Assembly: GCA_022072445.1 (NCBI GenBank)
Contig: JAJVHV010000007.1
Coordinates: forward strand, 1 to 64,000
Length of the DNA: 64,000 nucleotides
Direction: 5' to 3'
Origin: Phycisphaerae bacterium
GTDB taxonomy: Bacteria > Planctomycetota > Phycisphaerae > UBA1845 > Fen-1342
Shown: piece after piece, positions 1 to 64,000 of the stretch
Numbering within the stretch: position 1 is the first letter of the stretch
Layout: the number at the start of each line of letters is the position of its first letter
Made by a program: the position numbers and the translations under genes
The notes under the pieces: generated by a model
The model's input: the letters and a program-made list of their open reading frames with translations, nothing else
Database searches by the model: none
What the model was told of the DNA's origin: nothing

Positions 1-397
1 GTCAGGGAGGGGTTCGACGTAGACTTGCCATCGAACTTGGCGCTAGCGTTCGCCCAGTCGTATGGCCATCGCCATCCGAACCCCTCCATTCGGGCTCCCG
101 CCTTGGTCGCCCTCATGGTCGGGGCTCAGCTGGGAGCGCAGCTCGCGGGAATCCGGATGGCGCCGCGTGCGTGGCATGGCTGTCGCGAAGCACAGTCGCG
201 TAGAGTGCATCCCTGATGCACCACACCGCCTTCGGACGCGGCTTGTGTGGTGCGTCGAAGGACGCACCCAGACCGGTCCCCCAACGGTAATTGGATAGCT
301 TCTATTTATCGTATCGGCCAATCGCGTAGACTATGACGCGGCCGGGCCGCCGCGGGAGAGCGCGGCGGATCGCCGACATTCGCCCTCTGGAGAATCC
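1..397. other. Intergenic or gene-edge region without a convincing gene
   Basis: I see no recognisable protein in any frame; the short open frames are rich in Arg and match no family I know. The only structure is an inverted repeat at 218-253. The final bases before position 398 contain a GGAG-type ribosome binding site for the next gene. Confidence 0.5.
218..253. repeat. Inverted repeat / stem-loop
   Basis: Perfect 9-bp arms GCACCACAC (218-226) and GTGTGGTGC (245-253). The spacer can extend the stem by a CCGC/GCGG pairing past a small CTT bulge. No T-tract follows on either side, so it is a palindromic element rather than a convincing terminator. Confidence 0.5.
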
Positions 398-1390
398 ATG
401 AGCCTCGCACGGTCGTTTGCACTGAGACTGCTGTGGGTTGCGCCGCTGGCAGCGGTTGTGGCCCTGGGTCAGGACGGCCCGCCGGCGGCTGAATCTCCCG
501 CGCCGAAGACGACCAGCGCCGACCCGAAAGCCCAGGCCGTCATCTACGACGAAACGGCGGACGGTCGCAAGCAGATCGAACAGGCCCTGGCCGCGGCCAA
601 GCGCGACAACACGCGCGTGCTGGTGATGTTCGGGGGAAATTGGTGCGGCTGGTGTCACAAGCTGCACGCCCTGTTCCGCGAGAACGCGGAAATCGGGCGG
701 ACGCTGCTTTACGAGTACCAGCTTGTCATGATCGACATCGGCAAGTGGAACAAGCACATGGAGCTGGCGGCGGGGTTCGACGCCGACGTCAAGAAGAATG
801 GCGTGCCCTTTCTGACGGTGCTCGACGCAGAGGGCAAAGTTCTCACGAATCAGGAAACCGGCTCGCTCGAGGCGGGCGAAAAACACGATCCAGCAAAGGT
901 GAGAGCCTTCCTCGAAAAGTGGAAAGCGACGGCGTGGAATGCGGATGAAGTCGTGAAAGCGGCGCTGGCGAAGGCGTCGGCGGACGGCAAGACGGTGTTC
1001 CTGCATCTGGGAGCGCCGTGGTGCGGCTGGTGCCGGAAGCTGGACGCGTTCCTGGCACGGCCCGAAATCGCCGGAATTCTGGGCGAGGATTTCATCGAAG
1101 CGAAAGTGGACGTCGACCGCATGACGAACGGAAAGGAGGTGGCGGCGCGTTACCGGAAGGACAATCGGGGCGGGATTCCGTGGATCGCCTTTCTCGACGG
1201 CGCCGGAAACACGGTGATCACCTCGGACGGACCCAAGGGCAACACGGGTCATCCCGCCAGCGCCGACGAAATCTCGCATTTCGCGACGATGCTGAACAAG
1301 GTCCGCAAGCACATGAGCGCCGACGACGTGAAGCGTATCGAGCAGGCGCTCGCCGCCGACGCCGCGGTTCGGCAGCGCTCGGCGCCATAA
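398..1390 (+). CDS. Exported protein with two thioredoxin-like domains
   Basis: The 330-aa protein starts with a hydrophobic signal segment (about residues 8-24), so it should act outside the cytoplasm. It carries two thioredoxin-fold units, each with a CGWC redox pair: C83/C86 and C209/C212. Each is followed by a segment containing the usual cis-proline region (GVPFLTV near 136, GGIPWIAF near 248). Proteins of this type reduce or shuffle disulfides or feed electrons to periplasmic partners; the partner is not evident here. The start is supported by GGAG eight bases upstream. The doubling of the domain within one chain is clear from the repeated NWCGWC and PWCGWC motifs. Specific substrate unknown. 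Confidence 0.85.
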   Translation: MSLARSFALRLLWVAPLAAVVALGQDGPPAAESPAPKTTSADPKAQAVIYDETADGRKQIEQALAAAKRDNTRVLVMFGGNWCGWCHKLHALFRENAEIGRTLLYEYQLVMIDIGKWNKHMELAAGFDADVKKNGVPFLTVLDAEGKVLTNQETGSLEAGEKHDPAKVRAFLEKWKATAWNADEVVKAALAKASADGKTVFLHLGAPWCGWCRKLDAFLARPEIAGILGEDFIEAKVDVDRMTNGKEVAARYRKDNRGGIPWIAFLDGAGNTVITSDGPKGNTGHPASADEISHFATMLNKVRKHMSADDVKRIEQALAADAAVRQRSAP

Positions 1391-1413
1391 CGAGCGAGTG
1401 TCGCTGTCGCTCG
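1391..1413 (+). terminator. Hairpin just after the thioredoxin-like gene
   Basis: Arms CGAGCGA (1391-1397) and TCGCTCG (1407-1413) form a 7-bp stem directly after the stop codon. There is no T-run, so a terminator role is only a guess. Confidence 0.3.
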
Positions 1414-1537
1414 CGTCGAGTCGGACCGATATCTACAATGGCATCCGGCCGCAGGGCGCGGGCTGGCGTTTGCGTGTGCCGGCCGCGGAGCACGGGGTTC
1501 GTTCCGATATTCGGCGTTGCGGATGTGAGGTCCGGCG

Positions 1538-2758
1538 ATGAAGACGTTTGATCCGATGGAAGCGCTGGCCAACGCGCGGCACGAGTTCGGCGAGCACGGC
1601 GGCGTGAACATGTCGATCGAGGCCAGCACGACGTTTACCGTGCTGGACGCCGAGATGATGCCGCGGATATTTCAGGGCATGGTCGGGCCGGAGGGTGGCT
1701 GCTACCTCTACGGCCGGCACTTCAACCCGACGGTCTACACGCTCGGGCGGCAGCTCGCCGCGCTGGAGGGCACGGAGACGGCTTATTGCACCTCGAGCGG
1801 CATGGGGGCGATTGCCGCCGCCGTCATGCAGCATTGCGAGCACGGCGACCACATGATCGCGAACGAGGCGGTGTATGGCGGGACGCACGCGTTGTTCCGC
1901 GACTTTCTGCCGAAGAAATCGGGCATCGAAACGACGTTTGTCGATGTGACGGATCACGCGGCGGTGGAGGCGGCTTTTCGCGAGCGGACGCGCGTGCTGT
2001 ATTTTGAGACGATCGCGAATCCGACGCTGGCGGTGGCCGACGTGCCGCGGCTGGCGGAGATCGCGCACCGACACGGGGCGCGCGTGGTTGTGGACAACAC
2101 GTTCAGCCCGCTGGTGGTGGCGCCGGCGCTGCATGGGGCCGACGTGGTCGTGCACAGCCTGACCAAGTTCATCAACGGCGCTTCAGATTTTATCGCTGGC
2201 GCGGTGTGCGGCTCGATGAATTTCATCCGCAGCCTGATGGACCTGCACACCGGCGCGCTGATGCTGCTGGGTCCGACGATGGACCCGCGCGTGGCGTTCA
2301 ACATCAGCCTGCGCGTGCCGCACCTGGGGCTGCGCATCCGCGAGCACAGCCGCCGGGCGCAGGTCTTCGCCGAACGGCTCGACGCGCTGGGCGTGCCAGT
2401 CTGCTATCCCGGCTTGCCGCGCCATCCGCAGCACGATGTGCTGAAGCGCATCGCCAATCCGGATTATGGCTACGGCGGCATCTTCACCATCGACGTTGGA
2501 GATCATCGCCGGGCCAACGAGTTCATGGAGATCCTGCAGAACAAGGACCGCTTCGGTTTCATGGCGGTCAGCCTGGGGTACTTCGAGACGCTGATGTCCT
2601 GCTCGGCGGCGTCGACGTCGAGCGAGCTGTCGGAGGAGGAGCAGCGCCGCACGGGCATCGCGCCCGGACTGGTGCGCATCTCGATCGGGTACACCGGATC
2701 GCTGGAGCAGCGCTGGTCGCAGCTTCATGACGTGCTGAACATCCTCAACATGATCTGA
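1538..2758 (+). CDS. PLP-dependent Cys/Met metabolism enzyme (methionine gamma-lyase / cystathionine gamma-synthase family)
   Basis: The 406-aa protein has the full fold-type I transsulfuration family layout: the phosphate-binding SSGMGAI motif near residues 86-92, the aspartate of VVVDNTF near 186 that contacts the PLP ring nitrogen, and the PLP lysine K210 in VVHSLTKFINGAS. The C-terminal SIGYTGSLEQ segment is also typical. Members cleave or form carbon-sulfur bonds in methionine, cysteine or cystathionine; sequence reading alone does not settle the exact reaction. A GAGGT site lies upstream of the ATG. It stands alone between unrelated genes with no other methionine genes nearby, so a catabolic lyase role is as plausible as biosynthesis. 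Confidence 0.85.
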   Translation: MKTFDPMEALANARHEFGEHGGVNMSIEASTTFTVLDAEMMPRIFQGMVGPEGGCYLYGRHFNPTVYTLGRQLAALEGTETAYCTSSGMGAIAAAVMQHCEHGDHMIANEAVYGGTHALFRDFLPKKSGIETTFVDVTDHAAVEAAFRERTRVLYFETIANPTLAVADVPRLAEIAHRHGARVVVDNTFSPLVVAPALHGADVVVHSLTKFINGASDFIAGAVCGSMNFIRSLMDLHTGALMLLGPTMDPRVAFNISLRVPHLGLRIREHSRRAQVFAERLDALGVPVCYPGLPRHPQHDVLKRIANPDYGYGGIFTIDVGDHRRANEFMEILQNKDRFGFMAVSLGYFETLMSCSAASTSSELSEEEQRRTGIAPGLVRISIGYTGSLEQRWSQLHDVLNILNMI

Positions 2759-2802
2759 AAGGCCCGACGACGCCGGGACGTGGCCGCAGCGGAGAGACAG
2801 GC

Positions 2803-3267
2803 ATGGCAGAGCAGCAGGACACGCGCGTCGCGGCGATCGCCGTGCGCAGCCCACAAACCGGACCGATGGTCGAGCTGCGCGAGGCCCGGGCGCAGGCCGA
2901 CGGCGGAATCGAAGGCGATGTGCCCTCCAACCCGCAGCGCGGCGTCAGTTTCATCTCGCTGCCGCAATGGCATAGCACCATGCAGGAGCTCGGTGGCGCG
3001 CGTCTCCCGTGGCACACGCGCCGCGCGAACATCCTGGTCGACGCCGACTCGCTGGCCGCGTGGATCGGGCGGACGGTGCGCGTCGGCGACGTCGAAGTGA
3101 GCATCACCGCCGAGACACGGCCCTGCGAACTGATGGACCGCTTCCTTCCGGGTCTGCGGGCGGCGCTGGCCCGCGACTGCCGCGGCGGCGTCCACGGCCG
3201 CGTCGTGCGCGGCGGAGTGATCCGCGTGGGCGACGCGGTGACGCTGCAGGATGCGTGTCCCGCTTAG
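2803..3267 (+). CDS. MOSC-domain protein
   Basis: The 154-aa single-domain protein matches the MOSC fold of molybdenum cofactor sulfurases and YiiM/mARC-type proteins. The family's conserved cysteine sits near residue 108 in the ETRPCELMD segment, followed by a GGVHGRV turn. MOSC proteins bind or transfer sulfur or Moco-related ligands; stand-alone versions are often poorly characterised. A GGAGAG site precedes the ATG, and the gene follows the PLP enzyme by 44 bp in the same direction, so co-transcription and a shared sulfur theme are possible (inference). Confidence 0.75.
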   Translation: MAEQQDTRVAAIAVRSPQTGPMVELREARAQADGGIEGDVPSNPQRGVSFISLPQWHSTMQELGGARLPWHTRRANILVDADSLAAWIGRTVRVGDVEVSITAETRPCELMDRFLPGLRAALARDCRGGVHGRVVRGGVIRVGDAVTLQDACPA

Positions 3268-3291
3268 CCGCCCGTCGCCGGCCGCGCCGTG

Positions 3292-3960
3292 CTACTCGGG
3301 TGCCGCGATGCGCCGCTCGATCGTGGCACGGAGCGCGTCGTCGGCGAGAATCACCGCGATGCGCTCGGCGAGCGCGGCCAGATACGACGTCGCGCGGCTG
3401 CGCTCGTCGGCGCTGGTCGACTCATTCAGCAATTGCAGCAGATCGGTCGGGCTGGTAGGGAGCGCGCCGGCCAGCATCGACTTGTTGATCCGCACGTCGC
3501 CGAACGACGCCCGCAGCCGGTTATAGGCCACGATGCGATCGTCCAGAAACGCGTCGCGGCCGGCGGGCGGCGTGCCCACGAACGCATCGACGTCGCGCAT
3601 CACCATCGGCTTGAGCGCGGCGATCAGATGCCGCACGAACAGATTCTGCTCGTCGGACGTCGAGCGCCGCAGCACCGTCAGAAACTGCTCGCGAAACGCG
3701 GCGTCGTGCCCTGCTCGCCGAATCTGGTCCAGCACGCAGCGCTCGGCGTCGGCCGCGGAGAGCCGCGGCAGGCCGCGCGGATCGACGATGAACCGCACGC
3801 ACGCGTCCGCCGGACTGTCGCCGCGCGGCCGGGGCGGCGCCAGCACGACGCGGTCGACAAGCCACCACGCCCCGGCGACCGCGAGCAGCGGAGCCGCCAC
3901 GGCCGCCAGCAGCGCCAATCGCCGATAGTGATGAAAGCTGCGCACCGAACCCGGTATCAT
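3292..3960 (-). CDS. Hypothetical membrane-anchored protein
   Basis: I do not recognise this 222-aa protein. From the ATG at 3960 it has a short positively charged start, one hydrophobic segment (about residues 12-34, AVAAPLLAVAGAWWLV) and a soluble, helix-rich domain with several Asp/Arg pairs. The frame stays open upstream, but the extra N-terminus would overlap the divergent neighbour and looks unlike protein, so 3960 is preferred. It is convergent with the MOSC gene (24 bp between stops) and divergent from the next gene (58-bp shared promoter region). Confidence 0.6.
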   Translation of the reverse strand: MIPGSVRSFHHYRRLALLAAVAAPLLAVAGAWWLVDRVVLAPPRPRGDSPADACVRFIVDPRGLPRLSAADAERCVLDQIRRAGHDAAFREQFLTVLRRSTSDEQNLFVRHLIAALKPMVMRDVDAFVGTPPAGRDAFLDDRIVAYNRLRASFGDVRINKSMLAGALPTSPTDLLQLLNESTSADERSRATSYLAALAERIAVILADDALRATIERRIAAPE

Positions 3961-4018
3961 CCGTTGTGCCCCTGTCGCCGACTCAGGGTAGCGTAGGACC
4001 GAATGGACGTATACACGC

Positions 4019-4381
4019 ATGACGACCGCACGCTTCGCGCTGCTCGAGCACACCACCGCCGAGGGCGTGCACTGGGATTTTCTGCTCGACCTGGGCGCGG
4101 AGAAACTCGCCACCTGGCGGCTGACGGAAAACCCGTGCGCCGCCCGCGGCCCGATCGCGGCACAGCGCATCGCCGACCATCGCCGCGACTATCTGGACTA
4201 TGAGGGCGAGATCAGCGGCGGTCGCGGCGTTGTGCGGCGGATCGATCGCGGCGCGGCGCGGATCGAGCTGGCGGCCGCGGATGACGTGATCGTCGAACTG
4301 GCCGGGGACGTGCTGCGCGGCAGGTTTGCGATCGTGGGGGGCGCGGCATCCTGTCAATCGCGCGGCCGCGGCAGATTGTGA
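4019..4381 (+). CDS. Small protein resembling the LigD 3'-phosphoesterase (polymerase-ligase N-terminal) domain
   Basis: This 120-aa protein opens with RFALLEHTTAEGVHWDFLLD. That resembles the start of the phosphoesterase domain of bacterial NHEJ ligase LigD, where a conserved His and His-Trp-Asp form part of the Mn-dependent active site. It also contains a YLDYEGEISGGRG stretch seen in short stand-alone relatives. No Ku or ligase gene is visible nearby, so an end-joining role is inference. The last ~15 residues (SCQSRGRGRL) look like unselected read-through. Confidence 0.6.
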   Translation: MTTARFALLEHTTAEGVHWDFLLDLGAEKLATWRLTENPCAARGPIAAQRIADHRRDYLDYEGEISGGRGVVRRIDRGAARIELAAADDVIVELAGDVLRGRFAIVGGAASCQSRGRGRL

Positions 4382-4450
4382 ACACCCCGCGGTGCGCCGC
4401 TGCACGGTCCGGCCTCCCGCGGCGATGGACCGCGCGCCGTGGCGGCCCAA

Positions 4451-7400
4451 TTACGGGGGAGGTGTTGCGCTTTCGCTCTGCGGTGCCACTCCCGCCGACG
4501 AGCTTCGCGGGCCGGGCTCGTCGCGCTCGACGGTCACAACCACGGAGTTCGAGGTATATGCGACATTGACCGCGAGCCGCGGGGGAAAGCCCACGAGTTG
4601 TACCGCGGGAAACGAGCCGGTGACGGCACTGGCGGTCAGAATCTGGAAGCTGTCGCCGTCCTGCGGCACGAAGCCGTCCATCAGCCGTAATTCCAATGTA
4701 CCGCCGAGCGTCGCCGGTCCATTCACGACCAGCACGTCGTGCTCCGCCCCGGGAGTGTGCCCGCCCAGCTCGATGCTGAGTGCTGCGGTCACGGACTGTA
4801 TGTAACTTCCGGTGATCGTCAGCGTACCCGGCGACTGACCGGGCTTGACGGTGCCGCCGCTGTTCTGCAGATTTCCGGAGACGCCGCCGTTGCCGCTCAA
4901 GTCGCCGCCCTGGATCTTGATCGGCTGGTTCGAGTTCAGCGTGGCCCCGCCCGATATCTTGGTGGCGCCGCTGTTCTGCGTGTAGTTTGAGAACAGGCGC
5001 AGCACGCCGGAGTCGATCAGCACCTGTCCGAAGTTGGTGATCGGAACACCCGCGAAGGTCGTCTGACCGACCGAACCCGTCTTCCTCACCGTGCCGGTGT
5101 TGTTGAGCGTCCCGGGCGTGCCGGAGGACTGGTTCAGCGTGGCATCGTTGCGGACTTCGAACGTGCCGTTGTTGTTCAACGTGGCGCCGTTGCTGAAGTC
5201 GAGATTGCCGAGGTCGAGCCAGATCATCGTCCCCTGGTTGGTGAGCGTCCGCGACGAAAGCGATTTCAGGAACCCGCCCGAGAGCGTACCGGTCGCGCCC
5301 GGGTTGATGAGCGTCTGGCCAGTGCCGCTCATCAGGCCGCTGCTCCACGTCAGGTTGCTCTCGCAACCGAACGTGCCGGCGCCGGTCAGATTCCCGCTGC
5401 TGATGTTCACGTTCCACGCGCTGACGTCGGCCGGGATGTTCAGTGTCGCCCCGCTGAGCTTCAACGTGCCGGCGCCGGTGACAGTGGCGCCGGCGTTGAA
5501 GGTCTGGTTGCCCGAGCTGAGCTCGACGGTGGCGCCTTGCGCAACGGTGAAGCTGGCGGAGTTGGTGAGCGTGGTCGCAAAACGCAGCGTGCCGCTCTGC
5601 ACATCCACCGTTCCGGTGTTGTTGAAGTTCACGCCCTGCACGAGCGTAACGCCGTTGCTGTCGGACTTCGTGAAAGTGCCGGCGTTGTCGAAGACGGTGG
5701 CCGCTCCGAACGCGTGCAGCACGGTCGCGTCGTTTTTTGCGTAGAAGAAGGCCAGGTTCTGGATCTTTGCTCCGCTATCAAGCGACAGGTTTCCGGTACC
5801 CGTCCAGGCCGTCAGCAGATCGTTGGTGAACGTGCGGCCGCTCAGCGTTTTCAGCCCCGCGCCGGAGATCGTCGCTTCGCCCTTGTTGTATGTTTCGCCG
5901 CCGCCCGTCATCGGCCCGCCCGTCCACACCAGGGTGTCGTCGCAGAAGAACGTCCCCGCTCCCAGAATGCTGCCGGCGGAAAGGACGACATTGTCGGCGT
6001 GCACGACGGCTGCGACCGTCAGGGCTGCACCGTTGAGCTTCAGCGTGCCCGCTCCCGCAACGTCGGCGCCGTCGTTGAACGTGTGACTGCCCGAACTCAT
6101 CTCCAGGTTGGTCCCGGGAGACAGAGCGTATCGTCCGCGGCTCTGGCCGGTGGTCGCGAGTCGCAGCGTGCCGGACGACACGTCCACAAGACCGCTGTTG
6201 TTGAAGACGACATCTTGCACCAGCGTGACGCCGACACCGGTTTGCTTCCGGAAGGTACCGCTATTGTCAAACGTCGCGGCCGCGCCGCCGGAGTGCGTCA
6301 AGGTCGCGTTGCCGTGCGCGACGGTCAGGCCGCCGGCGTTCCAAAGCGTCGCGCCGTTCTTGAGGTCCAGCGAGCCGGTGTCCAGCCAGTTCAGTGTTCC
6401 GGTAACGGTCAACGCCCGCGCGTCGAGGGTCTTCAAACCCGCCCCCGCCGCACTTCCAACCGCGGCCAGACCGATGACGGTCGCGCCGGTTCCGGTCATC
6501 GACCCGCCGGTCCAGGCGAAGCTCTGATTGCAGGCGAACGTCCCTGATCCTGTAACGCTGCCGGCGGAGAGCGCGACATTCTCGGCGTTCACGTCTGCCG
6601 CAACGGTAAGCGTCGCGCCGCTGAGCTTCAACGTGCCCTCGCCGATCACGTCGGTTCCGGCGAAGAAGGTGTGAGAACCCGCGCTCATTTCAAGCACGGC
6701 ATTGGCGCTGATGGCAAACTCCCCTGAACTTGCGCCGGTGGTGGCCAGGCGCAAGGTGCCGACGTCGACGCTTACGTCAGAAGAGTTGTTGAAGACGACA
6801 TCCTGCACGAGCGTGACGCCGGAACCCGCTGATTTGACAACACTTCCGAGGTTGAAAAGCGTCGCGGGAGCGCCCAGCGAGTGCTTCAGTATTCCGTTGC
6901 CCTTGATCTCGAAGTAGAACTCGTTCTCGAATGTTGTGCCGTTGATGAAGTCGATCGTTCCATCGTCCTCCCAAATCGTGTCGAACGCCGTCAGCCCGCG
7001 GCCGTCGGCCGTCTTGACACCGGGGCCGCTGAATATGAGAGCATCCGCAGCGCTTGTCTGGCCTGGTCCGGCCATGGTGCCTTCGGTCCAGCGCAGCGTC
7101 TCGGCGCTGGTGTAATTGCCGGGCCCGACCATGCTGCCCGCCGCGAGCGTTGTATTCACTGCCGAAACGTCGGCGGCGAGCGTCAGGGTGCCACCATTGA
7201 TCAGCAAGATTCCGTTCCCCGTCACCGCCGCGCCCGACGCGAACGTGTACGCGTTGTTCATTTCCAGGGTTGTACCCGCGCCCAGGACGAAGGCACCGGT
7301 GCTCGTGCCACCGGTCGCCAGTCGCAGACTGCCGCTGGCAAGCGTCAGGCTGCCGGCGTTGTTGAAAACAACGCCCTGAATCAGCGTTTCGCCGAAGCTG

Positions 7401-8059
7401 TTCTGTTTGATGAACGACCCGTCGTTGCTGAAGACGGCGGGATTGCCAAACGTGAAGCTCATCACCGCGTCGCCTTCGACAGAGAACGAATCCGAGTTCT
7501 CAAACACGGCTCCGTTACTCAGGTCAAAGGTTCCCGTGCCCGACCAGATCGCCGCTCCCTCATTCAGCACGGCGCGCTGTTGCAGCGTCTTGGTGTTCGG
7601 CCCGGCGATCCTCAGCACGCCCGTGCTGGTGATGGTCGTCGTACCCGCGCCCAGCATCCCGTCGCTGTTCCAGACCACAAGGTCGCTGAACGTGGCCGAT
7701 CCATTCACCGTGAGCGTTCCGGCCAGCGTAAACGGCCGCTGGCAGTCGAGGCTCGCGATCGTCGCGCCAATGCTCCCCAGTGTCACCCCCCCGCCCGCGG
7801 CGATCGTCACACTGTCGCTCGCCCCAGGAAACGGCAGCGGACAGCCCACGCCACAGCCCGGCGAGGCGAACCAGTTATTCAGGCACCCGTCGGTGTTCGG
7901 GCCGCAGGCATCGTCGGCGACGCACGATTGATACCAATCCGTCCCGCCGCAACTGCCGAGCCAAGACCATTGAGCGAAGGCCCTGTCGGCGCCGAGTGTC
8001 ATGAGGCCGGCAACCAGAAGAGCGGATCCGCGCGTGCGGCGAGAGTCTGTACGATTCAT
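4451..8059 (-). CDS. Giant exported beta-helix repeat protein
   Basis: The 1202-aa protein starts with a signal peptide ending near AFAQ (about residue 30). A Cys-rich start (CGGTDWYQSC, CGPNTDGC, CGVGC) follows. Most of the chain is Gly/Thr/Asn-rich short strands of the type that fold into a right-handed beta-helix, arranged in about five repeats of ~194 residues. A recognisable marker of each repeat is T-L-V-Q-D-V-V-F-N-N followed by S-G-T-L-R-L-A-T. The C-terminus (GPATLGGTLELRLMDGF, then GDSFQILTASAVTGSF) resembles the end module of autotransporter-like passenger proteins in PVC bacteria. I see no beta-barrel domain and no PEP-CTERM tag. GGAGG lies 7 bases before the ATG. Probable surface or extracellular structural role; the exact function is unknown. 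Confidence 0.8.
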   Translation of the reverse strand: MNRTDSRRTRGSALLVAGLMTLGADRAFAQWSWLGSCGGTDWYQSCVADDACGPNTDGCLNNWFASPGCGVGCPLPFPGASDSVTIAAGGGVTLGSIGATIASLDCQRPFTLAGTLTVNGSATFSDLVVWNSDGMLGAGTTTITSTGVLRIAGPNTKTLQQRAVLNEGAAIWSGTGTFDLSNGAVFENSDSFSVEGDAVMSFTFGNPAVFSNDGSFIKQNSFGETLIQGVVFNNAGSLTLASGSLRLATGGTSTGAFVLGAGTTLEMNNAYTFASGAAVTGNGILLINGGTLTLAADVSAVNTTLAAGSMVGPGNYTSAETLRWTEGTMAGPGQTSAADALIFSGPGVKTADGRGLTAFDTIWEDDGTIDFINGTTFENEFYFEIKGNGILKHSLGAPATLFNLGSVVKSAGSGVTLVQDVVFNNSSDVSVDVGTLRLATTGASSGEFAISANAVLEMSAGSHTFFAGTDVIGEGTLKLSGATLTVAADVNAENVALSAGSVTGSGTFACNQSFAWTGGSMTGTGATVIGLAAVGSAAGAGLKTLDARALTVTGTLNWLDTGSLDLKNGATLWNAGGLTVAHGNATLTHSGGAAATFDNSGTFRKQTGVGVTLVQDVVFNNSGLVDVSSGTLRLATTGQSRGRYALSPGTNLEMSSGSHTFNDGADVAGAGTLKLNGAALTVAAVVHADNVVLSAGSILGAGTFFCDDTLVWTGGPMTGGGETYNKGEATISGAGLKTLSGRTFTNDLLTAWTGTGNLSLDSGAKIQNLAFFYAKNDATVLHAFGAATVFDNAGTFTKSDSNGVTLVQGVNFNNTGTVDVQSGTLRFATTLTNSASFTVAQGATVELSSGNQTFNAGATVTGAGTLKLSGATLNIPADVSAWNVNISSGNLTGAGTFGCESNLTWSSGLMSGTGQTLINPGATGTLSGGFLKSLSSRTLTNQGTMIWLDLGNLDFSNGATLNNNGTFEVRNDATLNQSSGTPGTLNNTGTVRKTGSVGQTTFAGVPITNFGQVLIDSGVLRLFSNYTQNSGATKISGGATLNSNQPIKIQGGDLSGNGGVSGNLQNSGGTVKPGQSPGTLTITGSYIQSVTAALSIELGGHTPGAEHDVLVVNGPATLGGTLELRLMDGFVPQDGDSFQILTASAVTGSFPAVQLVGFPPRLAVNVAYTSNSVVVTVERDEPGPRSSSAGVAPQSESATPPP
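5030..7395 (-). repeat. Five in-frame repeats of about 580 nt inside the beta-helix gene
   Basis: The marker segment encoding TL(V/I)Q(D/G)VVFNN recurs near 7375, 6800, 6215 and 5635. A diverged copy (TTFAGVPITNFG) lies near 5045, giving a period of 575-590 nt, about 194 aa. The central copies are the most alike, which suggests relatively recent duplication or gene conversion. Confidence 0.75.
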
Positions 8060-8436
8060 GGGCGCCTCCGCGCCGGTTCGGCCGAGTAGGGAGTTTGCGG
8101 GAACTGAGTTCTTTCAGTCTACCCGGCGCGAACCGGTCATACAATGAGTAGAAGGTACCCTATTACCGCTGGGGGACCGGATCCGTCCGGTCTTTTGCCA
8201 AGCGAGCCTGAATTTCAGATATTCGCCCGCGCGCCGAGACCGGCCAGAGGCCGGTCCCCCGGGATTTGAGACAGGCTCTGGTATTACCGGCCGCCCGGCG
8301 GCGATTCACGTTCGCCGTCGATCGACGCTGGAGGTGAAAAAAGGGGTGACTATCGGGCCTGCCGGGCCAGCACGCGAACTGGCGCGCGACGGCCCGGGAG
8401 CTACATGAGACGATCAGCAGCGCGGCACGCCCGTGC
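8060..8436. repeat. Intergenic stretch with two related palindromes
   Basis: No gene seen. Two hairpins share the GACCGG start: 7-bp arms GACCGGA/TCCGGTC at 8175-8192, and 8-bp arms GACCGGCC/GGCCGGTC with an AGA loop at 8238-8256. Both flanking genes are read leftward, and neither hairpin has a T-run in that direction, so these look like dispersed palindromic repeats. The 8060-8070 edge holds the ribosome binding site of the beta-helix gene. Confidence 0.5.
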
Positions 8437-9795
8437 CTAGCTGAGCTTGCCGGTCTGCGGATCGCAGAAGACCACGCGATTCTCACGGAACGACTTCACG
8501 CTGGCGGCGATGGCCACCATGATCATCGCGCCCATCGCGGCGTGGCAGTTGGGCTTGTTCCGCGTGCGGACGCACTCGAGGAAGTTCTGCATGTGACCGT
8601 CGTACCAGTTCGGCTTGGCGGCGACGCGCGTCTCCTCGCATTCGGTCTTGCCGTCGTTGGACTTCTTGAACTCCTCGATCCACTCGTTCTCGCCCTTGAT
8701 CTTGATCTTGTCGGCGTTCTCATCGACGGTGATCGTGCCGTGCAGGCCGCGGATCATCACGTCGACGCCCTGCTCATTGCACATCGACGAGACCAGGTTG
8801 ACCGAGTATTCGCCCGGATAGTCGATCGTCGTGAAATACGTGTCGGGCACCTCGCGGCCGTCCTTCTGATGCCAGATGCCGCCTGAAGCCACCACGCGCC
8901 GCGGAAAACTCGGCCCCAGCGCCAGCATGAGCGGCGAGAGACGATGGAAGAACAGGTCGGTCGCGATGCCGCCGGAATAGTCCCAATATTTCCGCCAGCG
9001 GAAGAAGCGCTGCGGGTCGAAGGCGCGCTTCGGGCGGCTGCCAAGGAAGCGCGTCCAGTCGATGGTCTGCTCGTTGCCGGCCGGATCGACGAAGTAATTC
9101 CACTCGCCGTCGCGGCTGTTGCGCGAGAACGACGACTGCGCCCAGATCGGCTTGCCGATGCGGCCGTCGGACACGGCCTGGCGGGCGCGCCAGTAGCAGT
9201 CCATCGAGGTGTACTGCGTGCCGACCTGCATCACGGCGCCGGTCTCCTCGCACACGTCGCGCACGCGAACCGCTTCTTCGGCCGTGTACGTCATCGGCTT
9301 TTCGAGGTAAACGTCCTTGCCCGCCCGCATCGCGTCGATCGCGATCGGCGCGTGCCAGTGATCGGGCGTGGCGATCAGCACGGCGTCGACGTCCTTGCGT
9401 TCCAGCAGCTCGCGATAGTCGATGTAGCCCTTGCAGTTGGCGTGCTGCGCGGCGTACTCGCGGCGCTTGCTGAACAGGTCGCAGACGGCGACCACGTCGC
9501 AGTTATAGCTCGTGGAGTTGCGCACCAGGCTGCGGAGGTGTCCCCCGCCCATGCCGCCGACGCCGATCTGCCCCATGCGGACGCGCTCGTTGGCACCCAG
9601 CACTTTCTTCTTTGACGCGGCCGTCGCTAGAACGCCGCCGCGCATCGACGTCTCGCCCGTTTGGCTGGCGCAGCCGGTGAGCCCGGCGGCGACGACCGCG
9701 CCGGCGGTGACGACGAAGTCGCGACGGTTCATGGAAGTACCGGCGGCGTCTGCCGGAGTGGGGTTCGAAGCGGGTTGTTTTTCGGCGCTGTTCAT
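8437..9795 (-). CDS. Tat-exported Gfo/Idh/MocA family oxidoreductase
   Basis: The 452-aa protein has a twin-arginine signal (MNRRDFVVTAG near residue 22, then a hydrophobic run ending in GLTGCAS, which could also be lipidated). It is followed by a Rossmann NAD(P)-binding start (GQIGVGGMGGGHL) and the diagnostic EKP motif in VYLEKPMTYT. The second half is the dehydrogenase C-terminal domain. Family members oxidise or reduce sugars, inositols or related polyols, and planctomycetes carry many such exported paralogues. The start at 9795 is supported by CAGGAG eight bases upstream; the ATG at 9732, right before the Tat motif, is an alternative. The substrate cannot be told. Confidence 0.9.
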   Translation of the reverse strand: MNSAEKQPASNPTPADAAGTSMNRRDFVVTAGAVVAAGLTGCASQTGETSMRGGVLATAASKKKVLGANERVRMGQIGVGGMGGGHLRSLVRNSTSYNCDVVAVCDLFSKRREYAAQHANCKGYIDYRELLERKDVDAVLIATPDHWHAPIAIDAMRAGKDVYLEKPMTYTAEEAVRVRDVCEETGAVMQVGTQYTSMDCYWRARQAVSDGRIGKPIWAQSSFSRNSRDGEWNYFVDPAGNEQTIDWTRFLGSRPKRAFDPQRFFRWRKYWDYSGGIATDLFFHRLSPLMLALGPSFPRRVVASGGIWHQKDGREVPDTYFTTIDYPGEYSVNLVSSMCNEQGVDVMIRGLHGTITVDENADKIKIKGENEWIEEFKKSNDGKTECEETRVAAKPNWYDGHMQNFLECVRTRNKPNCHAAMGAMIMVAIAASVKSFRENRVVFCDPQTGKLS

Positions 9796-9906
9796 GTCAG
9801 AGGCTCCTGGAAAATGGCAGCCTCTATTGGGCGGCGCGACGCACCGCGTGTCAAGTGATTTCTATCGTCTGCCCGCGGTGAACCCATCAGCCCCCAGCCG
9901 GTGAGA

Positions 9907-11076
9907 TCAATACGTGATTCGCTTGCGGGTCGCGGCGCGGTCCAGCGAAACTCGTGCCAGGATGGCAGCGGCCTTGCGGCCGGCCGTGCCGTTGCCGTAC
10001 GGACCGCGGCGTGCCGGGCGGCGCGGCGCCGCCAGGGCGCGGCGCAGGGCGCGGCGGATGTCCGCTGGCGTCTCGGCGGCGTGAAGGACGGATGCTCCGC
10101 CCGGCTCGCGGCCGGCCTGCCGAGCGCCGACGTTGACGGTTGGCGTCCCGACGAACGGAGCTTCGATCAGACCGCTCGACGAGTTACCGATCAGCACGTC
10201 GGCGCTGCACAACAGCTCGATGTATTCGCGACGCGGCAGTGACTTGATGACGCGAACGTCGGAGCCGGCGGCGGCGGACCCGTGCAACCGGACGTGCCGC
10301 TCGATGGCCCGCAGCACGCCGCTGTGTCCGCGATCGGTGTTCGGGTGGATGATCCAGCGCCGCAGCCCGGCGTCCCGCGCGGCGTCGAGAATCGCGCCCG
10401 CCACGCGCTGCTCGACCGCCGCCGAGCGCCCATAGCCGTGATAGACCACCAGCGCGGCACGGCCCTTGGTATCCGACAACGCTCGCCCGGGCCGCGGCGC
10501 GCGCCGTGGCGGCAGTTCATGCAGCTCGTCGAGGCCCGGCGCGCCGATGCAGAAGACGTGCGACGGCCGCTCGCCCAGACGGATGACGCGCCGCCGCGCC
10601 GCCTGCGACGCCGTCAGGTGGAAATTTGCCAGCTTCGTAATCGCGTGCCGCAGCGAGTCGTCGAAATCGCCCTCGGCCACGTCGCCGCCATGCACGTGCA
10701 CGAGCGGCGTGGCGGTGGCGACGGCGGCCAGAGCGGCGGCCATGGCCTCGACGCGGTCGCCCAGTACCAGCAGCGCGTCAGGCCGGCTGCGCGACAGGTA
10801 TTTCGCCACGCCGGCGACGCCGCGCGAGATGGCCCGCGCCTGGTCGAGCGGGTCGTCATCGCCACGCTGCATCGGGATAAGAGCGGCGATCGGCCAGCCG
10901 TCGGCGCGGATGTCGCGGACCGTGCGTCCGAAGCGCGGCAGCAGGTGCATGCCGCAGGCGATCAGCTCCAGCGACAGGCGCGGATGGTCGGCAATGCCGC
11001 GCAGGATGGTGCGCAACACGCCATACTCCGCCCGGCTGCCGGTCACGACGGCGATGCGCCTTCGCCGAACGCTCAT
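9907..11076 (-). CDS. neuC: UDP-N-acetylglucosamine 2-epimerase (hydrolysing), NeuC type
   Basis: The 389-aa enzyme begins with RIAVVTGSRAEYGVL, the typical NeuC/WecB start, and contains LVLGDRVEAMAAA, VHVHGGDVAEG and the UDP-binding IGNSSSGLIEAP motif. NeuC converts UDP-GlcNAc to ManNAc plus UDP, the first step of sialic-acid-type sugar synthesis; close relatives act on UDP-diNAcBac for legionaminic acid. The ATG at 11076 overlaps the neuB stop by 4 nt (ATGA), so translation is probably coupled. The frame is open further upstream, but that portion lies inside neuB and has no family match. Last gene of the leftward neuA-neuB-neuC set. Confidence 0.9.
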   Translation of the reverse strand: MSVRRRRIAVVTGSRAEYGVLRTILRGIADHPRLSLELIACGMHLLPRFGRTVRDIRADGWPIAALIPMQRGDDDPLDQARAISRGVAGVAKYLSRSRPDALLVLGDRVEAMAAALAAVATATPLVHVHGGDVAEGDFDDSLRHAITKLANFHLTASQAARRRVIRLGERPSHVFCIGAPGLDELHELPPRRAPRPGRALSDTKGRAALVVYHGYGRSAAVEQRVAGAILDAARDAGLRRWIIHPNTDRGHSGVLRAIERHVRLHGSAAAGSDVRVIKSLPRREYIELLCSADVLIGNSSSGLIEAPFVGTPTVNVGARQAGREPGGASVLHAAETPADIRRALRRALAAPRRPARRGPYGNGTAGRKAAAILARVSLDRAATRKRITY

Positions 11077-12143
11077 TGCAGCATTTCCCAGGTCAGCGGC
11101 GTGTCGGCCGCGACCGGCGTCGCCAGCCGCCTGCCGGCCAGTTGATCGAATTGCGCCGGAGAGATGCCGCCGGAGGGGCGCTTGATGGCTAATACGTCGG
11201 GCGTGAGCAGCGTGCCGGCCGGCAAGGCGCGCGACGCGACCACGCTCTTGCGAGCGACCCTGCGAACGTCGATTTCGCCATCCGTCATGCCGATCGCCCC
11301 ATCGCCCAGCGCCGACTCCAGGGCGCGCACCTGCCGCACGTACGTGCGAAACTCTTCCGGGTTCAGCGACATGGCGTGATCGGGACCGTCCGCGGTGCGA
11401 TCGAGCGTCAGGTGTTTCTCGAGCACGCAAGCGCCGGCCGCCACCGCCCACGCACCCACCTCGACCGAGAGGGTGTGATCGCTAAAGCCGACCGGAACGT
11501 CATACGTCGCCGCGAGCGAACGGATGGCGCGCAGATTCACGTCGTGCAGCGGCGCCGGATACTGGCTGACGCAGCGCAGCAGAATCGAACGGTGCAGCGC
11601 GCCAAATTCGCCCAGGTGCTCGACCGCGTCGCTGATCTCGGCAGCGGTCGCGGCGCCGGTCGAGACGATCAGCGGCAAGCCGGTTCCGGCCGCGGCCCGC
11701 AGCAGCGGCACGTTGTCGATGTCGGTCGAGGCCAGCTTGATCGCCGGCGGATTCAACCGCAGCAGCCGCGCCAGGTCGGGCCGGCCAAATGGCGTCGCGA
11801 GGAACACGATCCGCCGTTCGTCGCACTGCCGGCGAATCCGCGCGAACGCGTCGTCGCCCAGCTCGAGCCGCGACAGCATGGCGCGCTGACTTCCGTCGTC
11901 GCAGCGCTGGTAGGCCGCGCCGGGTGCGGCGGCGGTCGCGAGTTCGTCCGCGCGGAAGATCTGAAATTTTACCGCGTCGGCGCCGGCTTCGCACGCGGCG
12001 TCTACCAGGCGCAGCGCCTTTTCGACGCACCCATCATGATTGACGCCCGCCTCGGCGACGATCCATGCCGGCCACGATGCGCCGATCGGTCGGCCAGCGA
12101 CGCATACCACCGGCAGCGCGGGTCGCCCAGATGCGGCGCTCAT
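11073..12143 (-). CDS. neuB: N-acetylneuraminate (nonulosonate) synthase
   Basis: The 356-aa protein has the NeuB barrel: IVAEAGVNHDGCVEKA, DAVKFQIFRADEL, the phosphoenolpyruvate-site region IKLASTDIDN, and VGFSDHTLSVEVGAWAV. A C-terminal antifreeze-like SAF domain follows (from about residue 293, RKSVVASRALPAG). It condenses phosphoenolpyruvate with ManNAc or a related hexose to make a nine-carbon sugar in the cytoplasm. It overlaps neuA upstream and neuC downstream by 4 nt each. Whether the product is sialic, legionaminic or pseudaminic acid cannot be settled; the NeuC partner favours sialic or legionaminic acid. Confidence 0.92.
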   Translation of the reverse strand: MSAASGRPALPVVCVAGRPIGASWPAWIVAEAGVNHDGCVEKALRLVDAACEAGADAVKFQIFRADELATAAAPGAAYQRCDDGSQRAMLSRLELGDDAFARIRRQCDERRIVFLATPFGRPDLARLLRLNPPAIKLASTDIDNVPLLRAAAGTGLPLIVSTGAATAAEISDAVEHLGEFGALHRSILLRCVSQYPAPLHDVNLRAIRSLAATYDVPVGFSDHTLSVEVGAWAVAAGACVLEKHLTLDRTADGPDHAMSLNPEEFRTYVRQVRALESALGDGAIGMTDGEIDVRRVARKSVVASRALPAGTLLTPDVLAIKRPSGGISPAQFDQLAGRRLATPVAADTPLTWEMLQ

Positions 12144-12799
12144 CGCGCGCCGCCGCCGTGGCCAACCAGAAACGCCGCGTAGTCGAGATCGTCCTGCGTA
12201 TCCACGTCGACGCCGCGCGTCGGCGGCATGACGTAGGCGATGGTTTTTCGGGGCGGGCGCTGCGCGAGGTATTCGTCGAGGTTGTAGATGTAGATCGCTC
12301 CGTTCAGGCGGTACAGGGCGCTGCCCCCGTGCAGCCGCTCGAAGCGTCCATCGTCGCGCACCGCGCCCGTCCAGCAGGTCGGCGCGACGGGCGAGACGGA
12401 TACGACGGCGCAGGGTGCATTCGTGTCGTAGACGCGCATCGCCGAGCAGACGTCCTCAGCGCTGCGCAGCGGCGAGGTGGGCTGCAGGATGACGACCGTG
12501 TCGTAGTGCTCGCCGCGCTCCGCCAGCACGCGCAGCAGAAACGCGTTGGCCGCCAGCGTGCTCGTGTCGTCCTGGGCCAGCGCCGCCGGCCGCAGCGCCG
12601 GACACGACACGCCGCAGGCATGGGCGGCATCGGCGATCGCCGGCGAATCGGTGTTCACGTAGACCGCGTCGAGCACGCCGCTGCGCAGCGCCGCGTCGCA
12701 GGTGTAGGCGATCATCGGCCGGCTCTGAATCGGTGCCAGGTTTTTTCCGGGCAGCCGGCGCGAGCCGCCGCGGGCGGGGATGATACCGAGCGATTTCAT
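12140..12799 (-). CDS. neuA: CMP-N-acetylneuraminate (acylneuraminate) cytidylyltransferase
   Basis: The 219-aa enzyme starts with KSLGIIPARGGSRRLPGKN, the nucleotide-binding signature of the family, and has the LQPTSPLRSAEDV motif in the middle. It activates the nine-carbon acid with CTP. I chose the ATG at 12799 because family members begin only a few residues before this motif; an in-frame ATG at 12835 would add 12 residues. It is the first gene of the neuA-neuB-neuC overlapping set and lies 75 bp after the TrkH-like gene in the same direction. Confidence 0.9.
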   Translation of the reverse strand: MKSLGIIPARGGSRRLPGKNLAPIQSRPMIAYTCDAALRSGVLDAVYVNTDSPAIADAAHACGVSCPALRPAALAQDDTSTLAANAFLLRVLAERGEHYDTVVILQPTSPLRSAEDVCSAMRVYDTNAPCAVVSVSPVAPTCWTGAVRDDGRFERLHGGSALYRLNGAIYIYNLDEYLAQRPPRKTIAYVMPPTRGVDVDTQDDLDYAAFLVGHGGGAR

Positions 12800-12874
12800 G
12801 GTGACGCGATCCTGCTTGCGTTGGGCGGCGTCCATCGCGGCGCTGGCGGCCCGCCGCCGGTCCGTCGAAGCGCG

Positions 12875-14224
12875 TCAGATCAATGGTGGGATGCGACCCG
12901 GCTCGGCGCCCAAGCGTGCGTCGGCAATGCGACTGACCACAAACACGGGCAGAATCCGTCCGGCGAACATGGCCAGCATCAGCCAGAACGCACCGTACTG
13001 ATACAGATCGACACTTTGCCCCAACCCGCTGGAGAGGTTCGGATCGGTCACGGCCGCAGTCACACCCGTGCTGAGCGCCGCCCCGCCGACGGCTGAGGCG
13101 GCGTCGACGAAAGCGTCGGCGACGCTGGGCGGCGTGCGAAACGTAGGCGCGGTGAAATTCTCGATCAGCAGCAGTCCGACGGTCGTCAAGGCCGCCAGCC
13201 CGACCAGTCCGACGAGCGCGCCGCCGCCGGCCAGAACCACGCGTTGCGCGGTTTCGCCGGCCAGCGTGCGGCGATTGCGTCGGAGCGCTGCGCCGAGCGG
13301 GAGCAGCGCTGCCGCCAGCAGCGGCCATTTCACGCCGCCGCCCGCCGATCCGCCCAGTCCGCCGACCAGCACAACTGTGCTGACGACGAATTTCGTGCCG
13401 TCCGAGACGCTCCGTTCGCTGAGCGAGCCGGACTGGACACCCGAGCCGGCCGCGCCAAACACAAGTTGCAGGGCGCCCTCGAAACGCCCGCGCAAGGGTT
13501 GCGCCCGCAAGGACGCGTCATCGCGCGTGAATTGCTCCTGACCGCGCGGCGTTTCGAGCGCCGTGATCAGCGCCGCAGCCAGCAGCAGCCAGAGAGTGCA
13601 GGTCAGCATCATCGCCGCCAGCCAGCGCGACAGCGCGGCGCGGCGCCACCAGCGCGTCACCAGCAGCAGACCCCATGCCGGCCAGCCCAGGCACGCCAGC
13701 CAGTCCAGCGGGAGCCCCCCGAGCGGTGGCTCGTCCGGCCAGATTTGACCCAGCGACGACAGGTGAATCACGATCGCGGGCGCGAAGTCCAGCCAGGCGC
13801 GACCCTCGCGAATGCCACCGGCCGCCCAGCAGAGCGTGGTCAGCGCCGCCTGGAACGCCAGAAACAACACCAGGATGGCAAACGGATGCGGCAGGGCCGA
13901 GCGCTGCTCGGCGGGAAGCAGCCGCCGAGCAGCCTGCGCCGCCGCGAGCATGAAAAGAGCCGCACCGGTCACGCCGATCGACAGCAGGGTCGCACGCCCC
14001 ACGGGCGTGGACGCGCTGGCTCCGGCGCCGATCAGCAGGCCGCTGCCGACGGTCGCGCTGAGCGACGCGAACGCGCACGACCAGTAGTGCCGCGTGCGGA
14101 AATACTGCTCGTCGCGCGGGCTGAGCGGCGTGCACTCCGGCTGTGCCAGCAGCAGTGCGCCGGCCGCGGCCAGCAGCAGCAGCGCCAGCGGCAGCCACAC
14201 GTGCGGTCGACGGAGGCGGCTCAT
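12875..14224 (-). CDS. TrkH-like cation transporter, divergent
   Basis: The 449-aa protein is almost entirely hydrophobic, with about ten membrane segments. Short loops resemble the pore loops of TrkH/KtrB potassium transporters: FASLSATVGSGLL, GGLGGSAGGGVKWPLL (the clearest, matching the Gly-Gly-x-x-Gly-Ser-x-Gly-Gly-x-Lys pattern) and ASAVGGAALSTGV. It would import K+ or Na+ across the inner membrane. No TrkA/KtrA regulatory gene is seen. The ATG overlaps the mutS stop (TGATG), so the two are likely translated from one message. The rest of the sequence is divergent, so the assignment is to superfamily level. Confidence 0.7.
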   Translation of the reverse strand: MSRLRRPHVWLPLALLLLAAAGALLLAQPECTPLSPRDEQYFRTRHYWSCAFASLSATVGSGLLIGAGASASTPVGRATLLSIGVTGAALFMLAAAQAARRLLPAEQRSALPHPFAILVLFLAFQAALTTLCWAAGGIREGRAWLDFAPAIVIHLSSLGQIWPDEPPLGGLPLDWLACLGWPAWGLLLVTRWWRRAALSRWLAAMMLTCTLWLLLAAALITALETPRGQEQFTRDDASLRAQPLRGRFEGALQLVFGAAGSGVQSGSLSERSVSDGTKFVVSTVVLVGGLGGSAGGGVKWPLLAAALLPLGAALRRNRRTLAGETAQRVVLAGGGALVGLVGLAALTTVGLLLIENFTAPTFRTPPSVADAFVDAASAVGGAALSTGVTAAVTDPNLSSGLGQSVDLYQYGAFWLMLAMFAGRILPVFVVSRIADARLGAEPGRIPPLI

Positions 14225-17034
14225 CAGGCGGAACCGTCTTTGGCGCCACGCTTCATGGCGCGGCGCGCACTGACCAGTGGGCCGAGCGGCGCGTGCTCGG
14301 TAGCGTGCGCCGAATCCGGCGCCGCGGCGGGCGAAACTGGGGCCGCGGGCGGCGCGCCAGACTCGAGCAGCGCACGCCAGCGCCGCACGCGCTCGGCCGC
14401 TTCCCCGTCGAGCACGCCGGCCGGGAGCTCGCGCAATTCGCGCACCACCTGTTCTTCGGGCTCCTCGAAGAGACGGAGCTGCCGCACGCGGCGGCGCTGC
14501 GCGGCGGCGAGCACGGGACGCTGCGCCTCGCGCGAGAACGTCCGCTCCAGGTCGATCAGCACCGTGTGCGCGCGTTCGAGCACGGCCCGCGAAATGCCCG
14601 CCAGCTTGGCGACGTGCAGCCCGTAGCTGCGGTCGGCGGCGCCCGGCACGATGCGGTGCAGGAAGACCACCTGCTCTTCGTATTCGCGCACCGCGACGTT
14701 GAGGTTGAAGACCGGTTCGAGCAGGTCGGCCAGGGCCGTCAGTTCGTGGTAATGGGTGGCGAAAAGCGTGCGGCAGCCGATCCGCGTCGCGATGTGCTCG
14801 CAGATCGCCCAGGCCAGCGACAGCCCGTCGAAGGTGCTGGTGCCGCGACCCACCTCGTCCAGGATCACCAGACTGCGCTCGGTCGCATTGTGCAGGATGT
14901 TGGCCGTTTCAAGCATCTCGATCATGAACGTCGACTGGCCGCGCGACAGCTCGTCCGCCGCCCCGACGCGCGTGAAGATCCGATCGACCAGCCCCAGCCG
15001 CATCCGCCGCGCTGGCACCCAGCAGCCGCAGTGCGCCAGCAGCGTCAGCAGCGCCACCTGCCGGATGTAGGTGCTCTTGCCGGCCATGTTCGGGCCGGTG
15101 ATCAGCGCGACGACGCCGCAGCGTTCGCCGTCGGCACGATCGGCGTGCGCTCCGAGCCGCGTGTCGTTGGGGACGAAGCGCTGCTCGTGCGTCTGCTCGA
15201 CGACCGGGTGGCGGCCGTCGTCGATCTCGAGCAGCGGCGCGTCGACGAACTGCGGGCGGCAGTAGTCGCGCCGCAGCGCCAGTTCGGCCCAGCCGCACAG
15301 CACGTCGGCCTCGGCCACCGCCGCCGCCACGTCCAGGATGTGAGGGGTGTGCGCCACCAGCGCGTCGCGGGCGGCGACGAACAGGGCGTACTCCAGCTCG
15401 TTCGCCCGCGCCTCGGCCGACAGGGTGTCGCTCTCGAAGCGCTTCAGCTCGTCGGTGATGTAGCGTTCAGCGTTCTTGACCGTCTGCTTGCGGACGTACT
15501 CGTCAGGCACGCGCTGCCGCTGCGCGTGCGAGATTTCCAGGTAATAGCCGAAGACGCGGTTGAAGCCGACCTTCAGGCCGGGCACGCCGATCCGGGCCGC
15601 CTCGCGGGCCTGGTACTCGGCCAGCCAGCGCTCCCCGTCGTCGCGAATGGCGCGCAACCGGTCCAGCTCCGCGTCGACGCCGGCGTTGATAATTCCGCCT
15701 TCGCGCTGCACGATCGGCGCTTCCGGCCGAATCTGCTCGCACAAGCGCCGCGCCGCGTCGTCGAGCCCATCGAGCCGCGCGACCAGAGCATCGGCGGCCG
15801 GGTCTTCCAGCGCGCTGAGCAGCACGCGCATGTCCGCCAGCGCGGCCAGCCCGTCGCCGATGGCGCGCAGCTCGCGCGGGTTGGTGCGTTTCAACGCCAC
15901 GCGCGCGATCCGCCGCTCGAGGTCGCCGACCTCGTGAATCCGCCGCGCCAGCCGCGCCCGCGTCGCGTCGTCGCCGCGCAGCGCGGCGATCAGGCGCTGA
16001 CGATTCTCAATCGCGGCGACGTCGCGCAGCGGATAGCACAGCCAGCGCCGCAGCAGCCGCGCGCCCATCGGATTGCTCGTCAGGTCCACCGCGCCCAGCA
16101 GGGCGCCCTCCCGCGAGCCCACCCGCAGCGTCCGCTCCACCTCGAGCGAACGCAGCGTCGTGGCGTCCAGCTCCAGGTACTTGCCGTCGGATCGCCGCCT
16201 GGGCGGCTGCACGTGTGCCAGCGCCGTGCGCTGCGTCTCCTCCAGATAGGCCAGCAATCCGCCCGCGGCCCGCAGGGCCGGATCGACCACCTCCAGCCCG
16301 AATCCTTCCAGCGTCTGCACTTCGAATTGCCGGCACAGCAGCTCGGAGGCGCGCCCCGCGGCAAAGTCGACGTCCGGCCGATAGCTGACGGCGGCGCCGA
16401 CCTGCTCGCGAATCGGATTTTCGAACGGATGTCGTCCGACCGCGGGCGCGGCCAGCAGCACCTCGGCCGGCGCCAGCCGGGCCAGCTCGTCGACCACGCG
16501 CGGCGCGTCGCACAGCGAGAGCTCGAACGCTCCGCTCGACAGCTCCACGCTGGCCACGCCGATCAGCGCGCCCACCTCGCACAGCGCTGCCAGAATGTTG
16601 GCCCGCTGGCGGTCGAGCAACGCCTCGTCCGTGAGTGTTCCGGGCGTCACGATGCGGACGAGCTCGCGGCGGATCACGCCCCGGGCGGCGCGCGCGTCCT
16701 CCACCTGCTCGCTGATGGCGACCTTGCAACCCGCGGCGACCAGCTTGCCGACGTAGCTGTCCAGCGCGTGATGCGGAATGCCGGCCAGCGGCGTGCGCCC
16801 CCCGTCGCGGCTGGTCAGCGCGATGCCCAGCAGCCTGGCCGCAAGCCGCGCGTCGTCGTAGAAGAGCTCGTAGAAATCGCCCATGCGGAAGAGCAGGATG
16901 GCGTCACCAGCCTGCTGCTTCTGTTCGACGTACTGCCGCATCGCGGGCGTGAGCTGGTCGGCGGCGGGTGGCGTGCCGCTGTCGCCAGACTCCGGCGGAA
17001 TCACCTCGTCGTGTGCGTGCCGCGGCCTTCCCAT
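14224..17034 (-). CDS. mutS: DNA mismatch repair protein MutS
   Basis: The 936-aa protein has the MutS1 mismatch-recognition start (FRMGDFYELFYDDA, where Phe-x-Glu contacts the mispaired base), the connector and lever domains, and the ATPase: Walker A TGPNMAGKSTYIRQ, Walker B LVILDEVGRGTSTFDG and the ATHYHEL switch. It binds mismatches and recruits MutL to start repair. The ATG at 17034 is preferred; a GTG at 17070 would add 12 residues. It is divergent from the next gene, with under 90 bp between starts, and coupled to the TrkH-like gene downstream. No mutL in the window. Confidence 0.97.
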   Translation of the reverse strand: MGRPRHAHDEVIPPESGDSGTPPAADQLTPAMRQYVEQKQQAGDAILLFRMGDFYELFYDDARLAARLLGIALTSRDGGRTPLAGIPHHALDSYVGKLVAAGCKVAISEQVEDARAARGVIRRELVRIVTPGTLTDEALLDRQRANILAALCEVGALIGVASVELSSGAFELSLCDAPRVVDELARLAPAEVLLAAPAVGRHPFENPIREQVGAAVSYRPDVDFAAGRASELLCRQFEVQTLEGFGLEVVDPALRAAGGLLAYLEETQRTALAHVQPPRRRSDGKYLELDATTLRSLEVERTLRVGSREGALLGAVDLTSNPMGARLLRRWLCYPLRDVAAIENRQRLIAALRGDDATRARLARRIHEVGDLERRIARVALKRTNPRELRAIGDGLAALADMRVLLSALEDPAADALVARLDGLDDAARRLCEQIRPEAPIVQREGGIINAGVDAELDRLRAIRDDGERWLAEYQAREAARIGVPGLKVGFNRVFGYYLEISHAQRQRVPDEYVRKQTVKNAERYITDELKRFESDTLSAEARANELEYALFVAARDALVAHTPHILDVAAAVAEADVLCGWAELALRRDYCRPQFVDAPLLEIDDGRHPVVEQTHEQRFVPNDTRLGAHADRADGERCGVVALITGPNMAGKSTYIRQVALLTLLAHCGCWVPARRMRLGLVDRIFTRVGAADELSRGQSTFMIEMLETANILHNATERSLVILDEVGRGTSTFDGLSLAWAICEHIATRIGCRTLFATHYHELTALADLLEPVFNLNVAVREYEEQVVFLHRIVPGAADRSYGLHVAKLAGISRAVLERAHTVLIDLERTFSREAQRPVLAAAQRRRVRQLRLFEEPEEQVVRELRELPAGVLDGEAAERVRRWRALLESGAPPAAPVSPAAAPDSAHATEHAPLGPLVSARRAMKRGAKDGSA

Positions 17035-17117
17035 CGTCGCCGAAATGTATCGCAACGCTGCGGCTGTCACAACGCACGCCGCTTCGCGCCACGCGGTGTC
17101 TGAGGTCTAATCGGGCT

Positions 17118-18722
17118 GTGAGCGACTCCAGCCCGAATCTCGAGCGCGGGCAGACACACTCAGGCTCCGGCAGCCGCTACCGATTGCTCGCCGTCGCCAG
17201 CATCGTCCCGCTGCTCGTCTTCGCCGCCCTCTTCGCCGCCGGCGTGCCGCTCGGCAAACCGGGGACGCTCACCTACCTCTACTCGCAGCTTGCCGGCGAG
17301 CGGCTGAGGGCGTCGTTTCCCGCCCTGCTGGTCGCCGCGGCGCTGGCCGGCGGCGTGCTGCTCAGCGCCGACGCGGCCCCGCGCCGCCGACGTTGGGGTG
17401 CGGGGCTCTTCTACTATGGCGTCATCTGTCTGGGATTCTGGGCGCTGACCGCGCCGCCCGCCTGGCGCAGCCAGAACACCCTCAACATGAGTTCGCCCTC
17501 GCACGAGGGCGCGTTTCTCCTGGAAGCCGGCGCGGTCGCCCGGCACGGTGTGGTGGAATACCTCACGCGTTTTCCGCTGCGCGCCGCGCAGCCGCCCAGC
17601 ACGATGAAGGGGACGCGCATCGTCAGCAATCCGCCCGGGACGACCCTGCTGGCCCACGCCTTAACGACGTTCGTCGATCAAAACCCGGCGGTGACCGTCG
17701 CACTGTCGCGGTTGGCCGTCCAGCAAGCGGAGCTTCCCGCCGACATCCTCCGGCTCAACGTGCTGGCGCTGACGTTCAGCAGCGTGCTGATCGTGCTGTG
17801 GGGGCTCGCCGCGTTCCCGCTGGTCTGGCTGAACGCGGAGTTTCTTCCGCGGCACGCGGCGCTCTCCGTCGCGGGCTGCACGCTGGTCGCACCGATGACC
17901 GTCCTCTTCGTACCCGGCAAGGACCCCGCGCAACTCCTCACCACCGCCGCCTGCCTGTGGTTGTGGCTCTCGGCCCGCCGCTGGGAGTCGGCCTGCCGCG
18001 CCGCGGCGGCCGGCGCAGCGCTCGTGCTCGCGTGCCTGGTCAGCCTCGTTCACATCTGGCTCGCACTGATCGTGCTGCTGGCGACGCTCTGGGCCACGGA
18101 GCGGCGCGCCCGGCCGAACCTGTTCTGGCGCGGCATCCTGCCGGCGCTGGCCGCCGCCCTGCTGGTCGGCGTGCTGCTGCGCGCACTGGCTGGCTTCGAC
18201 TTCCTCGCAACGGCGCGGGCCGTCGCCGCCGCACAGCTGCGCGTGACGCGTGGCGACGGGGCGATGCCGCTGGCGTGGCAGGCGCTCGGCATTCCACTTT
18301 TCCTGCTCTTCTGCGGACCGGCACTTTGGTTCTTCATGCTGGTTGCGGCCCGCAGTCCGCGCGGAGCCGCTCCAGCGCCCGAGCCGGCGCCGTCGGCCGA
18401 CACGCCCCGCGCGACGCTCGACGCGCGCCGCTTCGGAGTCGGCCTGGTTGTGCTCAGCACGCTCGTGATGCTGGCCACCGTCGGATTCACCAACGTGGAG
18501 ACGCCGCGCCTCTGGATTCCATTCCTGCCGCTGCTGCTCTCGGGCGCCGCCACCCTCGCCGCCCACTGCCACGGCCGCCGATGGTGCACACCGTCGTTGA
18601 TGGCGGCCCTGGTGGTTGCACAGGTTTGCACGGCGGCGCTGCAATGGTGCGGGATGGACATGCGCGAGGCTGAGATGCGCCTCATCGACCGGCCCGGCGC
18701 CGGACCGCGCCTGCTGAACTGA
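17118..18722 (+). CDS. Polytopic membrane protein of unknown function
   Basis: From the GTG at 17118 the protein is 534 aa with about 11-12 hydrophobic segments. An extramembrane stretch (about residues 125-210) holds short motifs such as SPSHEGAFLLEAG and VSNPPGTTLLAHAL. The general build resembles polyprenol-dependent glycosyltransferases of the GT-C type, but I cannot point to a certain catalytic motif. Upstream in-frame codons overlap the divergent mutS start and read as non-protein, which is why 17118 was chosen. Confidence 0.6.
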   Translation: MSDSSPNLERGQTHSGSGSRYRLLAVASIVPLLVFAALFAAGVPLGKPGTLTYLYSQLAGERLRASFPALLVAAALAGGVLLSADAAPRRRRWGAGLFYYGVICLGFWALTAPPAWRSQNTLNMSSPSHEGAFLLEAGAVARHGVVEYLTRFPLRAAQPPSTMKGTRIVSNPPGTTLLAHALTTFVDQNPAVTVALSRLAVQQAELPADILRLNVLALTFSSVLIVLWGLAAFPLVWLNAEFLPRHAALSVAGCTLVAPMTVLFVPGKDPAQLLTTAACLWLWLSARRWESACRAAAAGAALVLACLVSLVHIWLALIVLLATLWATERRARPNLFWRGILPALAAALLVGVLLRALAGFDFLATARAVAAAQLRVTRGDGAMPLAWQALGIPLFLLFCGPALWFFMLVAARSPRGAAPAPEPAPSADTPRATLDARRFGVGLVVLSTLVMLATVGFTNVETPRLWIPFLPLLLSGAATLAAHCHGRRWCTPSLMAALVVAQVCTAALQWCGMDMREAEMRLIDRPGAGPRLLN

Positions 18723-18723
18723 C

Positions 18724-18761
18724 GCGCGGCAGCCACCGGCATGGGCCGGGTGCTGCCGCGC
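18724..18761. terminator. Large hairpin between convergent genes
   Basis: A stem of 10 bp (GCGCGGCAGC with GCTGCCGCGC), two mismatches and 5 further bp closes an ATGG loop. It lies two bases after the stop of the rightward membrane protein and 35 bp before the stop of the leftward gene, so it is suited to end transcription from both sides, although no T-run is present. Confidence 0.5.
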
Positions 18762-18796
18762 ATCGTCGAATCAAGCGAGCCGCCGGACTGCCGCGC

Positions 18797-19861
18797 TCAC
18801 CCACCGTGACCCGAGCCGCCCTTGGGGTCGGCGGGTTTGCCGTTGTCCTTTTTCGCGGCGTCCTTGGCGGCCGCGGCCTTGGCCTTTTCGCGCTCGGCCG
18901 CGGTCATGACCGTGACCTGCTCCTTGGAGCCGATCTCGAGCTTCATCTTCTGTCCTTCGCCCGCTTCCGCGTCGCCGCCCGAGTTCAGCTCGAGCGTAAC
19001 GTTCAGGCTTGCCTCGCGCTGGTCGGAGCAGAACTCGCCCAGGGCGATGTCGAAACGGGCCGTTCCCTTGCTGGAGGCGCTGTCGATCTTGGTGGACTTG
19101 ATCATCGGGTTGCCGGACGGCGCGCTGGGGTCCACCTGCGTCATCGTGCTGGTGTAGCTGACGACCGCCACCTTGCGGCCGTCCACCTCGCCGACGCTCT
19201 CGAGCTTGCACTCGAACTTGCTGTGCGTCGCGCCGAAGAACGGGTCTTTCGACGAAATCTCATTCGTCCACGTGTCGCCGACCTTGACTTCTTTCTGCGG
19301 ATAGAGCACATAGCGCGCGTCGCCCCACGACTTGCGGTACTCGTCGTCGGTCATGCGCCGCGAAATCTGCTCGAACATCTGGTTGCCGCCGGCTTCCTTC
19401 GCCATCCGCTCGACGATGGCCTTCATGCCGTCGAGCTTGACGGCCTTCCCCTTCTCGTCGATGTCCAGTTTGATCGACTGACCCAGCATCGGCTCGTAGA
19501 TGATCGCCAGCTCGTCGGACTCATCCTCACCGCGGCGGTCGGAGTCGAAGCTGCCGCCCATAGCCGGCACATCCGACTCGGTCGCCAGCCGCGCGAACGT
19601 CAGCGTCAGGTGCGTGCCCGACTTGTCGACCGCGTCCACCTTCTGCATCACGCCTTCCACCGACCGAATCTTGAATTCCATCGCCCCCTGCGGGCCGTCC
19701 ATCTTCTGCGTGATGTCGTTGGTGCGCTCAAAGTAAAGCTCGCGCCCTTTTTCGAACTTCGGCTTGAGATGGACGCTTTGGGCCCAGGCCGCGCCAACGC
19801 TCAACAGCAGCGGAAGCGCAACGACGGCGCGGCACGCGCGACAACCGGCCAGGTAGCTCAT
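18797..19861 (-). CDS. Exported hypothetical protein (DUF6263-like)
   Basis: The 354-aa protein starts with a signal peptide ending near SVGAAWAQS. A beta-rich body follows, with alternating statements on scale such as FEKGRELYFERTNDI and VGDTWTNEI, and the chain ends in a charged Lys/Ala/Gly tail. The pattern is close to a family of planctomycetal and verrucomicrobial exported proteins (DUF6263) of unknown role. The ATG at 19861 has GAGGAG eight bases upstream, which decides against a longer frame. Confidence 0.65.
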   Translation of the reverse strand: MSYLAGCRACRAVVALPLLLSVGAAWAQSVHLKPKFEKGRELYFERTNDITQKMDGPQGAMEFKIRSVEGVMQKVDAVDKSGTHLTLTFARLATESDVPAMGGSFDSDRRGEDESDELAIIYEPMLGQSIKLDIDEKGKAVKLDGMKAIVERMAKEAGGNQMFEQISRRMTDDEYRKSWGDARYVLYPQKEVKVGDTWTNEISSKDPFFGATHSKFECKLESVGEVDGRKVAVVSYTSTMTQVDPSAPSGNPMIKSTKIDSASSKGTARFDIALGEFCSDQREASLNVTLELNSGGDAEAGEGQKMKLEIGSKEQVTVMTAAEREKAKAAAAKDAAKKDNGKPADPKGGSGHGG

Positions 19862-20000
19862 GTTCTCTCCTCGGGGAATATCTGCGATCGGCGGCTCACA
19901 GGCCGCAGAGCCTAACCGCACGCGCTCGGAGTGCATAGTCGCGACCGATCCAGCGCCGCGGCCGAGCGGGCCGTGCCGACCGCCGGCGGGTGACAGAAAC

Positions 20001-20074
20001 AGGCGGCGGTCGGATTCGAACCGACGAATAACGGATTTGCAATCCGTCCCCTTGAACCACTTGGGTACGCCGCC
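20001..20074 (-). tRNA. tRNA-Cys (anticodon GCA)
   Basis: Read leftward from 20074. The acceptor stem GGCGGCG pairs with CGCCGCC. The anticodon stem ACGGA/TCCGT closes loop TTGCAAA, giving anticodon GCA. The T-arm GTCGG-TTCGAAT-CCGAC is perfect. The discriminator base is U, as expected for cysteine tRNA. CCA is not encoded. Confidence 0.95.
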
Positions 20075-20191
20075 GGGGTACGGCCCTCAGGCCGCGGCAA
20101 AATCGCATCGTACCGTCCCCACGTGCTTCGCAACAGGGTCCACCATTCGCCGTTCCGCGGCCCGCGAGTAACACCGACGCCCCAGGCACCG

Positions 20192-20584
20192 TCAGGCCCG
20201 CGATCCGCCCAGCGCCAGCGCCGAAGCGACCGCGTAATCGCCAGCGTGCGAAATCGACAGCGCGAGCAGCTCGATCCCGGCCGCGCGGGCCACGTCGGCA
20301 CATCCCCCGGTCAGCCCCACGTGCGGCTTGCCGAACCCGTCCGGTAACACTTCAATGTCCGTCCACAGAATTCCCCCGCGCCAACCGGTGCCGAGCGCCT
20401 TGAGCACCGCCTCCTTCGCCGCAAACCGCCCACTCAGACGGACCACCGGCGTCCGCGAATCGAGGCAGTACGTCCGTTCTTCCAACGTGAAAATCCGCTC
20501 AAGAAAACGCTCGCCGTGCCGCTGCCAGACCTCCTCGATCCGCCGGCAGACCACAATGTCAATGCCGTGTCCCAACAGGTGCAT
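20192..20584 (-). CDS. acpS: Holo-[acyl-carrier-protein] synthase
   Basis: The 130-aa protein fits AcpS in length and motifs: GHGIDIVVCRRIEE at the start (the magnesium-binding Asp) and RFAAKEAVLKALGTG in the middle (the conserved Lys-Glu pair). It ends with the LSISHAGDYAVA motif. It transfers the phosphopantetheine arm from CoA to acyl carrier protein in fatty-acid synthesis. It is leftward, divergent from the large histidine kinase gene. Confidence 0.95.
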   Translation of the reverse strand: MHLLGHGIDIVVCRRIEEVWQRHGERFLERIFTLEERTYCLDSRTPVVRLSGRFAAKEAVLKALGTGWRGGILWTDIEVLPDGFGKPHVGLTGGCADVARAAGIELLALSISHAGDYAVASALALGGSRA

Positions 20585-20766
20585 GCTGCGATCTTACGTC
20601 CCGGCCCGCCCCGACGCGACGCGCATCCGCGCAACCGCCGTCCGATTTGATTTCTGCCGCAGCGTCCTCCCCCACCACGCCGGGCCGCCCGTCCGTTAAC
20701 ATCAAGCATCCTTCGTCGTGCCCGAGCGATCACGTCGGAGTTACGGGCCCCGAACCGGAGCTGATC

Positions 20767-24743
<3,977 letters not shown>

Positions 24744-24747
<4 letters not shown>

Positions 24748-25130
24748 AGCGCATCCTGATCATCGAGGACAACGAAACCAACCGCGACATGCTCTCGCGG
24801 CGGCTGACGCGGCGCGGATTCGAAACGCTGGTCGCCGCCGACGGCGCCGAGGGAATCGCCACCGCCGCCGCCCGGCGCCCCGACCTGATCCTTATGGACC
24901 TGAGCCTGCCGGTCCTTGACGGCTGGGCGGCGGCCCGGCAACTGAAGCGCGCGCCCGACACGGCCGCCATTCCGATCATCGCTCTGACCGCGCACGCCAT
25001 GACCGGCGACCGCGAGCGGGCGATCGAGGCCGGCTGCGACGATTACGACACCAAGCCGATCGATATCGAACGGCTGACGGGTAAGATTCAGGCGCTGTTG
25101 TCGCGCGGTCCGTCCGGCGCCGCCGGCTGA
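24744..25130 (+). CDS. Single-domain response regulator (CheY/DivK-like)
   Basis: The 128-aa protein is only a receiver domain: ILIIEDNETNRDML (acidic pocket), phosphoacceptor Asp in LILMDLSLPVLDGW, Thr switch in IIALTAHAM and Lys in DTKPID. With no output domain it probably relays phosphate or acts by protein contact. It is translationally coupled to the hybrid kinase upstream and 33 bp before the receiver-phosphatase gene. Confidence 0.92.
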
Positions 25131-25162
25131 CTCGCGCGATTGAGCGCGTCGCGGGAGTCAAC

Positions 25163-26305
25163 GTGACGGAAGCCCACCGGGTTCTGGTCGTCGACGACAA
25201 CGAGATGAACCGCGACATGCTCTCGCGCCGCCTGGCGCGGCGCGGCATCGCGGTCGAGACCGCCGAGAACGGCCGCCAGGCGCTCGAGCTGGTCGCGGCC
25301 CGGCCTTATGACCTCGTGCTGCTCGACATCATGATGCCCGACGTCGACGGGCTCGAGGTGCTGCGGCAGATCCGCCAGACGCGGCCCCCCGGCGAGCTCC
25401 CCGTCATCATGGTCACCGCCAAGGACCAGAGCGCCGACGTGGTCCGTGCCCTGGGCGCCGGGGCCAACGACTATGTCACCAAACCGATCGACTTCAACGT
25501 CGCGCTGGCCCGCCTCAACACGCACCTGACCGTCGCGCGCCTCAACCGCGAGCTGGCGGCCCGCGTCTCTGAAATCGAGGAAGAGCTGCAAGTCGTCGCC
25601 GACGTGCAGCGCCGGCTCCTGCCCGCGCGACTGCCCCACGCGCCGGACCTCCGCTTCGCGGTGCACTACGCCACCAGCCGTTACGCCGGCGGCGACTACT
25701 ACGACGTCGTGCCGTTGCCCGACGGTTCCGTCGGCATCCTGATCGCCGACGTCAGCGGCCACGGCACGCCCTCGGCCGTCGTCATGGCCATGACCCGCTC
25801 GGTCTTTCACGCCCTGCCCGGCCCGCCCGACCAGCCCGCCGAAGTGCTTTGCCACCTCAACCGCCAGCTCGTCGACCTCTGGGAAGACCGCTTCGTCACC
25901 GCCCTCTACGCCGTCATCGACCCGGCGCGCCGCAAGATGCGCGTCGCCAGCGCCGGCCATCTCGATCCGATCCTCGTCCGCACGCCGCCGGGCGGCGTCG
26001 TGCCGCTGCACGTGCCAGGCGTCATCCCGATCGGCGTCGACGCGCTGGTCAACGTCCCCGTCGCCGAATTCGAGCTGCACCCCACCGACCACCTGCTCTT
26101 CTTCACCGACGGCATCTCTGAGCGGTTCAATCCGCGGCGCGAGATGTACGGCGTCGAGCGGCTCGGCCGGGCGCTGGCCGACGCCGCCGGCGCCGACCCG
26201 CGGAACGTCGTCGCCCGCCTGGTGGCCGACGTGGACGCGTTCGCCGCCGACGCCCCGCCGGACGATGATCAGACGTTTCTGCTCTGCGTGATCGGACCGA
26301 GTTGA
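25163..26305 (+). CDS. Response regulator with PP2C/SpoIIE-type phosphatase output
   Basis: The 380-aa protein begins at a GTG and has an N-terminal receiver (VLVVDDNEMNRDML; Asp in LVLLDIMMPDVDG; Lys in VTKPID). A coiled linker (RLNRELAARVSEIEEEL) leads to an RsbU/SpoIIE phosphatase domain, with Asp-Gly metal motifs such as YAGGDYYDVVPL, IADVSGHG and FFTDGISERF. These proteins dephosphorylate anti-anti-sigma-type partners when their receiver is phosphorylated, in a partner-switching pathway. It forms a cluster with the hybrid kinase and the single receiver; no anti-sigma or STAS gene lies nearby. Confidence 0.92.
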   Translation: MTEAHRVLVVDDNEMNRDMLSRRLARRGIAVETAENGRQALELVAARPYDLVLLDIMMPDVDGLEVLRQIRQTRPPGELPVIMVTAKDQSADVVRALGAGANDYVTKPIDFNVALARLNTHLTVARLNRELAARVSEIEEELQVVADVQRRLLPARLPHAPDLRFAVHYATSRYAGGDYYDVVPLPDGSVGILIADVSGHGTPSAVVMAMTRSVFHALPGPPDQPAEVLCHLNRQLVDLWEDRFVTALYAVIDPARRKMRVASAGHLDPILVRTPPGGVVPLHVPGVIPIGVDALVNVPVAEFELHPTDHLLFFTDGISERFNPRREMYGVERLGRALADAAGADPRNVVARLVADVDAFAADAPPDDDQTFLLCVIGPS

Positions 26306-26368
26306 CACGCGGTTGGGCCTCGCGAGAATCGCGGGATTGAGGTTGTTTCGGCTTCGCAGGAGAGACCA

Positions 26369-27385
26369 TTGCCCGGCGCACTCATCACCGGCATTACCGG
26401 ACAGGACGGTTCCTACCTGGCCGAGCTGCTGCTCTCGAAGGGCTACGAGGTGCACGGCATCATCCGTCGCAGCAGCGGCTTCAACACGGGCCGGATCGAC
26501 CACCTGTACAAGGACGTGCACGAGTCGGACGTGCGGCTCAAGCTCCATTATGGCGACCTGTCCGACGGCGCCAGCCTGCGCCGCATCATCTCGCTGTCCG
26601 CCCCGACGGAGGTCTATAACCTCGGCGCGCAGTCGCACGTCCGCGTCAGCTTCGACCAGCCGGAGTTCACCGCCGACGTGGGCGGGATCGGCACGTTGCG
26701 GCTGCTGGAAGCGATCCGCGACGTGAACCCTTCGGTCCGCTTTTATCAGGCCTCGAGCAGCGAGATGTTCGGCAACGCGTCGAGCCGGGCCATGAGCGAG
26801 CAGACGCCCTTCGATCCGCGCAGTCCCTACGCCGCCGCCAAGGTCTTCGCCTATCACGTGACGCGCAACTACCGCGAGGCGTACGGGATGTTCACCGCCA
26901 ACGGCATCCTCTTCAATCACGAGTCGCCGCGGCGCGGCGAGACGTTTGTGACGCGCAAGGTGACGCACGCGGCGGCGCGGATCAAGGCCGGGCTTCAGGA
27001 CCATCTTTTTCTCGGCAATCTGGAGGCCAAGCGCGACTGGGGCTTTGCCCGCGACTACGTCGAGGCGATGTACCTGATGCTCCAGCAGCGCGAGCCGGAC
27101 GACTTCGTGATCGGCACGGGCGAGACGCACTCGGTCCGCGAATTGTGCGAAATCGCGTTTGGGCGGCTCGGACTGGATTATCAGCAGTACGTGCGGATCG
27201 ACCCGCGCTATTTCCGCCCGACGGAGGTCGATTTCCTGCTGGCCGATCCGAGCAAGGCCCGCGCCAAACTCGGCTGGTCGCCGCGCGTCCATTTCAAGGA
27301 ACTGATCGAGATGATGGTCGACGCGGACGTGGAGCTGTCGCAGCGCGAGCTGCGTGCCGGTGCGGCGGTGACGGCGCGCCGGTAG
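26369..27385 (+). CDS. gmd: GDP-mannose 4,6-dehydratase
   Basis: The 338-aa extended SDR enzyme has the NADP-binding start [18 protein letters not shown] and [15 protein letters not shown]. It also has the Gmd-specific SSSEMFGN, the catalytic [12 protein letters not shown] (Tyr-x-x-x-Lys) and [17 protein letters not shown]. It makes GDP-4-keto-6-deoxymannose, a precursor of fucose, rhamnose-type and perosamine sugars in surface glycans. The likely start is a TTG at 26369 with an AGGAGAG site just upstream; no ATG/GTG fits better. No partner reductase or epimerase is in the window. Confidence 0.93.
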
Positions 27386-27440
27386 GGCGGTGACGGCGCG
27401 GCGCCCGCGGGCGGACGCGACCCGCCGCGAGGAGCGTGGA

Positions 27441-28559
27441 ATGACAAATCGAATCCGGCAGCTTTCGGCGCTGGGACAGGCCGTCTGGCTGGACTACATC
27501 AGCCGCGAGATGGTCGGCTCCGGCGAGCTGCAATCGCTGGTCGAGCAGGGCATTTCGGGCGTTACGTCGAACCCGACGATTTTCCAGAAGTCGATCGCCG
27601 CCGGCCGCGAGTATGAGTCCGCGATCCGCGGGCTGTCGCGTGCCGGCCGCAGCGCCGCGGAGATTTACGAGACGCTGATCGTCGACGACATCCGCGCCGC
27701 CGCCGACCAGTTGCGGCCGGTCTACAACGAGACGCACGGGCGCGACGGGTTCGTCAGCATCGAAGTCAGCCCGAAACTGGCGCACGACGCGCGCGGCACG
27801 GTGGTCGAGGCCCGCCGCCTCGCCGCGATTGTCGCCCGCCCGAACGTGATGATCAAAGTGCCGGGCACCGAGCAGGGCCTGACGGCGATCGAGACGCTGA
27901 TCGGCGAGGGCCTCAACGTCAACGTGACGCTGATCTTCTCGACGCAGATGTACGAGCGCGTCATGCAGGCTTATCGGGCCGGGCTCAAGAAGTTCGCCGG
28001 CCTGGGCCGGCCGCTCGGCTCAGTTTCGTCGGTCGCCTCGTTCTTCGTCAGCCGCGTCGACACGCTCATCGACGCCGAACTGGCGGCCCGCACGGCGCGT
28101 GGCGAGGACGGCCTGGAAGGGCTGGCCGGGCTGGCGGCCAACGCCAACGCCAAGATCGCGTACGCGAAATTCAAGGCGTTCTTCCTGGGCGAGCCGTTCG
28201 CCGAGCTGCGTGCCATGGGAGCGCGCGTGCAGCGGCCGCTCTGGGCCAGCACGAGCACGAAGAATCCGGCCTACCCCGACACGAAATACGTCGATCCGCT
28301 GATCGGTCCCAACACCGTCAACACGGTGCCGCCCGCCACCCTCGCCGCCATTCTCGACCACGCCACCGTGGCGCACACGATCGATCAGGAACTCGACGCG
28401 GCCCGCGCCGCGATCGACCGTCTGGCCGCGGTCGGCATCGACATGGAGCACGTCACCGCCCAGCTCCTGGTCGAGGGCGTCGCCTCGTTCGACGCGTCGT
28501 TCGAACAGCTTCTCCGTGAGCTGGAGTCACGCCGCGTCGCCGCGCTGCCGGCCGCATGA
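27441..28559 (+). CDS. tal: Transaldolase
   Basis: The 372-aa protein matches the longer bacterial transaldolase class: GVTSNPTIFQKSI near the start, the Schiff-base lysine in PNVMIKVPGTEQG, and NVTLIFSTQMYE. Later come LWASTSTKNPAYPD and NTVNTVPPATLAA. It exchanges three-carbon units in the pentose phosphate pathway. ATG 27441 has GAGGAG nearby and is preferred over a start 51 nt upstream. Its stop overlaps the start of the following lipoprotein gene by 4 nt. Confidence 0.95.
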   Translation: MTNRIRQLSALGQAVWLDYISREMVGSGELQSLVEQGISGVTSNPTIFQKSIAAGREYESAIRGLSRAGRSAAEIYETLIVDDIRAAADQLRPVYNETHGRDGFVSIEVSPKLAHDARGTVVEARRLAAIVARPNVMIKVPGTEQGLTAIETLIGEGLNVNVTLIFSTQMYERVMQAYRAGLKKFAGLGRPLGSVSSVASFFVSRVDTLIDAELAARTARGEDGLEGLAGLAANANAKIAYAKFKAFFLGEPFAELRAMGARVQRPLWASTSTKNPAYPDTKYVDPLIGPNTVNTVPPATLAAILDHATVAHTIDQELDAARAAIDRLAAVGIDMEHVTAQLLVEGVASFDASFEQLLRELESRRVAALPAA

Positions 28560-29446
28560 GCGCCCGGCCCGGTTCGCGCCGCGCCGCCGCCGCTCGCGTA
28601 CGATGCGCGCGGCAGCCGCGCCCCGGCCCGATCGCTCTGTCCGTTCTGGCGCTCCTGACCCCGTTGCTGGGCTGCGCGCTGCCCAAACATCTGACCAGCG
28701 CCGAGCGCTACGAGCGCGGGCTGGTGATCGTGCTTCCGGGGATCGAGGGACACAGCCCGCTGACCCACAGCATCGCGCTGGGCCTGGATGAGGGACACGT
28801 CGAGCAGGCCATCGAGATATTCGACTGGACCGTGCCGGTTCCCGGCGCCTATCTCTTCAATCTCGCCGATCTCGAACGCAATCGTCTCCAGGGCCGCAAG
28901 CTCGCCGATCGCATCCAACGCTTTCGCGACGAGCACCCCGCCAAGCCCGTCTTCGTCGTCGGGCACTCCGGCGGCGGCGGCGTGGCCACGCTGGCCGTCG
29001 CGGCGCTTCCCGCCGGGACGCGCGTCGACATGCTGCTGCTGCTCGCGCCGGCCCTTTCGCCCAACTACGACCTCTCCGCGGCGCTCCGCCGGACGCGCTA
29101 CGGCATCCATAACTTCTACTCTCCGCTCGACGTCGGTTTTCTGACCGTCGGTACGACCGTTTTCGGCAACATCGACCGCGAGCATGGCGCGTCGGCCGGC
29201 GCGCTGGGCTTTTCGCCCCCGGCGACACTCAGCCGCTCCGACCAGCGGCAATACGACGCCAAACTCCGCCAGACGCGCTGGAACATCCGGCTGGCCCGCA
29301 CCGGGGCGACGGGCGGACACCTGGGCTGGGCGTCGTCGAAGTTCGCACGCGAGCACCTGGCGCCGATGATTGTGCGCTACGCGCGCCGCTCGCTCGAACG
29401 GCCCGAACCGGCGGCCAGCCAGCCGGCGGCTTCGCAGCCCGGCTGA
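28556..29446 (+). CDS. Lipoprotein with alpha/beta-hydrolase fold
   Basis: The 296-aa protein has an Arg-rich start, a hydrophobic stretch and a lipobox-like LLGC (Cys40). The soluble part has LVIVLPGIEGHS and the nucleophile elbow VVGHSGGGG (Ser138), typical of serine hydrolases. A late His in GGHLGWAS could complete the triad. A lipid-anchored esterase or lipase is likely; the substrate is unknown. The C-terminal AASQPAASQPG is a low-complexity tail. Coupled to transaldolase by ATGA, probably without functional link. Confidence 0.75.
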   Translation: MSARPGSRRAAAARVRCARQPRPGPIALSVLALLTPLLGCALPKHLTSAERYERGLVIVLPGIEGHSPLTHSIALGLDEGHVEQAIEIFDWTVPVPGAYLFNLADLERNRLQGRKLADRIQRFRDEHPAKPVFVVGHSGGGGVATLAVAALPAGTRVDMLLLLAPALSPNYDLSAALRRTRYGIHNFYSPLDVGFLTVGTTVFGNIDREHGASAGALGFSPPATLSRSDQRQYDAKLRQTRWNIRLARTGATGGHLGWASSKFAREHLAPMIVRYARRSLERPEPAASQPAASQPG

Positions 29447-29495
29447 GCGGCGCGGATTTTGGGCGATCGCGCACCGCCCCCTCCCGACTTCACGG

Positions 29496-30619
29496 CTATG
29501 GCGTGAAGACGATCTTCGCCGACTCGAGGTCCTGACCAATCAGCGCGGCGCCGGCCGGCGCGCTGGAGTTCTTGAACTCGCACTGCATGGCCGCGACGCC
29601 TAGCATCGCCGCCGCGATGCCCGCGCAGCCATTCCCCGAGCTGGCGATCCCGTTGATGCGGATCTTCCCGGCGTCGGTACCGAGGAGCGAGCGCGTGTAG
29701 AGCGGGCTGAAACTCGATAGCGGTCGACCGCACCACCCGGCGATGCAGGGCGCCGGCCAACTGAAGCGAACCTCGTTCTGGTTCCAGGTCGGCATGTCCA
29801 GCCGCGTCGTCGTCGGCACCGCGCTCGCCAGGTCATTCGACACTACCGCCAGCGTCAGCTCGGTCGAACCGACCTTGAAACCGTTCACGTCCGACGATAC
29901 GACCGCGCCTTCCGCGAAGAACTCCAGCAGCAGGCGCCCGGGCGCCGACTGATACTCGCCGCCGATGCTCAAAACGCCCGGCGTTCCGATGATCTCGCCC
30001 TGTGTACCCGTGTTGGACTGGAACGCCCAGGCCGCGTATTTCCACGATCTTTCGTCGCCGTAGTCCACCAGCGTGGCGGAGCCGGTCAGGTGATTCCAAC
30101 GGATCTGGCGGCCATTGGCGTCGACCGCCCAGAGAATCAGCATGCCGCGGACGACGCGGTCGCCGCTGCCTTCCGGGTCGGGTCGGCCGTTGCGCACCGG
30201 ATCGAGCCGTCCGAACGGCTGCACCCTGCTGATCGGCAGGCCGACGCCGGGCTTCCCGCTGTAGGCCGACCAGTAGGTCGGGTTCTCGACGGTCAGGCGC
30301 CCATCGAACCGCACGTTGTTCCAGCCCGGATGGGCCGGCTCGCCGAGCACCGCGGGCAGCGGCGCGTCGCCATTGACGTAGTAACCGCGAAAATAGACGT
30401 CGCCGGGCCGTCGTTGGACAGCGTGAGAATGGTGTCGGTGGCGAGTTCGGTCGAATCGATCACGCCGTTGCCGTTAAGATCGCGCCAGCGCAACTCGATT
30501 TTCGGAAAAATCAGCAGACTGCCTTTCTGCGAGGTGTTCGCCCGGTCGGACGGGTTCTGCCCCAGTGCAAACTCCGAAACGCACAGAACGACGAGCACGG
30601 CGGAAGTCAGGCGAGCCAT
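29496..30619 (-). pseudogene. Exported EF-hand protein gene interrupted by a 1-nt frameshift
   Basis: Translation from ATG 30619 gives a signal peptide (ending FALGQ) and an EF-hand-like loop DLNGNGVIDSTE (residues 48-59). The frame then becomes unlike protein near 30398-30404, inside a cgccgggccg run. One extra base there would join it to a second frame that reads DVYFRGYYVNGDAP and continues to the stop at 29496, giving an intact ~374-aa exported protein. The second part contains PCIAGWCG and ends in ESAKIVFTP. It is either a recently broken gene or a sequencing error in a GC homopolymer. The original function is unknown. GGAAAGG lies before the start. Confidence 0.75.
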
Positions 30620-30813
30620 GGGTCATCCACCTTTCCTGATCGGGGTCCGCCCACGCGTTTGTCGGTGAGCGGTCCTTACAGAACGCGATCAGTCGCGCTG
30701 GATCACGCAATCTCGCAGAAAAAATCCCCGGACCGCCGTTCCCGCAACCGGCCGCCCGCGCCGCCGATGCCATCATTCTACGCCGGCGTCGGCGTTCGCC
30801 GGGATCGAGCGGC

Positions 30814-30842
30814 TTGTCACGGCTCGTCGCTCGGCTTATTCT
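30814..30842 (+). promoter_or_regulatory. Sigma70-type promoter for the RT leader RNA
   Basis: A -35 box TTGTCA (30814-30819, 5 of 6 consensus) and a -10 box TATTCT (30837-30842, 4 of 6) are separated by exactly 17 bp. Transcription would start near 30849, leaving a 270-nt untranslated leader before the RT start codon. Confidence 0.6.
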
Positions 30843-30848
30843 GGTGAT

Positions 30849-31121
30849 GCCTCTACGAAACGGCGTGGAGGGTGGGACATTGCTGATCGTCAAGTCAAGG
30901 TCGGCCGAAAGGCTGAATCGAGACGCGACGCGCAGGCGAGCGAGAAATCGTTTCGTCTTGCACATCAGAGTGCTCCTCCGATTGTAGCGATTGTTACTTT
31001 GCGGCCTCGTCCGCGAGGACGAGTGGCGACATTCGAAGTCGAATGTTCGGCTTCAGCCGAAGGGGACCTTTGGGATGCCGCAGGTCCTCAGCGTCCCCTT
31101 CGGCTCTGCTACACGTCACGC
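30849..31121 (+). ncRNA. Candidate structured ncRNA (template/partner RNA) of the RT system
   Basis: This non-coding stretch between the promoter and the RT gene holds a row of hairpins: 8-bp arms 30850-30857/30864-30871; 6-bp 30901-30906/30911-30916 with a GAAA loop; 7-bp 30919-30925/30954-30960 enclosing a second GAAA-loop stem; perfect 7-bp CTCGTCC/GGACGAG with GCGA loop at 31006-31023; perfect 7-bp ACATTCG/CGAATGT at 31029-31046. A perfect 13-bp stem 31055-31067/31093-31105 competes with a 6-bp hairpin at 31046-31061. In DRT2 systems a similarly long, structured RNA sits directly upstream of the RT and is its template. Here the identity of the RNA is inference from position and structure; the boundaries are approximate. 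Confidence 0.6.
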
Positions 31122-32435
31122 ATGAGCAGAACGCACCGCCGAAAGCGCCCGTCATCATGGCCCGACTGGTTCGTGCCGAAGTCCTACCCGCACTTCGATC
31201 AGCCTGTTCGTGACCCCGAGCAAGTGCGGTGGCTCGTCGAAACGCCGGAGCAGGTAGCACGTCACGCCTTCCTGCCCTTCATTCACTTCGGGAAAGTCAC
31301 CCGGAAATACAAGCGTGCTGAGGGTCATTTCATCCAGAAAACTCGATCCCTGTCCTACGCAAGCCACACTGATTCGCAGCTGTTTCGTCGATACGGCAAC
31401 GAACTGTCAACCCATTACGAGACAGCGTTGATCGACGGCGGCTTCGACGGAGGGGTGCTCGCATACCGCCGCTTCGAGCCTCGCAAGTGCAACATTCACT
31501 TCGCGAACGATGCGTTTCGCTGGATCGAAGACCACGCCCCGTGCGTCGCGATGGCGTTCGACGTAAAGGACTTCTTTGAATCCCTCGATCACAAAATGCT
31601 GAAACGGGAGTGGAAGGCGCTGCTTGGTGTCGAGAGCCTCCCAGCGGATCATCATGCGGTCTTCAAGGCAATCACGCGGTACGCTTGGGTTCAGCGTGAG
31701 CCGCTTTTCGCGCGTTTCGGGATTACGAAGAAGAAGCTCGCCGACTGGCGCAAACCGATTTGCTCGCCGGCGGAGTTTCGTTCCATCGTGCGAACCGACG
31801 ATCCAGCGCGCAGTTTGATCAACAAAAAGATTGGCGGGATCGGAATCCCGCAGGGTTCACCGATCAGCGCGCTGCTCTCAAACGTCTACATGATACCCGT
31901 TGATCGGCGCATGGCCGCGCGAGCCAAGGAGTGCGGAGCACTCTACTGCCGGTACAGCGACGACATACTCATCGCCTGCAGCGCCGAGCACCGGAGTGAC
32001 TTGGAGATGGAGCTCCGGAGCGCCATGGCCGACGCAAGGCTGGAGCTTCACGACGGTCCTGGGAAAATCGCGGTCGCGAGTTTTGCCACAACCGCGGGCG
32101 GCGGCCTCGAATCGGACAAGCCCCTTCAGTATCTCGGATTCGCTTTCGACGGCCAGTTCGTGCGGATTCGCTCACAGACGGTCGCACGATTCTTCCGGAA
32201 GATGCGGAAGGCAGTGCGCCGCGAAAAATACCTGGCCACGGCGCGGGCAGAAGCCGGCGGCGACGGACGGGTTCGGCGCAAGCTGTTGTACAGCCGCTAC
32301 ACCCACTTGGGCACGAACAACTTCGTGACCGGCTACGCGAAAAACGCCCGCGAAGTCATCGATCGAAACGCGATACGCAAGCAAATGAGAAAACACTGGA
32401 CCGTTCTGCACGCACTGCTAGTCGTCGGAGCTTGA
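31122..32435 (+). CDS. Reverse transcriptase, DRT2 (UG2)-like antiphage type
   Basis: The 437-aa protein has the RT core: motif A AFDVKDFFESLDH (Asp147), GIPQGSPISALLSN at 241-254, the catalytic YSDD at 278-281 and PLQYLGFAFDG at 334-344. It lacks the maturase X, HNH and DNA-binding parts of group II intron RTs. The N-terminal WFVPKSYPHFDQP, SLSYASHTDSQLF and CNIHFANDAF blocks and the C-terminal SRYTHLGTNNFVTGYAKNA agree with what I recall of DRT2/UG2 proteins, which copy an adjacent ncRNA into repeated cDNA as an antiphage response. The DRT2 label is from memory and needs a profile search; retrons or another UG class are alternatives. ATG 31122 is preferred; an in-frame TTG at 30999 would read through the RNA stems. 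GC content (48-53% in two sampled rows) is below the neighbours, suggesting transfer. Confidence 0.8.
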   Translation: MSRTHRRKRPSSWPDWFVPKSYPHFDQPVRDPEQVRWLVETPEQVARHAFLPFIHFGKVTRKYKRAEGHFIQKTRSLSYASHTDSQLFRRYGNELSTHYETALIDGGFDGGVLAYRRFEPRKCNIHFANDAFRWIEDHAPCVAMAFDVKDFFESLDHKMLKREWKALLGVESLPADHHAVFKAITRYAWVQREPLFARFGITKKKLADWRKPICSPAEFRSIVRTDDPARSLINKKIGGIGIPQGSPISALLSNVYMIPVDRRMAARAKECGALYCRYSDDILIACSAEHRSDLEMELRSAMADARLELHDGPGKIAVASFATTAGGGLESDKPLQYLGFAFDGQFVRIRSQTVARFFRKMRKAVRREKYLATARAEAGGDGRVRRKLLYSRYTHLGTNNFVTGYAKNAREVIDRNAIRKQMRKHWTVLHALLVVGA

Positions 32436-32544
32436 CAACCGAGTTGCGGTGGGATTGTCCGCCGGTCGCGACCTCGATGCCGCCAATTGTCCAGTCCTCA
32501 ACCCGCCGATGAATTACAACTTGCGCCAATGGTAACGCCCGCCC

Positions 32545-33339
32545 CTACCACGCCGCGGTCGGATCCAGCCGATACACGCGCTGCATCGCTTCCAGCAGCG
32601 GCGCCAGGTCCGCGGGATGCAGCCCAAAGCGTCCCGCGGGCGGCAGCACCGGCGGCCGCCCGGGCATGGCAAGCTCGGCGTGGGACAGGTCGGCGGCGAT
32701 GGAATCCCGCCATTCGTCCCATAAGGCGCGTTCCGACGGCAGGATCCCCGCCTGGGCCAGCAGCGCGTCATGCGGTCCGGCCTCGAACAATCCCGCCGCG
32801 TGCGGCGCGGCTTTCGCCATGGCGGCGGCAAGCCGCGCGCGGCTCTCGTCGGTGGCGCGCCCCAGCCGCTCGATCCAGCTCCGCCCGTGCATCAGGTGAT
32901 ATTTCTCCTCGCCGACCAGCTTGCGAGCCAGGCTGGCGAGCGGCTGGTAGGCGCTCGACGCCAGGTGCGTCAGCCGCACGTGCTCGGCCGAGTCGTACAG
33001 GAATTGTCGCACCAGGCTGAACGCCCAGTCGTCGCGTTGCAGACAGACCAGCGCCGCGCAGCGGAATTCCCGCGGCTCGCGCACGAATGCGAGGCTGTCC
33101 GGATCGCGCTCGCCCAGATCGTGCAGCAGTTGGTAATAGGCCAGCGCGTGGCCCATCTCATCCTGCGCCATCGACGAGAATGCGATGTCAGCCTCCAGAA
33201 TCGGCCCCAGCCCGGTCCACTCGCTGTTGCGGTGACCCATCACCAGGTCGTTATCCGCCAGCCAGTAGAGCAGCTCAATGACGGCGGCCCGCAACGGCCC
33301 GCTCAAGTCGCCCGCATTTTCGATTACCGAAGGCGTCAT
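32545..33339 (-). CDS. PaaC-like phenylacetyl-CoA epoxidase subunit, orphan
   Basis: The 264-aa protein has the ferritin-like four-helix build of PaaC: LLYWLADNDLVMGHRNSEW at the start, ADIAFSSMAQDEMGHA, DSAEHVRLTHLASS and LVGEEKYHLMHGRSWIERL. In the known complex PaaC is the structural partner of catalytic PaaA in ring epoxidation of phenylacetyl-CoA. No paaA, B, D, E or G is nearby, so either the partners are elsewhere or this lone form has another role. It is convergent with the RT gene, with 109 bp between stops and no clear terminator there. Confidence 0.8.
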   Translation of the reverse strand: MTPSVIENAGDLSGPLRAAVIELLYWLADNDLVMGHRNSEWTGLGPILEADIAFSSMAQDEMGHALAYYQLLHDLGERDPDSLAFVREPREFRCAALVCLQRDDWAFSLVRQFLYDSAEHVRLTHLASSAYQPLASLARKLVGEEKYHLMHGRSWIERLGRATDESRARLAAAMAKAAPHAAGLFEAGPHDALLAQAGILPSERALWDEWRDSIAADLSHAELAMPGRPPVLPPAGRFGLHPADLAPLLEAMQRVYRLDPTAAW

Positions 33340-33539
33340 CGCACGGCCACTCTATCCGGTCTGGCGCGACGGTGCGAGCGTCCACGCACTCGGGCGACCT
33401 GCGCCGCGCACCGGCCGGGTCCGCATTCGCACGCGCCGTCGTGCCGCGTCGATTTTTCGCACGCGTGTCGCGCCGCGTCGCCCGTCCGGTATATTGACGG
33501 CAGGCTGGTATCGGGAACCTCAAGAGACGGACGCGCGAC

Positions 33540-34925
33540 ATGCGGAATACTCCCCATAACTTGGTCGGTGCAATGGTGCGACGGGCTGCCATCGGCGTCT
33601 GTCTGGCCTGCGGAGCAGTGGTGGGTGTCGGCGGCGTCTTGGCGCAGGCTGGCCAGCCTGCGCCGCAGGAGCAGCGCATCGCGAACGTGGTCGTGTTCCT
33701 GGTCGACACGCTGCGGGCCGACCACCTCAAGTGCTACGACTATTTTCGCGACACCAGCCCCAACGTCGACGCCTTCGCCGCCGAGGGCGTGCTGTTCGAG
33801 CGGGCCTTCGCGCACTCCTCCTGGACGCGCACCTCGGTCGCGTCGCTCTTCACCTCGCTGCACCCCGCGTCGCACAGTTGCCAGGACGAGCCCGACAGCA
33901 TGTCGGACAAGCTCGTGACGATGGCCGAGGTCTTCAAGGCCAACGGCTACCTCACCGGCGGATTCAGCAGCAACATCTCGATCTCCGAGAAGTTCAACTG
34001 CCAGCAGGGCTTCGATTTCTTCCACTACTTCGAGCGCGAGCCATTCTTCAAGGCCAACCCCGGCCGCAAGGACCCCGGCTACGTCCCGATCGAAGGCATG
34101 ATCCCCGACACGCTCAAGTGGATCGACGCGGCCGGCGACAAGCCGTTTTTCCTCTACTTCCATTGCACCGATCCGCACTATCAATACATCCCGCCCGACG
34201 AATACGCGCTCTGGAGCAAGAACAATCCGTTCAACAGCTACGACGGCGAAATCCGCTACATGGACGCCTTCTTCGGCAAATTCATCAGCCACCTGCGCGA
34301 CAAGGGCAAACTCGACAGCACGCTGATCATCTTCACCGCCGACCACGGCGAGGAGTGGGGCGATCACGGCGGCGCCAGCCACGGCTACACGCTCTACAAC
34401 GAGGTGCTGCACGTACCGCTCATCTTCCGGCATCCGAAGTTCAAGCCGCTGCGCCGGCCGGAACTTGTGCGGCAGATCGACGTTCTGCCGACGCTGATCG
34501 AGCTGTGCGGGCTCAAAGCCGCCGACGCCACGATCCAGGGGCGCACGCTGGCTCCGCTGCTGGCCGGCCAGCCCGATCCGCAGCCCGATCAACAGTTCAT
34601 CCAGGCCGACCTGCTCTATCCCGCCAAGATGGAAGGCTACAGCTACGAGTGCGACGGGTGGAAGGCGGTCTACACGATCCGCAACAAGCCCATGTCGCAG
34701 CGCATCCGGCCGAAAGAGAACACACTCGAAGTGTTCTACACCCGCCAGGACGCCGCCGAGCGGATCAACATCCAGGTGATTGATCCGGCCCGCGGCAACG
34801 CACTGCTGGAAGTCCTCAACAACAGGCGTGCCGCGTTCGCGCAGCAGCTCAAGATCGAGGCGCTCAAGGGCCAGATCGACCCGGAGACGCTCCAGAAGCT
34901 CAAGAGCCTGGGATACGCGCAGTAA
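33540..34925 (+). CDS. Exported sulfatase-like hydrolase
   Basis: The 461-aa protein has a signal peptide (about residues 12-36) and an alkaline phosphatase/sulfatase fold: metal-binding VVFLVDTLRADHL (Asp56), FFLYFHCTDPHYQYIPP, and IIFTADHGEEWGDHG with the late Asp-His ligands. The position of the formylglycine motif (Cys/Ser-x-Pro-x-Arg) reads SSWTRTSVAS (93-102), lacking the Pro and using Ser or Thr, so it may not be a true sulfatase. Phosphoesterase or transferase activity is possible. The following envelope genes give a loose context of surface glycans. Confidence 0.8.
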   Translation: MRNTPHNLVGAMVRRAAIGVCLACGAVVGVGGVLAQAGQPAPQEQRIANVVVFLVDTLRADHLKCYDYFRDTSPNVDAFAAEGVLFERAFAHSSWTRTSVASLFTSLHPASHSCQDEPDSMSDKLVTMAEVFKANGYLTGGFSSNISISEKFNCQQGFDFFHYFEREPFFKANPGRKDPGYVPIEGMIPDTLKWIDAAGDKPFFLYFHCTDPHYQYIPPDEYALWSKNNPFNSYDGEIRYMDAFFGKFISHLRDKGKLDSTLIIFTADHGEEWGDHGGASHGYTLYNEVLHVPLIFRHPKFKPLRRPELVRQIDVLPTLIELCGLKAADATIQGRTLAPLLAGQPDPQPDQQFIQADLLYPAKMEGYSYECDGWKAVYTIRNKPMSQRIRPKENTLEVFYTRQDAAERINIQVIDPARGNALLEVLNNRRAAFAQQLKIEALKGQIDPETLQKLKSLGYAQ

Positions 34926-35094
34926 CGGCGGGGTTCGGGGTTCAGGGGCCGGGGTCCAGGGCTGCGAGTTCAACGAGGGCGGCATGCTCTCGCCGTCAGG
35001 CGTGAGCATGCGATTCGGGCACGTGAGCATGCGGTTTTGGGCGAGCTTGAAACGCGCGCGCCGCCCCACCGATTCGGTGTACCATGGCCGACGA

Positions 35095-36255
35095 ATGCTG
35101 CCGCTTAAGCTCCGCATCCTCAAACGCGTCGATCGCTACCTCGGACGCTGGCTCTGCCTGCACCAGCCGCCACGCGCCGCCGACCTGCGCGCCGCTCACG
35201 GCGACGGCCGCCCGGCCTGGCAGCCGCGGCCCGTCCCGCCCGACGACATCCGCCAGATTCTCCTGATCCGCCCGGGCGGCATCGGCGACGCCGTCCTCAC
35301 CTTCCCCATGCTCGCCGCCCTGCGCACGCACTTCCCCGCCGCCGCGATGGACGTGCTGGGCGAGCGCCGCAACACCGGTGTTTATCGCATCAACAGCCTG
35401 GTGCGCGACGTACACCGCTACGACCAGTCGCCGCACCTGGTGTGGAGCACCCTGCGGCGGCTGGCGGCGAAGCGCTACGACATCGTCATCGACAGCGAGC
35501 AGTTTCACTATCTTTCGTCGGTCGTCGCCAATCATCTTGCGCCGCGTTATCTGTGCGGGTTCGACACGCTCGGTCGCGGGCGGTTCCAGACGCATCGCGT
35601 GCCTTACAACGAGAAGGGCTACGAGGTGTACTCATTCCTCGGGCTGGCCGGGGCGCTGCTCGGGCGGACGCTGCCCTTCGAGCCCGACCGCCCATTTCTG
35701 GACGTCGACGCGCGCTGGCTGCAATGGGCCGACGAAACGCTCGCCCCCTACCGCGATCGGCCGCTGGCGGTGATCGTCCCGAGCGCCTCCTCCGAGCACC
35801 GCTTCTGGGAGCCGCAGCGCTACGCCGACGTCGCCCGCTGGCTCACCGACCACGGTTTTGTTGTCGCGATTCTCGGCGGCAGCGATGCGCTCCACGCCAG
35901 CCGGATCATCAGCCAGGGGCACCCGTCTTCCGAGTGTCTGAACCTCGTCACCAAGACGTCGCTCGGCCAGACGGCGGGACTGGTGCAGCGCGCCCGGCTG
36001 TACGTCAGCGCCGACACGGGCGTGCTGCACATCGCTTATGGCGTCGGCACGCCGACCGTTCACATGTTCGGCAGCGGCATTCAGGACAAGTGGGCGCCGC
36101 TGGGCCGCAAGTACGTCGTGATCAACAAGGGATTGCCGTGCAGCCCCTGCACGCGGTACGGTTATACGCCCCCCTGCCCCTACGGGGTGGCCTGCATGGA
36201 CGCCATCACAGCCAGCGACGTGATCGCGGGCATCGAGGAGGTTCTGAAGCGGTGA
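35095..36255 (+). CDS. Glycosyltransferase family 9 (heptosyltransferase-like)
   Basis: The 386-aa protein has the GT9 start ILLIRPGGIGDAVLTFPMLAAL, the mid-chain VIVPSASSEHRFWEPQRYADV, and the donor-site VSADTGVLHIAYGVGTPTVHMFG. GT9 enzymes add sugars (heptose in LPS core) from nucleotide donors at the cytoplasmic face of the membrane. A Cys-rich tail (LPCSPCTRYGYTPPCPYGVACMD) resembles the end of ADP-heptose:LPS transferases, where such Cys are common. The start at 35095 is preferred because earlier in-frame sequence overlaps the sulfatase-like gene. It overlaps the methyltransferase gene by 4 nt. Confidence 0.9.
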   Translation: MLPLKLRILKRVDRYLGRWLCLHQPPRAADLRAAHGDGRPAWQPRPVPPDDIRQILLIRPGGIGDAVLTFPMLAALRTHFPAAAMDVLGERRNTGVYRINSLVRDVHRYDQSPHLVWSTLRRLAAKRYDIVIDSEQFHYLSSVVANHLAPRYLCGFDTLGRGRFQTHRVPYNEKGYEVYSFLGLAGALLGRTLPFEPDRPFLDVDARWLQWADETLAPYRDRPLAVIVPSASSEHRFWEPQRYADVARWLTDHGFVVAILGGSDALHASRIISQGHPSSECLNLVTKTSLGQTAGLVQRARLYVSADTGVLHIAYGVGTPTVHMFGSGIQDKWAPLGRKYVVINKGLPCSPCTRYGYTPPCPYGVACMDAITASDVIAGIEEVLKR

Positions 36256-37022
36256 GCACGGCGTCGGGCGAACGCTACGGCGAGGATTACTTCAAGAGCG
36301 TCTTCGGCTGCGACGGCCTGAAGCGCTACGGCATGCACTGGTGGAGCGTGCGTTTTTACGCCGGCGTGTGCGATCGCTGGCTGCGGCGCATCGGCGGCCG
36401 GCGCATGCTCGACGTCGGCTGCGGCCACGGCTTCATTCTCTCGTTCCTGCACGAGCGCTACGAGACGTTCGGCATCGATCTTTCGGCTTACGCGATCGAG
36501 CAGTGCGCCCGCTTCACGCCGCGTTCCACGTGCGCAGTGGCGGACGTCGAGCAGGAATTGCCGGCGCACCTGACGGCTGGGACTTTCGACCTGGTCAATG
36601 CCCGCTACGTGTTCGAGCACCTCGCCGATCCGCCGGCGGCGATGGCGCGGCTTGTACGTCTGCTGCGGCCGGGCGGGGTCCTCTTTTTCTCCGTGCCGAA
36701 CACCGAGTCCTTCGGCCGCCGGTGGAAAGGCGCCGACTGGTATGCCCACAAGGACCCGACACACGTCTCGCTGCTGGCGCCGGAGCGTTGGCTCGAGATC
36801 GCGCGCGGCTGCGGTCTGGACGTGGTCAAGGAGTTCTCCGACGGCTACTGGGACCTGCCCTACGTGAAATGGGTCCCCTGGTGGCTCCAGTTCCCCGTTT
36901 TCATCGGCCCCTCGGCGCTCGCCTGCCTGACCACCTGGGAAATCCTGCCGGCCCGCTTTGGCGAAAACGTCATGGTGATCGCACAGAAGCCCGACAAGCC
37001 CGGCGGCGGAGACCACACATGA
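36252..37022 (+). CDS. SAM-dependent methyltransferase
   Basis: The 256-aa protein starts at GTG 36252, overlapping the upstream stop. It has the class I SAM-binding motif MLDVGCGHGFILSFL, acidic loop FGIDLSAYAIEQC, FDLVNARYVFEHLADP and LRPGGVLFFSVPN. It probably methylates a sugar, lipid or small metabolite in the surface-glycan pathway implied by its GT9 and TPR neighbours (inference). The next gene starts within its stop codon (ATGA). Confidence 0.88.
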   Translation: MSTASGERYGEDYFKSVFGCDGLKRYGMHWWSVRFYAGVCDRWLRRIGGRRMLDVGCGHGFILSFLHERYETFGIDLSAYAIEQCARFTPRSTCAVADVEQELPAHLTAGTFDLVNARYVFEHLADPPAAMARLVRLLRPGGVLFFSVPNTESFGRRWKGADWYAHKDPTHVSLLAPERWLEIARGCGLDVVKEFSDGYWDLPYVKWVPWWLQFPVFIGPSALACLTTWEILPARFGENVMVIAQKPDKPGGGDHT

Positions 37023-39301
37023 AGCGCTGGGTCTGGCTCATTCCGGTCGCGTTGGCGTTCGTGACGCGCTGGCCGGCGCTGAACGGCCAGATGGTCTGGG
37101 ACGACAAAATCGTCGCCGAACGCCAGATGGTCGCGTTCCGCACGACCAAGGGCGAGCCCTTTCCCATCAAGAGCGTGTTCTTCCCGCCCGCCGGGCTTCC
37201 CGAGTGGGCCTCAACCTACTACCGTCCGACCGTCGTCTACACGTACCTGATCGACCAGTGGCTGTTCGGCCGCGACGGCGTCTCCACGCCGCTCGCCCGG
37301 AGCCTCGGGGCGTGGTTCGCGCCGGGCTCGATGGTTGGCCCGCATTTCATGGTCCTGCTCTACCACGCCATCGTGACGTTCTTTGTCTGGCTGCTCGCGC
37401 GGCAGGTGCTCGCCAACCTCCACCGCCGCGAGTGGGGCGCGCTGGTCGCCGCGTCGCTCTTCGCCGCTCATCCCATTCTGAGCGAGTCGGTCTGCTGGCT
37501 GACCGGGCGCAGCGACACCGTCGCCGCGATGTTCATGCTGCCCAGCATCGTCTGTGCGCTGGCCTGTCGCGATCGCCCGCGCCTGGGGGAGTTCCGCGCC
37601 ATCGTCCTGCTGCTGCTCGCGACGCTCACCTGCCTCGCCGCACTGCTCGCCAAGGAAGTCGCGTTCGCCACGCTCCTGGTCGTTCCACCGCTGCTCCTGG
37701 TCGTCCCGCCCGCGCGGCGGCGCTGCGCGGGCTGCTCGACCTGGCTCGCCGGCAACGCCAGCGAATGTCCGCGCTGCGGGCCGCTGGGCGATGATTCATC
37801 CAGCATCGCCGGCGTCTTTCGCCGGCCCGCGTGGCACTGGCTGGCGCTCGGCGTGGGCTACGCTCTGGCGGCCGCGGTCTACTTCGTGCTTCGCTACCGC
37901 GCCGAGGTCAACGCCGGCCGCGCGATCGAAGGCGCCCGCTTGGGCGACTTGTTCAGGCGTTCCTTCGACGCCTTGGGCTTCTATGTCCAAAAGGTCGTTG
38001 TCCCCTATCCGCAGTCAACCTTCGTCACCGAGTTCCCGCCGCTGCTCGTCAGTCTGGCCGCATGCGCCGGTCTCTTCCTCGCACTGGCGCTGAGCGTCGG
38101 GGCGCTCTGCCGCCGCATGCCCGCCTACCTCGTCGCCGTCGGCTGGTTCGGCCTGATGCTGGCGCCCTCGCTGGCGATCGCGGTGCGCAACATCTCCGAA
38201 ACGCCCGTCGCCGAACGCTACCTCTACCTTCCGGCGGTGGGCTTCTGCCTGGCGGTCGGGGCGCTGGCGGCCTGGATGGCGAGCCACCGGCTTCTGCGGC
38301 CCGTCGGCCTTTTGGCCGCGGCGACGCTGATCGGCGTGTTCGGGTCGGTCAGCGTGGCGCGCTGCGCCGTGTGGCAGTCGAACGAGGCGCTCTGGACCGA
38401 CGCGACCGCCAAGAACAAGACCGCCGGCCTGCCCATCTACTCGCTTAGCCAGGTCTATTTCGACAAGTCGCGGGTCGATTCGCAGATCCGGCTCGGACTT
38501 CCGCCAGCGCTGGAGACCGCGCTCGGCGCCGTGTGGCGCGGCGTGATGCCGAGGCTCCGTGGCGAGTACGCCCGCCTGGCGCTCGACCTGTGCCGGCAGA
38601 GTCTCGAGTTGTATGATGACGACGAGGGGAAGTCGCTCGCGACCAACACGATCGCCGCTATCCTGATGAGCGACGGCAAGTACGACGAGGCCGAGGTCTA
38701 CCTGCGCCAATCCATCAAGATCCGCCCGAAGTACCCCACACCCTACTTCAACCTCGGCGTCATCGCACAGATGCGGGCCGAATCGCAGTTCAGGCAGACC
38801 AGGAAGCACAGCGCCGAGTTGCTCAGCCAGGCCCATGAGCACCTCAAGATCGCCATCGGCCTGAACCCCAACTACGTCAAGGCGCTGCTCCAGATCGCCA
38901 CGTGCGAGGCCTCGTTGGCCACGGCTTACTTTCAGTCCGGCGACACGGAGCAGGCCCGCGCCATGCTCAAGTCCGCCGAGGAACGCGTTAACCGCATTGG
39001 CATTGTGGATCGCGCCAGCTTCCCCAAGGCACTCAATGACCTGGCGCTGGTGCAGCTTCAGATCGCCATCGCGCTGATGAACGCCCGCGACTACGCCAAC
39101 GCCCGCGAGATGTTCCTCGTCGCGTCCGCGGTGATCGAGCGCATGATGAAAATGGCGCCCGACAGCGAGTTCGCCAAGCGCGTGCCGCAGGTGCAGCAGA
39201 TGATCCAGCAGCGCATCGCGGCGATCGACGCCGCCATTTCCGGCGCCGCCTCGCGCCCCGCGTCGGCGCCGGAGTCGGCGCCGGCGTCGAACAAGCCGTA
39301 A
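37019..39301 (+). CDS. Membrane protein with cytoplasmic TPR domain and internal zinc ribbon
   Basis: From ATG 37019 the protein is 760 aa. The N-terminal half has about ten membrane segments in the style of O-glycan ligases/mannosyltransferases (WDDKIV near 27 and HPILSESVCWLTGRSD). A loop of about 30 residues near 237-255 contains Cys-x2-Cys then Cys-x2-Cys (CAGC...CPRC), a zinc-ribbon pattern unusual in this place. The C-terminal half (from about 500) has TPR-type helices, with YDEAEVYLRQSIKIRPKYP as the clearest. It ends in an Ala/Ser/Pro-rich tail. Such proteins usually act in envelope glycosylation. Coupled to the methyltransferase by ATGA. Confidence 0.75.
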   Translation: MKRWVWLIPVALAFVTRWPALNGQMVWDDKIVAERQMVAFRTTKGEPFPIKSVFFPPAGLPEWASTYYRPTVVYTYLIDQWLFGRDGVSTPLARSLGAWFAPGSMVGPHFMVLLYHAIVTFFVWLLARQVLANLHRREWGALVAASLFAAHPILSESVCWLTGRSDTVAAMFMLPSIVCALACRDRPRLGEFRAIVLLLLATLTCLAALLAKEVAFATLLVVPPLLLVVPPARRRCAGCSTWLAGNASECPRCGPLGDDSSSIAGVFRRPAWHWLALGVGYALAAAVYFVLRYRAEVNAGRAIEGARLGDLFRRSFDALGFYVQKVVVPYPQSTFVTEFPPLLVSLAACAGLFLALALSVGALCRRMPAYLVAVGWFGLMLAPSLAIAVRNISETPVAERYLYLPAVGFCLAVGALAAWMASHRLLRPVGLLAAATLIGVFGSVSVARCAVWQSNEALWTDATAKNKTAGLPIYSLSQVYFDKSRVDSQIRLGLPPALETALGAVWRGVMPRLRGEYARLALDLCRQSLELYDDDEGKSLATNTIAAILMSDGKYDEAEVYLRQSIKIRPKYPTPYFNLGVIAQMRAESQFRQTRKHSAELLSQAHEHLKIAIGLNPNYVKALLQIATCEASLATAYFQSGDTEQARAMLKSAEERVNRIGIVDRASFPKALNDLALVQLQIAIALMNARDYANAREMFLVASAVIERMMKMAPDSEFAKRVPQVQQMIQQRIAAIDAAISGAASRPASAPESAPASNKP

Positions 39302-39337
39302 CACTGGACCGCGGCACAGCCCCCCCGCCGGCGTGTA

Positions 39338-39478
39338 GCACAGCCGCCCTCGGCTGGCAGAGCGCAGCCGACCTCCGCTGTGGAACTGTGGAATGCAGCC
39401 GCCCTCGGCTGCACTCCAATTCGCCCGCTGGCGCTTCGCGCTCGGATGACATGTGGCACAGCCGCCCTCGGCTGTGCC
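39338..39478. repeat. Three copies of a small palindrome
   Basis: Each copy centres on CAGCCG-CCCT-CGGCTG. Copy 1 is at 39341-39356 (6-bp arms), copy 2 at 39394-39413 (8-bp arms starting TGCAGCCG), and copy 3 at 39455-39478 (10-bp arms starting GGCACAGCCG). The loop CCCT is identical. They lie between the TPR protein and asnA, which converge, and are likely a dispersed intergenic repeat family that may also end transcription. Confidence 0.75.
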
Positions 39479-39489
39479 GCGCCCGCCGG

Positions 39490-40620
39490 CTATTCGATCA
39501 CGTGGATGTTCTTCCGGCGACACATCTCCTTCAGCACGTTGGGCCACACCGTCGCACTCACTTCGCCCAGGTGCGCCTTCTTCAGCAACGACATGTACGT
39601 CCGCGACTGTCCGATCCCGCCGCCGATGCTCAGCGGCAGGACGTTGTTCAGCACCGCCTGGTGATATGGCAGCTTCATGAAATCAAGCTGATTCGTCAGC
39701 TCGAGCTGCCGCCGGAGCGTTTCGGCGTTCACGCGAATGCCCATCGAGCTCAGCTCGTGCCGCCGCCGCGTCACCGGGTTCCATACCAGGATGTCCCCGT
39801 TCAGCCCGTGCATGGGCCGCCCGTCGGCCGAGCGCGTCTCGGTCACCCAATCGTCGTAATCCGCGGCGCGCATCTCGTGCGGATACCCGTCCTTCAGCGT
39901 CCACCCGATCCCGTAAATGAACACCGCCCGATAGTCCTGCAAGATCGCGGTTTCACGCTGCTTGCGCGGCAAGTCGGGAAAGCGTTCGAGAATGTCCTCG
40001 GCGTGCATGAACGTCAGCTTTTCGGGCAGGTTCGGATACCTGTCGCTGCGGAGCTTCGGAAAGAGCTTCTGCACGTGCCGCTCGGCGCCGGTCAGCACGT
40101 GCCAGATCTTCTCGACGATTTCGGTCAGGAATTTCAGATTGCGCTGGTCGGCCGTGATCGCCCGCTCCCAGTCCCACTGATCGACATACACGCTGTGGTC
40201 GTGATCGAGAAAGTAATCCTTGCGCACGGCACGCATGTCCGTCAGCAGACCCTGCCCCGGATGCATCCCGAACTGCTTCAGGGCCACCCGCTTCCACTTC
40301 GTCGCCGCCTGAACCACCTGCGCGTCGATCGGGTGCTTCTCGTGATCGTTGCTGATGTGAAACTGCACCGGCGTCCGCGAGCCGTCGCGGTCGAGATAGT
40401 CGTTCACGCCGCTTTCCACGTCGACAATCAGCGGCACCGTCACGCGGATCAGGCTGAGTTCACGGCACAGGTGCTCCTCGATGAAGTCCTTGGCCGCAAA
40501 CAGCGCCTCCTGCGTCTCGCGCGGACTCAGCAGCGAGCGATAGTCCTGCGGCAGAATGGACTCCAGCTCCGTGTAATCCCCGATTCCCGGCCCGGCCAGA
40601 TCGGCTTTCTTGTCCGCCAT
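39490..40620 (-). CDS. asnA: Aspartate-ammonia ligase (asparagine synthetase A)
   Basis: The 376-aa protein matches AsnA, a class II aminoacyl-tRNA-synthetase-like enzyme that makes Asn from Asp, ammonia and ATP. Visible family segments are SLLSPRETQEALFAAKDFI, LIVDVESGVNDYLDRDG, GMHPGQGLLTDMRAVRKD, YVDQWDWERAI and LPLSIGGGIGQSR near the end. It is longer than the ~330-aa E. coli enzyme. GAGGTGGAG precedes the ATG at 40620. It stands alone. Confidence 0.93.
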   Translation of the reverse strand: MADKKADLAGPGIGDYTELESILPQDYRSLLSPRETQEALFAAKDFIEEHLCRELSLIRVTVPLIVDVESGVNDYLDRDGSRTPVQFHISNDHEKHPIDAQVVQAATKWKRVALKQFGMHPGQGLLTDMRAVRKDYFLDHDHSVYVDQWDWERAITADQRNLKFLTEIVEKIWHVLTGAERHVQKLFPKLRSDRYPNLPEKLTFMHAEDILERFPDLPRKQRETAILQDYRAVFIYGIGWTLKDGYPHEMRAADYDDWVTETRSADGRPMHGLNGDILVWNPVTRRRHELSSMGIRVNAETLRRQLELTNQLDFMKLPYHQAVLNNVLPLSIGGGIGQSRTYMSLLKKAHLGEVSATVWPNVLKEMCRRKNIHVIE

Positions 40621-40952
40621 GGGCGTGCTCCACCTCGTAAGTTCGTCCGATGTGCGGCAGGCGCCCGCCTGCCGACCACCTCGTCACATGCACGCGCCGT
40701 GCCACGCCACCGCGCCCGGTGGGGCGGTTGACTCTGACCGCCGGCTCCGCCGGGGAGGGCGGTGCAGACGGGGAGCGTGGCCACGGTGGGCCGACGCTAT
40801 GGGAACGGCGAAGAGCGAGTTCAGAATAGCGAGTTGAACTGCGACGCGTGGCCACAAGAGGGCCGACGCTACGGCGCGTGGCCATCGGGGGCCGACGCGG
40901 CGGTAAATGGCGAATAGCGAATTACGAATAACGAATTTGAATGGCGACCGAA
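40621..40952. repeat. Intergenic region with three copies of a ~25-nt imperfect palindrome
   Basis: No gene seen. Copies at 40774-40798, 40846-40870 and 40875-40898 start with GCGTGGCC and end with GGCCGACGC. The arms GCGT/ACGC and GGCC/GGCC can pair. Between and after them are AT-richer stretches with repeated GCGAATAGCGAAT-like words. This looks like a repeat nursery rather than regulatory DNA. Confidence 0.6.
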
Positions 40953-42857
40953 TCAGGGCGCCAGGGCGCGGACGGCCGACATGATGGCGTCGGCGGCCTC
41001 GGCGTAGGCGGCGCGGTCGTGGGCGCGGTCGGCCAATCGTGAGAGGTCGACCGGTTTTCCGTAGCGGACGACGGCGCGATGGCGGGTGAAGAACGTGCGC
41101 GCGACGCTGTCCGAGTACTTCACGCCGCTGATGTGCACGGGGATGACGGTGGCGGCGGAGCGGAGGGCGGCGAATCCGATGCCGGCCTTGGGGTCGACGG
41201 ATTCGCCCGGAGCTTCGAAGCGGCCCTGCGGGAATACGCCGAGGCAGCCCTGGGCGTCAAGCTCGCGGAGCATGCCGCGCAGGGTCGATTTTTGCGGGCG
41301 CTCGCGGTCGATCGGGATGCAGCCGATCAGCCGCTGGAACCAGCCGGCGATGGGGATGCGGTAGTAGGAGCGTTCGACGAGGAACGCGACGCGGCGGTGG
41401 GGGCAGGTGGCGTAGATCAGGATCGGATCGATGCCCGAGCTGTGGTTGGCGGCGAGAATGACCGGGCCGTGGCGCGGGATGGTGCACGGGCCGACGCGCC
41501 GCACGCGGAACATGAAGCGGGCGTAGAAGCTGGCGAAGCGCCAGACGAGCGTCAGCAGCGGGCGATGCGCCGACGCGCGGCGATAGACGCGCTGGGCGGC
41601 GATGAGGGCGGCGAACATGCCGAGGGCGGCGATCAGCAGCAATCCGGGGACGTAGCGATCCAGCGCGGGGATGTTCGGCAGGCCGATGGCGCCGGTGGCC
41701 AGGACCATCGCCGCCATCGTGCACGTGTCGGAGACGCCGAAGACGCGTCCGCGGCGCGAGTCGGGGACGAAGCGCTGGATGGTCGCCATGGCGGTGACGA
41801 GCAGCGCGGCGCCGGCGCCGCCGATGCCGAAGAGGCATAGTCCGGAGGCGAGGCGTCCGAGCTTGAAGACGTAGGTCAGATCGAGCGCGAGAAGCCAGGC
41901 CGCGGCGCCGCCCAGCGCGAGCGACACGGCGATCTGCACAGGCATGGCGGGTCCGACGACGGTCATGACGGCGGCGCCGGCGGCGAGTCCGATGCCGATG
42001 ATGCCGCGATACATGCCGGCTTCGGTGAGCTGGCCGCCGAAGATCTCGCGGACGATGGCGGGGACGCAGGAGATGACGATTCCGGCGGCGGCCCAGAAGA
42101 CGGTGAGCAGGAGGATCATCTGGAGGATGCGGCGGTGCGTGGCGACGTAATGGAAACCCTGCCGGACGGGGGTCCAAATGCCCTGGAGGGCTGGGTGAGG
42201 GACGGCGCGCGTGCGGTGCATGGCTATGAGGCTGACGAAGATGGCGCTGAGGACGAACGTGAGCGCGTTGGCGCGGTAGTTCCAGATGGGACCGGCGTGC
42301 TGGGCGAGCCAGCCGCCGACGACGGCGCTGAGGATGGCGCCGATGGTTCCGAGTGCGTTGATGAGGGCGTTGGCGCGGACGAGCTGATCGTCGCGGATGA
42401 GCGTGGGGAGCATGGCCTGGCGCGCGGGTGAGAAGAAGGCGGCGAGTGCTCCGACGGCGGCGAGCGGGATGACGATGGCGTAGTCGCCGAGGCCGGCGGG
42501 CTCGAGCGCGCGCGCCAGGGCGGCGACGATGGCGGCGAGGTTGAAGACGACGGCGGCGCGGAGCAGGTCGGCGGCGACCATGGTGGTGCGGCGGCTGAAG
42601 CGATCGGACCACCAGCCTGCGAGCGGGCCGAGCAGGACGAAGGGGAGGAAGAAACCGAAGCTGATGAGGGCCTGGACGCGGGTGGCGTCGGGGCGCTCGA
42701 GGCCGCCGCGCTGCTGAAGCAGCGCCATTTCGCTGAGGTGGTCGCCGACGGCGGCGACGCCGTAGCCGGCCCAGAGCAGGACGAAGTTTCGATTCTGGAC
42801 CAGCCAGTCGGGGAGTGTGGGGCTGTGGGGCGGTGGCGGGGTGGCGCTGTTGGGCAT
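40953..42857 (-). CDS. Fused MFS transporter and PlsC-type acyltransferase (LplT-Aas-like)
   Basis: From ATG 42857 the protein is 634 aa. Residues ~15-430 are an MFS transporter (about 12 hydrophobic segments, loop motif GWWSDRFSRRTTM). From ~450 on is a 1-acylglycerol-phosphate acyltransferase domain with VILAANHSSGIDP (His-x4-Asp catalytic) and GVFPQGRFEAPGES. In E. coli lysophospholipid import (LplT) and re-acylation (Aas) are separate neighbours; here both activities appear in one chain, so it likely flips and re-acylates lysophospholipids or an analogous lipid. No AMP-ligase domain follows. In-frame sequence upstream of 42857 reads as non-protein. Confidence 0.85.
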   Translation of the reverse strand: MPNSATPPPPHSPTLPDWLVQNRNFVLLWAGYGVAAVGDHLSEMALLQQRGGLERPDATRVQALISFGFFLPFVLLGPLAGWWSDRFSRRTTMVAADLLRAAVVFNLAAIVAALARALEPAGLGDYAIVIPLAAVGALAAFFSPARQAMLPTLIRDDQLVRANALINALGTIGAILSAVVGGWLAQHAGPIWNYRANALTFVLSAIFVSLIAMHRTRAVPHPALQGIWTPVRQGFHYVATHRRILQMILLLTVFWAAAGIVISCVPAIVREIFGGQLTEAGMYRGIIGIGLAAGAAVMTVVGPAMPVQIAVSLALGGAAAWLLALDLTYVFKLGRLASGLCLFGIGGAGAALLVTAMATIQRFVPDSRRGRVFGVSDTCTMAAMVLATGAIGLPNIPALDRYVPGLLLIAALGMFAALIAAQRVYRRASAHRPLLTLVWRFASFYARFMFRVRRVGPCTIPRHGPVILAANHSSGIDPILIYATCPHRRVAFLVERSYYRIPIAGWFQRLIGCIPIDRERPQKSTLRGMLRELDAQGCLGVFPQGRFEAPGESVDPKAGIGFAALRSAATVIPVHISGVKYSDSVARTFFTRHRAVVRYGKPVDLSRLADRAHDRAAYAEAADAIMSAVRALAP

Positions 42858-43228
42858 CCGCGACAGGGTAGTAGGGCGCGAGTTGCGAAAGAAGGTCCCC
42901 GCGCTGGTCCCGCGTCGGGCCGGCTCGCGGTGGAGCCGGCCCCCGGCCCGGAACGAGGCGGGGACGTGACGTAGTTTTCGTGGCAGGCGCCGCGGAAGCG
43001 AGAATCGCGCGGCGGACGATCCTAGTGACTGTTCAACCGGCGCTGGCCGCGACCGAAGGGTCGTGGCCGGCAGCCGAAGTGGCGCAAATACCCGCCCGCT
43101 CAACAGGCGCGCGACCGCGGGATCCACCGCCGCGGCGCGAGACAAGATGAAGGGCATCGAAGGTCATATTCGGATCCGTCGCCTTGGGGGGCGCGAGCTG
43201 CACCGCCGGAAGCGCGCTGCACGGACGA
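42858..43228. other. Intergenic region after the smc-side genes
   Basis: I see no gene. A strong hairpin at 43045-43068 has 10-bp arms GGCCGCGACC/GGTCGTGGCC with one G-U pair and a GAAG loop. It may end leftward transcription from smc and the micro-gene, although no T-run follows. Confidence 0.45.
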
Positions 43229-43309
43229 CTACATGGCGGCCCGCTTCTTCTTCTTGGCCTTCTTCTTGGAACCCTTCTTGGCCTTCTTTGCGGCTTTCTT
43301 CTTCGCCAT
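43229..43309 (-). CDS. Lysine-rich 26-aa micro-protein (histone H1-like tail)
   Basis: Read leftward from ATG 43309, the frame gives MAKKKAAKKAKKGSKKKAKK, then KKRAAM and a stop at 43229. It is about 60% Lys, like the Lys/Ala tails of H1-like nucleoid proteins, so non-specific DNA or RNA binding is expected. AAGGG lies just upstream. It sits 36 bp after the smc stop on the same strand and is probably co-transcribed, suggesting a link with chromosome packing (inference). Simple-sequence drift that happens to be open is the main alternative. Confidence 0.6.
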   Translation of the reverse strand: MAKKKAAKKAKKGSKKKAKKKKRAAM

Positions 43310-43345
43310 TTTTTCCCTTTCGAAAAAAAGGAAACGTAGAAACGC

Positions 43346-46300
43346 TCACGCCACGATTGGCGTTTGCACACGATCGTGAAAGCGGACGCTGACGCGCTTG
43401 CTGACGCCGGCCTCTTCCATAGTGACGCCGTAGAGCGCGTCGGCGCACTGCATGGTGGTCTTGCTGTGCGTGATGATGATGAATTGAGAATGAACGAGAA
43501 AGTCCTGTATGACCATATTGAAGCGTTCGTTGTTCGACTCATCAAGGGCCGCGTCGACTTCGTCGAGAATTGCGAAGGGCGACGGCTTGCTCTTGAAGAC
43601 GGCGAGCAGCAGCGCGACGGCGGTCATGGTCTTCTCGCCGCCGCTGAGCAGCGAGATGCTCTGCGGCTCTTTTCCGGGCGGGCGGGCGATGATCTCGATG
43701 CCGCATTCGAGCGGCAGCTCGGGGTTTTCGAGCACGATGTCGGCGCGGCCGCCGCCGAAAAGTTTGCGGTACAGCTCGCGGAAGTGTTCGCGGATCTGCT
43801 CGAAGGCGGCGGTGAAGCGGGATTGCGAGGCTTCGTCGAGTTCGCGGATGAGGGCGACGAGCTGCTCGATGGATTGGTTGAGGTCGGCGCGCTGCGCGAC
43901 GAGGTTTTCGTAGCGTGGGCTGAGTTCGTCGAGTTCGGCGAGGGCGTCGAGGTTGACGTTGCCGAGGCGTTCGATGCGGCCGCGCAGGTCGTCGATTTCG
44001 GCGCGGATCGCGTCCCAGTCCTGGTCGGCGTGTTGGTAGCTGGCGTAAAGCGCCGGGAGTTCGACGCCCAGCTCGTCGTGGATGCGCTGCACGAGCGCTT
44101 CGATGCGGACCAGCGCTTCGCGGAGTTCGATTTCGGCGGCGCGGCCCTGGGCGTCGGCCGTGTCGATGGCGGCGCGGAGCTGGCGGGTGCGGGTCGCGTG
44201 GGATTCGGCGGCTTCGCGCAGCGCGTCGCGCTGGGCGCCGAGCGCGAGGAGTTGTTCGGCGAGCCGGGCGGCGTCGGCGACGAGCGTCTCGCGGCGCTGG
44301 CGGGCGGCGACAATTTCGCCGGCGATCTGCTCGGCGCGGCGGGCGGCGTCGTCGATTTCGGCAGCGATCTGGGCCTGTTCGTGCTGGGCGGCGGAGCGCT
44401 GCGATTCGAGCCGTTCGAGGGAGGCGGCCAGCGCGGCGGACTTTTCGGCGAGGCGGCCGTGATCGACGCGCGCGGCGGTCAGCCGTTCGGTGGCGCGGCG
44501 CGACTGTTCCTCCGCGTCCTGTTGAGCGCTGAGCTGTGCGTCGATGCGGGCGGATTCGGCGGCGTGCGCCTGGGAGGCGTCGGCGCGCTGCTCGGAGAGC
44601 CGGCCGAGCGTTTCGTCGATTTCGGCCAGCGACTGGTGCAGGTGGTCGAGCTCGCGGTCGGTGGCGGCGAGCTGCTGCTCGACCCGCGCCGACCACTCGG
44701 CGAGGTTGTCGCGGCGGTGGCGGAGTTCGGATTCGCGGCGGGCGAGCTGCGTGTGCTCGTCGAGCGCGGCCTGGCGCTGGATTTCGAGGTCGGAGGCCTG
44801 GTCGGCACAGGCTGCGAGGGCGCGGGATTGCCGGGCGAGGTCGGATTCGACCTCGTCGAGTCGGGCGCGGAGGGCGCGGATCTCGGTTTTTCGGCTGATG
44901 AGGCCGCCGCCGCCGCCGCCGCGGCCGATGGCGAGGAGGCCTTCGCTACCGACGACGGTGCCGTCGGGGTCGATGAAGAGGAATCCGCGCGGGGCGTTGG
45001 CCGCGAGGGCCAGGGCGCGTTCGCGCGAGTCGACGAGGACGACGCGTTCGAAGAGCAGGTCGGCGAGCGGTTCGAAGCGCGGCTCGCAGGTGATGAAGCG
45101 TCGCGCGGCGGCGACGAAGCCGGGGGCCTGTTCGTAGGAAGTGGCGCGGTCGACGCCGGCGAGTCGGTCGAGGGCGAACACCTCGATGGCGCCGGGCGGG
45201 CCGCCGCGGCGCTGGAGTTCGCTGAGGAAGTTGTAGGTGTTGGCGACGACGAGGTGTTTCTCGAAGCGTGCCAGGACGCTTTCGAGCTGCGGGAGGTATT
45301 GGGCGTCGACGCGGAAAACGTCGGCGACGAGGCCGACGACGGGGGCGGACTCGGCCGGAGCTTCGTCGCGCCAGGCGAGAACGCAGCGCGTGGCTTCGTC
45401 GATGCCTTCCTGGCGCTGCTCCAGGTCTTCGAGCAGCTCGAGGCGCGAGAGCGCGGCGCTGCGCTCCTCGCGGCCGGCGGCGATGCGGGCCTCGGCGTCG
45501 CGGCGGGCGGTCTGGACGCCGGCGAGCGCGTCGTCGAGCCGGCGGGCGCGCTGCTGGGCGTTGGCCAGGAGGCGATCGAAGCCCGACAGCTCTGCGGCGC
45601 AGGCGGCGGCGGCGGCCTGGACGCGCTGGCGTTCGGCGGAGGTTTCGTGGCGGCGCTCCGCGAGGGCGGCGCGCTGCCGGTTGAGGCGCTCGGCCAGCGA
45701 GGCGAGGTTGCTCTGCTCGTTGCTGAGCAGGGCTTCGCGGCGGGCGGCTTCGAACGCCGCGGCGCGGAGCTGGTCGACGGCGAGGCGGGAATCGGCGGCG
45801 CGCTGCTCGGATTCGGCGGCGACGAGGCGGAGTTGTTCGAGGGTGCGTTCGTGCTCGGCGGCGCTGGCGGCGAGTGCGTCGCGCTGCGCGGCTTCGTGAC
45901 CGATGCGCTCGTCGAGGTACTGCAACTGGTTGACGAGTTCGGCATCGCGGGCCGCGCGGCGCTGGCGCGTCAGCTCGAGCTCCTGGCGGCGGTGCTCGGC
46001 CTGCGCGGTGCGTTCGAGCAGCGAAGCGGCCTCGGTATTGAGGCGGGCGATTTCAGCTTCGGTGTCGTGGATGTGCTGGTCGAGCGCCCGCTGGGCCGCG
46101 TCGAGGCCGGCGGCGTCGCCGTCGGCGGCGTCGAGCTGGTCGCGCAGGGCGAGCAGCTCGGCGCTGCATGTTTCGCAGCGCTGGGCGATGGCGCTGCGCG
46201 ACTGCTCGAGGGCGTGATATTCGGCCAGGGCGTAGGACGAGCGCAGTTCGCGGAGGCGCGACTGGCACTCGAGGAAGTTGCGCGCTTTGCCGGCGGCGAG

Positions 46301-46918
46301 CTTGACGCTGCGCAGGCGGCGCTCCACCTCGTCGATCACGTCGTTGAGGCGCAGCAGGTTGTTTCGGACGCGCTCGAGCTTGCGCTCGGTCTCGAGTTTG
46401 CGGACCTTGTATTTGCTGATGCCGGCGGCCTCTTCGAAGATTTCGCGGCGTTCGGCGGGGTTGGCGCGGAGCAGGGCGTCGACCTGGCCCTGCTCGATGA
46501 GGCTGTAGGCGTCGACGCCGATGCCGGTGTCGAGGAACAGGTCGCGGATGTCGCGGAGTCGGCAGCGCTCCGCATTGAGGCGGTATTCGCTGGCGCCGTC
46601 GGCGTAGAGCAGGCGTGTGACGGCGACCTCGTCGCGGTCGATTGGGAGGGTTCGGTCGGCGTTATCGAACGTGAGTTCGACTTCGGCGGCGTTGGCGGAT
46701 TTACGGGACCTGGCGCCGGCGAAGATGACGTCGTTCATGCGGGTGCCGCGGAGGCTTTTGGCGGATTGTTCGCCGAGGACCCATTTGATGGCGTCGACGA
46801 CGTTTGATTTTCCGCAGCCGTTCGGGCCGACAATTATGGTTATTCCGTGTCCGAAATCGAATTGGGTCTTGTCGGCGAAGCTTTTGAATCCGAGCATGAC
46901 GACGCGTTTGAGGAACAT
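43346..46918 (-). CDS. smc: Chromosome segregation protein SMC
   Basis: The 1190-aa protein begins FLKRVVMLGFKSFADKT and has Walker A GPNGCGKSNVVDA. A long Ala/Glu/Arg-rich coiled coil follows, then the hinge near the middle (VVGLVADVFRVDAQYLPQLE through SEGLLAIGRGGGGGGLISRK). The second coil leads to signature LLSGGEKTMTAVALLLA and Walker B FAILDEVDAALDE. It loops and compacts DNA with ScpA/ScpB, which are not in the window. ATG 46918 is preferred over 46945 because family members start with MFLK. The opposite strand shows a very long open frame, an artefact of GC-biased codon use. Confidence 0.97.
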   Translation of the reverse strand: MFLKRVVMLGFKSFADKTQFDFGHGITIIVGPNGCGKSNVVDAIKWVLGEQSAKSLRGTRMNDVIFAGARSRKSANAAEVELTFDNADRTLPIDRDEVAVTRLLYADGASEYRLNAERCRLRDIRDLFLDTGIGVDAYSLIEQGQVDALLRANPAERREIFEEAAGISKYKVRKLETERKLERVRNNLLRLNDVIDEVERRLRSVKLAAGKARNFLECQSRLRELRSSYALAEYHALEQSRSAIAQRCETCSAELLALRDQLDAADGDAAGLDAAQRALDQHIHDTEAEIARLNTEAASLLERTAQAEHRRQELELTRQRRAARDAELVNQLQYLDERIGHEAAQRDALAASAAEHERTLEQLRLVAAESEQRAADSRLAVDQLRAAAFEAARREALLSNEQSNLASLAERLNRQRAALAERRHETSAERQRVQAAAAACAAELSGFDRLLANAQQRARRLDDALAGVQTARRDAEARIAAGREERSAALSRLELLEDLEQRQEGIDEATRCVLAWRDEAPAESAPVVGLVADVFRVDAQYLPQLESVLARFEKHLVVANTYNFLSELQRRGGPPGAIEVFALDRLAGVDRATSYEQAPGFVAAARRFITCEPRFEPLADLLFERVVLVDSRERALALAANAPRGFLFIDPDGTVVGSEGLLAIGRGGGGGGLISRKTEIRALRARLDEVESDLARQSRALAACADQASDLEIQRQAALDEHTQLARRESELRHRRDNLAEWSARVEQQLAATDRELDHLHQSLAEIDETLGRLSEQRADASQAHAAESARIDAQLSAQQDAEEQSRRATERLTAARVDHGRLAEKSAALAASLERLESQRSAAQHEQAQIAAEIDDAARRAEQIAGEIVAARQRRETLVADAARLAEQLLALGAQRDALREAAESHATRTRQLRAAIDTADAQGRAAEIELREALVRIEALVQRIHDELGVELPALYASYQHADQDWDAIRAEIDDLRGRIERLGNVNLDALAELDELSPRYENLVAQRADLNQSIEQLVALIRELDEASQSRFTAAFEQIREHFRELYRKLFGGGRADIVLENPELPLECGIEIIARPPGKEPQSISLLSGGEKTMTAVALLLAVFKSKPSPFAILDEVDAALDESNNERFNMVIQDFLVHSQFIIITHSKTTMQCADALYGVTMEEAGVSKRVSVRFHDRVQTPIVA

Positions 46919-47373
46919 ATGGGACCGGAGCTGGTGAGGTAGCACCTGTGGGGGCGTGGAATAAGATTCGGTACCATATCCCGCGCGCCCGCGAGTAACA
47001 GGTTAACATGGAGTGTGGGCGTTGGCAAGGGAGGGATGCGGTGGCGAGAAAAGGGGTTAGAAATAGGGGGAAAAGCCTTGCAATCGGGTGGTGTGCTGGT
47101 TAAGGTATGAGACAGCAGTAGATCGGCGCTTGCTGGAAGGATCGCGGTCAAGCGATTGTCTCGGCGAGTGTTCCGGTAAAAGGAGCGGTAACGAGGTATC
47201 ACGCGCCGACGCAGTGAATGTTTCGAACTTCAGGCTTGCAAATCTCGAAGTCGGCGAGTATAAAGTGGCAAAGTGGACGGGGAGGGTGAGCGGCACCCAC
47301 CTCAAACGTATGTCTCAGGAGGCAGGAAGCACACATCGGCAACTGCTTCGCATCACTGAGGGAGAATCGCCTT
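46919..47373. other. Divergent intergenic region between smc and the PEP-CTERM gene
   Basis: No gene found. It is clearly richer in A+T than the genes. It contains the PEP-CTERM promoter at 47236-47264 and a ~100-nt leader; the smc promoter should lie near its left end but I could not fix its boxes. Confidence 0.5.
47236..47264 (+). promoter_or_regulatory. Sigma70-type promoter of the PEP-CTERM gene
   Basis: -35 TTGCAA (47236-47241) and -10 TATAAA (47259-47264), spaced by 17 bp. The predicted start near 47271 leaves about 100 nt of leader before ATG 47374, with GAGGGAG as the ribosome binding site. Confidence 0.65.
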
Positions 47374-48132
47374 ATGAGAAAGTTGATTGCTGCGCTGGCT
47401 ATCGCTGGTCTGACCGTTGGGTTCGCCCAGGCTCAGACCGAAATTGGCCGTCTGTTCTTCCAGGACAAGGCCGACTACATGGCCAACAACGGCGGTGCCG
47501 ATCTCGACTCTGAGCTCGGCGCTCGCGGCACGCCGGACGTGCTGACGTACGCGAATCCGGACGGGACCGCGGCAAGCGCTCGCTACTACCTGTTCTGGGA
47601 ATCGCACCTCGCGAACATGAAGATGAACTCGATCGACATCGACATTCGCGCGGTCGGCGCCGGCAACATCACGGCGTGGAACATTTACAACACGAACATT
47701 TCGATCCAGACTCGCTGGAACGGCATCGGCAACAAGACCACCACCGGTACGGTGAGCGAGATCACGCAGATCGCGATGATCAACGTGACGCAGTTCGGCG
47801 TGCAGAACAACGCGACCGCCAACACGCAGGACCCGCACTACAACCGTAACGTCGAAGACGGCGGTTCGGTCCGTGGTACGACCCTGCTGGGTTGGGTTGA
47901 CGTTGCCCGCACCGGTGCCAGCGTCGAGCTGTTCATCGACGTGGGTCCGGCCCTGATCGCCCGTTCGGGCGGCACGCCGCAGGACCGCGTGTTCTTCGGT
48001 TTCGGCGATGCGTCGGTTCAGGTTTCGCCGGCCAACAACACGTCGACGGCGTTTGATGCCCGTCTGACCCCGGAGCCTGCCAGCCTCGCGCTGCTGGGCC
48101 TGGGCGCTCTGGCCCTGCGTCGTCGTCGCTAA
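47374..48132 (+). CDS. PEP-CTERM sorted exported protein
   Basis: The 252-aa protein has a classic signal peptide (MRKLIAALAIAG... AQA, about 21 residues), a beta-rich body with many Asn/Thr, and a C-terminal sorting tag: PEP, hydrophobic ASLALLGLGALAL, then RRRR. PEP-CTERM tags are recognised by exosortase, which removes the tail; such proteins are usually linked to extracellular polysaccharide. No exosortase is in the window. Its codon use looks less extreme in GC than that of the neighbours, and it has its own promoter and terminator, consistent with strong expression. Confidence 0.9.
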   Translation: MRKLIAALAIAGLTVGFAQAQTEIGRLFFQDKADYMANNGGADLDSELGARGTPDVLTYANPDGTAASARYYLFWESHLANMKMNSIDIDIRAVGAGNITAWNIYNTNISIQTRWNGIGNKTTTGTVSEITQIAMINVTQFGVQNNATANTQDPHYNRNVEDGGSVRGTTLLGWVDVARTGASVELFIDVGPALIARSGGTPQDRVFFGFGDASVQVSPANNTSTAFDARLTPEPASLALLGLGALALRRRR

Positions 48133-48165
48133 TCTGACGCGAAGCTAGAGACCACAGCACTTTGG

Positions 48166-48201
48166 AGAGGGCTGGCTCGAGAGAGTCAGCCCTCTTTCTT
48201 T
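48166..48201 (+). terminator. Rho-independent terminator of the PEP-CTERM gene
   Basis: A 13-bp stem (AGAGGGCTGGCTC with GAGTCAGCCCTCT, one G-U pair) closes a GAGA loop and is followed by TTCTTT. It lies 33 bp after the stop codon. Confidence 0.9.
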
Positions 48202-48277
48202 AGACTGGGACGGTCGCGCCTAGGTGGTGGGGATCAGGGATCAGGGAAACAGGGAACACAAAAAAGCAGGGCGCGCG

Positions 48278-49201
48278 GTGGGTGAGAGTGTGGGTGCGGC
48301 GATCGCCGGTGCAGCTTGTGCCGCGGGTGGCGGGCTGGCGGGCGAAACGGAGTTCGTGACGCTGGCGGATGGACGGCGGCTCGCGTTTCGGCAGCACGGG
48401 CGGCGCGACGGCGTGCCGGTGTTTGTGATGCACGGGTTGCCGGGTTCGCGGCTTCAGCACAATCCTGATCTGGAGATCGCCGCGAGCGTTGGAGCGCGCG
48501 TCATTTCCGTCGACCGGCCCGGAATCGGGCGGTCGGATGCGCACGCAGAGCGGCGAATCCTGGATTGGGCGGACGATCTGGCGCAGCTCGCGGACCGGTT
48601 GGCGCTACCGCGGTTCGCGCTGGGGGGGTGGTCGGGCGGCGGGCCGTACGCCGCGGCGTGTGCGGTGAAGCTGCGACCGCGGCTGACGCGCGTGCTCGTC
48701 GCGAACGGCATGGCGCCGCTGAACGAGCTGCCGCGCTGGAGCGGGATGCGGCGGGGGAATCGGCTGCTGCTGAATCTGGCGCGGGTGGCACCGTGGCTGC
48801 TGCCGCCGATGATCGCGATGCTGGGGCGGCGTGCGCGACGGAATCCGGCGGGGCACTTCGATGCGTTCGTTCGCGGGCTGCCGGCGTGCGACCGGGCGGT
48901 GATTGATGATCCGCGCTATCGGCCGATGTTTGAGCGCGACCTTCAGGAGTCGCTCGCGCCGGGCGCAGGCGGGATCATGACCGAGCTTCGGCTGCTGGTG
49001 CGGCCGTGGGGCTTTGATGTGGGGGAGATCGAGTGCGAGGTGGGGTTGATGGTCGGTGCGTACGACACGATCACGCCGGAGGTCGTGGGGCGCTTCTGGC
49101 TGGAGCATTTGCGGCGGCCTGATCCAATGTGGCTTCGCGATGATGGGCATTTCGTGGTGGTGCGGCACTGGCGTGAATTCCTGACGTATCTGGTGCGGTG
49201 A
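48278..49201 (+). CDS. Alpha/beta-hydrolase
   Basis: About 307 aa if translation starts at GTG 48278; the start is uncertain (GTG 48224 and GTG 48290 are alternatives). Family features are FVMHGLPGSRLQHNPDL (oxyanion hole region), ISVDRPGIGRSD, nucleophile elbow LGGWSGGGPYAAA (Ser), Asp in VGAYDTITPEV and the late His in RDDGHFVVV. Together these make a full Ser-Asp-His triad. The substrate is unknown; the cap domain is rich in Arg and Pro. Confidence 0.85.
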   Translation: MGESVGAAIAGAACAAGGGLAGETEFVTLADGRRLAFRQHGRRDGVPVFVMHGLPGSRLQHNPDLEIAASVGARVISVDRPGIGRSDAHAERRILDWADDLAQLADRLALPRFALGGWSGGGPYAAACAVKLRPRLTRVLVANGMAPLNELPRWSGMRRGNRLLLNLARVAPWLLPPMIAMLGRRARRNPAGHFDAFVRGLPACDRAVIDDPRYRPMFERDLQESLAPGAGGIMTELRLLVRPWGFDVGEIECEVGLMVGAYDTITPEVVGRFWLEHLRRPDPMWLRDDGHFVVVRHWREFLTYLVR

Positions 49202-49235
49202 GCGGGAGGCGCGGCGCCGGCCGGCGGAAGTGAGA

Positions 49236-49309
49236 CGCGCCCGGAGGGATTCGAACCCCCGACCAGCGGATTAGAAATCCGCTGCTCTGTCCAACTGAGC
49301 TACGGGCGC
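49236..49309 (-). tRNA. tRNA-Arg (anticodon TCT)
   Basis: Read leftward from 49309. The acceptor GCGCCCG pairs with CGGGCGC. The D-arm region TAGCTCAGTTGGACAGAGCA is canonical. The anticodon stem GCGGA/TCCGC closes loop TTTCTAA, giving TCT (reads AGA). The T-loop is TTCGAAT. The discriminator is G and CCA is not encoded. Confidence 0.95.
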
Positions 49310-49857
49310 AAACCGCGGATGAGCGCGGACGAACCGCTGCGCGGTTCTCGGCGGTTCGAAAGCGGCTCGCGGCGGCTGAGCGGCGTCGCGGCACAGTGCC
49401 GCCTTGTCCGGCCGGTCGTCATCTCCGCCGCACGTCCAGCCGAGTCTACCGGAGTTGGTTTGCGTGTTCCAGTTGGTGTTTGTGAGCGGTGGTTGGCGCG
49501 TGCGGGGCTGAGAATTTTCCGGCACAACGCGCACTGCTCCTGCTCCTCGGACCAGAATCGGGCAGGCAGCTTGCGTGACCGGCCCGCGGAGGACCGTCGC
49601 GGCTGGCGCGATGTGCCCGATCAAGCGCCCGCGCGTGGGCGGGTGATTCCTCCGCCCCTGCCGGGGCGGCTCGCCGAGTCGACTCGTTGACCACGGGTTG
49701 CGCTGCGCCCGCCTGTCGGCGGGCTGCGCTTCACTCGTGGATACATTCCGGCGCCCCTGCCGGGGCGGAACTCGGGATGGGATTCCCGCGGGCGGGGTTT
49801 GTCGCACCAGCGGATTCTCGCACCAGCGTTGCTGCCTTGGGGTACTTGGGGTACGGG
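49310..49857. repeat. Intergenic region with three like hairpins
   Basis: No gene supported. Hairpins: 49652-49669 (CCGCCCC/GGGGCGG, loop TGCC), 49707-49724 (GCCCGCC/GGCGGGC, loop TGTC) and 49752-49767 (CGCCCC/GGGGCG, loop TGCC). They share arm composition and a T-G-x-C loop, so they look like one mobile or amplifying palindrome family. Confidence 0.5.
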
Positions 49858-49886
49858 TTGACATCGTACGGAATTCGTGTAATAAT
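49858..49886 (+). promoter_or_regulatory. Near-consensus promoter of the hydrogenase operon
   Basis: -35 TTGACA (49858-49863, perfect) and -10 AATAAT (49881-49886, 5 of 6) with 17-bp spacing, in an AT-rich pocket of otherwise GC-rich DNA. The start would be near 49893, about 26 nt before the MarR ATG. Confidence 0.75.
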
Positions 49887-49888
49887 TT

Positions 49889-49911
49889 ACCTGGTTCAAT
49901 AATAACCTGGT
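49889..49911 (+). promoter_or_regulatory. Candidate operator: direct repeats over the transcription start
   Basis: ACCTGGT occurs at 49889-49895 and again at 49905-49911. The repeats lie between the -10 box and the MarR start codon, where a bound repressor would block transcription. Autoregulation by the MarR protein is inference; MarR sites are more often inverted than direct repeats. A GTTCA/TGAAC inverted pair (49894-49898, 49911-49915) overlaps them. Confidence 0.45.
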
Positions 49912-49918
49912 GAACTAA

Positions 49919-50617
49919 ATGTCTTCCGGCAATTCGCGTTCGGGCGGTGCGGCGCAGGTGGCACTGGGCGGCGGGGCCGCCCCGACGGTGTCGGAGCGGG
50001 CGCTGCGCCTGTTGCTGCGCTGGTCGCACATTTTCTCCGCCGCCGTGCAGGAGAAGCTCGAGTCGGAGTTGATTCGGCGGGTGTGCGGTCCGCCCTTGTC
50101 GGTGGCGCAGTTTCACCTGCTGCGGCTGGTTTCTCTGAACGGCGACCACCAGGCGCGGGAGGTCGCGAGCTTTCTGGGGGTGAGCGCGCCGGCCGCCACG
50201 AAGAACATCGACAAGCTGGTTCGGCTGGGACTGATCCGTCGCCAGACGGCGCCGGACGACCGCCGGGCACTTCGGCTGTCGGCGCACCCGCGGGGGCGTG
50301 CGATGGTTCGCCGCTACGAGCAGTTGGAAGCGGCGATGGCATCGAGCGGGCTGCGGGGCTTCCGTGAGGAGGAGGTGGAGCTGCTGGTTCGGCTGCTGGA
50401 GCGTTTTTCGGTGGGGCTATTTTCGCATCAGGAAGTCAGGAGCGGCGTATGTCTGCGCTGCGGTGCCCACATTGCGTCGGACTGTCCGGTCGGCGGGGTT
50501 CAGGGCGGGTGTCCGTATCAGCGCGTGCGCCAGGGGTCGGCGCGTGAGCGAGCGCGGCCCGCGACGTCGCGACCGGCCGCGCGGGCTGGAAGGAGCGGGA
50601 CATGGGCAGGATCGTGA
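49919..50617 (+). CDS. MarR-family regulator with Cys-rich C-terminal tail
   Basis: The 232-aa protein has a MarR winged-helix core (about 25-170: REVASFLGVSAPAATKNIDKL as recognition helix, DDRRALRLS as wing). A tail follows with four Cys, C178-x2-C181-x7-C189-x8-C198, and a low-complexity end. Typical MarR proteins are ~150 aa, so the tail is extra and could bind zinc or an Fe-S cluster, giving redox or metal control of the hydrogenase (inference). It is the first gene of the operon and its end overlaps the large-subunit start by 16 nt. The own promoter and operator-like repeats lie directly upstream. Confidence 0.85.
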   Translation: MSSGNSRSGGAAQVALGGGAAPTVSERALRLLLRWSHIFSAAVQEKLESELIRRVCGPPLSVAQFHLLRLVSLNGDHQAREVASFLGVSAPAATKNIDKLVRLGLIRRQTAPDDRRALRLSAHPRGRAMVRRYEQLEAAMASSGLRGFREEEVELLVRLLERFSVGLFSHQEVRSGVCLRCGAHIASDCPVGGVQGGCPYQRVRQGSARERARPATSRPAARAGRSGTWAGS

Positions 50618-52158
50618 TTGATCCGGTGACGCGGATTGAGGGGCACCTGAAGATTGAGGTTGTGACGGAGGGGGGCGTGGTTCGGGAGGCGCGCTGTTCC
50701 GGGCTGCTGTTCCGCGGGCTGGAGGTCATCCTGCGCGGGCGCGATCCGCGTGACGCGTCGGTGATCACGCAGCGCATCTGCGGCGTGTGTCCGATTGCGC
50801 ATGCGATGGCGAGTTCGCTGGCGCTGGACGACGCGTTCCACGTGGCGGCGGTGGTGCCGCACAACGGGCGGCTGCTTCGCAATCTGATCCTGGGCAGCAA
50901 CTACATTCAGTCGCACATTCTGCATTTTTATCATCTGGCGGCGCTGGATTACGTCGATGCGACGGCCGCCGCCGGGTACGCCGGCCATGATCGCAACCTG
51001 CGGCTGGTGGCGCAGTATCTGAGCGGAGGCGGATACTCGCCGTTTCTGCCGCGTTATGAGGGGGACTATCGCCTGTCGAAGGAGTTGAACGAGGCGTGCG
51101 TGTCGCACTACGTGGAGGCTTTGCACAAGCGGCGCGAGGCTCACGAGATGCTGGCGATCTTCGGGGGAAAGATGCCGCACCAGATGAGCATTTTCCCCGG
51201 CGGCGCGCTGGAGCGCGTGACGGTGGACAAGATCATGGCCTATCGCCACCGGCTCGAGCGGCTGCGTGATTTCATCGATAACGTTTATCTGCCGGACGTG
51301 CTGGCGGTCGCGGCGGCGTATCCGGACCACGCGGAAATCGGCGCGGGTTGCCGCCGGTATCTGTCGTACGGTGCATGGGACATGGACCAGGCGGCCGATC
51401 TGACGCAGCGGCGGCGTTATCTGCCGGGGGGGGTGCTGGATGGTCAGACGCAGGAGGTCGCGGCGTTGGATCCGCAGCAGATCTCCGAGCAGGTGCGATA
51501 CGCCTGGTACAAGAGCAGCAGCAATCTGCCGCCGGCGCGGGGCGAGACGGTCGCCGATCCGACGAAGCCGACGGCGTATTCGTTTCTGAAGGCTCCGCGT
51601 TACGGTGGGGCGGTTTGCGAGGTTGGGCCGCTGGCGCGTCTGCTGGTTGCGTACAGCAAGGGTCACGAGCGGGTGCGCAAGCTGGTGGACGGGGTTCTGA
51701 GCGCGTTGAACTTGCCGGTCGCGGCGCTGAGTTCGGTGCTGGGGCGGCACGCGGCGCGGGCGCTGGAGTGCAAGCTGGTGGCCGACGCGATGTCGGAGTG
51801 GGTGCTGCAGCTTCATCCGGGCGAGCCGACCTGTGCGGAATCGCAGGTACCGGAGAGCGGCCGGGGGATGGGTCTGGCGGAGGCGCCGCGTGGTTCGGTG
51901 GGTCACTGGATTGAGATCGAAAACGGTGTGATCGCGAACTATCAGGCGGTGGTACCGACGACCTGGAACTGTTCGCCGCGCGACGACAACGACGCGCCCG
52001 GTGCCTGCGAGCAGGCGCTGGAAGGCACGCGGGTAAAGGACGAGCAGAATCCGTTCGAGCTGGTGCGCATCGTGCGCTCGTTCGATCCCTGTCTGGCGTG
52101 CGCGATCCACATGGTCAGCCCGAAGGGGCGCGAGCTGGGGGCGTTCCGCGTGACGTAA
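50602..52158 (+). CDS. [NiFe]-hydrogenase large subunit
   Basis: The 518-aa protein has both nickel-ligand pairs: C60/C63 in QRICGVCPIAHAM, and C497/C500 in SFDPCLACAIHM. His503 is followed by a 15-residue tail that the maturation protease should remove. The N-terminus IDPVTRIEGHLKIEV is typical. It carries the active site for H2 oxidation or production. It is shorter than most group 1 enzymes. AAGGAG precedes the ATG. Gene order (large subunit before small) is the reverse of most group 1 operons; the ferredoxin and NrfD-type partners suggest a Hyb-like (1c) enzyme, but subgroup is not settled here. Confidence 0.95.
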   Translation: MGRIVIDPVTRIEGHLKIEVVTEGGVVREARCSGLLFRGLEVILRGRDPRDASVITQRICGVCPIAHAMASSLALDDAFHVAAVVPHNGRLLRNLILGSNYIQSHILHFYHLAALDYVDATAAAGYAGHDRNLRLVAQYLSGGGYSPFLPRYEGDYRLSKELNEACVSHYVEALHKRREAHEMLAIFGGKMPHQMSIFPGGALERVTVDKIMAYRHRLERLRDFIDNVYLPDVLAVAAAYPDHAEIGAGCRRYLSYGAWDMDQAADLTQRRRYLPGGVLDGQTQEVAALDPQQISEQVRYAWYKSSSNLPPARGETVADPTKPTAYSFLKAPRYGGAVCEVGPLARLLVAYSKGHERVRKLVDGVLSALNLPVAALSSVLGRHAARALECKLVADAMSEWVLQLHPGEPTCAESQVPESGRGMGLAEAPRGSVGHWIEIENGVIANYQAVVPTTWNCSPRDDNDAPGACEQALEGTRVKDEQNPFELVRIVRSFDPCLACAIHMVSPKGRELGAFRVT

Positions 52159-52168
52159 GGAACCAGCC

Positions 52169-52726
52169 ATGACGACGCGCTCGTGCAATCTGCTGCTTGG
52201 GGTCGGCAACGTCCTGCGGCGGGACGACGGCGTGGGCGTGTATGCGGCGAGGCGCGTACGTGGTCATGCGCTTGCCGGGCGGCTGGACGTGTGCGAGGCC
52301 GGGGCGTGCGGGTTCGAGGCGGGGGCGACTCTGGCAGGCCGGCACCGCGTCGTGGTGGTTGACGCGATCGATGCGGGGCTGACGCCGGGTGCGATCGTCG
52401 TCCTGCGAACCGATGAGCTGCGCCCGGCCATCCGCACGGGGGTGAGCTTGCACGACGCGCACGTGCTCGACGCGCTGGCGGAGACGCGGCTGCTGGGTTG
52501 TGCCCCGGGGCGCGTGCGATTTGTGGCGGTGCAGGTTTGCGATGTATCGGCCGGAATCGGGCTGTCGCCGCCGGTTGCGGCGGCTGTTCCCGGCGTGGTG
52601 CGGGTGGCGTTGAACGAGCTTGGGCTGGGGTGGTTGTGGCGCGGGTGGATCGCGGAGGCGAGCCCTGCGGCGCGGGTTTCGTGTGGCGACTCGGTGCCGC
52701 GGGCGGAGGGTTTCTCATGGAACTGA
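52169..52726 (+). CDS. Hydrogenase maturation endopeptidase (HybD/HyaD-type)
   Basis: The 185-aa protein has the family start NLLLGVGNVLRRDDGVG, Asp in VVVDAIDAGLTPG and His in VSLHDAHVLDAL, which hold the nickel of the unprocessed large subunit. It cuts the large subunit after the last active-site His, whose 15-residue tail is present in the neighbouring gene. Placed between large and small subunit genes. Its last 10 nt overlap the small-subunit start. The Cys/Arg-rich C-terminal ~30 residues are extra. Confidence 0.92.
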   Translation: MTTRSCNLLLGVGNVLRRDDGVGVYAARRVRGHALAGRLDVCEAGACGFEAGATLAGRHRVVVVDAIDAGLTPGAIVVLRTDELRPAIRTGVSLHDAHVLDALAETRLLGCAPGRVRFVAVQVCDVSAGIGLSPPVAAAVPGVVRVALNELGLGWLWRGWIAEASPAARVSCGDSVPRAEGFSWN

Positions 52727-53883
52727 CACGACGTGAGTTTCTGGAGCGGGCGGGGGCCGTCAGCGTGTTCAGCTTCTCGTGGTGGCGGCTTCCGTGGCCA
52801 GCCGACGGTCAGACCGATCCGGCTGAGCGCGTCGCGGAGATCCCGCTGATCTGGATGGCGACGGGTGCGTGCACGGGCTGCTCGGTGTCGTTGCTAAACG
52901 CGGCGTCGCCGACGGTGCGTTTCGCGCTGGTCGGCAACGTTTTGCCTGGCAAGCGACTGGCGTTGGCGTTTCACACGACGCTGATGGCTTCGAGCGGCGA
53001 CATGGCGATGCGCATGCTCGATCGCGTGGTTCAGGAGCACTCGGGTGGGTACGTGCTGGTGGTCGATGGTGCGACGGCGATCGAGGAGCGGGGCGAGTTC
53101 TGCGCGATCGGCGAGCGGGACGGCAAGCCGATCAGCGGCTACGAGCACATCCGCGACCTTGGCCGGAATGCGCTGGCGACGATCGCGATTGGTGCCTGCG
53201 CGTCGTTTGGCGGGATACCGGCGGCGCCGCCGAACCCGACGCAGTGCATCAGCGTGGCCGAGCTGTTTGAGCGCGAGCGGATTCAGAATCCGATCATCAA
53301 CGTGCCCGGTTGTCCGCCGCACCCGGACTGGGTGATCGGCACGATCTCGGCGCTGGTGCTGGGTGGGTTAGGGGCGTTGAAGCTGGACGCGCTGCACCGT
53401 CCGGCCATGTTTTTCGGGTCGTTGATCCACGACAACTGTCCGTACCGCGGGCATTTCGAGCGGGGCGAGTTTGCACAGCGTTTCGGCGATCACGGCTGCC
53501 TGATCAAGCTGGGGTGCAAAGGTCCGATGACGCACGCGGACTGTCCGATCCGGCACTGGAACGGCGGCGTCAACTGGTGTGTCGAGGCTGGGCATCCGTG
53601 CGTGGGCTGCTGCGAGCCCGAGTTTCCATTTGAAGAATCGCTCTTTCAGCCGGTTCAGCCGGCGCAACTGACGTTTCCCGGGACGTATCCGGCGGCGGCC
53701 GGAGACCGGCGACGGCAGGCGGACGCGAACACCTACGCGGCCGTCGGCATGATCGGAACGGCGGCGTTTCTGGCGGGTGTGGGGGTGGCCACGGCTGCGG
53801 GGAAGATCGGTCCGGCGGACGCGGAGGTGGAGGCCGAGCCGGGCACGGATAGGGAGAAGGGCGATGCACCCGCTCAGCCGTAG
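52717..53883 (+). CDS. [NiFe]-hydrogenase small subunit, Tat-exported, membrane-anchored
   Basis: From ATG 52717 the protein is 388 aa. A twin-arginine signal (ELTRREFLERAGAVSVF) marks folded export with the large subunit. Fe-S ligands: GACTGCSVSLL (C52, C55), VPGCPPHPDW, HDNCPYRG, LGCKGPMTHADCP and WCVEAGHPCVGCCEPEF, i.e. the proximal, medial and distal clusters. A C-terminal hydrophobic anchor (AAVGMIGTAAFLAGVGVATAA) precedes a charged tail, so the enzyme should face the periplasm. Longer in-frame codons upstream lie within the protease gene and were rejected because they would bury the Tat signal. Confidence 0.95.
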   Translation: MELTRREFLERAGAVSVFSFSWWRLPWPADGQTDPAERVAEIPLIWMATGACTGCSVSLLNAASPTVRFALVGNVLPGKRLALAFHTTLMASSGDMAMRMLDRVVQEHSGGYVLVVDGATAIEERGEFCAIGERDGKPISGYEHIRDLGRNALATIAIGACASFGGIPAAPPNPTQCISVAELFERERIQNPIINVPGCPPHPDWVIGTISALVLGGLGALKLDALHRPAMFFGSLIHDNCPYRGHFERGEFAQRFGDHGCLIKLGCKGPMTHADCPIRHWNGGVNWCVEAGHPCVGCCEPEFPFEESLFQPVQPAQLTFPGTYPAAAGDRRRQADANTYAAVGMIGTAAFLAGVGVATAAGKIGPADAEVEAEPGTDREKGDAPAQP

Positions 53884-54742
53884 GGAGCTTCTCGCGGTCG
53901 TCGGGGCGGCGGCGCTACCGGTGCCGGCGGCGCGCGCCCAACTGCCCGCTTCGGTCTACGACGAGGCGTATGCGATCCTTTATGACGCGACGCGCTGCAT
54001 CGGCTGCCGCGCGTGTGCGCGGCGTTGCCGGCGGGTGAAAGCGACGTTGCCGGACGTGGGTGAGATTGACGGTATTCGCTTCGACCAGCCGCGTGATCTG
54101 TCGCACCGGAACCTGACGGTCATTCAGCTCTGCGACGGCGGGCCGGCGCCTCCGCCGTCGGCGCCGGGAGCGCGGCGCTGGTCGTTTCTGAAGCGTAACT
54201 GCATGCATTGCAACGCGCCGGCGTGTGTGTCGGCGTGTCCGGTGGCGGCGTTGCGCAAGACGGATCGCGGGCCGGTGGTTTACTACGAAGAGCGGTGCAT
54301 CGGCTGCCGCTACTGCATGCTGGCGTGTCCGTACAACGTGCCGCGCTACGAATGGCTGGATCGGGCGCCACGGGTTCGGAAATGCGATCTCAACGGCGGC
54401 TGCGTCCAGGCGTGTCCGGTGGGTGCCCTGGTGGACGGCACGCGCAAGGGCCTGATCGCGGAGGCACACCGCCGCATTGAGCGCGAGCCGCGGCGCTATC
54501 TTGATCACGTTTACGGCGAGTTTGAGGGTGGCGGGACGAGTTATCTGATTCTGTCAGCGATTCCGCTGGAGCGGTTCGGGCTTCCGAGGCTGCCGCCGAC
54601 GGCGCCGGGTAGCTACGCTGAGCCGATTCTGGGTGCGGTTCCGGGCTGGGTGGCGGGCCTGGCGTTGTTTCTGGGGGCGTTGCATCGGCTTCAGAAGCGG
54701 CCGAGCGGCGTGGAGGGGGCGGTGCGTGAGGGTGAGCCATGA
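53864..54742 (+). CDS. Hydrogenase 4Fe-4S ferredoxin subunit (HybA-like)
   Basis: From ATG 53864 the protein is 292 aa with a Tat-type start (PLSRRELLAVVGAAAL). The clusters come in order: CIGCRACARRC, CMHCNAPACVSACP, CIGCRYCMLACP and CDLNGGCVQACP. A C-terminal hydrophobic anchor (GWVAGLALFLGAL) is present. It passes electrons from the small subunit to the NrfD-type membrane subunit. It overlaps the small subunit by 20 nt and the next gene by 4 nt. Confidence 0.93.
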   Translation: MHPLSRRELLAVVGAAALPVPAARAQLPASVYDEAYAILYDATRCIGCRACARRCRRVKATLPDVGEIDGIRFDQPRDLSHRNLTVIQLCDGGPAPPPSAPGARRWSFLKRNCMHCNAPACVSACPVAALRKTDRGPVVYYEERCIGCRYCMLACPYNVPRYEWLDRAPRVRKCDLNGGCVQACPVGALVDGTRKGLIAEAHRRIEREPRRYLDHVYGEFEGGGTSYLILSAIPLERFGLPRLPPTAPGSYAEPILGAVPGWVAGLALFLGALHRLQKRPSGVEGAVREGEP

Positions 54743-55935
54743 GTGTCGGCGCGATTCAGGGTTTACCGAGTACGGAACGCCGGCGGCCGCGCGTCTCGAA
54801 CGTGCGGTTGGCGATGTCGGGATTGGTGGTGATTGCGTTCGGGCTGGCGGGTTATCGGTTCTGGGGTGGGTTGGGGGCGGCGACGAACCTGACGGACTCG
54901 ATGCCGTGGGGGCTGTGGATCGGCTTTGACATGCTGTGCGGGATTGCGTTGGCGGCCGGCGGGTTTGTACTGGCCGGCGCGGTGCACATTTTCGGGCTTC
55001 GCCGCTATGAGCCGTTTGTGCGGCCGGCGATCGTGACGGCGCTGCTGGGCTATCTGCTGGCGATCATCGGGCTGCTGATGGACCTGGGCCGGCCGTGGGC
55101 GATCTGGCACCCGCTGATCATGTGGCAGCCGCACTCGGTGATGTTCGAGGTAGCCTGGTGTGTGATGCTGTACACGACGGTGTTGTTTCTGGAGTTTTTG
55201 CCGATCGTGTTCGAGCGTTTCGGGCTGACGGGGGCGCTGCGCGTCATGCGGCGGGTCATGATCGTCTTCATCGTCGCGGGCATCGTTCTATCGACCGTGC
55301 ATCAGAGCTCGCTCGGCTCGCTGTTCGTGATGATGGAGCACCGCCTGCACCCGCTGTGGTTCACGCCGCTGCTGCCGCTGCTGTTCCTGATGTCGTCGCT
55401 GGCGGTCGGCGTGGCGATGGTGATCTTCGAGGCGATTCTGTCGGGGATGATTTTCGGGCACCGTTTTCCGATGCGGCTGCTGGGGGACCTGGCCCGTGCG
55501 TTGCCGCTGATCCTGTCGCTGTACGTCGGCTTGCGGCTGATGGATCTCAACGGGCGCGGCGAGCTGCACCGTCTGCTGGACAATTCGCTCGAGACCTGGG
55601 CGTTCATTCTGGAGATGGTGGTGGGCGTGCTGCTTCCGGGCGTGCTACTGCTCAGCCCCGAGGTGCGCTACAACCGGCTCAGGCTGTTCGGCTGTTCGAT
55701 CATGGTGATCGTGGGCGTTGTCATGAATCGGCTGAACGTGTCGCTCCTGGGTCTGCTGGCCTCGTCCAGCGGCTACTTGCCGCGCTGGATCGAGATTCTG
55801 GTGTCGGGCGGCGTGGTCGCCGGCGGCCTGCTCGTGCTGTCCGTCATGAATCACCATCTTCCGATCGTCCCCGCGGCGCTGGCGGATTCGCGCGGCGCTG
55901 GTTCGGCTCACATGAAAGCGGAGGCTCAATCATGA
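54739..55935 (+). CDS. Hydrogenase membrane subunit, NrfD/HybB-like
   Basis: The 398-aa protein has about nine or ten hydrophobic segments and HybB-like motifs: TNLTDSMPWGLWIGFDML, DLGRPWAIWHPLIMWQPHS and VLSTVHQSSLGSLF. HybB moves electrons between the HybA ferredoxin and menaquinone, and has been linked to proton movement in E. coli Hyd-2. This makes the complex able to feed H2 electrons to the quinone pool. Coupled by ATGA on both sides. Confidence 0.92.
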   Translation: MSVGAIQGLPSTERRRPRVSNVRLAMSGLVVIAFGLAGYRFWGGLGAATNLTDSMPWGLWIGFDMLCGIALAAGGFVLAGAVHIFGLRRYEPFVRPAIVTALLGYLLAIIGLLMDLGRPWAIWHPLIMWQPHSVMFEVAWCVMLYTTVLFLEFLPIVFERFGLTGALRVMRRVMIVFIVAGIVLSTVHQSSLGSLFVMMEHRLHPLWFTPLLPLLFLMSSLAVGVAMVIFEAILSGMIFGHRFPMRLLGDLARALPLILSLYVGLRLMDLNGRGELHRLLDNSLETWAFILEMVVGVLLPGVLLLSPEVRYNRLRLFGCSIMVIVGVVMNRLNVSLLGLLASSSGYLPRWIEILVSGGVVAGGLLVLSVMNHHLPIVPAALADSRGAGSAHMKAEAQS

Positions 55936-56342
55936 ATTCACCTGCGGCTCGCATTCTGCTGATCGACGACGATCCGCTCGTTCACGACGCGGTCAAGATG
56001 ATCCTCGAACCGGAGGGGTATCAAGTCGAGGGGTGTCTGACGGGGCCGGCGGGGCTGGAGGCGCTGCGCGCTCGCCGGCCGGACGTGCTGCTGCTGGACA
56101 TCATGCTGGCCAAGCCGTCCGAGGGGTTTCACCTGGTGTACAAGCTGAAGGAATATCCCGAGCTGCGCGAGATTCCGATCATCGTGCTTTCGGCGATCCG
56201 GCAGTCGTACGGCTTCGACTTCGCGCAGGAAGTCGGAAGCGAGTTTCTACCCGTGCAGCGCTTTCTGGAGAAACCCATCGACGCCGCCACGCTTCGTGAG
56301 GCGGTTCGTCAGGCGCTGTCTGAACACGAGGCCCGCACGTGA
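55932..56342 (+). CDS. Single-domain response regulator of the hydrogenase cluster
   Basis: The 136-aa protein is a receiver only: ILLIDDDPLVHDAVK, phosphoacceptor Asp in VLLLDIMLAKPSEG, Ser switch in IIVLSAIRQ and Lys in FLEKPID. No output domain, so it must act through a partner. It overlaps HybB by 4 nt and the kinase by 4 nt, which places this pair firmly within the hydrogenase operon. Confidence 0.9.
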   Translation: MNSPAARILLIDDDPLVHDAVKMILEPEGYQVEGCLTGPAGLEALRARRPDVLLLDIMLAKPSEGFHLVYKLKEYPELREIPIIVLSAIRQSYGFDFAQEVGSEFLPVQRFLEKPIDAATLREAVRQALSEHEART

Positions 56343-58012
56343 CGCGCATGAATGGCCTTGCCGAGCCGGCTCTGCCGGCACTTCCGCTCGCGGCGACGCG
56401 CAGCGGCGCTCTGGCGGCGCTGCTGCAGGCGCACTGGTTCATCCGCCTGCGCTGGGCGTTTGTCGCCGCCGCGCTGGCCAGCCTGGGGTTGGAGCGGTTC
56501 GTGACGCCGGCGGCGGTGCGTCCGCCGCTGCTGGTGATTCCGATTCTGCTGCTGGCGATCGTCAACCTGGTGTGGATGGGAATCGAGGACTATCTGGTTC
56601 GTCGGCTGCGGCCGCGCGCGACGGACGACGCGGGCATCATTCGCCGTTCGCTGCTGTTTGCCAACACACAGGTTGGCGTGGACTTGCTGCTGCTGACGGT
56701 GATCCTGCGGTACACGGGTGGCGTCGAAAACCCGATGGCGATGTTCTACCTGTTCCACATGAGCATTGGGGCGTTGCTGCTGCGGCCGTGGCACGCGATC
56801 GGGCAGGGCATCTGGGCGATGCTGCTGTACAGCGGGCTGGCAGTGGGGGAGCACCTGGAGTGGATTGCGCCGCACTACGATTTTCTGCCGCAGTTCCCCT
56901 CTCCCGGCCTCTACGCCCGCGGGGAATTCGTCGCCGCGATGCTGGTCGTGATGGCGGCGGGGGTGTTCGCGATGCTGTATTTCACACTGCACATCACGGG
57001 GCGCCTGGAGCGGCGCGAGCGCGAGCTGCATGGTGCCCACGACGCGCTGCGGCACTCGCGCGACGCGATCTTCGACCTTCAGCAGCGCCGGGCCCGCTTG
57101 CTGCAGACGGCGGCGCACCAACTGAAAGGGCCGCTGGCCACGATCGAGACGCTGGCGGGGCTGCTCGCCGACCGCGTCGTTCCGCCCGACGCGGTCGCCG
57201 GCACGTATGAGAAGATTCGGCAGCGTTGCCGGGAGGGCGTGCAGCAGGTGACAGAGCTGCTGACGCTGGCCCGTGTGCAGCGTGGCGATCCGACCCGGCA
57301 CCGCCGGTCGTTCACCGACGCCGCCCAGGTTGCGCACGACGTTTGTTCGCGGTACGCGGCGTTGGCGCGAGGCCGGGGTGTGAGTCTGGACCTGCAACTG
57401 CCGGAGCACCTGGAATCGACCGTGCTGGTCGATCCCGCCGACCTGACCGACTGCCTCAGCAACCTGGTCGATAACGCGATCAAGTACACGCCAGCGCCGG
57501 GCACGGTGACTGTTTCGCTGTCGACCGGTCCGTCGAGCGCGGCGCTGGACGGTCGGTCGAGCGGCCGGTTCTCTCCGGGCGTTGAAGTGCCGGCCGAAAC
57601 GGGCGGCGCCGTTGGGGCGTACGTCGCGTTGACGGTGACGGATTCGGGTCTGGGGCTCGATTCGCAGACGCTGACCGAGATTGAGGAGCCGGAGAAGGAC
57701 GGCTCGATCTTCGACGCGTTCCGCCGCGGTAACAATGCGCTCTCCGCCGCCATTCCGGGCACGGGTTTGGGCCTGGCGATCGTGCGCGAGGTGGTTGAGC
57801 AGAGCGGGGGGCAGATCATCGTTCGATCGCACGAGGGGGGCGGATCGAGCTTCACGGTGGTGTTCCCGACGCAGCAGCCGCCTGGGGAGGTTGCCGGGGT
57901 CCGAAACACGCGTTCGAGCGTCCTGGTCGAGAGGACCGGCGGTGATGAGGCGATCCAGGAGCCGTCCGTGGCTCGGCCGGAGGCGCATGACGTGCATGTG
58001 ACGATGGCGTGA
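56339..58012 (+). CDS. Membrane sensor histidine kinase of the hydrogenase cluster
   Basis: The 557-aa protein starts at GTG 56339 (ATG 56348 also possible). About six hydrophobic segments fill residues ~35-220 with little periplasmic loop, so it likely senses in or at the membrane. The core has AAHQLKGPLATIETLAG (His in the QTAAHQLKGP box), N-box LSNLVDNAIKYTP, and GTGLGLAIVREVVEQSGG. The variable stretch ~392-430 between N-box and G-box holds repeated Ser/Gly. Partner is most likely the receiver just upstream. The last ~45 residues look disordered. Confidence 0.9.
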   Translation: MTRMNGLAEPALPALPLAATRSGALAALLQAHWFIRLRWAFVAAALASLGLERFVTPAAVRPPLLVIPILLLAIVNLVWMGIEDYLVRRLRPRATDDAGIIRRSLLFANTQVGVDLLLLTVILRYTGGVENPMAMFYLFHMSIGALLLRPWHAIGQGIWAMLLYSGLAVGEHLEWIAPHYDFLPQFPSPGLYARGEFVAAMLVVMAAGVFAMLYFTLHITGRLERRERELHGAHDALRHSRDAIFDLQQRRARLLQTAAHQLKGPLATIETLAGLLADRVVPPDAVAGTYEKIRQRCREGVQQVTELLTLARVQRGDPTRHRRSFTDAAQVAHDVCSRYAALARGRGVSLDLQLPEHLESTVLVDPADLTDCLSNLVDNAIKYTPAPGTVTVSLSTGPSSAALDGRSSGRFSPGVEVPAETGGAVGAYVALTVTDSGLGLDSQTLTEIEEPEKDGSIFDAFRRGNNALSAAIPGTGLGLAIVREVVEQSGGQIIVRSHEGGGSSFTVVFPTQQPPGEVAGVRNTRSSVLVERTGGDEAIQEPSVARPEAHDVHVTMA

Positions 58013-58277
58013 CGGTTGGGGCGCTTGCGCGAAGGTAGGCGTACGGGCGGACGTGGCCCGTCGGCGCTCGGGGCTCGGATGGGGGCGCGATGCGCGAAGG
58101 GGGGCAACTTCGCAGGCCGCCGCTTCCTAACGAACGGGCGCGGCTCTGTTGGCGGGACTCGTGGTTCGTAGGGCCGACCCGACTCGACTAGAATGGCGCG
58201 GTTCGGCGGGAGGTGCGGTTCCCGCCGGGGAGTTGCGCCTGCCGGCGCGAGTGCCAGGGTTCCACCCAGACGAGCCG

Positions 58278-61200
58278 ATGGTTTCCGAGCGGACAGAAGC
58301 ACAACGTGAGTCGAGCGGCGACGTGCCGTGGTTGCTCGTGCGCGGCGCGACACACAACAATCTGAAGGGGATCGAGGCGGCGATTCCGCTGGGGCGGTTC
58401 GTGTGCATCACGGGCGTGTCGGGTTCGGGCAAGAGCTCGCTGGTTAACGACGTGCTGCACGCGGCGCTGGCCGCGGAGCTGAACCGGGCGGCGACGCCGG
58501 CGGGCGATTTTGAGTGTATTGAGGTTGTGGGCGGGGGGACGGCAGCGGCGAAGGCACGAAGGCACGAAGGCACGGAGGCACGAAGGGGAGAAGCGGCGAA
58601 GCGACGGAGCGACGAAGCGACGGAGCGACGAAGGGGGCGACCGAGCGGCGAAGCGACGGAGCGACGAAGCGACGCCGGGGTGAAGCGACGGAGCGACGCA
58701 GGGGCGAGCCGGAGGCCGATCGCGGCGGGGCGGCGCGTGTTGCCGAGCGTGAAGGCGGCGCTGGACAACGTCATTGCGATCGATCAGGCGCCGATCGGCC
58801 GCACGCCGCGGAGCAATCCGGCCACGTACATCAAGGTGTTCGATCTGATCCGCGATCTGTACACGCGGCTGCCGGACAGCAAGCTGCGCGGGTATCGGCC
58901 GGGGCGTTTCAGTTTCAACGTGTCGACGGGGCCGAAGGGTGGCGGGCGGTGCGAGGCGTGCGAGGGCAACGGTGCGAACCGGATCGGGATGGATTTTCTG
59001 GCGGACGTGTGGGTGACGTGCCCGGTGTGCGAGGGGCGGCGCTTCGGGCGCGAGACGCTTCAGATTCACTACAAGGGGCGAAGCATCGCCGACGTGCTGG
59101 CGATGGACGTGCAGCAGGCGATCGAGCACTTCGACGCGCAGCCGCGCATCCGCGAGATGCTCCAGACGCTGCACGACGTCGGGCTGGACTACCTTCATCT
59201 CGGGCAGTCGAGCACGACGCTTTCCGGGGGCGAGGCGCAGCGCATCAAGCTGGCGCGCGAACTGGTGAAGCGCAGCACGGGGCGGACGATTTATGTCCTG
59301 GACGAGCCGACGACCGGGCTGCACTTCGACGACATCCGCAAGCTGCTCGACGTGCTGCACGGCTTCGTGGACGCGGGTAACACGGTGCTGGTCATCGAGC
59401 ACAATCTCGACGTCATCCGCACCGCCGACTGGGTCATCGACCTGGGTCCCGAAGGCGGCGACGGTGGCGGGAGGATCGTCGCCGAGGGAACGCCCGAGGA
59501 CATCGCCGCGAACCGCGTGTCGGCGACGGGGCAGGCGCTGCGGAGTGGCGAAGCGAGTCTTCGCGTGGAGCGGGCGACGGCGGGGCGGCGGAAAGCGCCG
59601 GCCGTGGAGCGCGGCGGTGCCGTGGCGACCGCGGCACTCGACGCGATCATGGTGCGCGGGGCGCGCGAGAACAATCTGAAAGACCTGACGGTTTCGTTTC
59701 CGCGCGACGCCATGACCGTCTGCACCGGCGTCTCGGGCTCGGGCAAGACCAGCTTTGCGGTCGACACGGTGTACACGGAGGGGCATCGGCGGTACGTGGA
59801 GTCGCTGTCGGCGTATGCGCGGCAGTTCGTGGGGCAGATGCGCAAGCCGCGCGTCGAGCACGTGGAGGGCTTGTCGCCGGCGATCTGCATCGAGCAGAAG
59901 TCGGCGGCGCGCAGCCCGCGCTCGACGGTCGGCACGATCACCGAAATTTACGACTACATGCGCGTGCTGTGGGCGCGGATCGGGACGCCGCACTGCCCGC
60001 GCTGCGGCATTCCGATCGGGTCGCAGACGTGCGACGAGATCGTGGATCGCGTGCTGGGGCTGGCGGCCGGAACGCCGGTGATCGTGCTGTCGCCGCTGAC
60101 GCTGGGTGAGGGTGAGTCGTATGCGGCGATGTTCAACCGGCTGCGGTCGAGCGGGTATGCGCGGGTGCGGATCGACGGGGTGATTCAGGAGACGGCGATG
60201 TCGACGACGATCGACACGCGCCGCAAGCACCGCGTGGAGGTGGTGGTGGATCGGGCGGTGATCCGGCCGCGCGACCGGCGGCGGATCGCGGAGAGCGTCG
60301 AGCACGGGCTGGCGCTGGGCAACGGCGTGGTGGTGGTGCTGGAGGAGGCTTACGAGACGGTCGCGGAAGCCGCGGGGAACGGGGCTGGGGAGGGCGAGCC
60401 GCCGGCGGTGACACGGCACGCGGCGCGGGAGACGACCTATTCGCAGCGCTTTGCGTGCAACCGCTGTGGCACGAGCTACACGGAGCTGGGGCCGCAGAAT
60501 TTCAGCTTCAACAGTCCGCTGGGCTGGTGCGAGACGTGCGAGGGGCTGGGCGTGCAGCGCGGGGCGCCGGCGTCGGCGATTGTGGCGCGGCCGTCGCGCG
60601 GGCTGCTGGGCGGGGCGATTCGCGGGTGGGAGTCGATCGGGCGCGACGCGGCGGTGCGCGACATGCTGACGGCGCTCTGCGAGCGGCTGAACGTCGGAGT
60701 GGACACGCCGCTGGAGCGCTGGAGCGACGCGCAGTCGGCGGCGCTGATGTTCGGGTTGCCGGAGTGGATCGACGCGCCGCGCTCGGCGATGCGCCGCACA
60801 GGGGCGGCGCAGGTGCGGTTTCAATGGAAGGGATTCTTCCCGGCGATCGACGACGCGACGCGCAACAGTTGGATGCTGCGGCATCGGCTGCAGCACGCGG
60901 TGTCGGACATACCGTGCATCACGTGCCGCGGCGGGCGGCTGCGAGCGGACGCGGCCGCGGCGCGGCTGGCGGATCGGACGATCACGGAGATTTCGCAGCT
61001 TCCGCTGACCGGCGCGCAGCGGTTCTTCGAGACGCTGAAGCTGGACGCAACGCAGCGGCGCGTGGCGGGCGAGCTGTTGAAGGAGATTCACGACCGGCTG
61101 CGTTTTCTGATCGACGTGGGCCTCGATTACGTGACGCTGCACCGGGCCGCGGCGACGCTCTCGGGCGGCGAGTCGCAGCGCATCCGGCTGGCCGGGCAGA

Positions 61201-63326
61201 TCGGCACCGGGCTGTCGGGCGTGCTGTACGTGCTGGATGAGCCGACGATCGGGCTGCACCCGCGCGACACGCGGCGGCTGATCGGCGCGCTGACGCGGCT
61301 GCGCGACCTGGGCAACACGCTGCTGCTGGTCGAGCATGATCGCGACGTGATCCGTTCGGCGGACCGGCTGCTGGACTTCGGGCCGCGGGCCGGGCGCTTC
61401 GGCGGCGAGCTGGTGTGGCAGGGAGCGGCCGGTGAGGCCGAAGCGGCCGCGGCCCGGGGCGATGCGGCGGATCGGTCGCTGACATTGGGATATCTGGCGG
61501 GCGGCCGCGCGGTCGAGATTCCACAGAACCGCCGGCCGGTGGGAGCGGCGCCGCTGGGCGCCGCGGCTGAGACGCCGCCGATGTGCGGGTGGATGATCGT
61601 GCGTGGCGCGCGGCACAACAATCTGCGCGGGATCGACGTGCCGATTCCGCTGGGGCGGCTGAGCTGCGTGACGGGCGTTTCGGGTTCGGGGAAGAGTTCG
61701 CTGGTGAATGACATCCTGGCGCCGGCGCTGACAAATCTGCTGGTGGGCGGGGCTCCGCCGCCGGGGTCGCATGATGCGATCGAGTTCGTCGCGCCGGAAG
61801 CCACGAAGCCACGGAGCCACGAAGCCACGAAGCCACGGAGCCACGAAGCCACGAAGGGGCGACGCCGTGAGCCGACGATTCCGATCGACAAGCTGATCAA
61901 CGTGGATCAGGCCCCGATCGGCACGACGCCGCTGAGCAATCCGGCCACGTACGTGGGCGTGTATGACTGGGTTCGCGAGCTGTTCGCCCGGCTGCCGGAG
62001 AGCAAGGTGCGCGGCTGGACGGCGCAGCGCTTCAGCTTCAACCGGGCGGGCGGGCGCTGCGAGACGTGCGAGGGCTACGGGCAGAAGCTGATCGAGATGC
62101 ACTTTTTGCCCGACGTGTGGGTCGAGTGCGAGACGTGCCGGGGCAAGCGCTTCACCGGCGAAACGCTCGAGGCGCGCTACCGCGGCAAGTCGATCGCCGA
62201 CGTGCTGGAGATGAGCGTCGCCGAGGCGCTGGGACTGTTCGAGAACGTGCCAAAGGTCCGGCGGCTGCTGGCGACGCTGGCGGACGTGGGGCTGGATTAT
62301 CTTCAGCTTGGGCAGGCGGCGCCGACGCTTTCGGGCGGCGAGGCGCAGCGCGTCAAGCTGGCCGCCGAGCTGGGCAAGCCGAACACGGGTCGGACGCTCT
62401 ATCTGCTGGATGAGCCGACGACCGGGCTGCATTTCGACGACGTGCGCAAGCTGCTGGGCGTGCTGCACCGCCTGGCCGACCTGGGCAACACCGTGGTGGT
62501 GATCGAGCACAATCTCGACGTGATCAAGAACGCCGACTGGATCGTCGATCTGGGGCCGGAGGCGGGCGACGCGGGCGGGCGAATCACCGCGATGGGGACG
62601 CCGGAGGAAATCACCGGCGTCCGCGCTTTGGCGGAGTCGGCGGCCGCGCCGGCGGCGTTCACATCGGAAGCGGGTCAATCTCACACGGCTGCGGCGCTCG
62701 CGCCGTTGCTGGCGGCGGGGCCGTACGCGTTGCGTGAGGTGTACGACGCGGCGGCGCACGCGGCGAAAGAGCTGGAGATCGACCGCAGCCGGCTGGACGC
62801 GGGCGGTCAGCAGACGCGCATGCCCTGGGAGGTGGACGGGCGGCGCTGGCATCTTGAGCAGCGCGGCAGCCGCAGCGACGCGCCGCGGCGCTGGGAGCCG
62901 GGGGCGCTCGAATACATCGAGGAGCTGGTGCAGAAGGCGGGCAAGTTCGCGCCGACGTCGTGGAACGACCGGGCGCACGTCGAGATCACGGCGCCACAGG
63001 CGGAGAAGTGGTTTCTGCACGCGCTGACCGGCGGCGAGTGGCTGCTGGAGTGTTACTTCCGCGTGCCGCGGGGTACGTTTCGCGACGATCAGCTCCAGCG
63101 CCTGCTGAAGCTCAAGACGCTGGACCAGCGCGACGACCTGCCGGTCTATGGCAACAACGCGCGCGTCGCGGTGCGGCGGCGGATGGACGGGCCGGATGCA
63201 ATCGCCGTTTACGTGCATGACCGGGCGGAGATCGACACGCCTGGTTTTCGTCGCTTCGTGCGCGAGGCGGTCAGCGCCTACTTGGCGTTGACCCGCGGCG
63301 ACTCGGCCTGTCCGAAGACACCGTGA
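58278..63326 (+). CDS. uvrA: Excinuclease ABC subunit A, three-module form
   Basis: From ATG 58278 the protein is 1682 aa, nearly twice the usual ~940. Module 1 (1-440) is like the C-terminal half of UvrA: Walker A GVSGSGKSS near 45, zinc CEACEG...CPVCEG, signature LSGGEAQRIKLA, Walker B YVLDEPTTGLHFDD. Module 2 (~455-1070) is like the N-terminal half: GVSGSGKTS near 484, SLSAYARQFVGQM, CNRCGTSY...CETCEG, LSGGESQRIRLA, LDEPTIGLHPRD. Module 3 (~1095-1455) repeats the C-half type. A ~225-aa tail of unknown family follows. It would find bulky DNA damage for UvrB/UvrC; enlarged UvrA occurs in Chlamydia, supporting PVC origin. An in-frame TTG at 58149 is a weaker start. Confidence 0.95.
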   Translation: MVSERTEAQRESSGDVPWLLVRGATHNNLKGIEAAIPLGRFVCITGVSGSGKSSLVNDVLHAALAAELNRAATPAGDFECIEVVGGGTAAAKARRHEGTEARRGEAAKRRSDEATERRRGRPSGEATERRSDAGVKRRSDAGASRRPIAAGRRVLPSVKAALDNVIAIDQAPIGRTPRSNPATYIKVFDLIRDLYTRLPDSKLRGYRPGRFSFNVSTGPKGGGRCEACEGNGANRIGMDFLADVWVTCPVCEGRRFGRETLQIHYKGRSIADVLAMDVQQAIEHFDAQPRIREMLQTLHDVGLDYLHLGQSSTTLSGGEAQRIKLARELVKRSTGRTIYVLDEPTTGLHFDDIRKLLDVLHGFVDAGNTVLVIEHNLDVIRTADWVIDLGPEGGDGGGRIVAEGTPEDIAANRVSATGQALRSGEASLRVERATAGRRKAPAVERGGAVATAALDAIMVRGARENNLKDLTVSFPRDAMTVCTGVSGSGKTSFAVDTVYTEGHRRYVESLSAYARQFVGQMRKPRVEHVEGLSPAICIEQKSAARSPRSTVGTITEIYDYMRVLWARIGTPHCPRCGIPIGSQTCDEIVDRVLGLAAGTPVIVLSPLTLGEGESYAAMFNRLRSSGYARVRIDGVIQETAMSTTIDTRRKHRVEVVVDRAVIRPRDRRRIAESVEHGLALGNGVVVVLEEAYETVAEAAGNGAGEGEPPAVTRHAARETTYSQRFACNRCGTSYTELGPQNFSFNSPLGWCETCEGLGVQRGAPASAIVARPSRGLLGGAIRGWESIGRDAAVRDMLTALCERLNVGVDTPLERWSDAQSAALMFGLPEWIDAPRSAMRRTGAAQVRFQWKGFFPAIDDATRNSWMLRHRLQHAVSDIPCITCRGGRLRADAAAARLADRTITEISQLPLTGAQRFFETLKLDATQRRVAGELLKEIHDRLRFLIDVGLDYVTLHRAAATLSGGESQRIRLAGQIGTGLSGVLYVLDEPTIGLHPRDTRRLIGALTRLRDLGNTLLLVEHDRDVIRSADRLLDFGPRAGRFGGELVWQGAAGEAEAAAARGDAADRSLTLGYLAGGRAVEIPQNRRPVGAAPLGAAAETPPMCGWMIVRGARHNNLRGIDVPIPLGRLSCVTGVSGSGKSSLVNDILAPALTNLLVGGAPPPGSHDAIEFVAPEATKPRSHEATKPRSHEATKGRRREPTIPIDKLINVDQAPIGTTPLSNPATYVGVYDWVRELFARLPESKVRGWTAQRFSFNRAGGRCETCEGYGQKLIEMHFLPDVWVECETCRGKRFTGETLEARYRGKSIADVLEMSVAEALGLFENVPKVRRLLATLADVGLDYLQLGQAAPTLSGGEAQRVKLAAELGKPNTGRTLYLLDEPTTGLHFDDVRKLLGVLHRLADLGNTVVVIEHNLDVIKNADWIVDLGPEAGDAGGRITAMGTPEEITGVRALAESAAAPAAFTSEAGQSHTAAALAPLLAAGPYALREVYDAAAHAAKELEIDRSRLDAGGQQTRMPWEVDGRRWHLEQRGSRSDAPRRWEPGALEYIEELVQKAGKFAPTSWNDRAHVEITAPQAEKWFLHALTGGEWLLECYFRVPRGTFRDDQLQRLLKLKTLDQRDDLPVYGNNARVAVRRRMDGPDAIAVYVHDRAEIDTPGFRRFVREAVSAYLALTRGDSACPKTP
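58551..58701 (+). repeat. In-frame 8-nt tandem repeats in uvrA module 1
   Basis: Units of 8 nt, first AAGGCACG (three copies and a GAGGCACG), then AAGCGACG alternating with GAGCGACG. Three units make 24 nt and encode an Arg/Glu/His-rich eight-residue repeat (RRHEGTEA and KRRSDEAT). The tract lies between the Walker A region and VIAIDQAPIGR. Confidence 0.85.
61798..61858 (+). repeat. In-frame 8-nt tandem repeats in uvrA module 3
   Basis: About seven units of AAGCCACG with GAGCCACG variants, encoding (H/P)-R-S-H-E-A-T-K-type repeats. The tract lies between the Walker A region and LINVDQAPIGT, the position matching the repeats in module 1. Confidence 0.85.
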
Positions 63327-63417
63327 CACTTCCCTGGCGGCATGCACCGGAGCGGAATCGGCCCGCACGGCATCACGATCGAAGCGAAGTTTGAGGCGCG
63401 TGGCGGCGCTGGGCGGT

Positions 63418-64000
63418 TCACTGCGGCATGGGTCGCAGCTCGAACTGCCGCACGAAGATCATCAGCGGGCGCGGATCGAGGAAGAAGCGCTGCGAACCGG
63501 GCGCGCTGAGGATGCGCAGATCGATGCGCTGCTCGCCTGCCAGCAGCGGCATGGTAAGCAGCATGGTGCGCGTGTCGGACGGCACGAGCGTTTCCTGGAT
63601 GGTGATGCCGTCACGGACCAGCGCGACGTGGCAGCTTCCGCAGTCGGGAAAGGCGCGCCCGAGTTCGAGGCTGGTGACGAGCAGCGCGGAGAGGCTGTGC
63701 GGTGCGCGCAGGTAGAAGGACACCTGCCCGTCTACGCCGGGTCCGAGCCAGCAGTCGTGTGTCACCAGCGGGTCGCAGAAATCGAACGCGCTCGGGTCGA
63801 TCCCCAGCAGCGCCACGTCGCGCGCAATCGGATCGGCGACGCGAAACAGCTCCGGCGAGACATCCGACGGTGCCAGGACCGGCGCCGGCGACGCAGGGTC
63901 ATACGCCAGCGGCGTCGTGAACGTGTATTTCATGACGAGCTTCAGGCGCGGCCACGAAAGGATCGGGCCGCGCGTCAGAACCGTCAATTCATCGTAAACC
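63418..64000 (-). CDS. Hypothetical protein, 5' end outside the window
   Basis: The frame is open to the right window edge (it reads VYDELTVLTRG at 64000), so the start is missing; at least 193 aa are visible. I do not recognise the family. The visible part has two Cys pairs (FDFCDPLVTHDCW and FPDCGSCHV) and beta-rich text such as MLLTMPLLAGEQRIDLRIL, and it ends in FELRPMPQ. It is convergent with uvrA, 91 bp between stops. Confidence 0.55.
   Translation of the reverse strand, partial: VYDELTVLTRGPILSWPRLKLVMKYTFTTPLAYDPASPAPVLAPSDVSPELFRVADPIARDVALLGIDPSAFDFCDPLVTHDCWLGPGVDGQVSFYLRAPHSLSALLVTSLELGRAFPDCGSCHVALVRDGITIQETLVPSDTRTMLLTMPLLAGEQRIDLRILSAPGSQRFFLDPRPLMIFVRQFELRPMPQ

Follow-up and report, generated by a model that had tools for sequence, protein, structure and literature searches.

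A DRT2 reverse transcriptase locus in a planctomycete, its upstream structured RNA and a predicted neo gene on the opposite strand

The window, by which we mean the whole 64,000-nt stretch of planctomycete DNA analysed here, contains a reverse transcriptase (RT) gene preceded on the same strand by a structured non-coding RNA (ncRNA), within which lie a predicted template and, on the opposite strand, a predicted neo frame (Table 1). Judged by its sequence, the RT gene encodes a full-length DRT2 reverse transcriptase. Its product scores 445.8 bits with the NCBIfam Drt2 model, above the curated cut-off of 390, and 462.9 bits with the PADLOC Drt2 model, and residues 15–424 align with the solved Klebsiella pneumoniae DRT2 (E 2e-78 with PDB entries 9lje/9c0i). 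In this alignment the catalytic aspartates of the two enzymes line up (D147 and YSDD at 278–281). Among the residues that contact RNA in the Klebsiella enzyme (PMC12596737), H16, P20 and H386 are kept and R12 and R204 are each conservatively replaced by lysine, while R389 is not kept.

The RT gene is present as a single copy in its genome. Its neighbours are housekeeping genes, encoding response regulators, a sugar dehydratase, a transaldolase, a PaaC-like protein, a sulfatase and a glycosyltransferase, and no defence gene was found among the nine neighbouring genes tested; the weak matches to SduA and PD-T4-6 belong to proteins identified by Pfam as response regulators. An empty-site comparison by way of the PaaC neighbour gave no usable result, the relatives being too diverged (≤47% identity). 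Two overlapping antisense frames at 29496–30350 and 30293–30619 (29496–30619 of the minus strand together) resemble one gene split by a frameshift or sequencing error, and the longer of the two has no Pfam match.

The nearest relative, L002, is a locus of Phycisphaeraceae H1_PLA1 (CP054186.1) with an RT identity of 63%; it is identical in sequence to G872 of the genome collection. Its genome and that of the window belong to the same class, in agreement with the planctomycete-like host proposed in the preliminary description. The DRT2 locus is sporadic, occurring in 1 of 114 genomes of the order and in 4 of 397 genomes sampled in the class. Viral contigs searched with the single protein and plasmids searched at the DNA level gave no match. 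About a dozen DRT2 genes lie on viral contigs from IMG/VR (L051–L063), mostly with a neo signature, which suggests that prophages carry the DRT2 system. In another planctomycete (L037, G615) the DRT2 gene has an in-frame TAG in its N-terminal part; the ncRNA and the neo frame (129 nt) look intact despite it. None of the papers searched names DRT2 together with planctomycetes.

Table 1 Coordinates of the RT gene, the ncRNA and the predicted neo elements in the window
Feature	Coordinates	Strand	Remarks
ncRNA promoter TTGTCA, 17 bp, TATTCT	30814..30842	+	9/12 consensus positions
DRT2 ncRNA	30849..31113	+	5′ end inferred from promoter; 3′ end approximate, after terminal stem
5′ handle hairpin, 8 bp (CCUCUACG/CGUGGAGG)	30850..30871	+	Compensatory changes in homologs; 2/300 shuffles equal
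5′ jump anchor AUUG (predicted), 7 nt past handle	30879..30882	+	Direct repeat exactly 111 nt from 30990–30993
Predicted reverse-transcription template, 111 nt	30879..30989	+	
One repeat of predicted neo frame, RYNRRSTLMCKTKRFLARLRVASRFSLSADLDLTISN	30879..30989	-	One stop-free frame round the circle
−35 TTGACT of predicted junction promoter	30893..30898	-	17 bp from TACAAT of next repeat; L002 has TTGACG there
Start codon ATG of predicted neo	30963..30965	-	
Ribosome-binding site GGAGG of predicted neo	30975..30979	-	
−10 TACAAT of predicted junction promoter	30981..30986	-	Identical in L002
3′ jump anchor AUUG (predicted)	30990..30993	+	
Pseudoknot strand 1 GCGGC, after template	31001..31005	+	Homolog pairing; same place as Klebsiella G155–C159
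Hairpin with GCGA loop, CUCGUCC-GCGA-GGACGAG	31006..31023	+	
Second scaffold hairpin CAUUCG/CGAAUG	31030..31045	+	
Terminal stem, perfect 13 bp, 31055–31067 with 31093–31105	31055..31105	+	0/300 shuffles equal
Pseudoknot strand 2 GCCGC, loop of terminal stem	31077..31081	+	98% paired in 19 homologs
DRT2 reverse transcriptase, 437 aa, YSDD active site	31122..32435	+	Family models and similarity to solved Klebsiella DRT2

A scan of 500 bp showed no promoter-like site other than the ncRNA promoter noted in the preliminary description (0.1 ± 0.3 sites in shuffles). The structured leader described with it is likewise borne out: the stretch 30849–31122 folds at −128.6 kcal/mol against −103 ± 5 in shuffles (z −4.88, 0 of 200), and the stems named there are present, those capped by GAAA being located inside the template.

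Conservation of the fold was assessed in the regions preceding 33 DRT2 genes, which came from planctomycetes, proteobacteria, cyanobacteria and viral contigs. Most of these regions begin with a hairpin, usually of 8 bp, and close with a terminal stem of approximately 10–13 bp that lies immediately ahead of the RT gene. A script was used to compare the helices one arm at a time, a MAFFT scaffold alignment of eight homologs having misplaced the 5′ part. Differences on both sides from the commonest pair were counted in 45 of 114 cells of the handle (19 homologs; only 60% paired with swapped arms) and in 80 of 160 cells of the terminal stem (20 homologs; 50% paired with swapped arms), both helices having been picked by best pairing per sequence, which biases the counts towards pairing. 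Taken alone, the handle of one homolog (L035, 45% identity) is no better than many shuffles. The pseudoknot comprises 14 distinct 5-mer pairs in 19 homologs and is 98% paired, compared with 55% when strands are swapped, its strand positions in the homologs having been picked by complementarity; the fixed-position version of the swap test is informative, whereas the whole-loop version is not, GCGG/CCGC being common to many lineages. In Klebsiella DRT2 the pseudoknot pairs G155–C159 with G250–C254 (PMC12596737).

Handle, terminal stem and pseudoknot covary in this arm-by-arm comparison, so that the conservation anticipated upstream of homologous RT genes is found. Together with the curated models and the similarity to the solved Klebsiella DRT2, the conserved upstream RNA upholds the earlier suggestion of a DRT2 partner, and the structured stretch before the RT gene almost certainly serves a planctomycete DRT2 anti-phage system as its partner RNA.

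In Klebsiella DRT2, reverse transcription of the central part of the ncRNA yields tandem repeats, and their junctions restore both a 17-bp promoter and neo, a frame free of stops that runs on the opposite strand (PMC12039810). If such a restoration is real, the positions of the −35 and −10 elements alone fix the length of the repeat. The predicted template of the window is divisible by 3, with 37 codons per repeat, and exactly one antisense frame is open across the junctions. Head-to-tail copies of the 111 nt place TTGACT exactly 17 bp from TACAAT, followed by GGAGG and ATG. The region had been described as a gap of approximately 270 nt with no gene; this holds for the sense strand, but the antisense strand has a conserved frame, the predicted Neo. 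That frame and the reconstituted promoter are the main point, which the preliminary description missed.

The L002 locus has a repeat of 129 nt, or 43 codons, open in the same antisense frame as in the window, with AUUGC as its anchor and with the −10 and the junction offset as in the window. A length that differs by 18 nt while all these relations are kept would be difficult to account for if the repeat were not used. By codon position, the Neo sequences of the window and L002 differ at 7, 4 and 6 sites in a hand count of 23 codons, too few to reveal selection on Neo.

Two −35 candidates overlap in the window (TTGACTTGACG). The one giving 111 nt was preferred, being conserved in L002 and consistent with the anchor. 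The second candidate, TTGACG, gives 116 nt, closes no frame and is not kept in L002. Also rejected was a template between the first ACA and the ACA at 30962–30964, which measures 85 nt and is indivisible by 3. ACA does not occur at both template ends, ACA lying at 30877–30879 with CGA at the matching 3′ place; since other divergent DRT2s also lack ACA ends, we read the missing pair as a probable feature of the clade.

The full neo signature occurred in none of 3000 dinucleotide shuffles, for the window and for L002 alike, and was absent from all 628 further stretches of the window and from all 1916 stretches taken at other RT loci. It was present upstream of 17 of the 33 DRT2 genes with a 3-nt anchor threshold and of 8 with 4 nt. 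As a positive control, Klebsiella-like Escherichia coli DRT2 loci gave ACA and 117 nt, the published arrangement. For 26 of 33 homologs the period set by the best promoter pair is divisible by 3, where one in three is expected, and for 18 of 24 once close relatives were collapsed (P 3.6e-5), the window itself scoring as a miss under the neutral tie-break of this test. Direct repeats at the junction had a mean length of 3.7 nt at a spacing of 17 bp, compared with 1.4–2.2 at spacings of 11–16 and 18–23, among the 19 loci with a period divisible by 3, a few tied pairs having been settled by the longer repeat.

Individual loci depart from this arrangement in different ways. L035 was missed by the scan, its −10, TACGCT, being weak; worked out by hand and post hoc, its repeat measures 129 nt and has one open frame, with a 3-nt anchor whose offset is the same. 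Two other homologs (L006 and L040) have perfect TTGACA/TATAAT pairs; a spacing of 16 bp is needed for these to yield an open frame and a period divisible by 3. No convincing junction-promoter signature was found upstream of DRT2 on two Calothrix plasmids (L038 and L039), which would have either another promoter type or another mode. Two plasmids of Rhizobiaceae have an annotated small hypothetical protein in the antisense frame that precedes drt2 (minus strand, 1177–1305 in L042 and 1171–1305 in L043). It overlaps the predicted neo repeat, so that databases may already contain some neo genes listed as orphan proteins.

The RT family, the fold of the ncRNA and the layout of the template are read from the sequence itself. 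Taking the explanation as a whole, Neo included, we consider it very likely that the locus is a two-part DRT2 abortive-infection system, consisting of the ncRNA and the RT that uses it. By analogy with Klebsiella DRT2, the RT would be seated on the handle together with the pseudoknotted 3′ scaffold, copy the 111-nt template and halt at a constant distance of 7 nt from the handle. CAAT, the end of the new cDNA, would then leave AUUG at 30879 and re-anneal to AUUG at 30990, beginning the next lap. After phage infection the repeated cDNA would become double-stranded, with TTGACT joined to TACAAT at 17 bp, so that the promoter would be present only in the concatemer. The transcript, with its ribosome-binding site, ATG and stop-free frame, would be translated into Neo, a repeated protein causing cell arrest.

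An alternative is that the ncRNA is reverse transcribed, but that the window represents a divergent clade with another product or mode of expression, the antisense frame being a by-product of constraints from promoter and fold. The Tang preprint describes difficulty in annotating Neo in divergent DRT2 clades and suggests alternative mechanisms (PMC11100668). At this G+C, moreover, a 37-codon circle that is open is by itself no rarity, as 31 of 110 shuffles with a 17-bp pair were also divisible by 3 and open. This reading is nevertheless unlikely, given that promoter spacing, anchor period, divisibility by 3, ATG and ribosome-binding site coincide in the window, in L002 and in about half of the divergent DRT2 loci. 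A cis-regulatory leader controlling the RT gene, such as a riboswitch or attenuator, would equally appear as a structured RNA directly upstream on the same strand, and competing pairings do exist at 31046–31061, from which a switchable fold had been proposed. Comparison does not support that proposal, the alternative pairing being absent from more distant relatives; moreover, the leader has no Rfam match (Rfam models matched only two tRNAs in the whole window) and no terminator, and its structure matches the RNA solved with Klebsiella DRT2, pseudoknot position included, which makes such a leader very improbable. A retron, whose RT would also have a structured RNA upstream, here an msr-msd copied into msDNA, can be practically dismissed, retron RT models scoring far under their cut-offs (St85, 50.5 against 235 bits) and Drt2 passing its own.

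Under a DRT2 system that makes neo, the position of the jump anchor may follow a simple rule. The gap from the handle to the start of the 5′ anchor is 7 nt in the window, in L002 and in the E. coli loci and 6–7 nt in several others, a constancy that fits an RT stopping at a fixed distance from the handle. The junction falls 14 nt after the −35 in the window and 6 nt after it in the E. coli loci, with a spacer of 17 bp in both. Among divergent DRT2s, the anchors of individual lineages include AUUG, CGUUC, GUUC, AGAU, GAAG and AGUAUUA. We lean towards the view that DRT2 jumping needs not ACA as such, but any short direct repeat approximately 7 nt past the handle, matched where the 17-bp spacer is restored; anchors would then be lineage-specific, and neo synthesis would extend to divergent clades including planctomycetes, where it was previously unannotated.

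DRT2 assembles a gene that is absent from the genome, and whether divergent clades make neo is left open in the Tang preprint (PMC11100668). The window and L002, with the same layout at different repeat lengths, suggest that they do, down to planctomycetes. A rule combining the anchor repeat with the 17-bp junction promoter could find hidden genes without relying on ACA.

The window shares with Klebsiella pneumoniae DRT2 (PMC12039810, PMC11100668, PMC12596737) the RT family and length, the succession of handle, central template and pseudoknotted scaffold, the 17-bp junction promoter, one circularly open antisense frame and a repeat divisible by 3. The Klebsiella-like E. coli loci also have the same 7-nt gap between handle and anchor and read the −10 (Tyr-Asn) and −35 (Val/Leu-Asp) in the same frame as the window. 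The anchor is AUUG rather than ACA, the junction lies 14 nt rather than 6 after the −35, and the repeat measures 111 nt rather than 120; the RT has 437 residues and YSDD at its active site, compared with 425 and YCDD in Klebsiella. The predicted Neo of the window is basic (pI 11.6), unlike that of Klebsiella. Outside the pseudoknot, the ncRNA has no recognisable sequence similarity to that of Klebsiella, so that an RNA unlike the enterobacterial ones, as first proposed, is correct for sequence but not for architecture, which is shared. With L002 the ncRNA is similar throughout, the differences being a repeat longer by six codons and a terminal stem of 11 bp. DRT9, DRT3 and other class 2 UG RTs likewise combine an RT with a structured ncRNA for phage defence, but belong to different RT families, for which the window RT scores lower, and, as far as the accounts available describe them, make other DNA products, homopolymers and dinucleotide repeats.

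What the first reader, a model, noticed from the sequence alone, without database searches (positions are those of the whole stretch)
31122..32435. Compact DRT2-like reverse transcriptase in a PVC-like genome
A stand-alone RT with YSDD and GIPQGSPIS but without maturase or endonuclease domains, and with N- and C-terminal blocks that I recall from DRT2 (UG2) antiphage RTs. DRT2 makes repeated cDNA from its RNA and so creates a new gene during phage infection. No integrase, intron boundary or retron effector is next to it, so it looks like a complete two-part (RNA plus RT) defence unit.
Basis: partly seen in the sequence, partly recalled or inferred. Interest (0 to 1): 0.85.

Follow-up and report, generated by a model that had tools for sequence, protein, structure and literature searches.

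The report
DRT2 antiphage RT with variant template-jump motif
This is a complete two-part bacterial antivirus system, a reverse transcriptase plus an RNA from which it can assemble a hidden toxic gene, and it appears to make that gene by jumping between two copies of ATTG instead of the ACA described for the known systems.

Summary
ORF 31122-32435 (437 aa) is a full-length DRT2/UG2 reverse transcriptase: NCBIfam Drt2 equivalog 445.8 bits against a cut-off of 390, predicted fold TM 0.86 to KpnDRT2 (9c0i), and placement inside the DRT2 clade with a Phycisphaeraceae protein as sister.

It lies immediately upstream (about 30849-31116): a sigma70-like promoter, the 5' handle, a template, and a pseudoknotted scaffold matching Rfam RT-12 end to end, though below the gathering score. 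The template carries the neo proto-gene on the minus strand: RBS, ATG at 30965, -10 TACAAT and -35 TTGACT. Joining the template at the repeated tetranucleotide ATTG (30879/30990) gives a 111-nt repeat, a promoter with exact 17-bp spacing and a stop-free 37-codon frame. No ACA pair, the published jump motif, gives an in-frame product. Two relatives show the same layout with ATTGC and ATT; other divergent DRT2s use other 3-5-nt matches, while all seven Klebsiella-type loci give ACA.

So this is an ordinary DRT2 with a lineage-specific jump motif, and with an unusually basic predicted Neo repeat. Everything about cDNA, Neo and defence here is inferred from sequence.

The parts
30814..30842 (+). 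Putative promoter of the ncRNA: -35 TTGTCA (30814-30819), 17 nt, -10 TATTCT (30837-30842)
   Evidence: Read directly in the sequence; inferred, no transcript data
30849..31116 (+). Predicted DRT2 ncRNA (about 268 nt; ends inferred)
   Evidence: Folds at -126.7 kcal/mol, z -5.3 against 200 shuffles; 3' part matches Rfam RT-12 end to end at 27.5 bits, below the 44.2 gathering score
30850..30871 (+). 5' handle hairpin CCTCTACG/CGTGGAGG
   Evidence: all pairs kept in L002 and L121 with changes
30879..30989 (+). Predicted cDNA template, 111 nt = 37 codons
   Evidence: Junction scans
30879..30882 (+). First ATTG jump copy (position of the published ACA-1)
30990..30993 (+). Second ATTG jump copy (position of the published ACA-2)
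30893..30898 (-). -35 element TTGACT of the junction promoter
30981..30986 (-). -10 element TACAAT of the junction promoter; exactly 17 bp from the -35 after the ATTG join (14 + 3 nt)
30973..30979 (-). Ribosome-binding site GGAGGAG of neo
30879..30965 (-). First part of neo: ATG at 30963-30965 up to the junction (MCKTKRFLARLRVASRFSLSADLDLTISN); repeat continues RYNRRSTL from 30989 to 30966
31000..31005 (+). Pseudoknot strand 1, TGCGGC
   Evidence: Complementary to 31077-31082; identical in L002 and L121
31077..31082 (+). Pseudoknot strand 2, GCCGCA, in the loop of the main stem
31006..31023 (+). Buttress-like 18-nt hairpin CTCGTCC/GGACGAG
   Evidence: Pairs kept with 3 (L002) and 4 (L121) two-sided changes
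31029..31046 (+). Tower-like hairpin ACATTCGA/TCGAATGT
   Evidence: Read from the sequence; an alternative pairing is favoured in the fold
31055..31105 (+). Main scaffold stem AGCCGAAGGGGAC/GTCCCCTTCGGCT
   Evidence: 13-bp perfect inverted repeat; 7 of 13 pairs changed on both sides in L121 with pairing kept
31122..32435 (+). DRT2 reverse transcriptase, 437 aa

Best explanation
This is a complete DRT2 (UG2) abortive-infection unit. The upstream ncRNA binds the RT through its handle and pseudoknotted scaffold. The RT copies the 111-nt template, reaches the 5' copy of ATTG, and the nascent cDNA 3' end re-anneals to the 3' copy, so copying repeats and gives a concatemer of 111-nt units. Once double-stranded, each junction has a sigma70 promoter (TTGACT-17-TACAAT) that reads a stop-free frame of 37-aa repeats (Neo), which would stop growth and block the phage. 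Shown here: RT identity, RNA layout, split promoter, frame and matched ATTG copies. Inferred from KpnDRT2: RNA binding, rolling-circle copying, second-strand synthesis, transcription, toxicity and defence.
For: RT. RNA: RT-12 full-length match; RT-12 is the 3' RNA of the E. coli (81.8 bits) and Photobacterium (72.9 bits) DRT2 loci; z -5.3; compensatory pairs. Template: a promoter-only scan, blind to homology and frame, scores this locus 18.0; 0 of 400 shuffles and 0 of 1086 window tiles reach that. One of its two equal-best solutions has a period divisible by 3, a stop-free frame and a 4-nt match. L002 gives the same layout as its single best solution (TTGACG-17-TACAAT, 129 nt, ATTGC). L121 fits with TTGACA-17-TACGCT, 129 nt, ATT. 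The same scans recover the published ACA and 117 nt in all seven Klebsiella-type loci.
Against: In the promoter-only scan an equal-scoring -35 (TTGACG, 116 nt, out of frame, 2-nt match) exists in this window; it is rejected by frame and by L002, which lacks it. In L121 the intended solution is not the top hit of that scan and its -10 is weak. Protein-level conservation of Neo between window and L002 is not decisive: neo frame 87, other sense frames 54.5 and 67, antisense up to 81.5. The predicted Neo repeat is basic (+7, GRAVY -0.37), unlike the mostly hydrophobic others. RT-12 is below its gathering score. No RNA or DNA data.
Confidence: 0.8

Rival explanations
1. A DRT2 RT and RNA that make repeated cDNA by another junction, so that the ATTG/111-nt solution is wrong, though the system is DRT2.
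For: Other joins also give open frames, for example TCGTC at 120 nt, and open minus-strand frames are easy in G+C-rich DNA. An equal-scoring -35 at 116 nt exists.
Against: The 120-nt join scores lower and weakens the -10 (AACAAT); the 116-nt join is out of frame. L002, whose repeat is 18 nt longer, keeps the ATTG edges and the exact 17-bp spacing.
Confidence: 0.12
2. A DRT2 RT whose effector is the cDNA or its transcript itself; the open frame is incidental and no Neo protein is needed.
For: Neo protein conservation is weak here and the repeat is unusually basic. Tang et al. leave room for alternative mechanisms in divergent clades (PMC11100668).
Against: RBS, ATG and a period divisible by 3 recur in the relatives: 15 of 18 high-scoring non-Klebsiella loci, binomial P 2e-5 against 1/3 if loci were independent.
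Confidence: 0.06
3. A degenerate DRT2 remnant or a non-defence RT.
For: It stands alone in a housekeeping region with no defence genes nearby.
Against: Intact ORF with catalytic residues; RNA pairing kept with compensatory changes; DRT2 commonly stands alone (PMC11100668).
Confidence: 0.04
4. Group II intron, retron or DGR RT.
For: Shared RVT_1 core; weak hits to these families.
Against: Much weaker scores than Drt2, tree placement and fold match.
Confidence: 0.01

Closest known systems
KpnDRT2 of Klebsiella pneumoniae (DRT2/UG2; PMC12039810, PMC11100668; PDB 9c0i)
   Same: Stand-alone RT of about 430 aa; ncRNA of about 280 nt upstream; handle, template, pseudoknot and scaffold order; promoter and neo split across the template edges with 17-bp spacing; repeat divisible by 3.
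   Different: RT 34% identical in the fold alignment; jump copies ATTG, not ACA; repeat 111 nt rather than 120; basic rather than hydrophobic predicted Neo; RT-12 score below gathering.
DRT2 of a Phycisphaeraceae MAG, CP054186 (L002)
   Same: RT 62-63% identical; same RNA edges; ATTGC jump; TTGACG-17-TACAAT.
   Different: Repeat 129 nt; Neo 43 aa.
Rfam RT-12 (RF03016) and RT-13 (RF03017)
   Same: RT-12 covers the scaffold and pseudoknot here; both families lie just upstream of DRT2 RTs.
   Different: This RNA is a divergent member at 27.5 bits; RT-13 is found in the rhizobial DRT2.
DRT10 (UG17), PMC12632851
   Same: Repeat synthesis by short homologous template segments (A/A'), shown there to be replaceable in pairs.
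   Different: Short 9-nt repeat, protein-primed, tripartite operon; no neo gene.

Membership tests
DRT2 (UG2) | RT protein of the Drt2 family over full length | tested here: met
   NF041746 445.8 bits > 390, residues 16-431; PADLOC Drt2 E 4e-139; TM 0.86 to 9c0i
DRT2 (UG2) | No extra protein domain or partner gene | tested here: met
   Only RVT_1; neighbours unrelated
DRT2 (UG2) | Structured, pseudoknotted ncRNA directly upstream | tested here: met
   (comparison with two relatives)
DRT2 (UG2) | Template flanked by ACA-1 and ACA-2 | tested here: not met
   No ACA pair gives an in-frame product; ATTG pair instead. ACA is described for Kpn-related members, so this is read as a lineage trait and not as exclusion from the family
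DRT2 (UG2) | Promoter formed across the repeat junction, 17-bp spacing | tested here: met
   TTGACT-17-TACAAT, by sequence only
DRT2 (UG2) | Repeat divisible by 3 with stop-free frame, RBS and start | tested here: met
   111 nt, 37 codons, GGAGGAG, ATG
DRT2 (UG2) | Neo protein: hydrophobic, alpha-helical repeat | tested here: inconclusive
   GRAVY -0.37, net +7 per repeat; structure of the joined repeat not predicted
DRT2 (UG2) | Concatemeric cDNA, Neo toxicity, phage defence | not testable with these tools
   Needs experiments
Group II intron / retron / DGR RT | Phylogenetic placement within those clades | tested here: not met
   the outgroup rows were not individually classified, so no named retron or DGR row was in the tree; fold and profile scores stand in for them

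The most novel reading that the evidence does not exclude
Template jumping in DRT2 is set by any matched 3-5-nt pair held at the handle and pseudoknot, and not by ACA. Lineages have changed both copies together (ATTG here; AGAT, CGTT, GAAG, GTAT elsewhere), so neo genes can be read from many DRT2s so far without one. In this clade the toxin itself has become a cationic repeat, perhaps with another target.
Probability: 0.4. Interest if true: 0.65.

Novelty: new variant of a known kind. Interest (0 to 1): 0.5.

Why it matters
Tang et al. (PMC11100668) report that Neo could not easily be annotated in divergent DRT2 clades and suggest alternative mechanisms. The layout found here offers a simple answer for part of that diversity: the same mechanism with a different pair of jump letters. 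It makes the hidden gene predictable from sequence, and it turns the question of what defines the jump into a direct swap experiment (ATTG to ACA, both copies together). It also links two Rfam families of unstated function, RT-12 and RT-13, to DRT2.

Tried and rejected
ACA-based joins in this RNA: four pairs, none in frame. Join TCGTC at 120 nt: weakens the -10. Out-of-frame -35 at 116 nt. Neo conservation as proof of coding: inconclusive. MAFFT alignment of whole ncRNAs and of the main stem: misaligned, so pairs were counted on hand-set helices. Empty-site comparison: relatives hold only distant PaaC-family homologues, so it was not attempted further. Single-protein viral scan: nothing; the profile scan gave about a dozen DRT2 loci. 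Flanking repeats suggesting insertion: none convincing. No junction was found for Calothrix, Persicobacter, Megaera and several others, so the general rule does not cover all DRT2s. Weak Rfam npcTB_6715 hit at 30755-30865: judged chance. Neo repeats were not folded because the joined sequence is not contiguous in the window.

Full report
OBSERVATION. The ORF at 31122-32435 is real and intact. It holds an RVT_1 domain only, GIPQGSPIS and YSDD, and it is the only RVT_1 match in the 5.25-Mb assembly. Neighbours are housekeeping genes: transaldolase, alpha/beta hydrolase, PaaA/PaaC family, sulfatase, glycosyltransferase 9. There are no tRNAs within 10 kb. G+C dips to 0.57-0.62 over about 30.5-32.5 kb, which fits horizontal gain; no terminal repeats mark an insertion.

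IDENTITY OF THE RT. NCBIfam Drt2 NF041746 scores 445.8 bits over a cut-off of 390. PADLOC Drt2 is at E 4e-139, with UG17 next at E 5e-26. The nearest solved structure by sequence is KpnDRT2, E 2e-78 over 15-424. An AlphaFold2 model from 13 window and locus sequences (mean pLDDT 85) matches 9c0i with TM 0.86 over 432 columns. Group II, DGR, retron and DRT9 RTs reach about 0.5 or less by query length. In a 52-row tree the protein groups with L002 (Phycisphaeraceae MAG, 63% identity) and L121 (a genome of the same class as that MAG, 45%), inside a 36-row DRT2 clade. In the phylum-wide sample only 1 of 392 genomes, this one, has a Drt2 over cut-off, so the system is rare there.

THE RNA. Rfam RT-12 matches 30992-31112 from model position 1 to 117, at 27.5 bits, below its gathering score of 44.2. 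RT-12 matches the E. coli (81.8 bits) and Photobacterium (72.9) DRT2 loci just before the RT gene, and RT-13 does so in Neorhizobium. RT-12 and RT-13 are therefore DRT2 RNAs. The window RNA 30849-31116 folds with z -5.3. It has a handle (30850-30871), a pseudoknot TGCGGC/GCCGCA (31000-31005 / 31077-31082), a buttress-like 18-nt hairpin and a 13-bp main stem. Between the window and L121, 7 of 13 main-stem pairs and 4 of 5 buttress pairs changed on both sides with pairing kept (helices set by hand). The handle, template, pseudoknot, buttress and tower order is that of the KpnDRT2 RNA (PMC12039810).

THE HIDDEN GENE. KpnDRT2 copies a 120-nt template into tandem repeats by jumping between two ACA motifs; the junction makes a 17-bp-spaced promoter and a stop-free ORF, neo (PMC11100668, PMC12039810). 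In the window the minus strand has TACAAT (30986-30981), GGAGGAG (30979-30973) and ATG (30965-30963) at one template edge, and TTGACT (30898-30893) at the other. I noticed this by eye first, then tested it. A scan that scores only promoter, RBS and start at 17-bp spacing, ignoring homology and frame, gives the window 18.0. None of 400 shuffles of the locus and none of 1086 tiles of the window reach that. One of its two equal-best solutions, with period 111, is divisible by 3, stop-free and joined at a 4-nt match ATTG; the other (116) is out of frame. No ACA pair gives an in-frame repeat. L002 gives TTGACG-17-TACAAT, 129 nt, ATTGC, as its single best solution. L121 fits with TTGACA-17-TACGCT, 129 nt, ATT, but its promoter is weak and is not the top hit of the promoter-only scan. 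L003, another planctomycete, gives CATT at 99 nt.

BEYOND THIS LOCUS. With the same scans all seven Klebsiella-type loci give ACA and 117 nt, as published. Among 31 other DRT2 loci, 18 score 16 or more; 15 of these have a period divisible by 3 (binomial P 2e-5 against 1/3), 10 with a match of 3 nt or more. The threshold of 16 was chosen after a first look, some loci are related, and in tiles of other RT loci 32 of 68 high scorers are also divisible by 3, so this P is optimistic. Clear non-ACA cases are AGAT (Photobacterium), CGTT (rhizobia), GAAG (Azospirillum), GTAT (C. difficile phage) and TATTA (L090). In two rhizobial records the first neo repeat is annotated as a hypothetical protein. Several DRT2s, for example Calothrix, give no convincing junction.

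MECHANISM AND LIMITS. The best reading is a working DRT2 abortive-infection unit with an ATTG jump. Steps shown by sequence: RT identity, RNA layout, split promoter, frame, matched edges. Steps inferred from KpnDRT2: RNA binding, rolling-circle copying, second strand, neo transcription, Neo toxicity, phage restriction. Two cautions remain. The predicted Neo repeat is basic (+7, GRAVY -0.37), whereas most others are hydrophobic. And protein-level conservation between the window and L002 does not separate the neo frame cleanly from antisense frames.

PRIOR WORK. Tang et al. state that Neo annotation was harder in divergent clades. In the papers I could read I found no report of non-ACA jump motifs; the final Science version of Tang et al. 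and other subscription papers were not available, so priority is not established. The DRT10 study shows that paired changes of short homologous segments are tolerated there (PMC12632851), which supports the idea by analogy.

Noticed in passing
L059:1171-1305 and L058:1177-1305 (minus strand): Annotated 'hypothetical proteins' AYD04577.1 and WSG77506.1 are the first Neo repeat of rhizobial DRT2 systems running past the junction.
   Followed up: yes
L067:1152-1288, L057:1388-1500, L059:1403-1472: Rfam RT-12 and RT-13, listed only as sRNA families, are the 3' scaffold RNAs of DRT2 systems.
   Followed up: partly
window 29496-30619 (minus strand): A secreted-protein-like gene seems split by a frameshift near 30400 (ORFs 29496-30350 and 30293-30619); real or an assembly error.
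   Followed up: no
window 30474-30965 (minus strand): A 163-aa open frame starting at the neo ATG could be called as a hypothetical protein by gene finders.
   Followed up: yes
L054, L055, L069, L072: DRT2 loci of Calothrix, Persicobacter and Megaera show no recognisable neo junction; they may use other signals or another product.
   Followed up: partly
window 30500-32500: G+C drops to about 0.57-0.62 against about 0.67-0.71 on most flanks, suggesting horizontal gain.
   Followed up: partly
L006:1-380, L007:1519-1944: Two DRT2 fragments in other genomes of the phylum, one at a contig end and one with an in-frame TAG.
   Followed up: no

Follow-up and report, generated by a model that had tools for sequence, protein, structure and literature searches.

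A lysine-rich micro-gene was found directly downstream of smc in the 64-kb stretch of DNA that was analysed (the window). The features of the locus are listed in Table 1. The smc gene ends with TGA and the ATG of the micro-gene lies 36 nt 3' of it on the same strand. The SMC protein scored 949 bits against the NCBIfam model TIGR02168 (cut-off 567). A sequence-only reading of the window had described a 26-codon Lys/Ala frame with a ribosome site and a stop at this position, and the open reading frame (ORF) list and the sequence confirmed it. The terminator scan returned no terminator-like site in the spacer on the micro-gene strand, and a terminator separating smc from the ORF was rejected on this basis.

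Table 1. Features of the smc locus in the window.
Feature	Position	Strand	Remarks
Lys-rich microprotein gene MAKKKAAKKAKKGSKKKAKKKKRAAM	43229..43309	-	ATG to TAG, 26 aa; ORF list and conservation in the family of the window genome
AAAGGG, probable ribosome-binding site	43315..43320	-	5 nt 5' of the micro-gene ATG
Spacer from the smc stop to the micro-gene, with a T-rich run	43310..43345	-	36 nt
smc, chromosome segregation protein SMC, 1190 aa	43346..46918	-	TIGR02168

The micro-gene was the sole ORF in the window that started with ATG, encoded at least 15 aa and contained at least 40% Lys. Counting both strands, the window has 311 frames that stay open from stop to stop over 100 or more codons, and smc alone among them had such an ORF in the next 70 nt. 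The pattern GG-N4-9-ATGGCNAARAARAAR occurred once in the 5.25-Mb genome, at the micro-gene. DNA coding for KKKxxKK was matched twice in the whole genome, both times within the micro-gene, and the reversed control pattern was matched once. The peptide had no match in Pfam or NCBIfam. The GC skew of the window changes sign at approximately 40 kb, some 3 kb away from the micro-gene; the site is a change in strand bias or possibly a landmark of replication.

Conservation was examined in the family of the window genome (f1). The collection contains 27 f1 genomes, 26 of them with a match to the SMC C-terminus. The census covered the 26 genomes in which the 3' end of smc could be read, including the window genome; this end was missing from G017. 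A Lys-rich ORF starting with MAK was present 3' of smc in 25 of the 26, at a distance of 31 to 59 nt (median 34), and 22 of these 25 ORFs started with MAKKK. No such ORF was present in G026 in the 100 nt between smc and the contig end. The SMC tail of G026 differs from that of its sister G016, and the absence may represent a loss or the end of the assembly. A tree was built from 64 rows (26 from f1, 30 from f17, a family of the same class but another order, and eight from other families of the window's order), and in it the f1 SMC sequences formed one group with support of 100/99. Genes within the next 1.5 kb were common only to f1 subgroups of six, four, two and two genomes. As the micro-gene is at the same spot in 25 of 26 genomes while its neighbors are limited to subgroups, it tracks smc and not a larger syntenic block. 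The sequence-only reading had staked its proposal on the frame being conserved 3' of smc in relatives; the outcome was favorable, and the retention of the micro-gene with smc, on the same strand, across a short gap and with no terminator-like site, is strongly supported.

A leader peptide for a downstream gene was rejected because downstream genes were common only to subgroups of at most six f1 genomes. Eleven candidate stretches of viral contigs with a related smc were considered and none was confirmed. The sequence GCGACATT was present 27 to 44 nt past the micro-gene stop in five of the 25 f1 members (G005, G013, G015, G019, and G023), four of which carried it in the form TGCGACATT.

On the micro-gene strand, AAG repeats contain no stop in any frame. 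An open frame in such DNA is weak evidence alone, and it is conservation in relatives that makes the micro-gene a gene. It is very likely real, since it is kept after smc in nearly all sampled f1 members. GAGG was located within 20 nt 5' of the ATG, after a pyrimidine-rich run, in 23 of the 25 f1 copies, the exceptions being G020 and the window copy, which has AAAGGG in place of the GAGG core. The first two bases of codon 2, and likewise of codon 3, were invariant in all 25 copies; ATG and MAK were both required by the census script, so the invariant start is partly by construction. The second codon always encoded Ala but its third base varied (GCA 9, GCT 7, GCC 5, and GCG 4). Sister genomes G009 and G025 differed by one in-frame 12-nt unit. 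Because Ala is fixed while the third base of codon 2 varies, and because the 12-nt unit is in frame, the micro-gene looks translated and selected as a protein.

The 25 f1 peptides ranged in length from 15 to 96 aa. Their 1,124 residues comprised 615 Lys (55%), 225 Ala, 89 Thr, 61 Val, and 44 Arg, with six Pro and no Asp or Glu. The pentamer KKK[AVT][AVT] occurred at least twice in 17 of the 25 peptides and once in the window copy. All 14 Cys residues were located in the last five residues of their peptides. A C-terminal Cys was present in 10 of the 25 and a CxxC end in four, while the window copy had no Cys.

The f1 relatives may resemble Hc2 (HctB), the H1-like protein of Chlamydia, and BpH1 of Bordetella in their Lys pentamers and in-frame length variation; the window copy has one such pentamer. 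Hc2 is described as having Lys-rich pentamers with Ala, Val, or Thr, two basic residues per pentamer, size variation through in-frame repeat units, a length of 165 to 237 aa and a non-repeat C-terminal part (PMC2848022). In contrast, the f1 peptides are 15 to 96 aa, often have three Lys per pentamer, consist of the repeat only and adjoin smc. The gathering score of the Pfam HC2 model (PF07382) was not reached; the window peptide had no match to it, and three longer relatives gave one HC2 match with an E value of 0.36 and 11.3 bits (cut-off 40). None of these three was near a cut-off in Pfam or NCBIfam. The product was not classed as Hc2 because of the Pfam result. By analogy, the peptide would work like the Hc2 repeat region.

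A second likeness is to the KPAA-repeat C-terminal domain of AlgP and PhaF in Pseudomonas, which shares an H1-like Lys/Ala repeat of variable repeat number. AlgP is predicted to have a disordered, H1-like Lys/Ala repeat that varies in repeat number, and a fragment of its H1-like tail binds DNA (PMC9239181). The AlgP tail is Pro-rich and has an N-terminal domain ahead of it in the same protein, whereas the f1 peptides are free-standing and almost free of Pro.

Positively charged tails are described on most bacterial face-to-face histones (PMC11390915). Histone-fold-like proteins with MAKKK Lys tails of variable length were found in class relatives (L153, L154, L155, L157, and L167). A profile of L153 to L155 and L157 matched solved DUF1931 and CBF/NF-Y-type chains (PDB 9qt0, E value 5e-26; 8cmp, E value 2e-7), which we take to be bacterial histones. 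The N-terminal tails of the class relatives have the same MAKKK start as the micro-gene product. No histone fold was found in the window ORF, which at 26 Lys/Ala-rich residues is too short and had no Pfam match. A histone-like gene on another contig of the window genome (L216:1495-1716, match C10:7627-7839) specifies a 73-aa product, MAKKSKGSAGGKSKSSRDVLVV...SYDL. A match to this gene was found in one of the 27 f1 genomes, the window genome itself.

Of the families sampled, only f1 showed the linkage to smc, which is not phylum-wide. Of the order's 87 genomes outside f1, 40 were searched, representing seven other families; in stretches of approximately 700 nt at the smc end, no 12-residue run with five Lys was found on either strand. 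Eight additional smc loci in the order but outside f1, five of them in genomes not among these 40, had no Lys-rich ORF. Among 30 smc loci of f17, four of which had less than 520 nt available 3' of smc, there were two short Lys-containing ORFs, neither starting with MAK; one of them, MQGIQGIKKKKKLRQR in L319, was 14 nt past smc. The sequence-only reading had placed the gene in a phylum with condensed nucleoids. Papers on condensed nucleoids in Planctomycetes, judged by titles and abstract openings, concern other genera, and nothing on f1 was found among them.

Similar peptides are encoded elsewhere in the class. The pattern GAGG-MAKKK-KKK was matched in 51 of 298 class-sample genomes (12 of 15 in f1 and 39 of 283 in other families); the window genome had no match to this stricter class pattern. 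Among 30 loci read from this sample, none from f1, 24 encoded stand-alone peptides of 16 to 144 aa, and the other six encoded longer proteins or Lys tails attached to another domain. No smc was found in the stretches around these 30 loci. Twenty MAKKK-starting genes at other sites in f1 genomes were fetched; two were short (40 and 42 aa), the rest were longer or ran off the contig end, and most were tails of longer proteins. The MAKKK start is therefore not unique to the smc locus. Like peptides in f23 and f25 were near lysA-like (Pfam) or nadD-like (by eye) genes, which are not chromosome genes, and in genome G113 of f7 a peptide gene was between phosphatase-like and formyltransferase-like genes (by eye). 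In a background sample of one family the matches, in six of 28 genomes, were the N-termini of proteins read as 146 to 505 aa. Long Lys-rich N-terminal tails on a further domain were observed in L071, L076, and L081. By eye this domain is presumably of the BCP-type peroxiredoxin kind. A Pfam search with a Lys-tail protein cut to 150 aa gave no match.

A second genomic context was found beside a ParA-type ATPase gene. In f17 a like peptide gene was located at most 700 nt upstream of this gene in 20 of 30 genomes, a count in which L189, L206, and L213 had no usable upstream sequence and were taken as misses and two counted loci (L192 and L215) had no MAK as called. In the window's order 102 genomes had a parA match, and 70 of them were read. 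A peptide gene was present within 900 nt upstream of parA in eight of 15 genomes of f7 and one of one of f5, and in none of those of f1 (0/20), f4 (0/10), f8 (0/21), f2 (0/2), and f6 (0/1), with five loci with short upstream sequence counted as misses (L266, 140 nt; L238, 129 nt; L244, 298 nt; L283, 519 nt; L236, 684 nt). One locus of f15, L159, also had the peptide gene upstream of a ParA-type gene. Among loci L186-L215 and L217-L235, stand-alone Lys-rich genes 5' of a ParA-type gene were thus observed in many f17 and f7 genomes and one f5 genome.

The ParA-type protein matched Pfam AAA_31. It was below every NCBIfam cut-off, so its own role in chromosome segregation is putative. No parB was seen near parA when the best-scoring neighboring ORFs of seven loci were inspected by eye. 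Low-complexity peptides can arise repeatedly, and the smc-linked and parA-linked peptides may therefore be non-homologous. In f8, smc and the ParA-type gene were close and divergent as judged by coordinates (G053:C46, G033:C4, and G103:C16).

On balance, the micro-gene probably encodes a stand-alone disordered Lys-rich peptide, resembling the tail of an Hc2- or H1-like protein without its body. This peptide would be translated along with SMC, probably off a shared transcript, and would bind DNA in the nucleoid. The product would be an intrinsically disordered Lys-rich polycation equivalent to a free H1-like tail. It would bind DNA by charge, neutralizing and bridging segments in the nucleoid, and SMC-mediated compaction and segregation would then act on a pre-condensed substrate. 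A DNA-coating role is plausible from the composition, the H1-like likeness and the ParA-type context in other families, and the micro-gene perhaps encodes a minimal DNA-packing protein with a role in chromosome organization.

An unlikely alternative is that the peptide is a general polycation that binds RNA, ribosomes, or polyphosphate instead of the chromosome, its position beside smc setting expression timing only. The composition permits this, as Lys-rich peptides can bind all three, and like genes lie beside metabolic genes in some class relatives. Hc2 binds RNA as well (PMC2848022), and polyphosphate granules need AlgP, which carries an H1-like tail, to be spaced evenly (PMC9239181). Against this, the gene adjoins smc in f1 and, in other families, a ParA-type gene, and this placement points to the chromosome.

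A condensin subunit that docks on SMC, ScpA, or ScpB, or that aids DNA loading, is quite improbable. The conserved smc linkage expected of an SMC subunit was tight in f1 (25 of 26) but was not found in the sampled genomes outside f1, where peptides of the same kind are encoded away from smc. Large hydrophobic residues are almost absent and the length varies from 15 to 96 aa, so no docking motif is evident.

Lys-codon runs are able to slow ribosomes, and the frame could act in cis, with ribosomes stalling where the smc message ends and thereby tuning the stability of that message, while the peptide itself is inert. This is very improbable given the position 3' of smc, the lack of conservation of the following genes across f1, a GAGG in 23 of 25 copies that favors output, and a more than sixfold range in length. 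A purine-rich DNA or RNA tract with no product, to which AAG repeats open in all three frames would lend themselves, is barely credible beside the conserved start, the ribosome site, the synonymous third-position variation and a folding that was no better than that of 200 shuffles (z 0.69, 155 of 200 as good), on which a structured RNA element was also rejected.

The DNA-binding tail remains the preferred reading. With an H1-like tail that lacks a body and has its gene next to that of a condensin, the locus is a clear example and open to experiment. If the peptide coats DNA, one locus would supply both charge neutralization and SMC action. Among known H1-like Lys-rich proteins we interpret it as a free-standing variant reduced to the tail, which would be made with the chromosome-organizing machinery. 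Among the papers listed, no title or abstract opening described such a gene 3' of smc or 5' of parA in these bacteria.

More tentatively, lone Lys tails across the class could constitute a distinct, minimal element of chromatin with genetic ties to segregation (smc in f1, a ParA-type ATPase in other families), and in the part of the smc-linked set that ends in Cys or CxxC this ending could allow redox cross-linking. Protamines are cross-linked in this way. Genes of 30 aa or less are near common gene-calling limits, and such genes may therefore be under-annotated, as eight of the 25 f1 copies are of this size.
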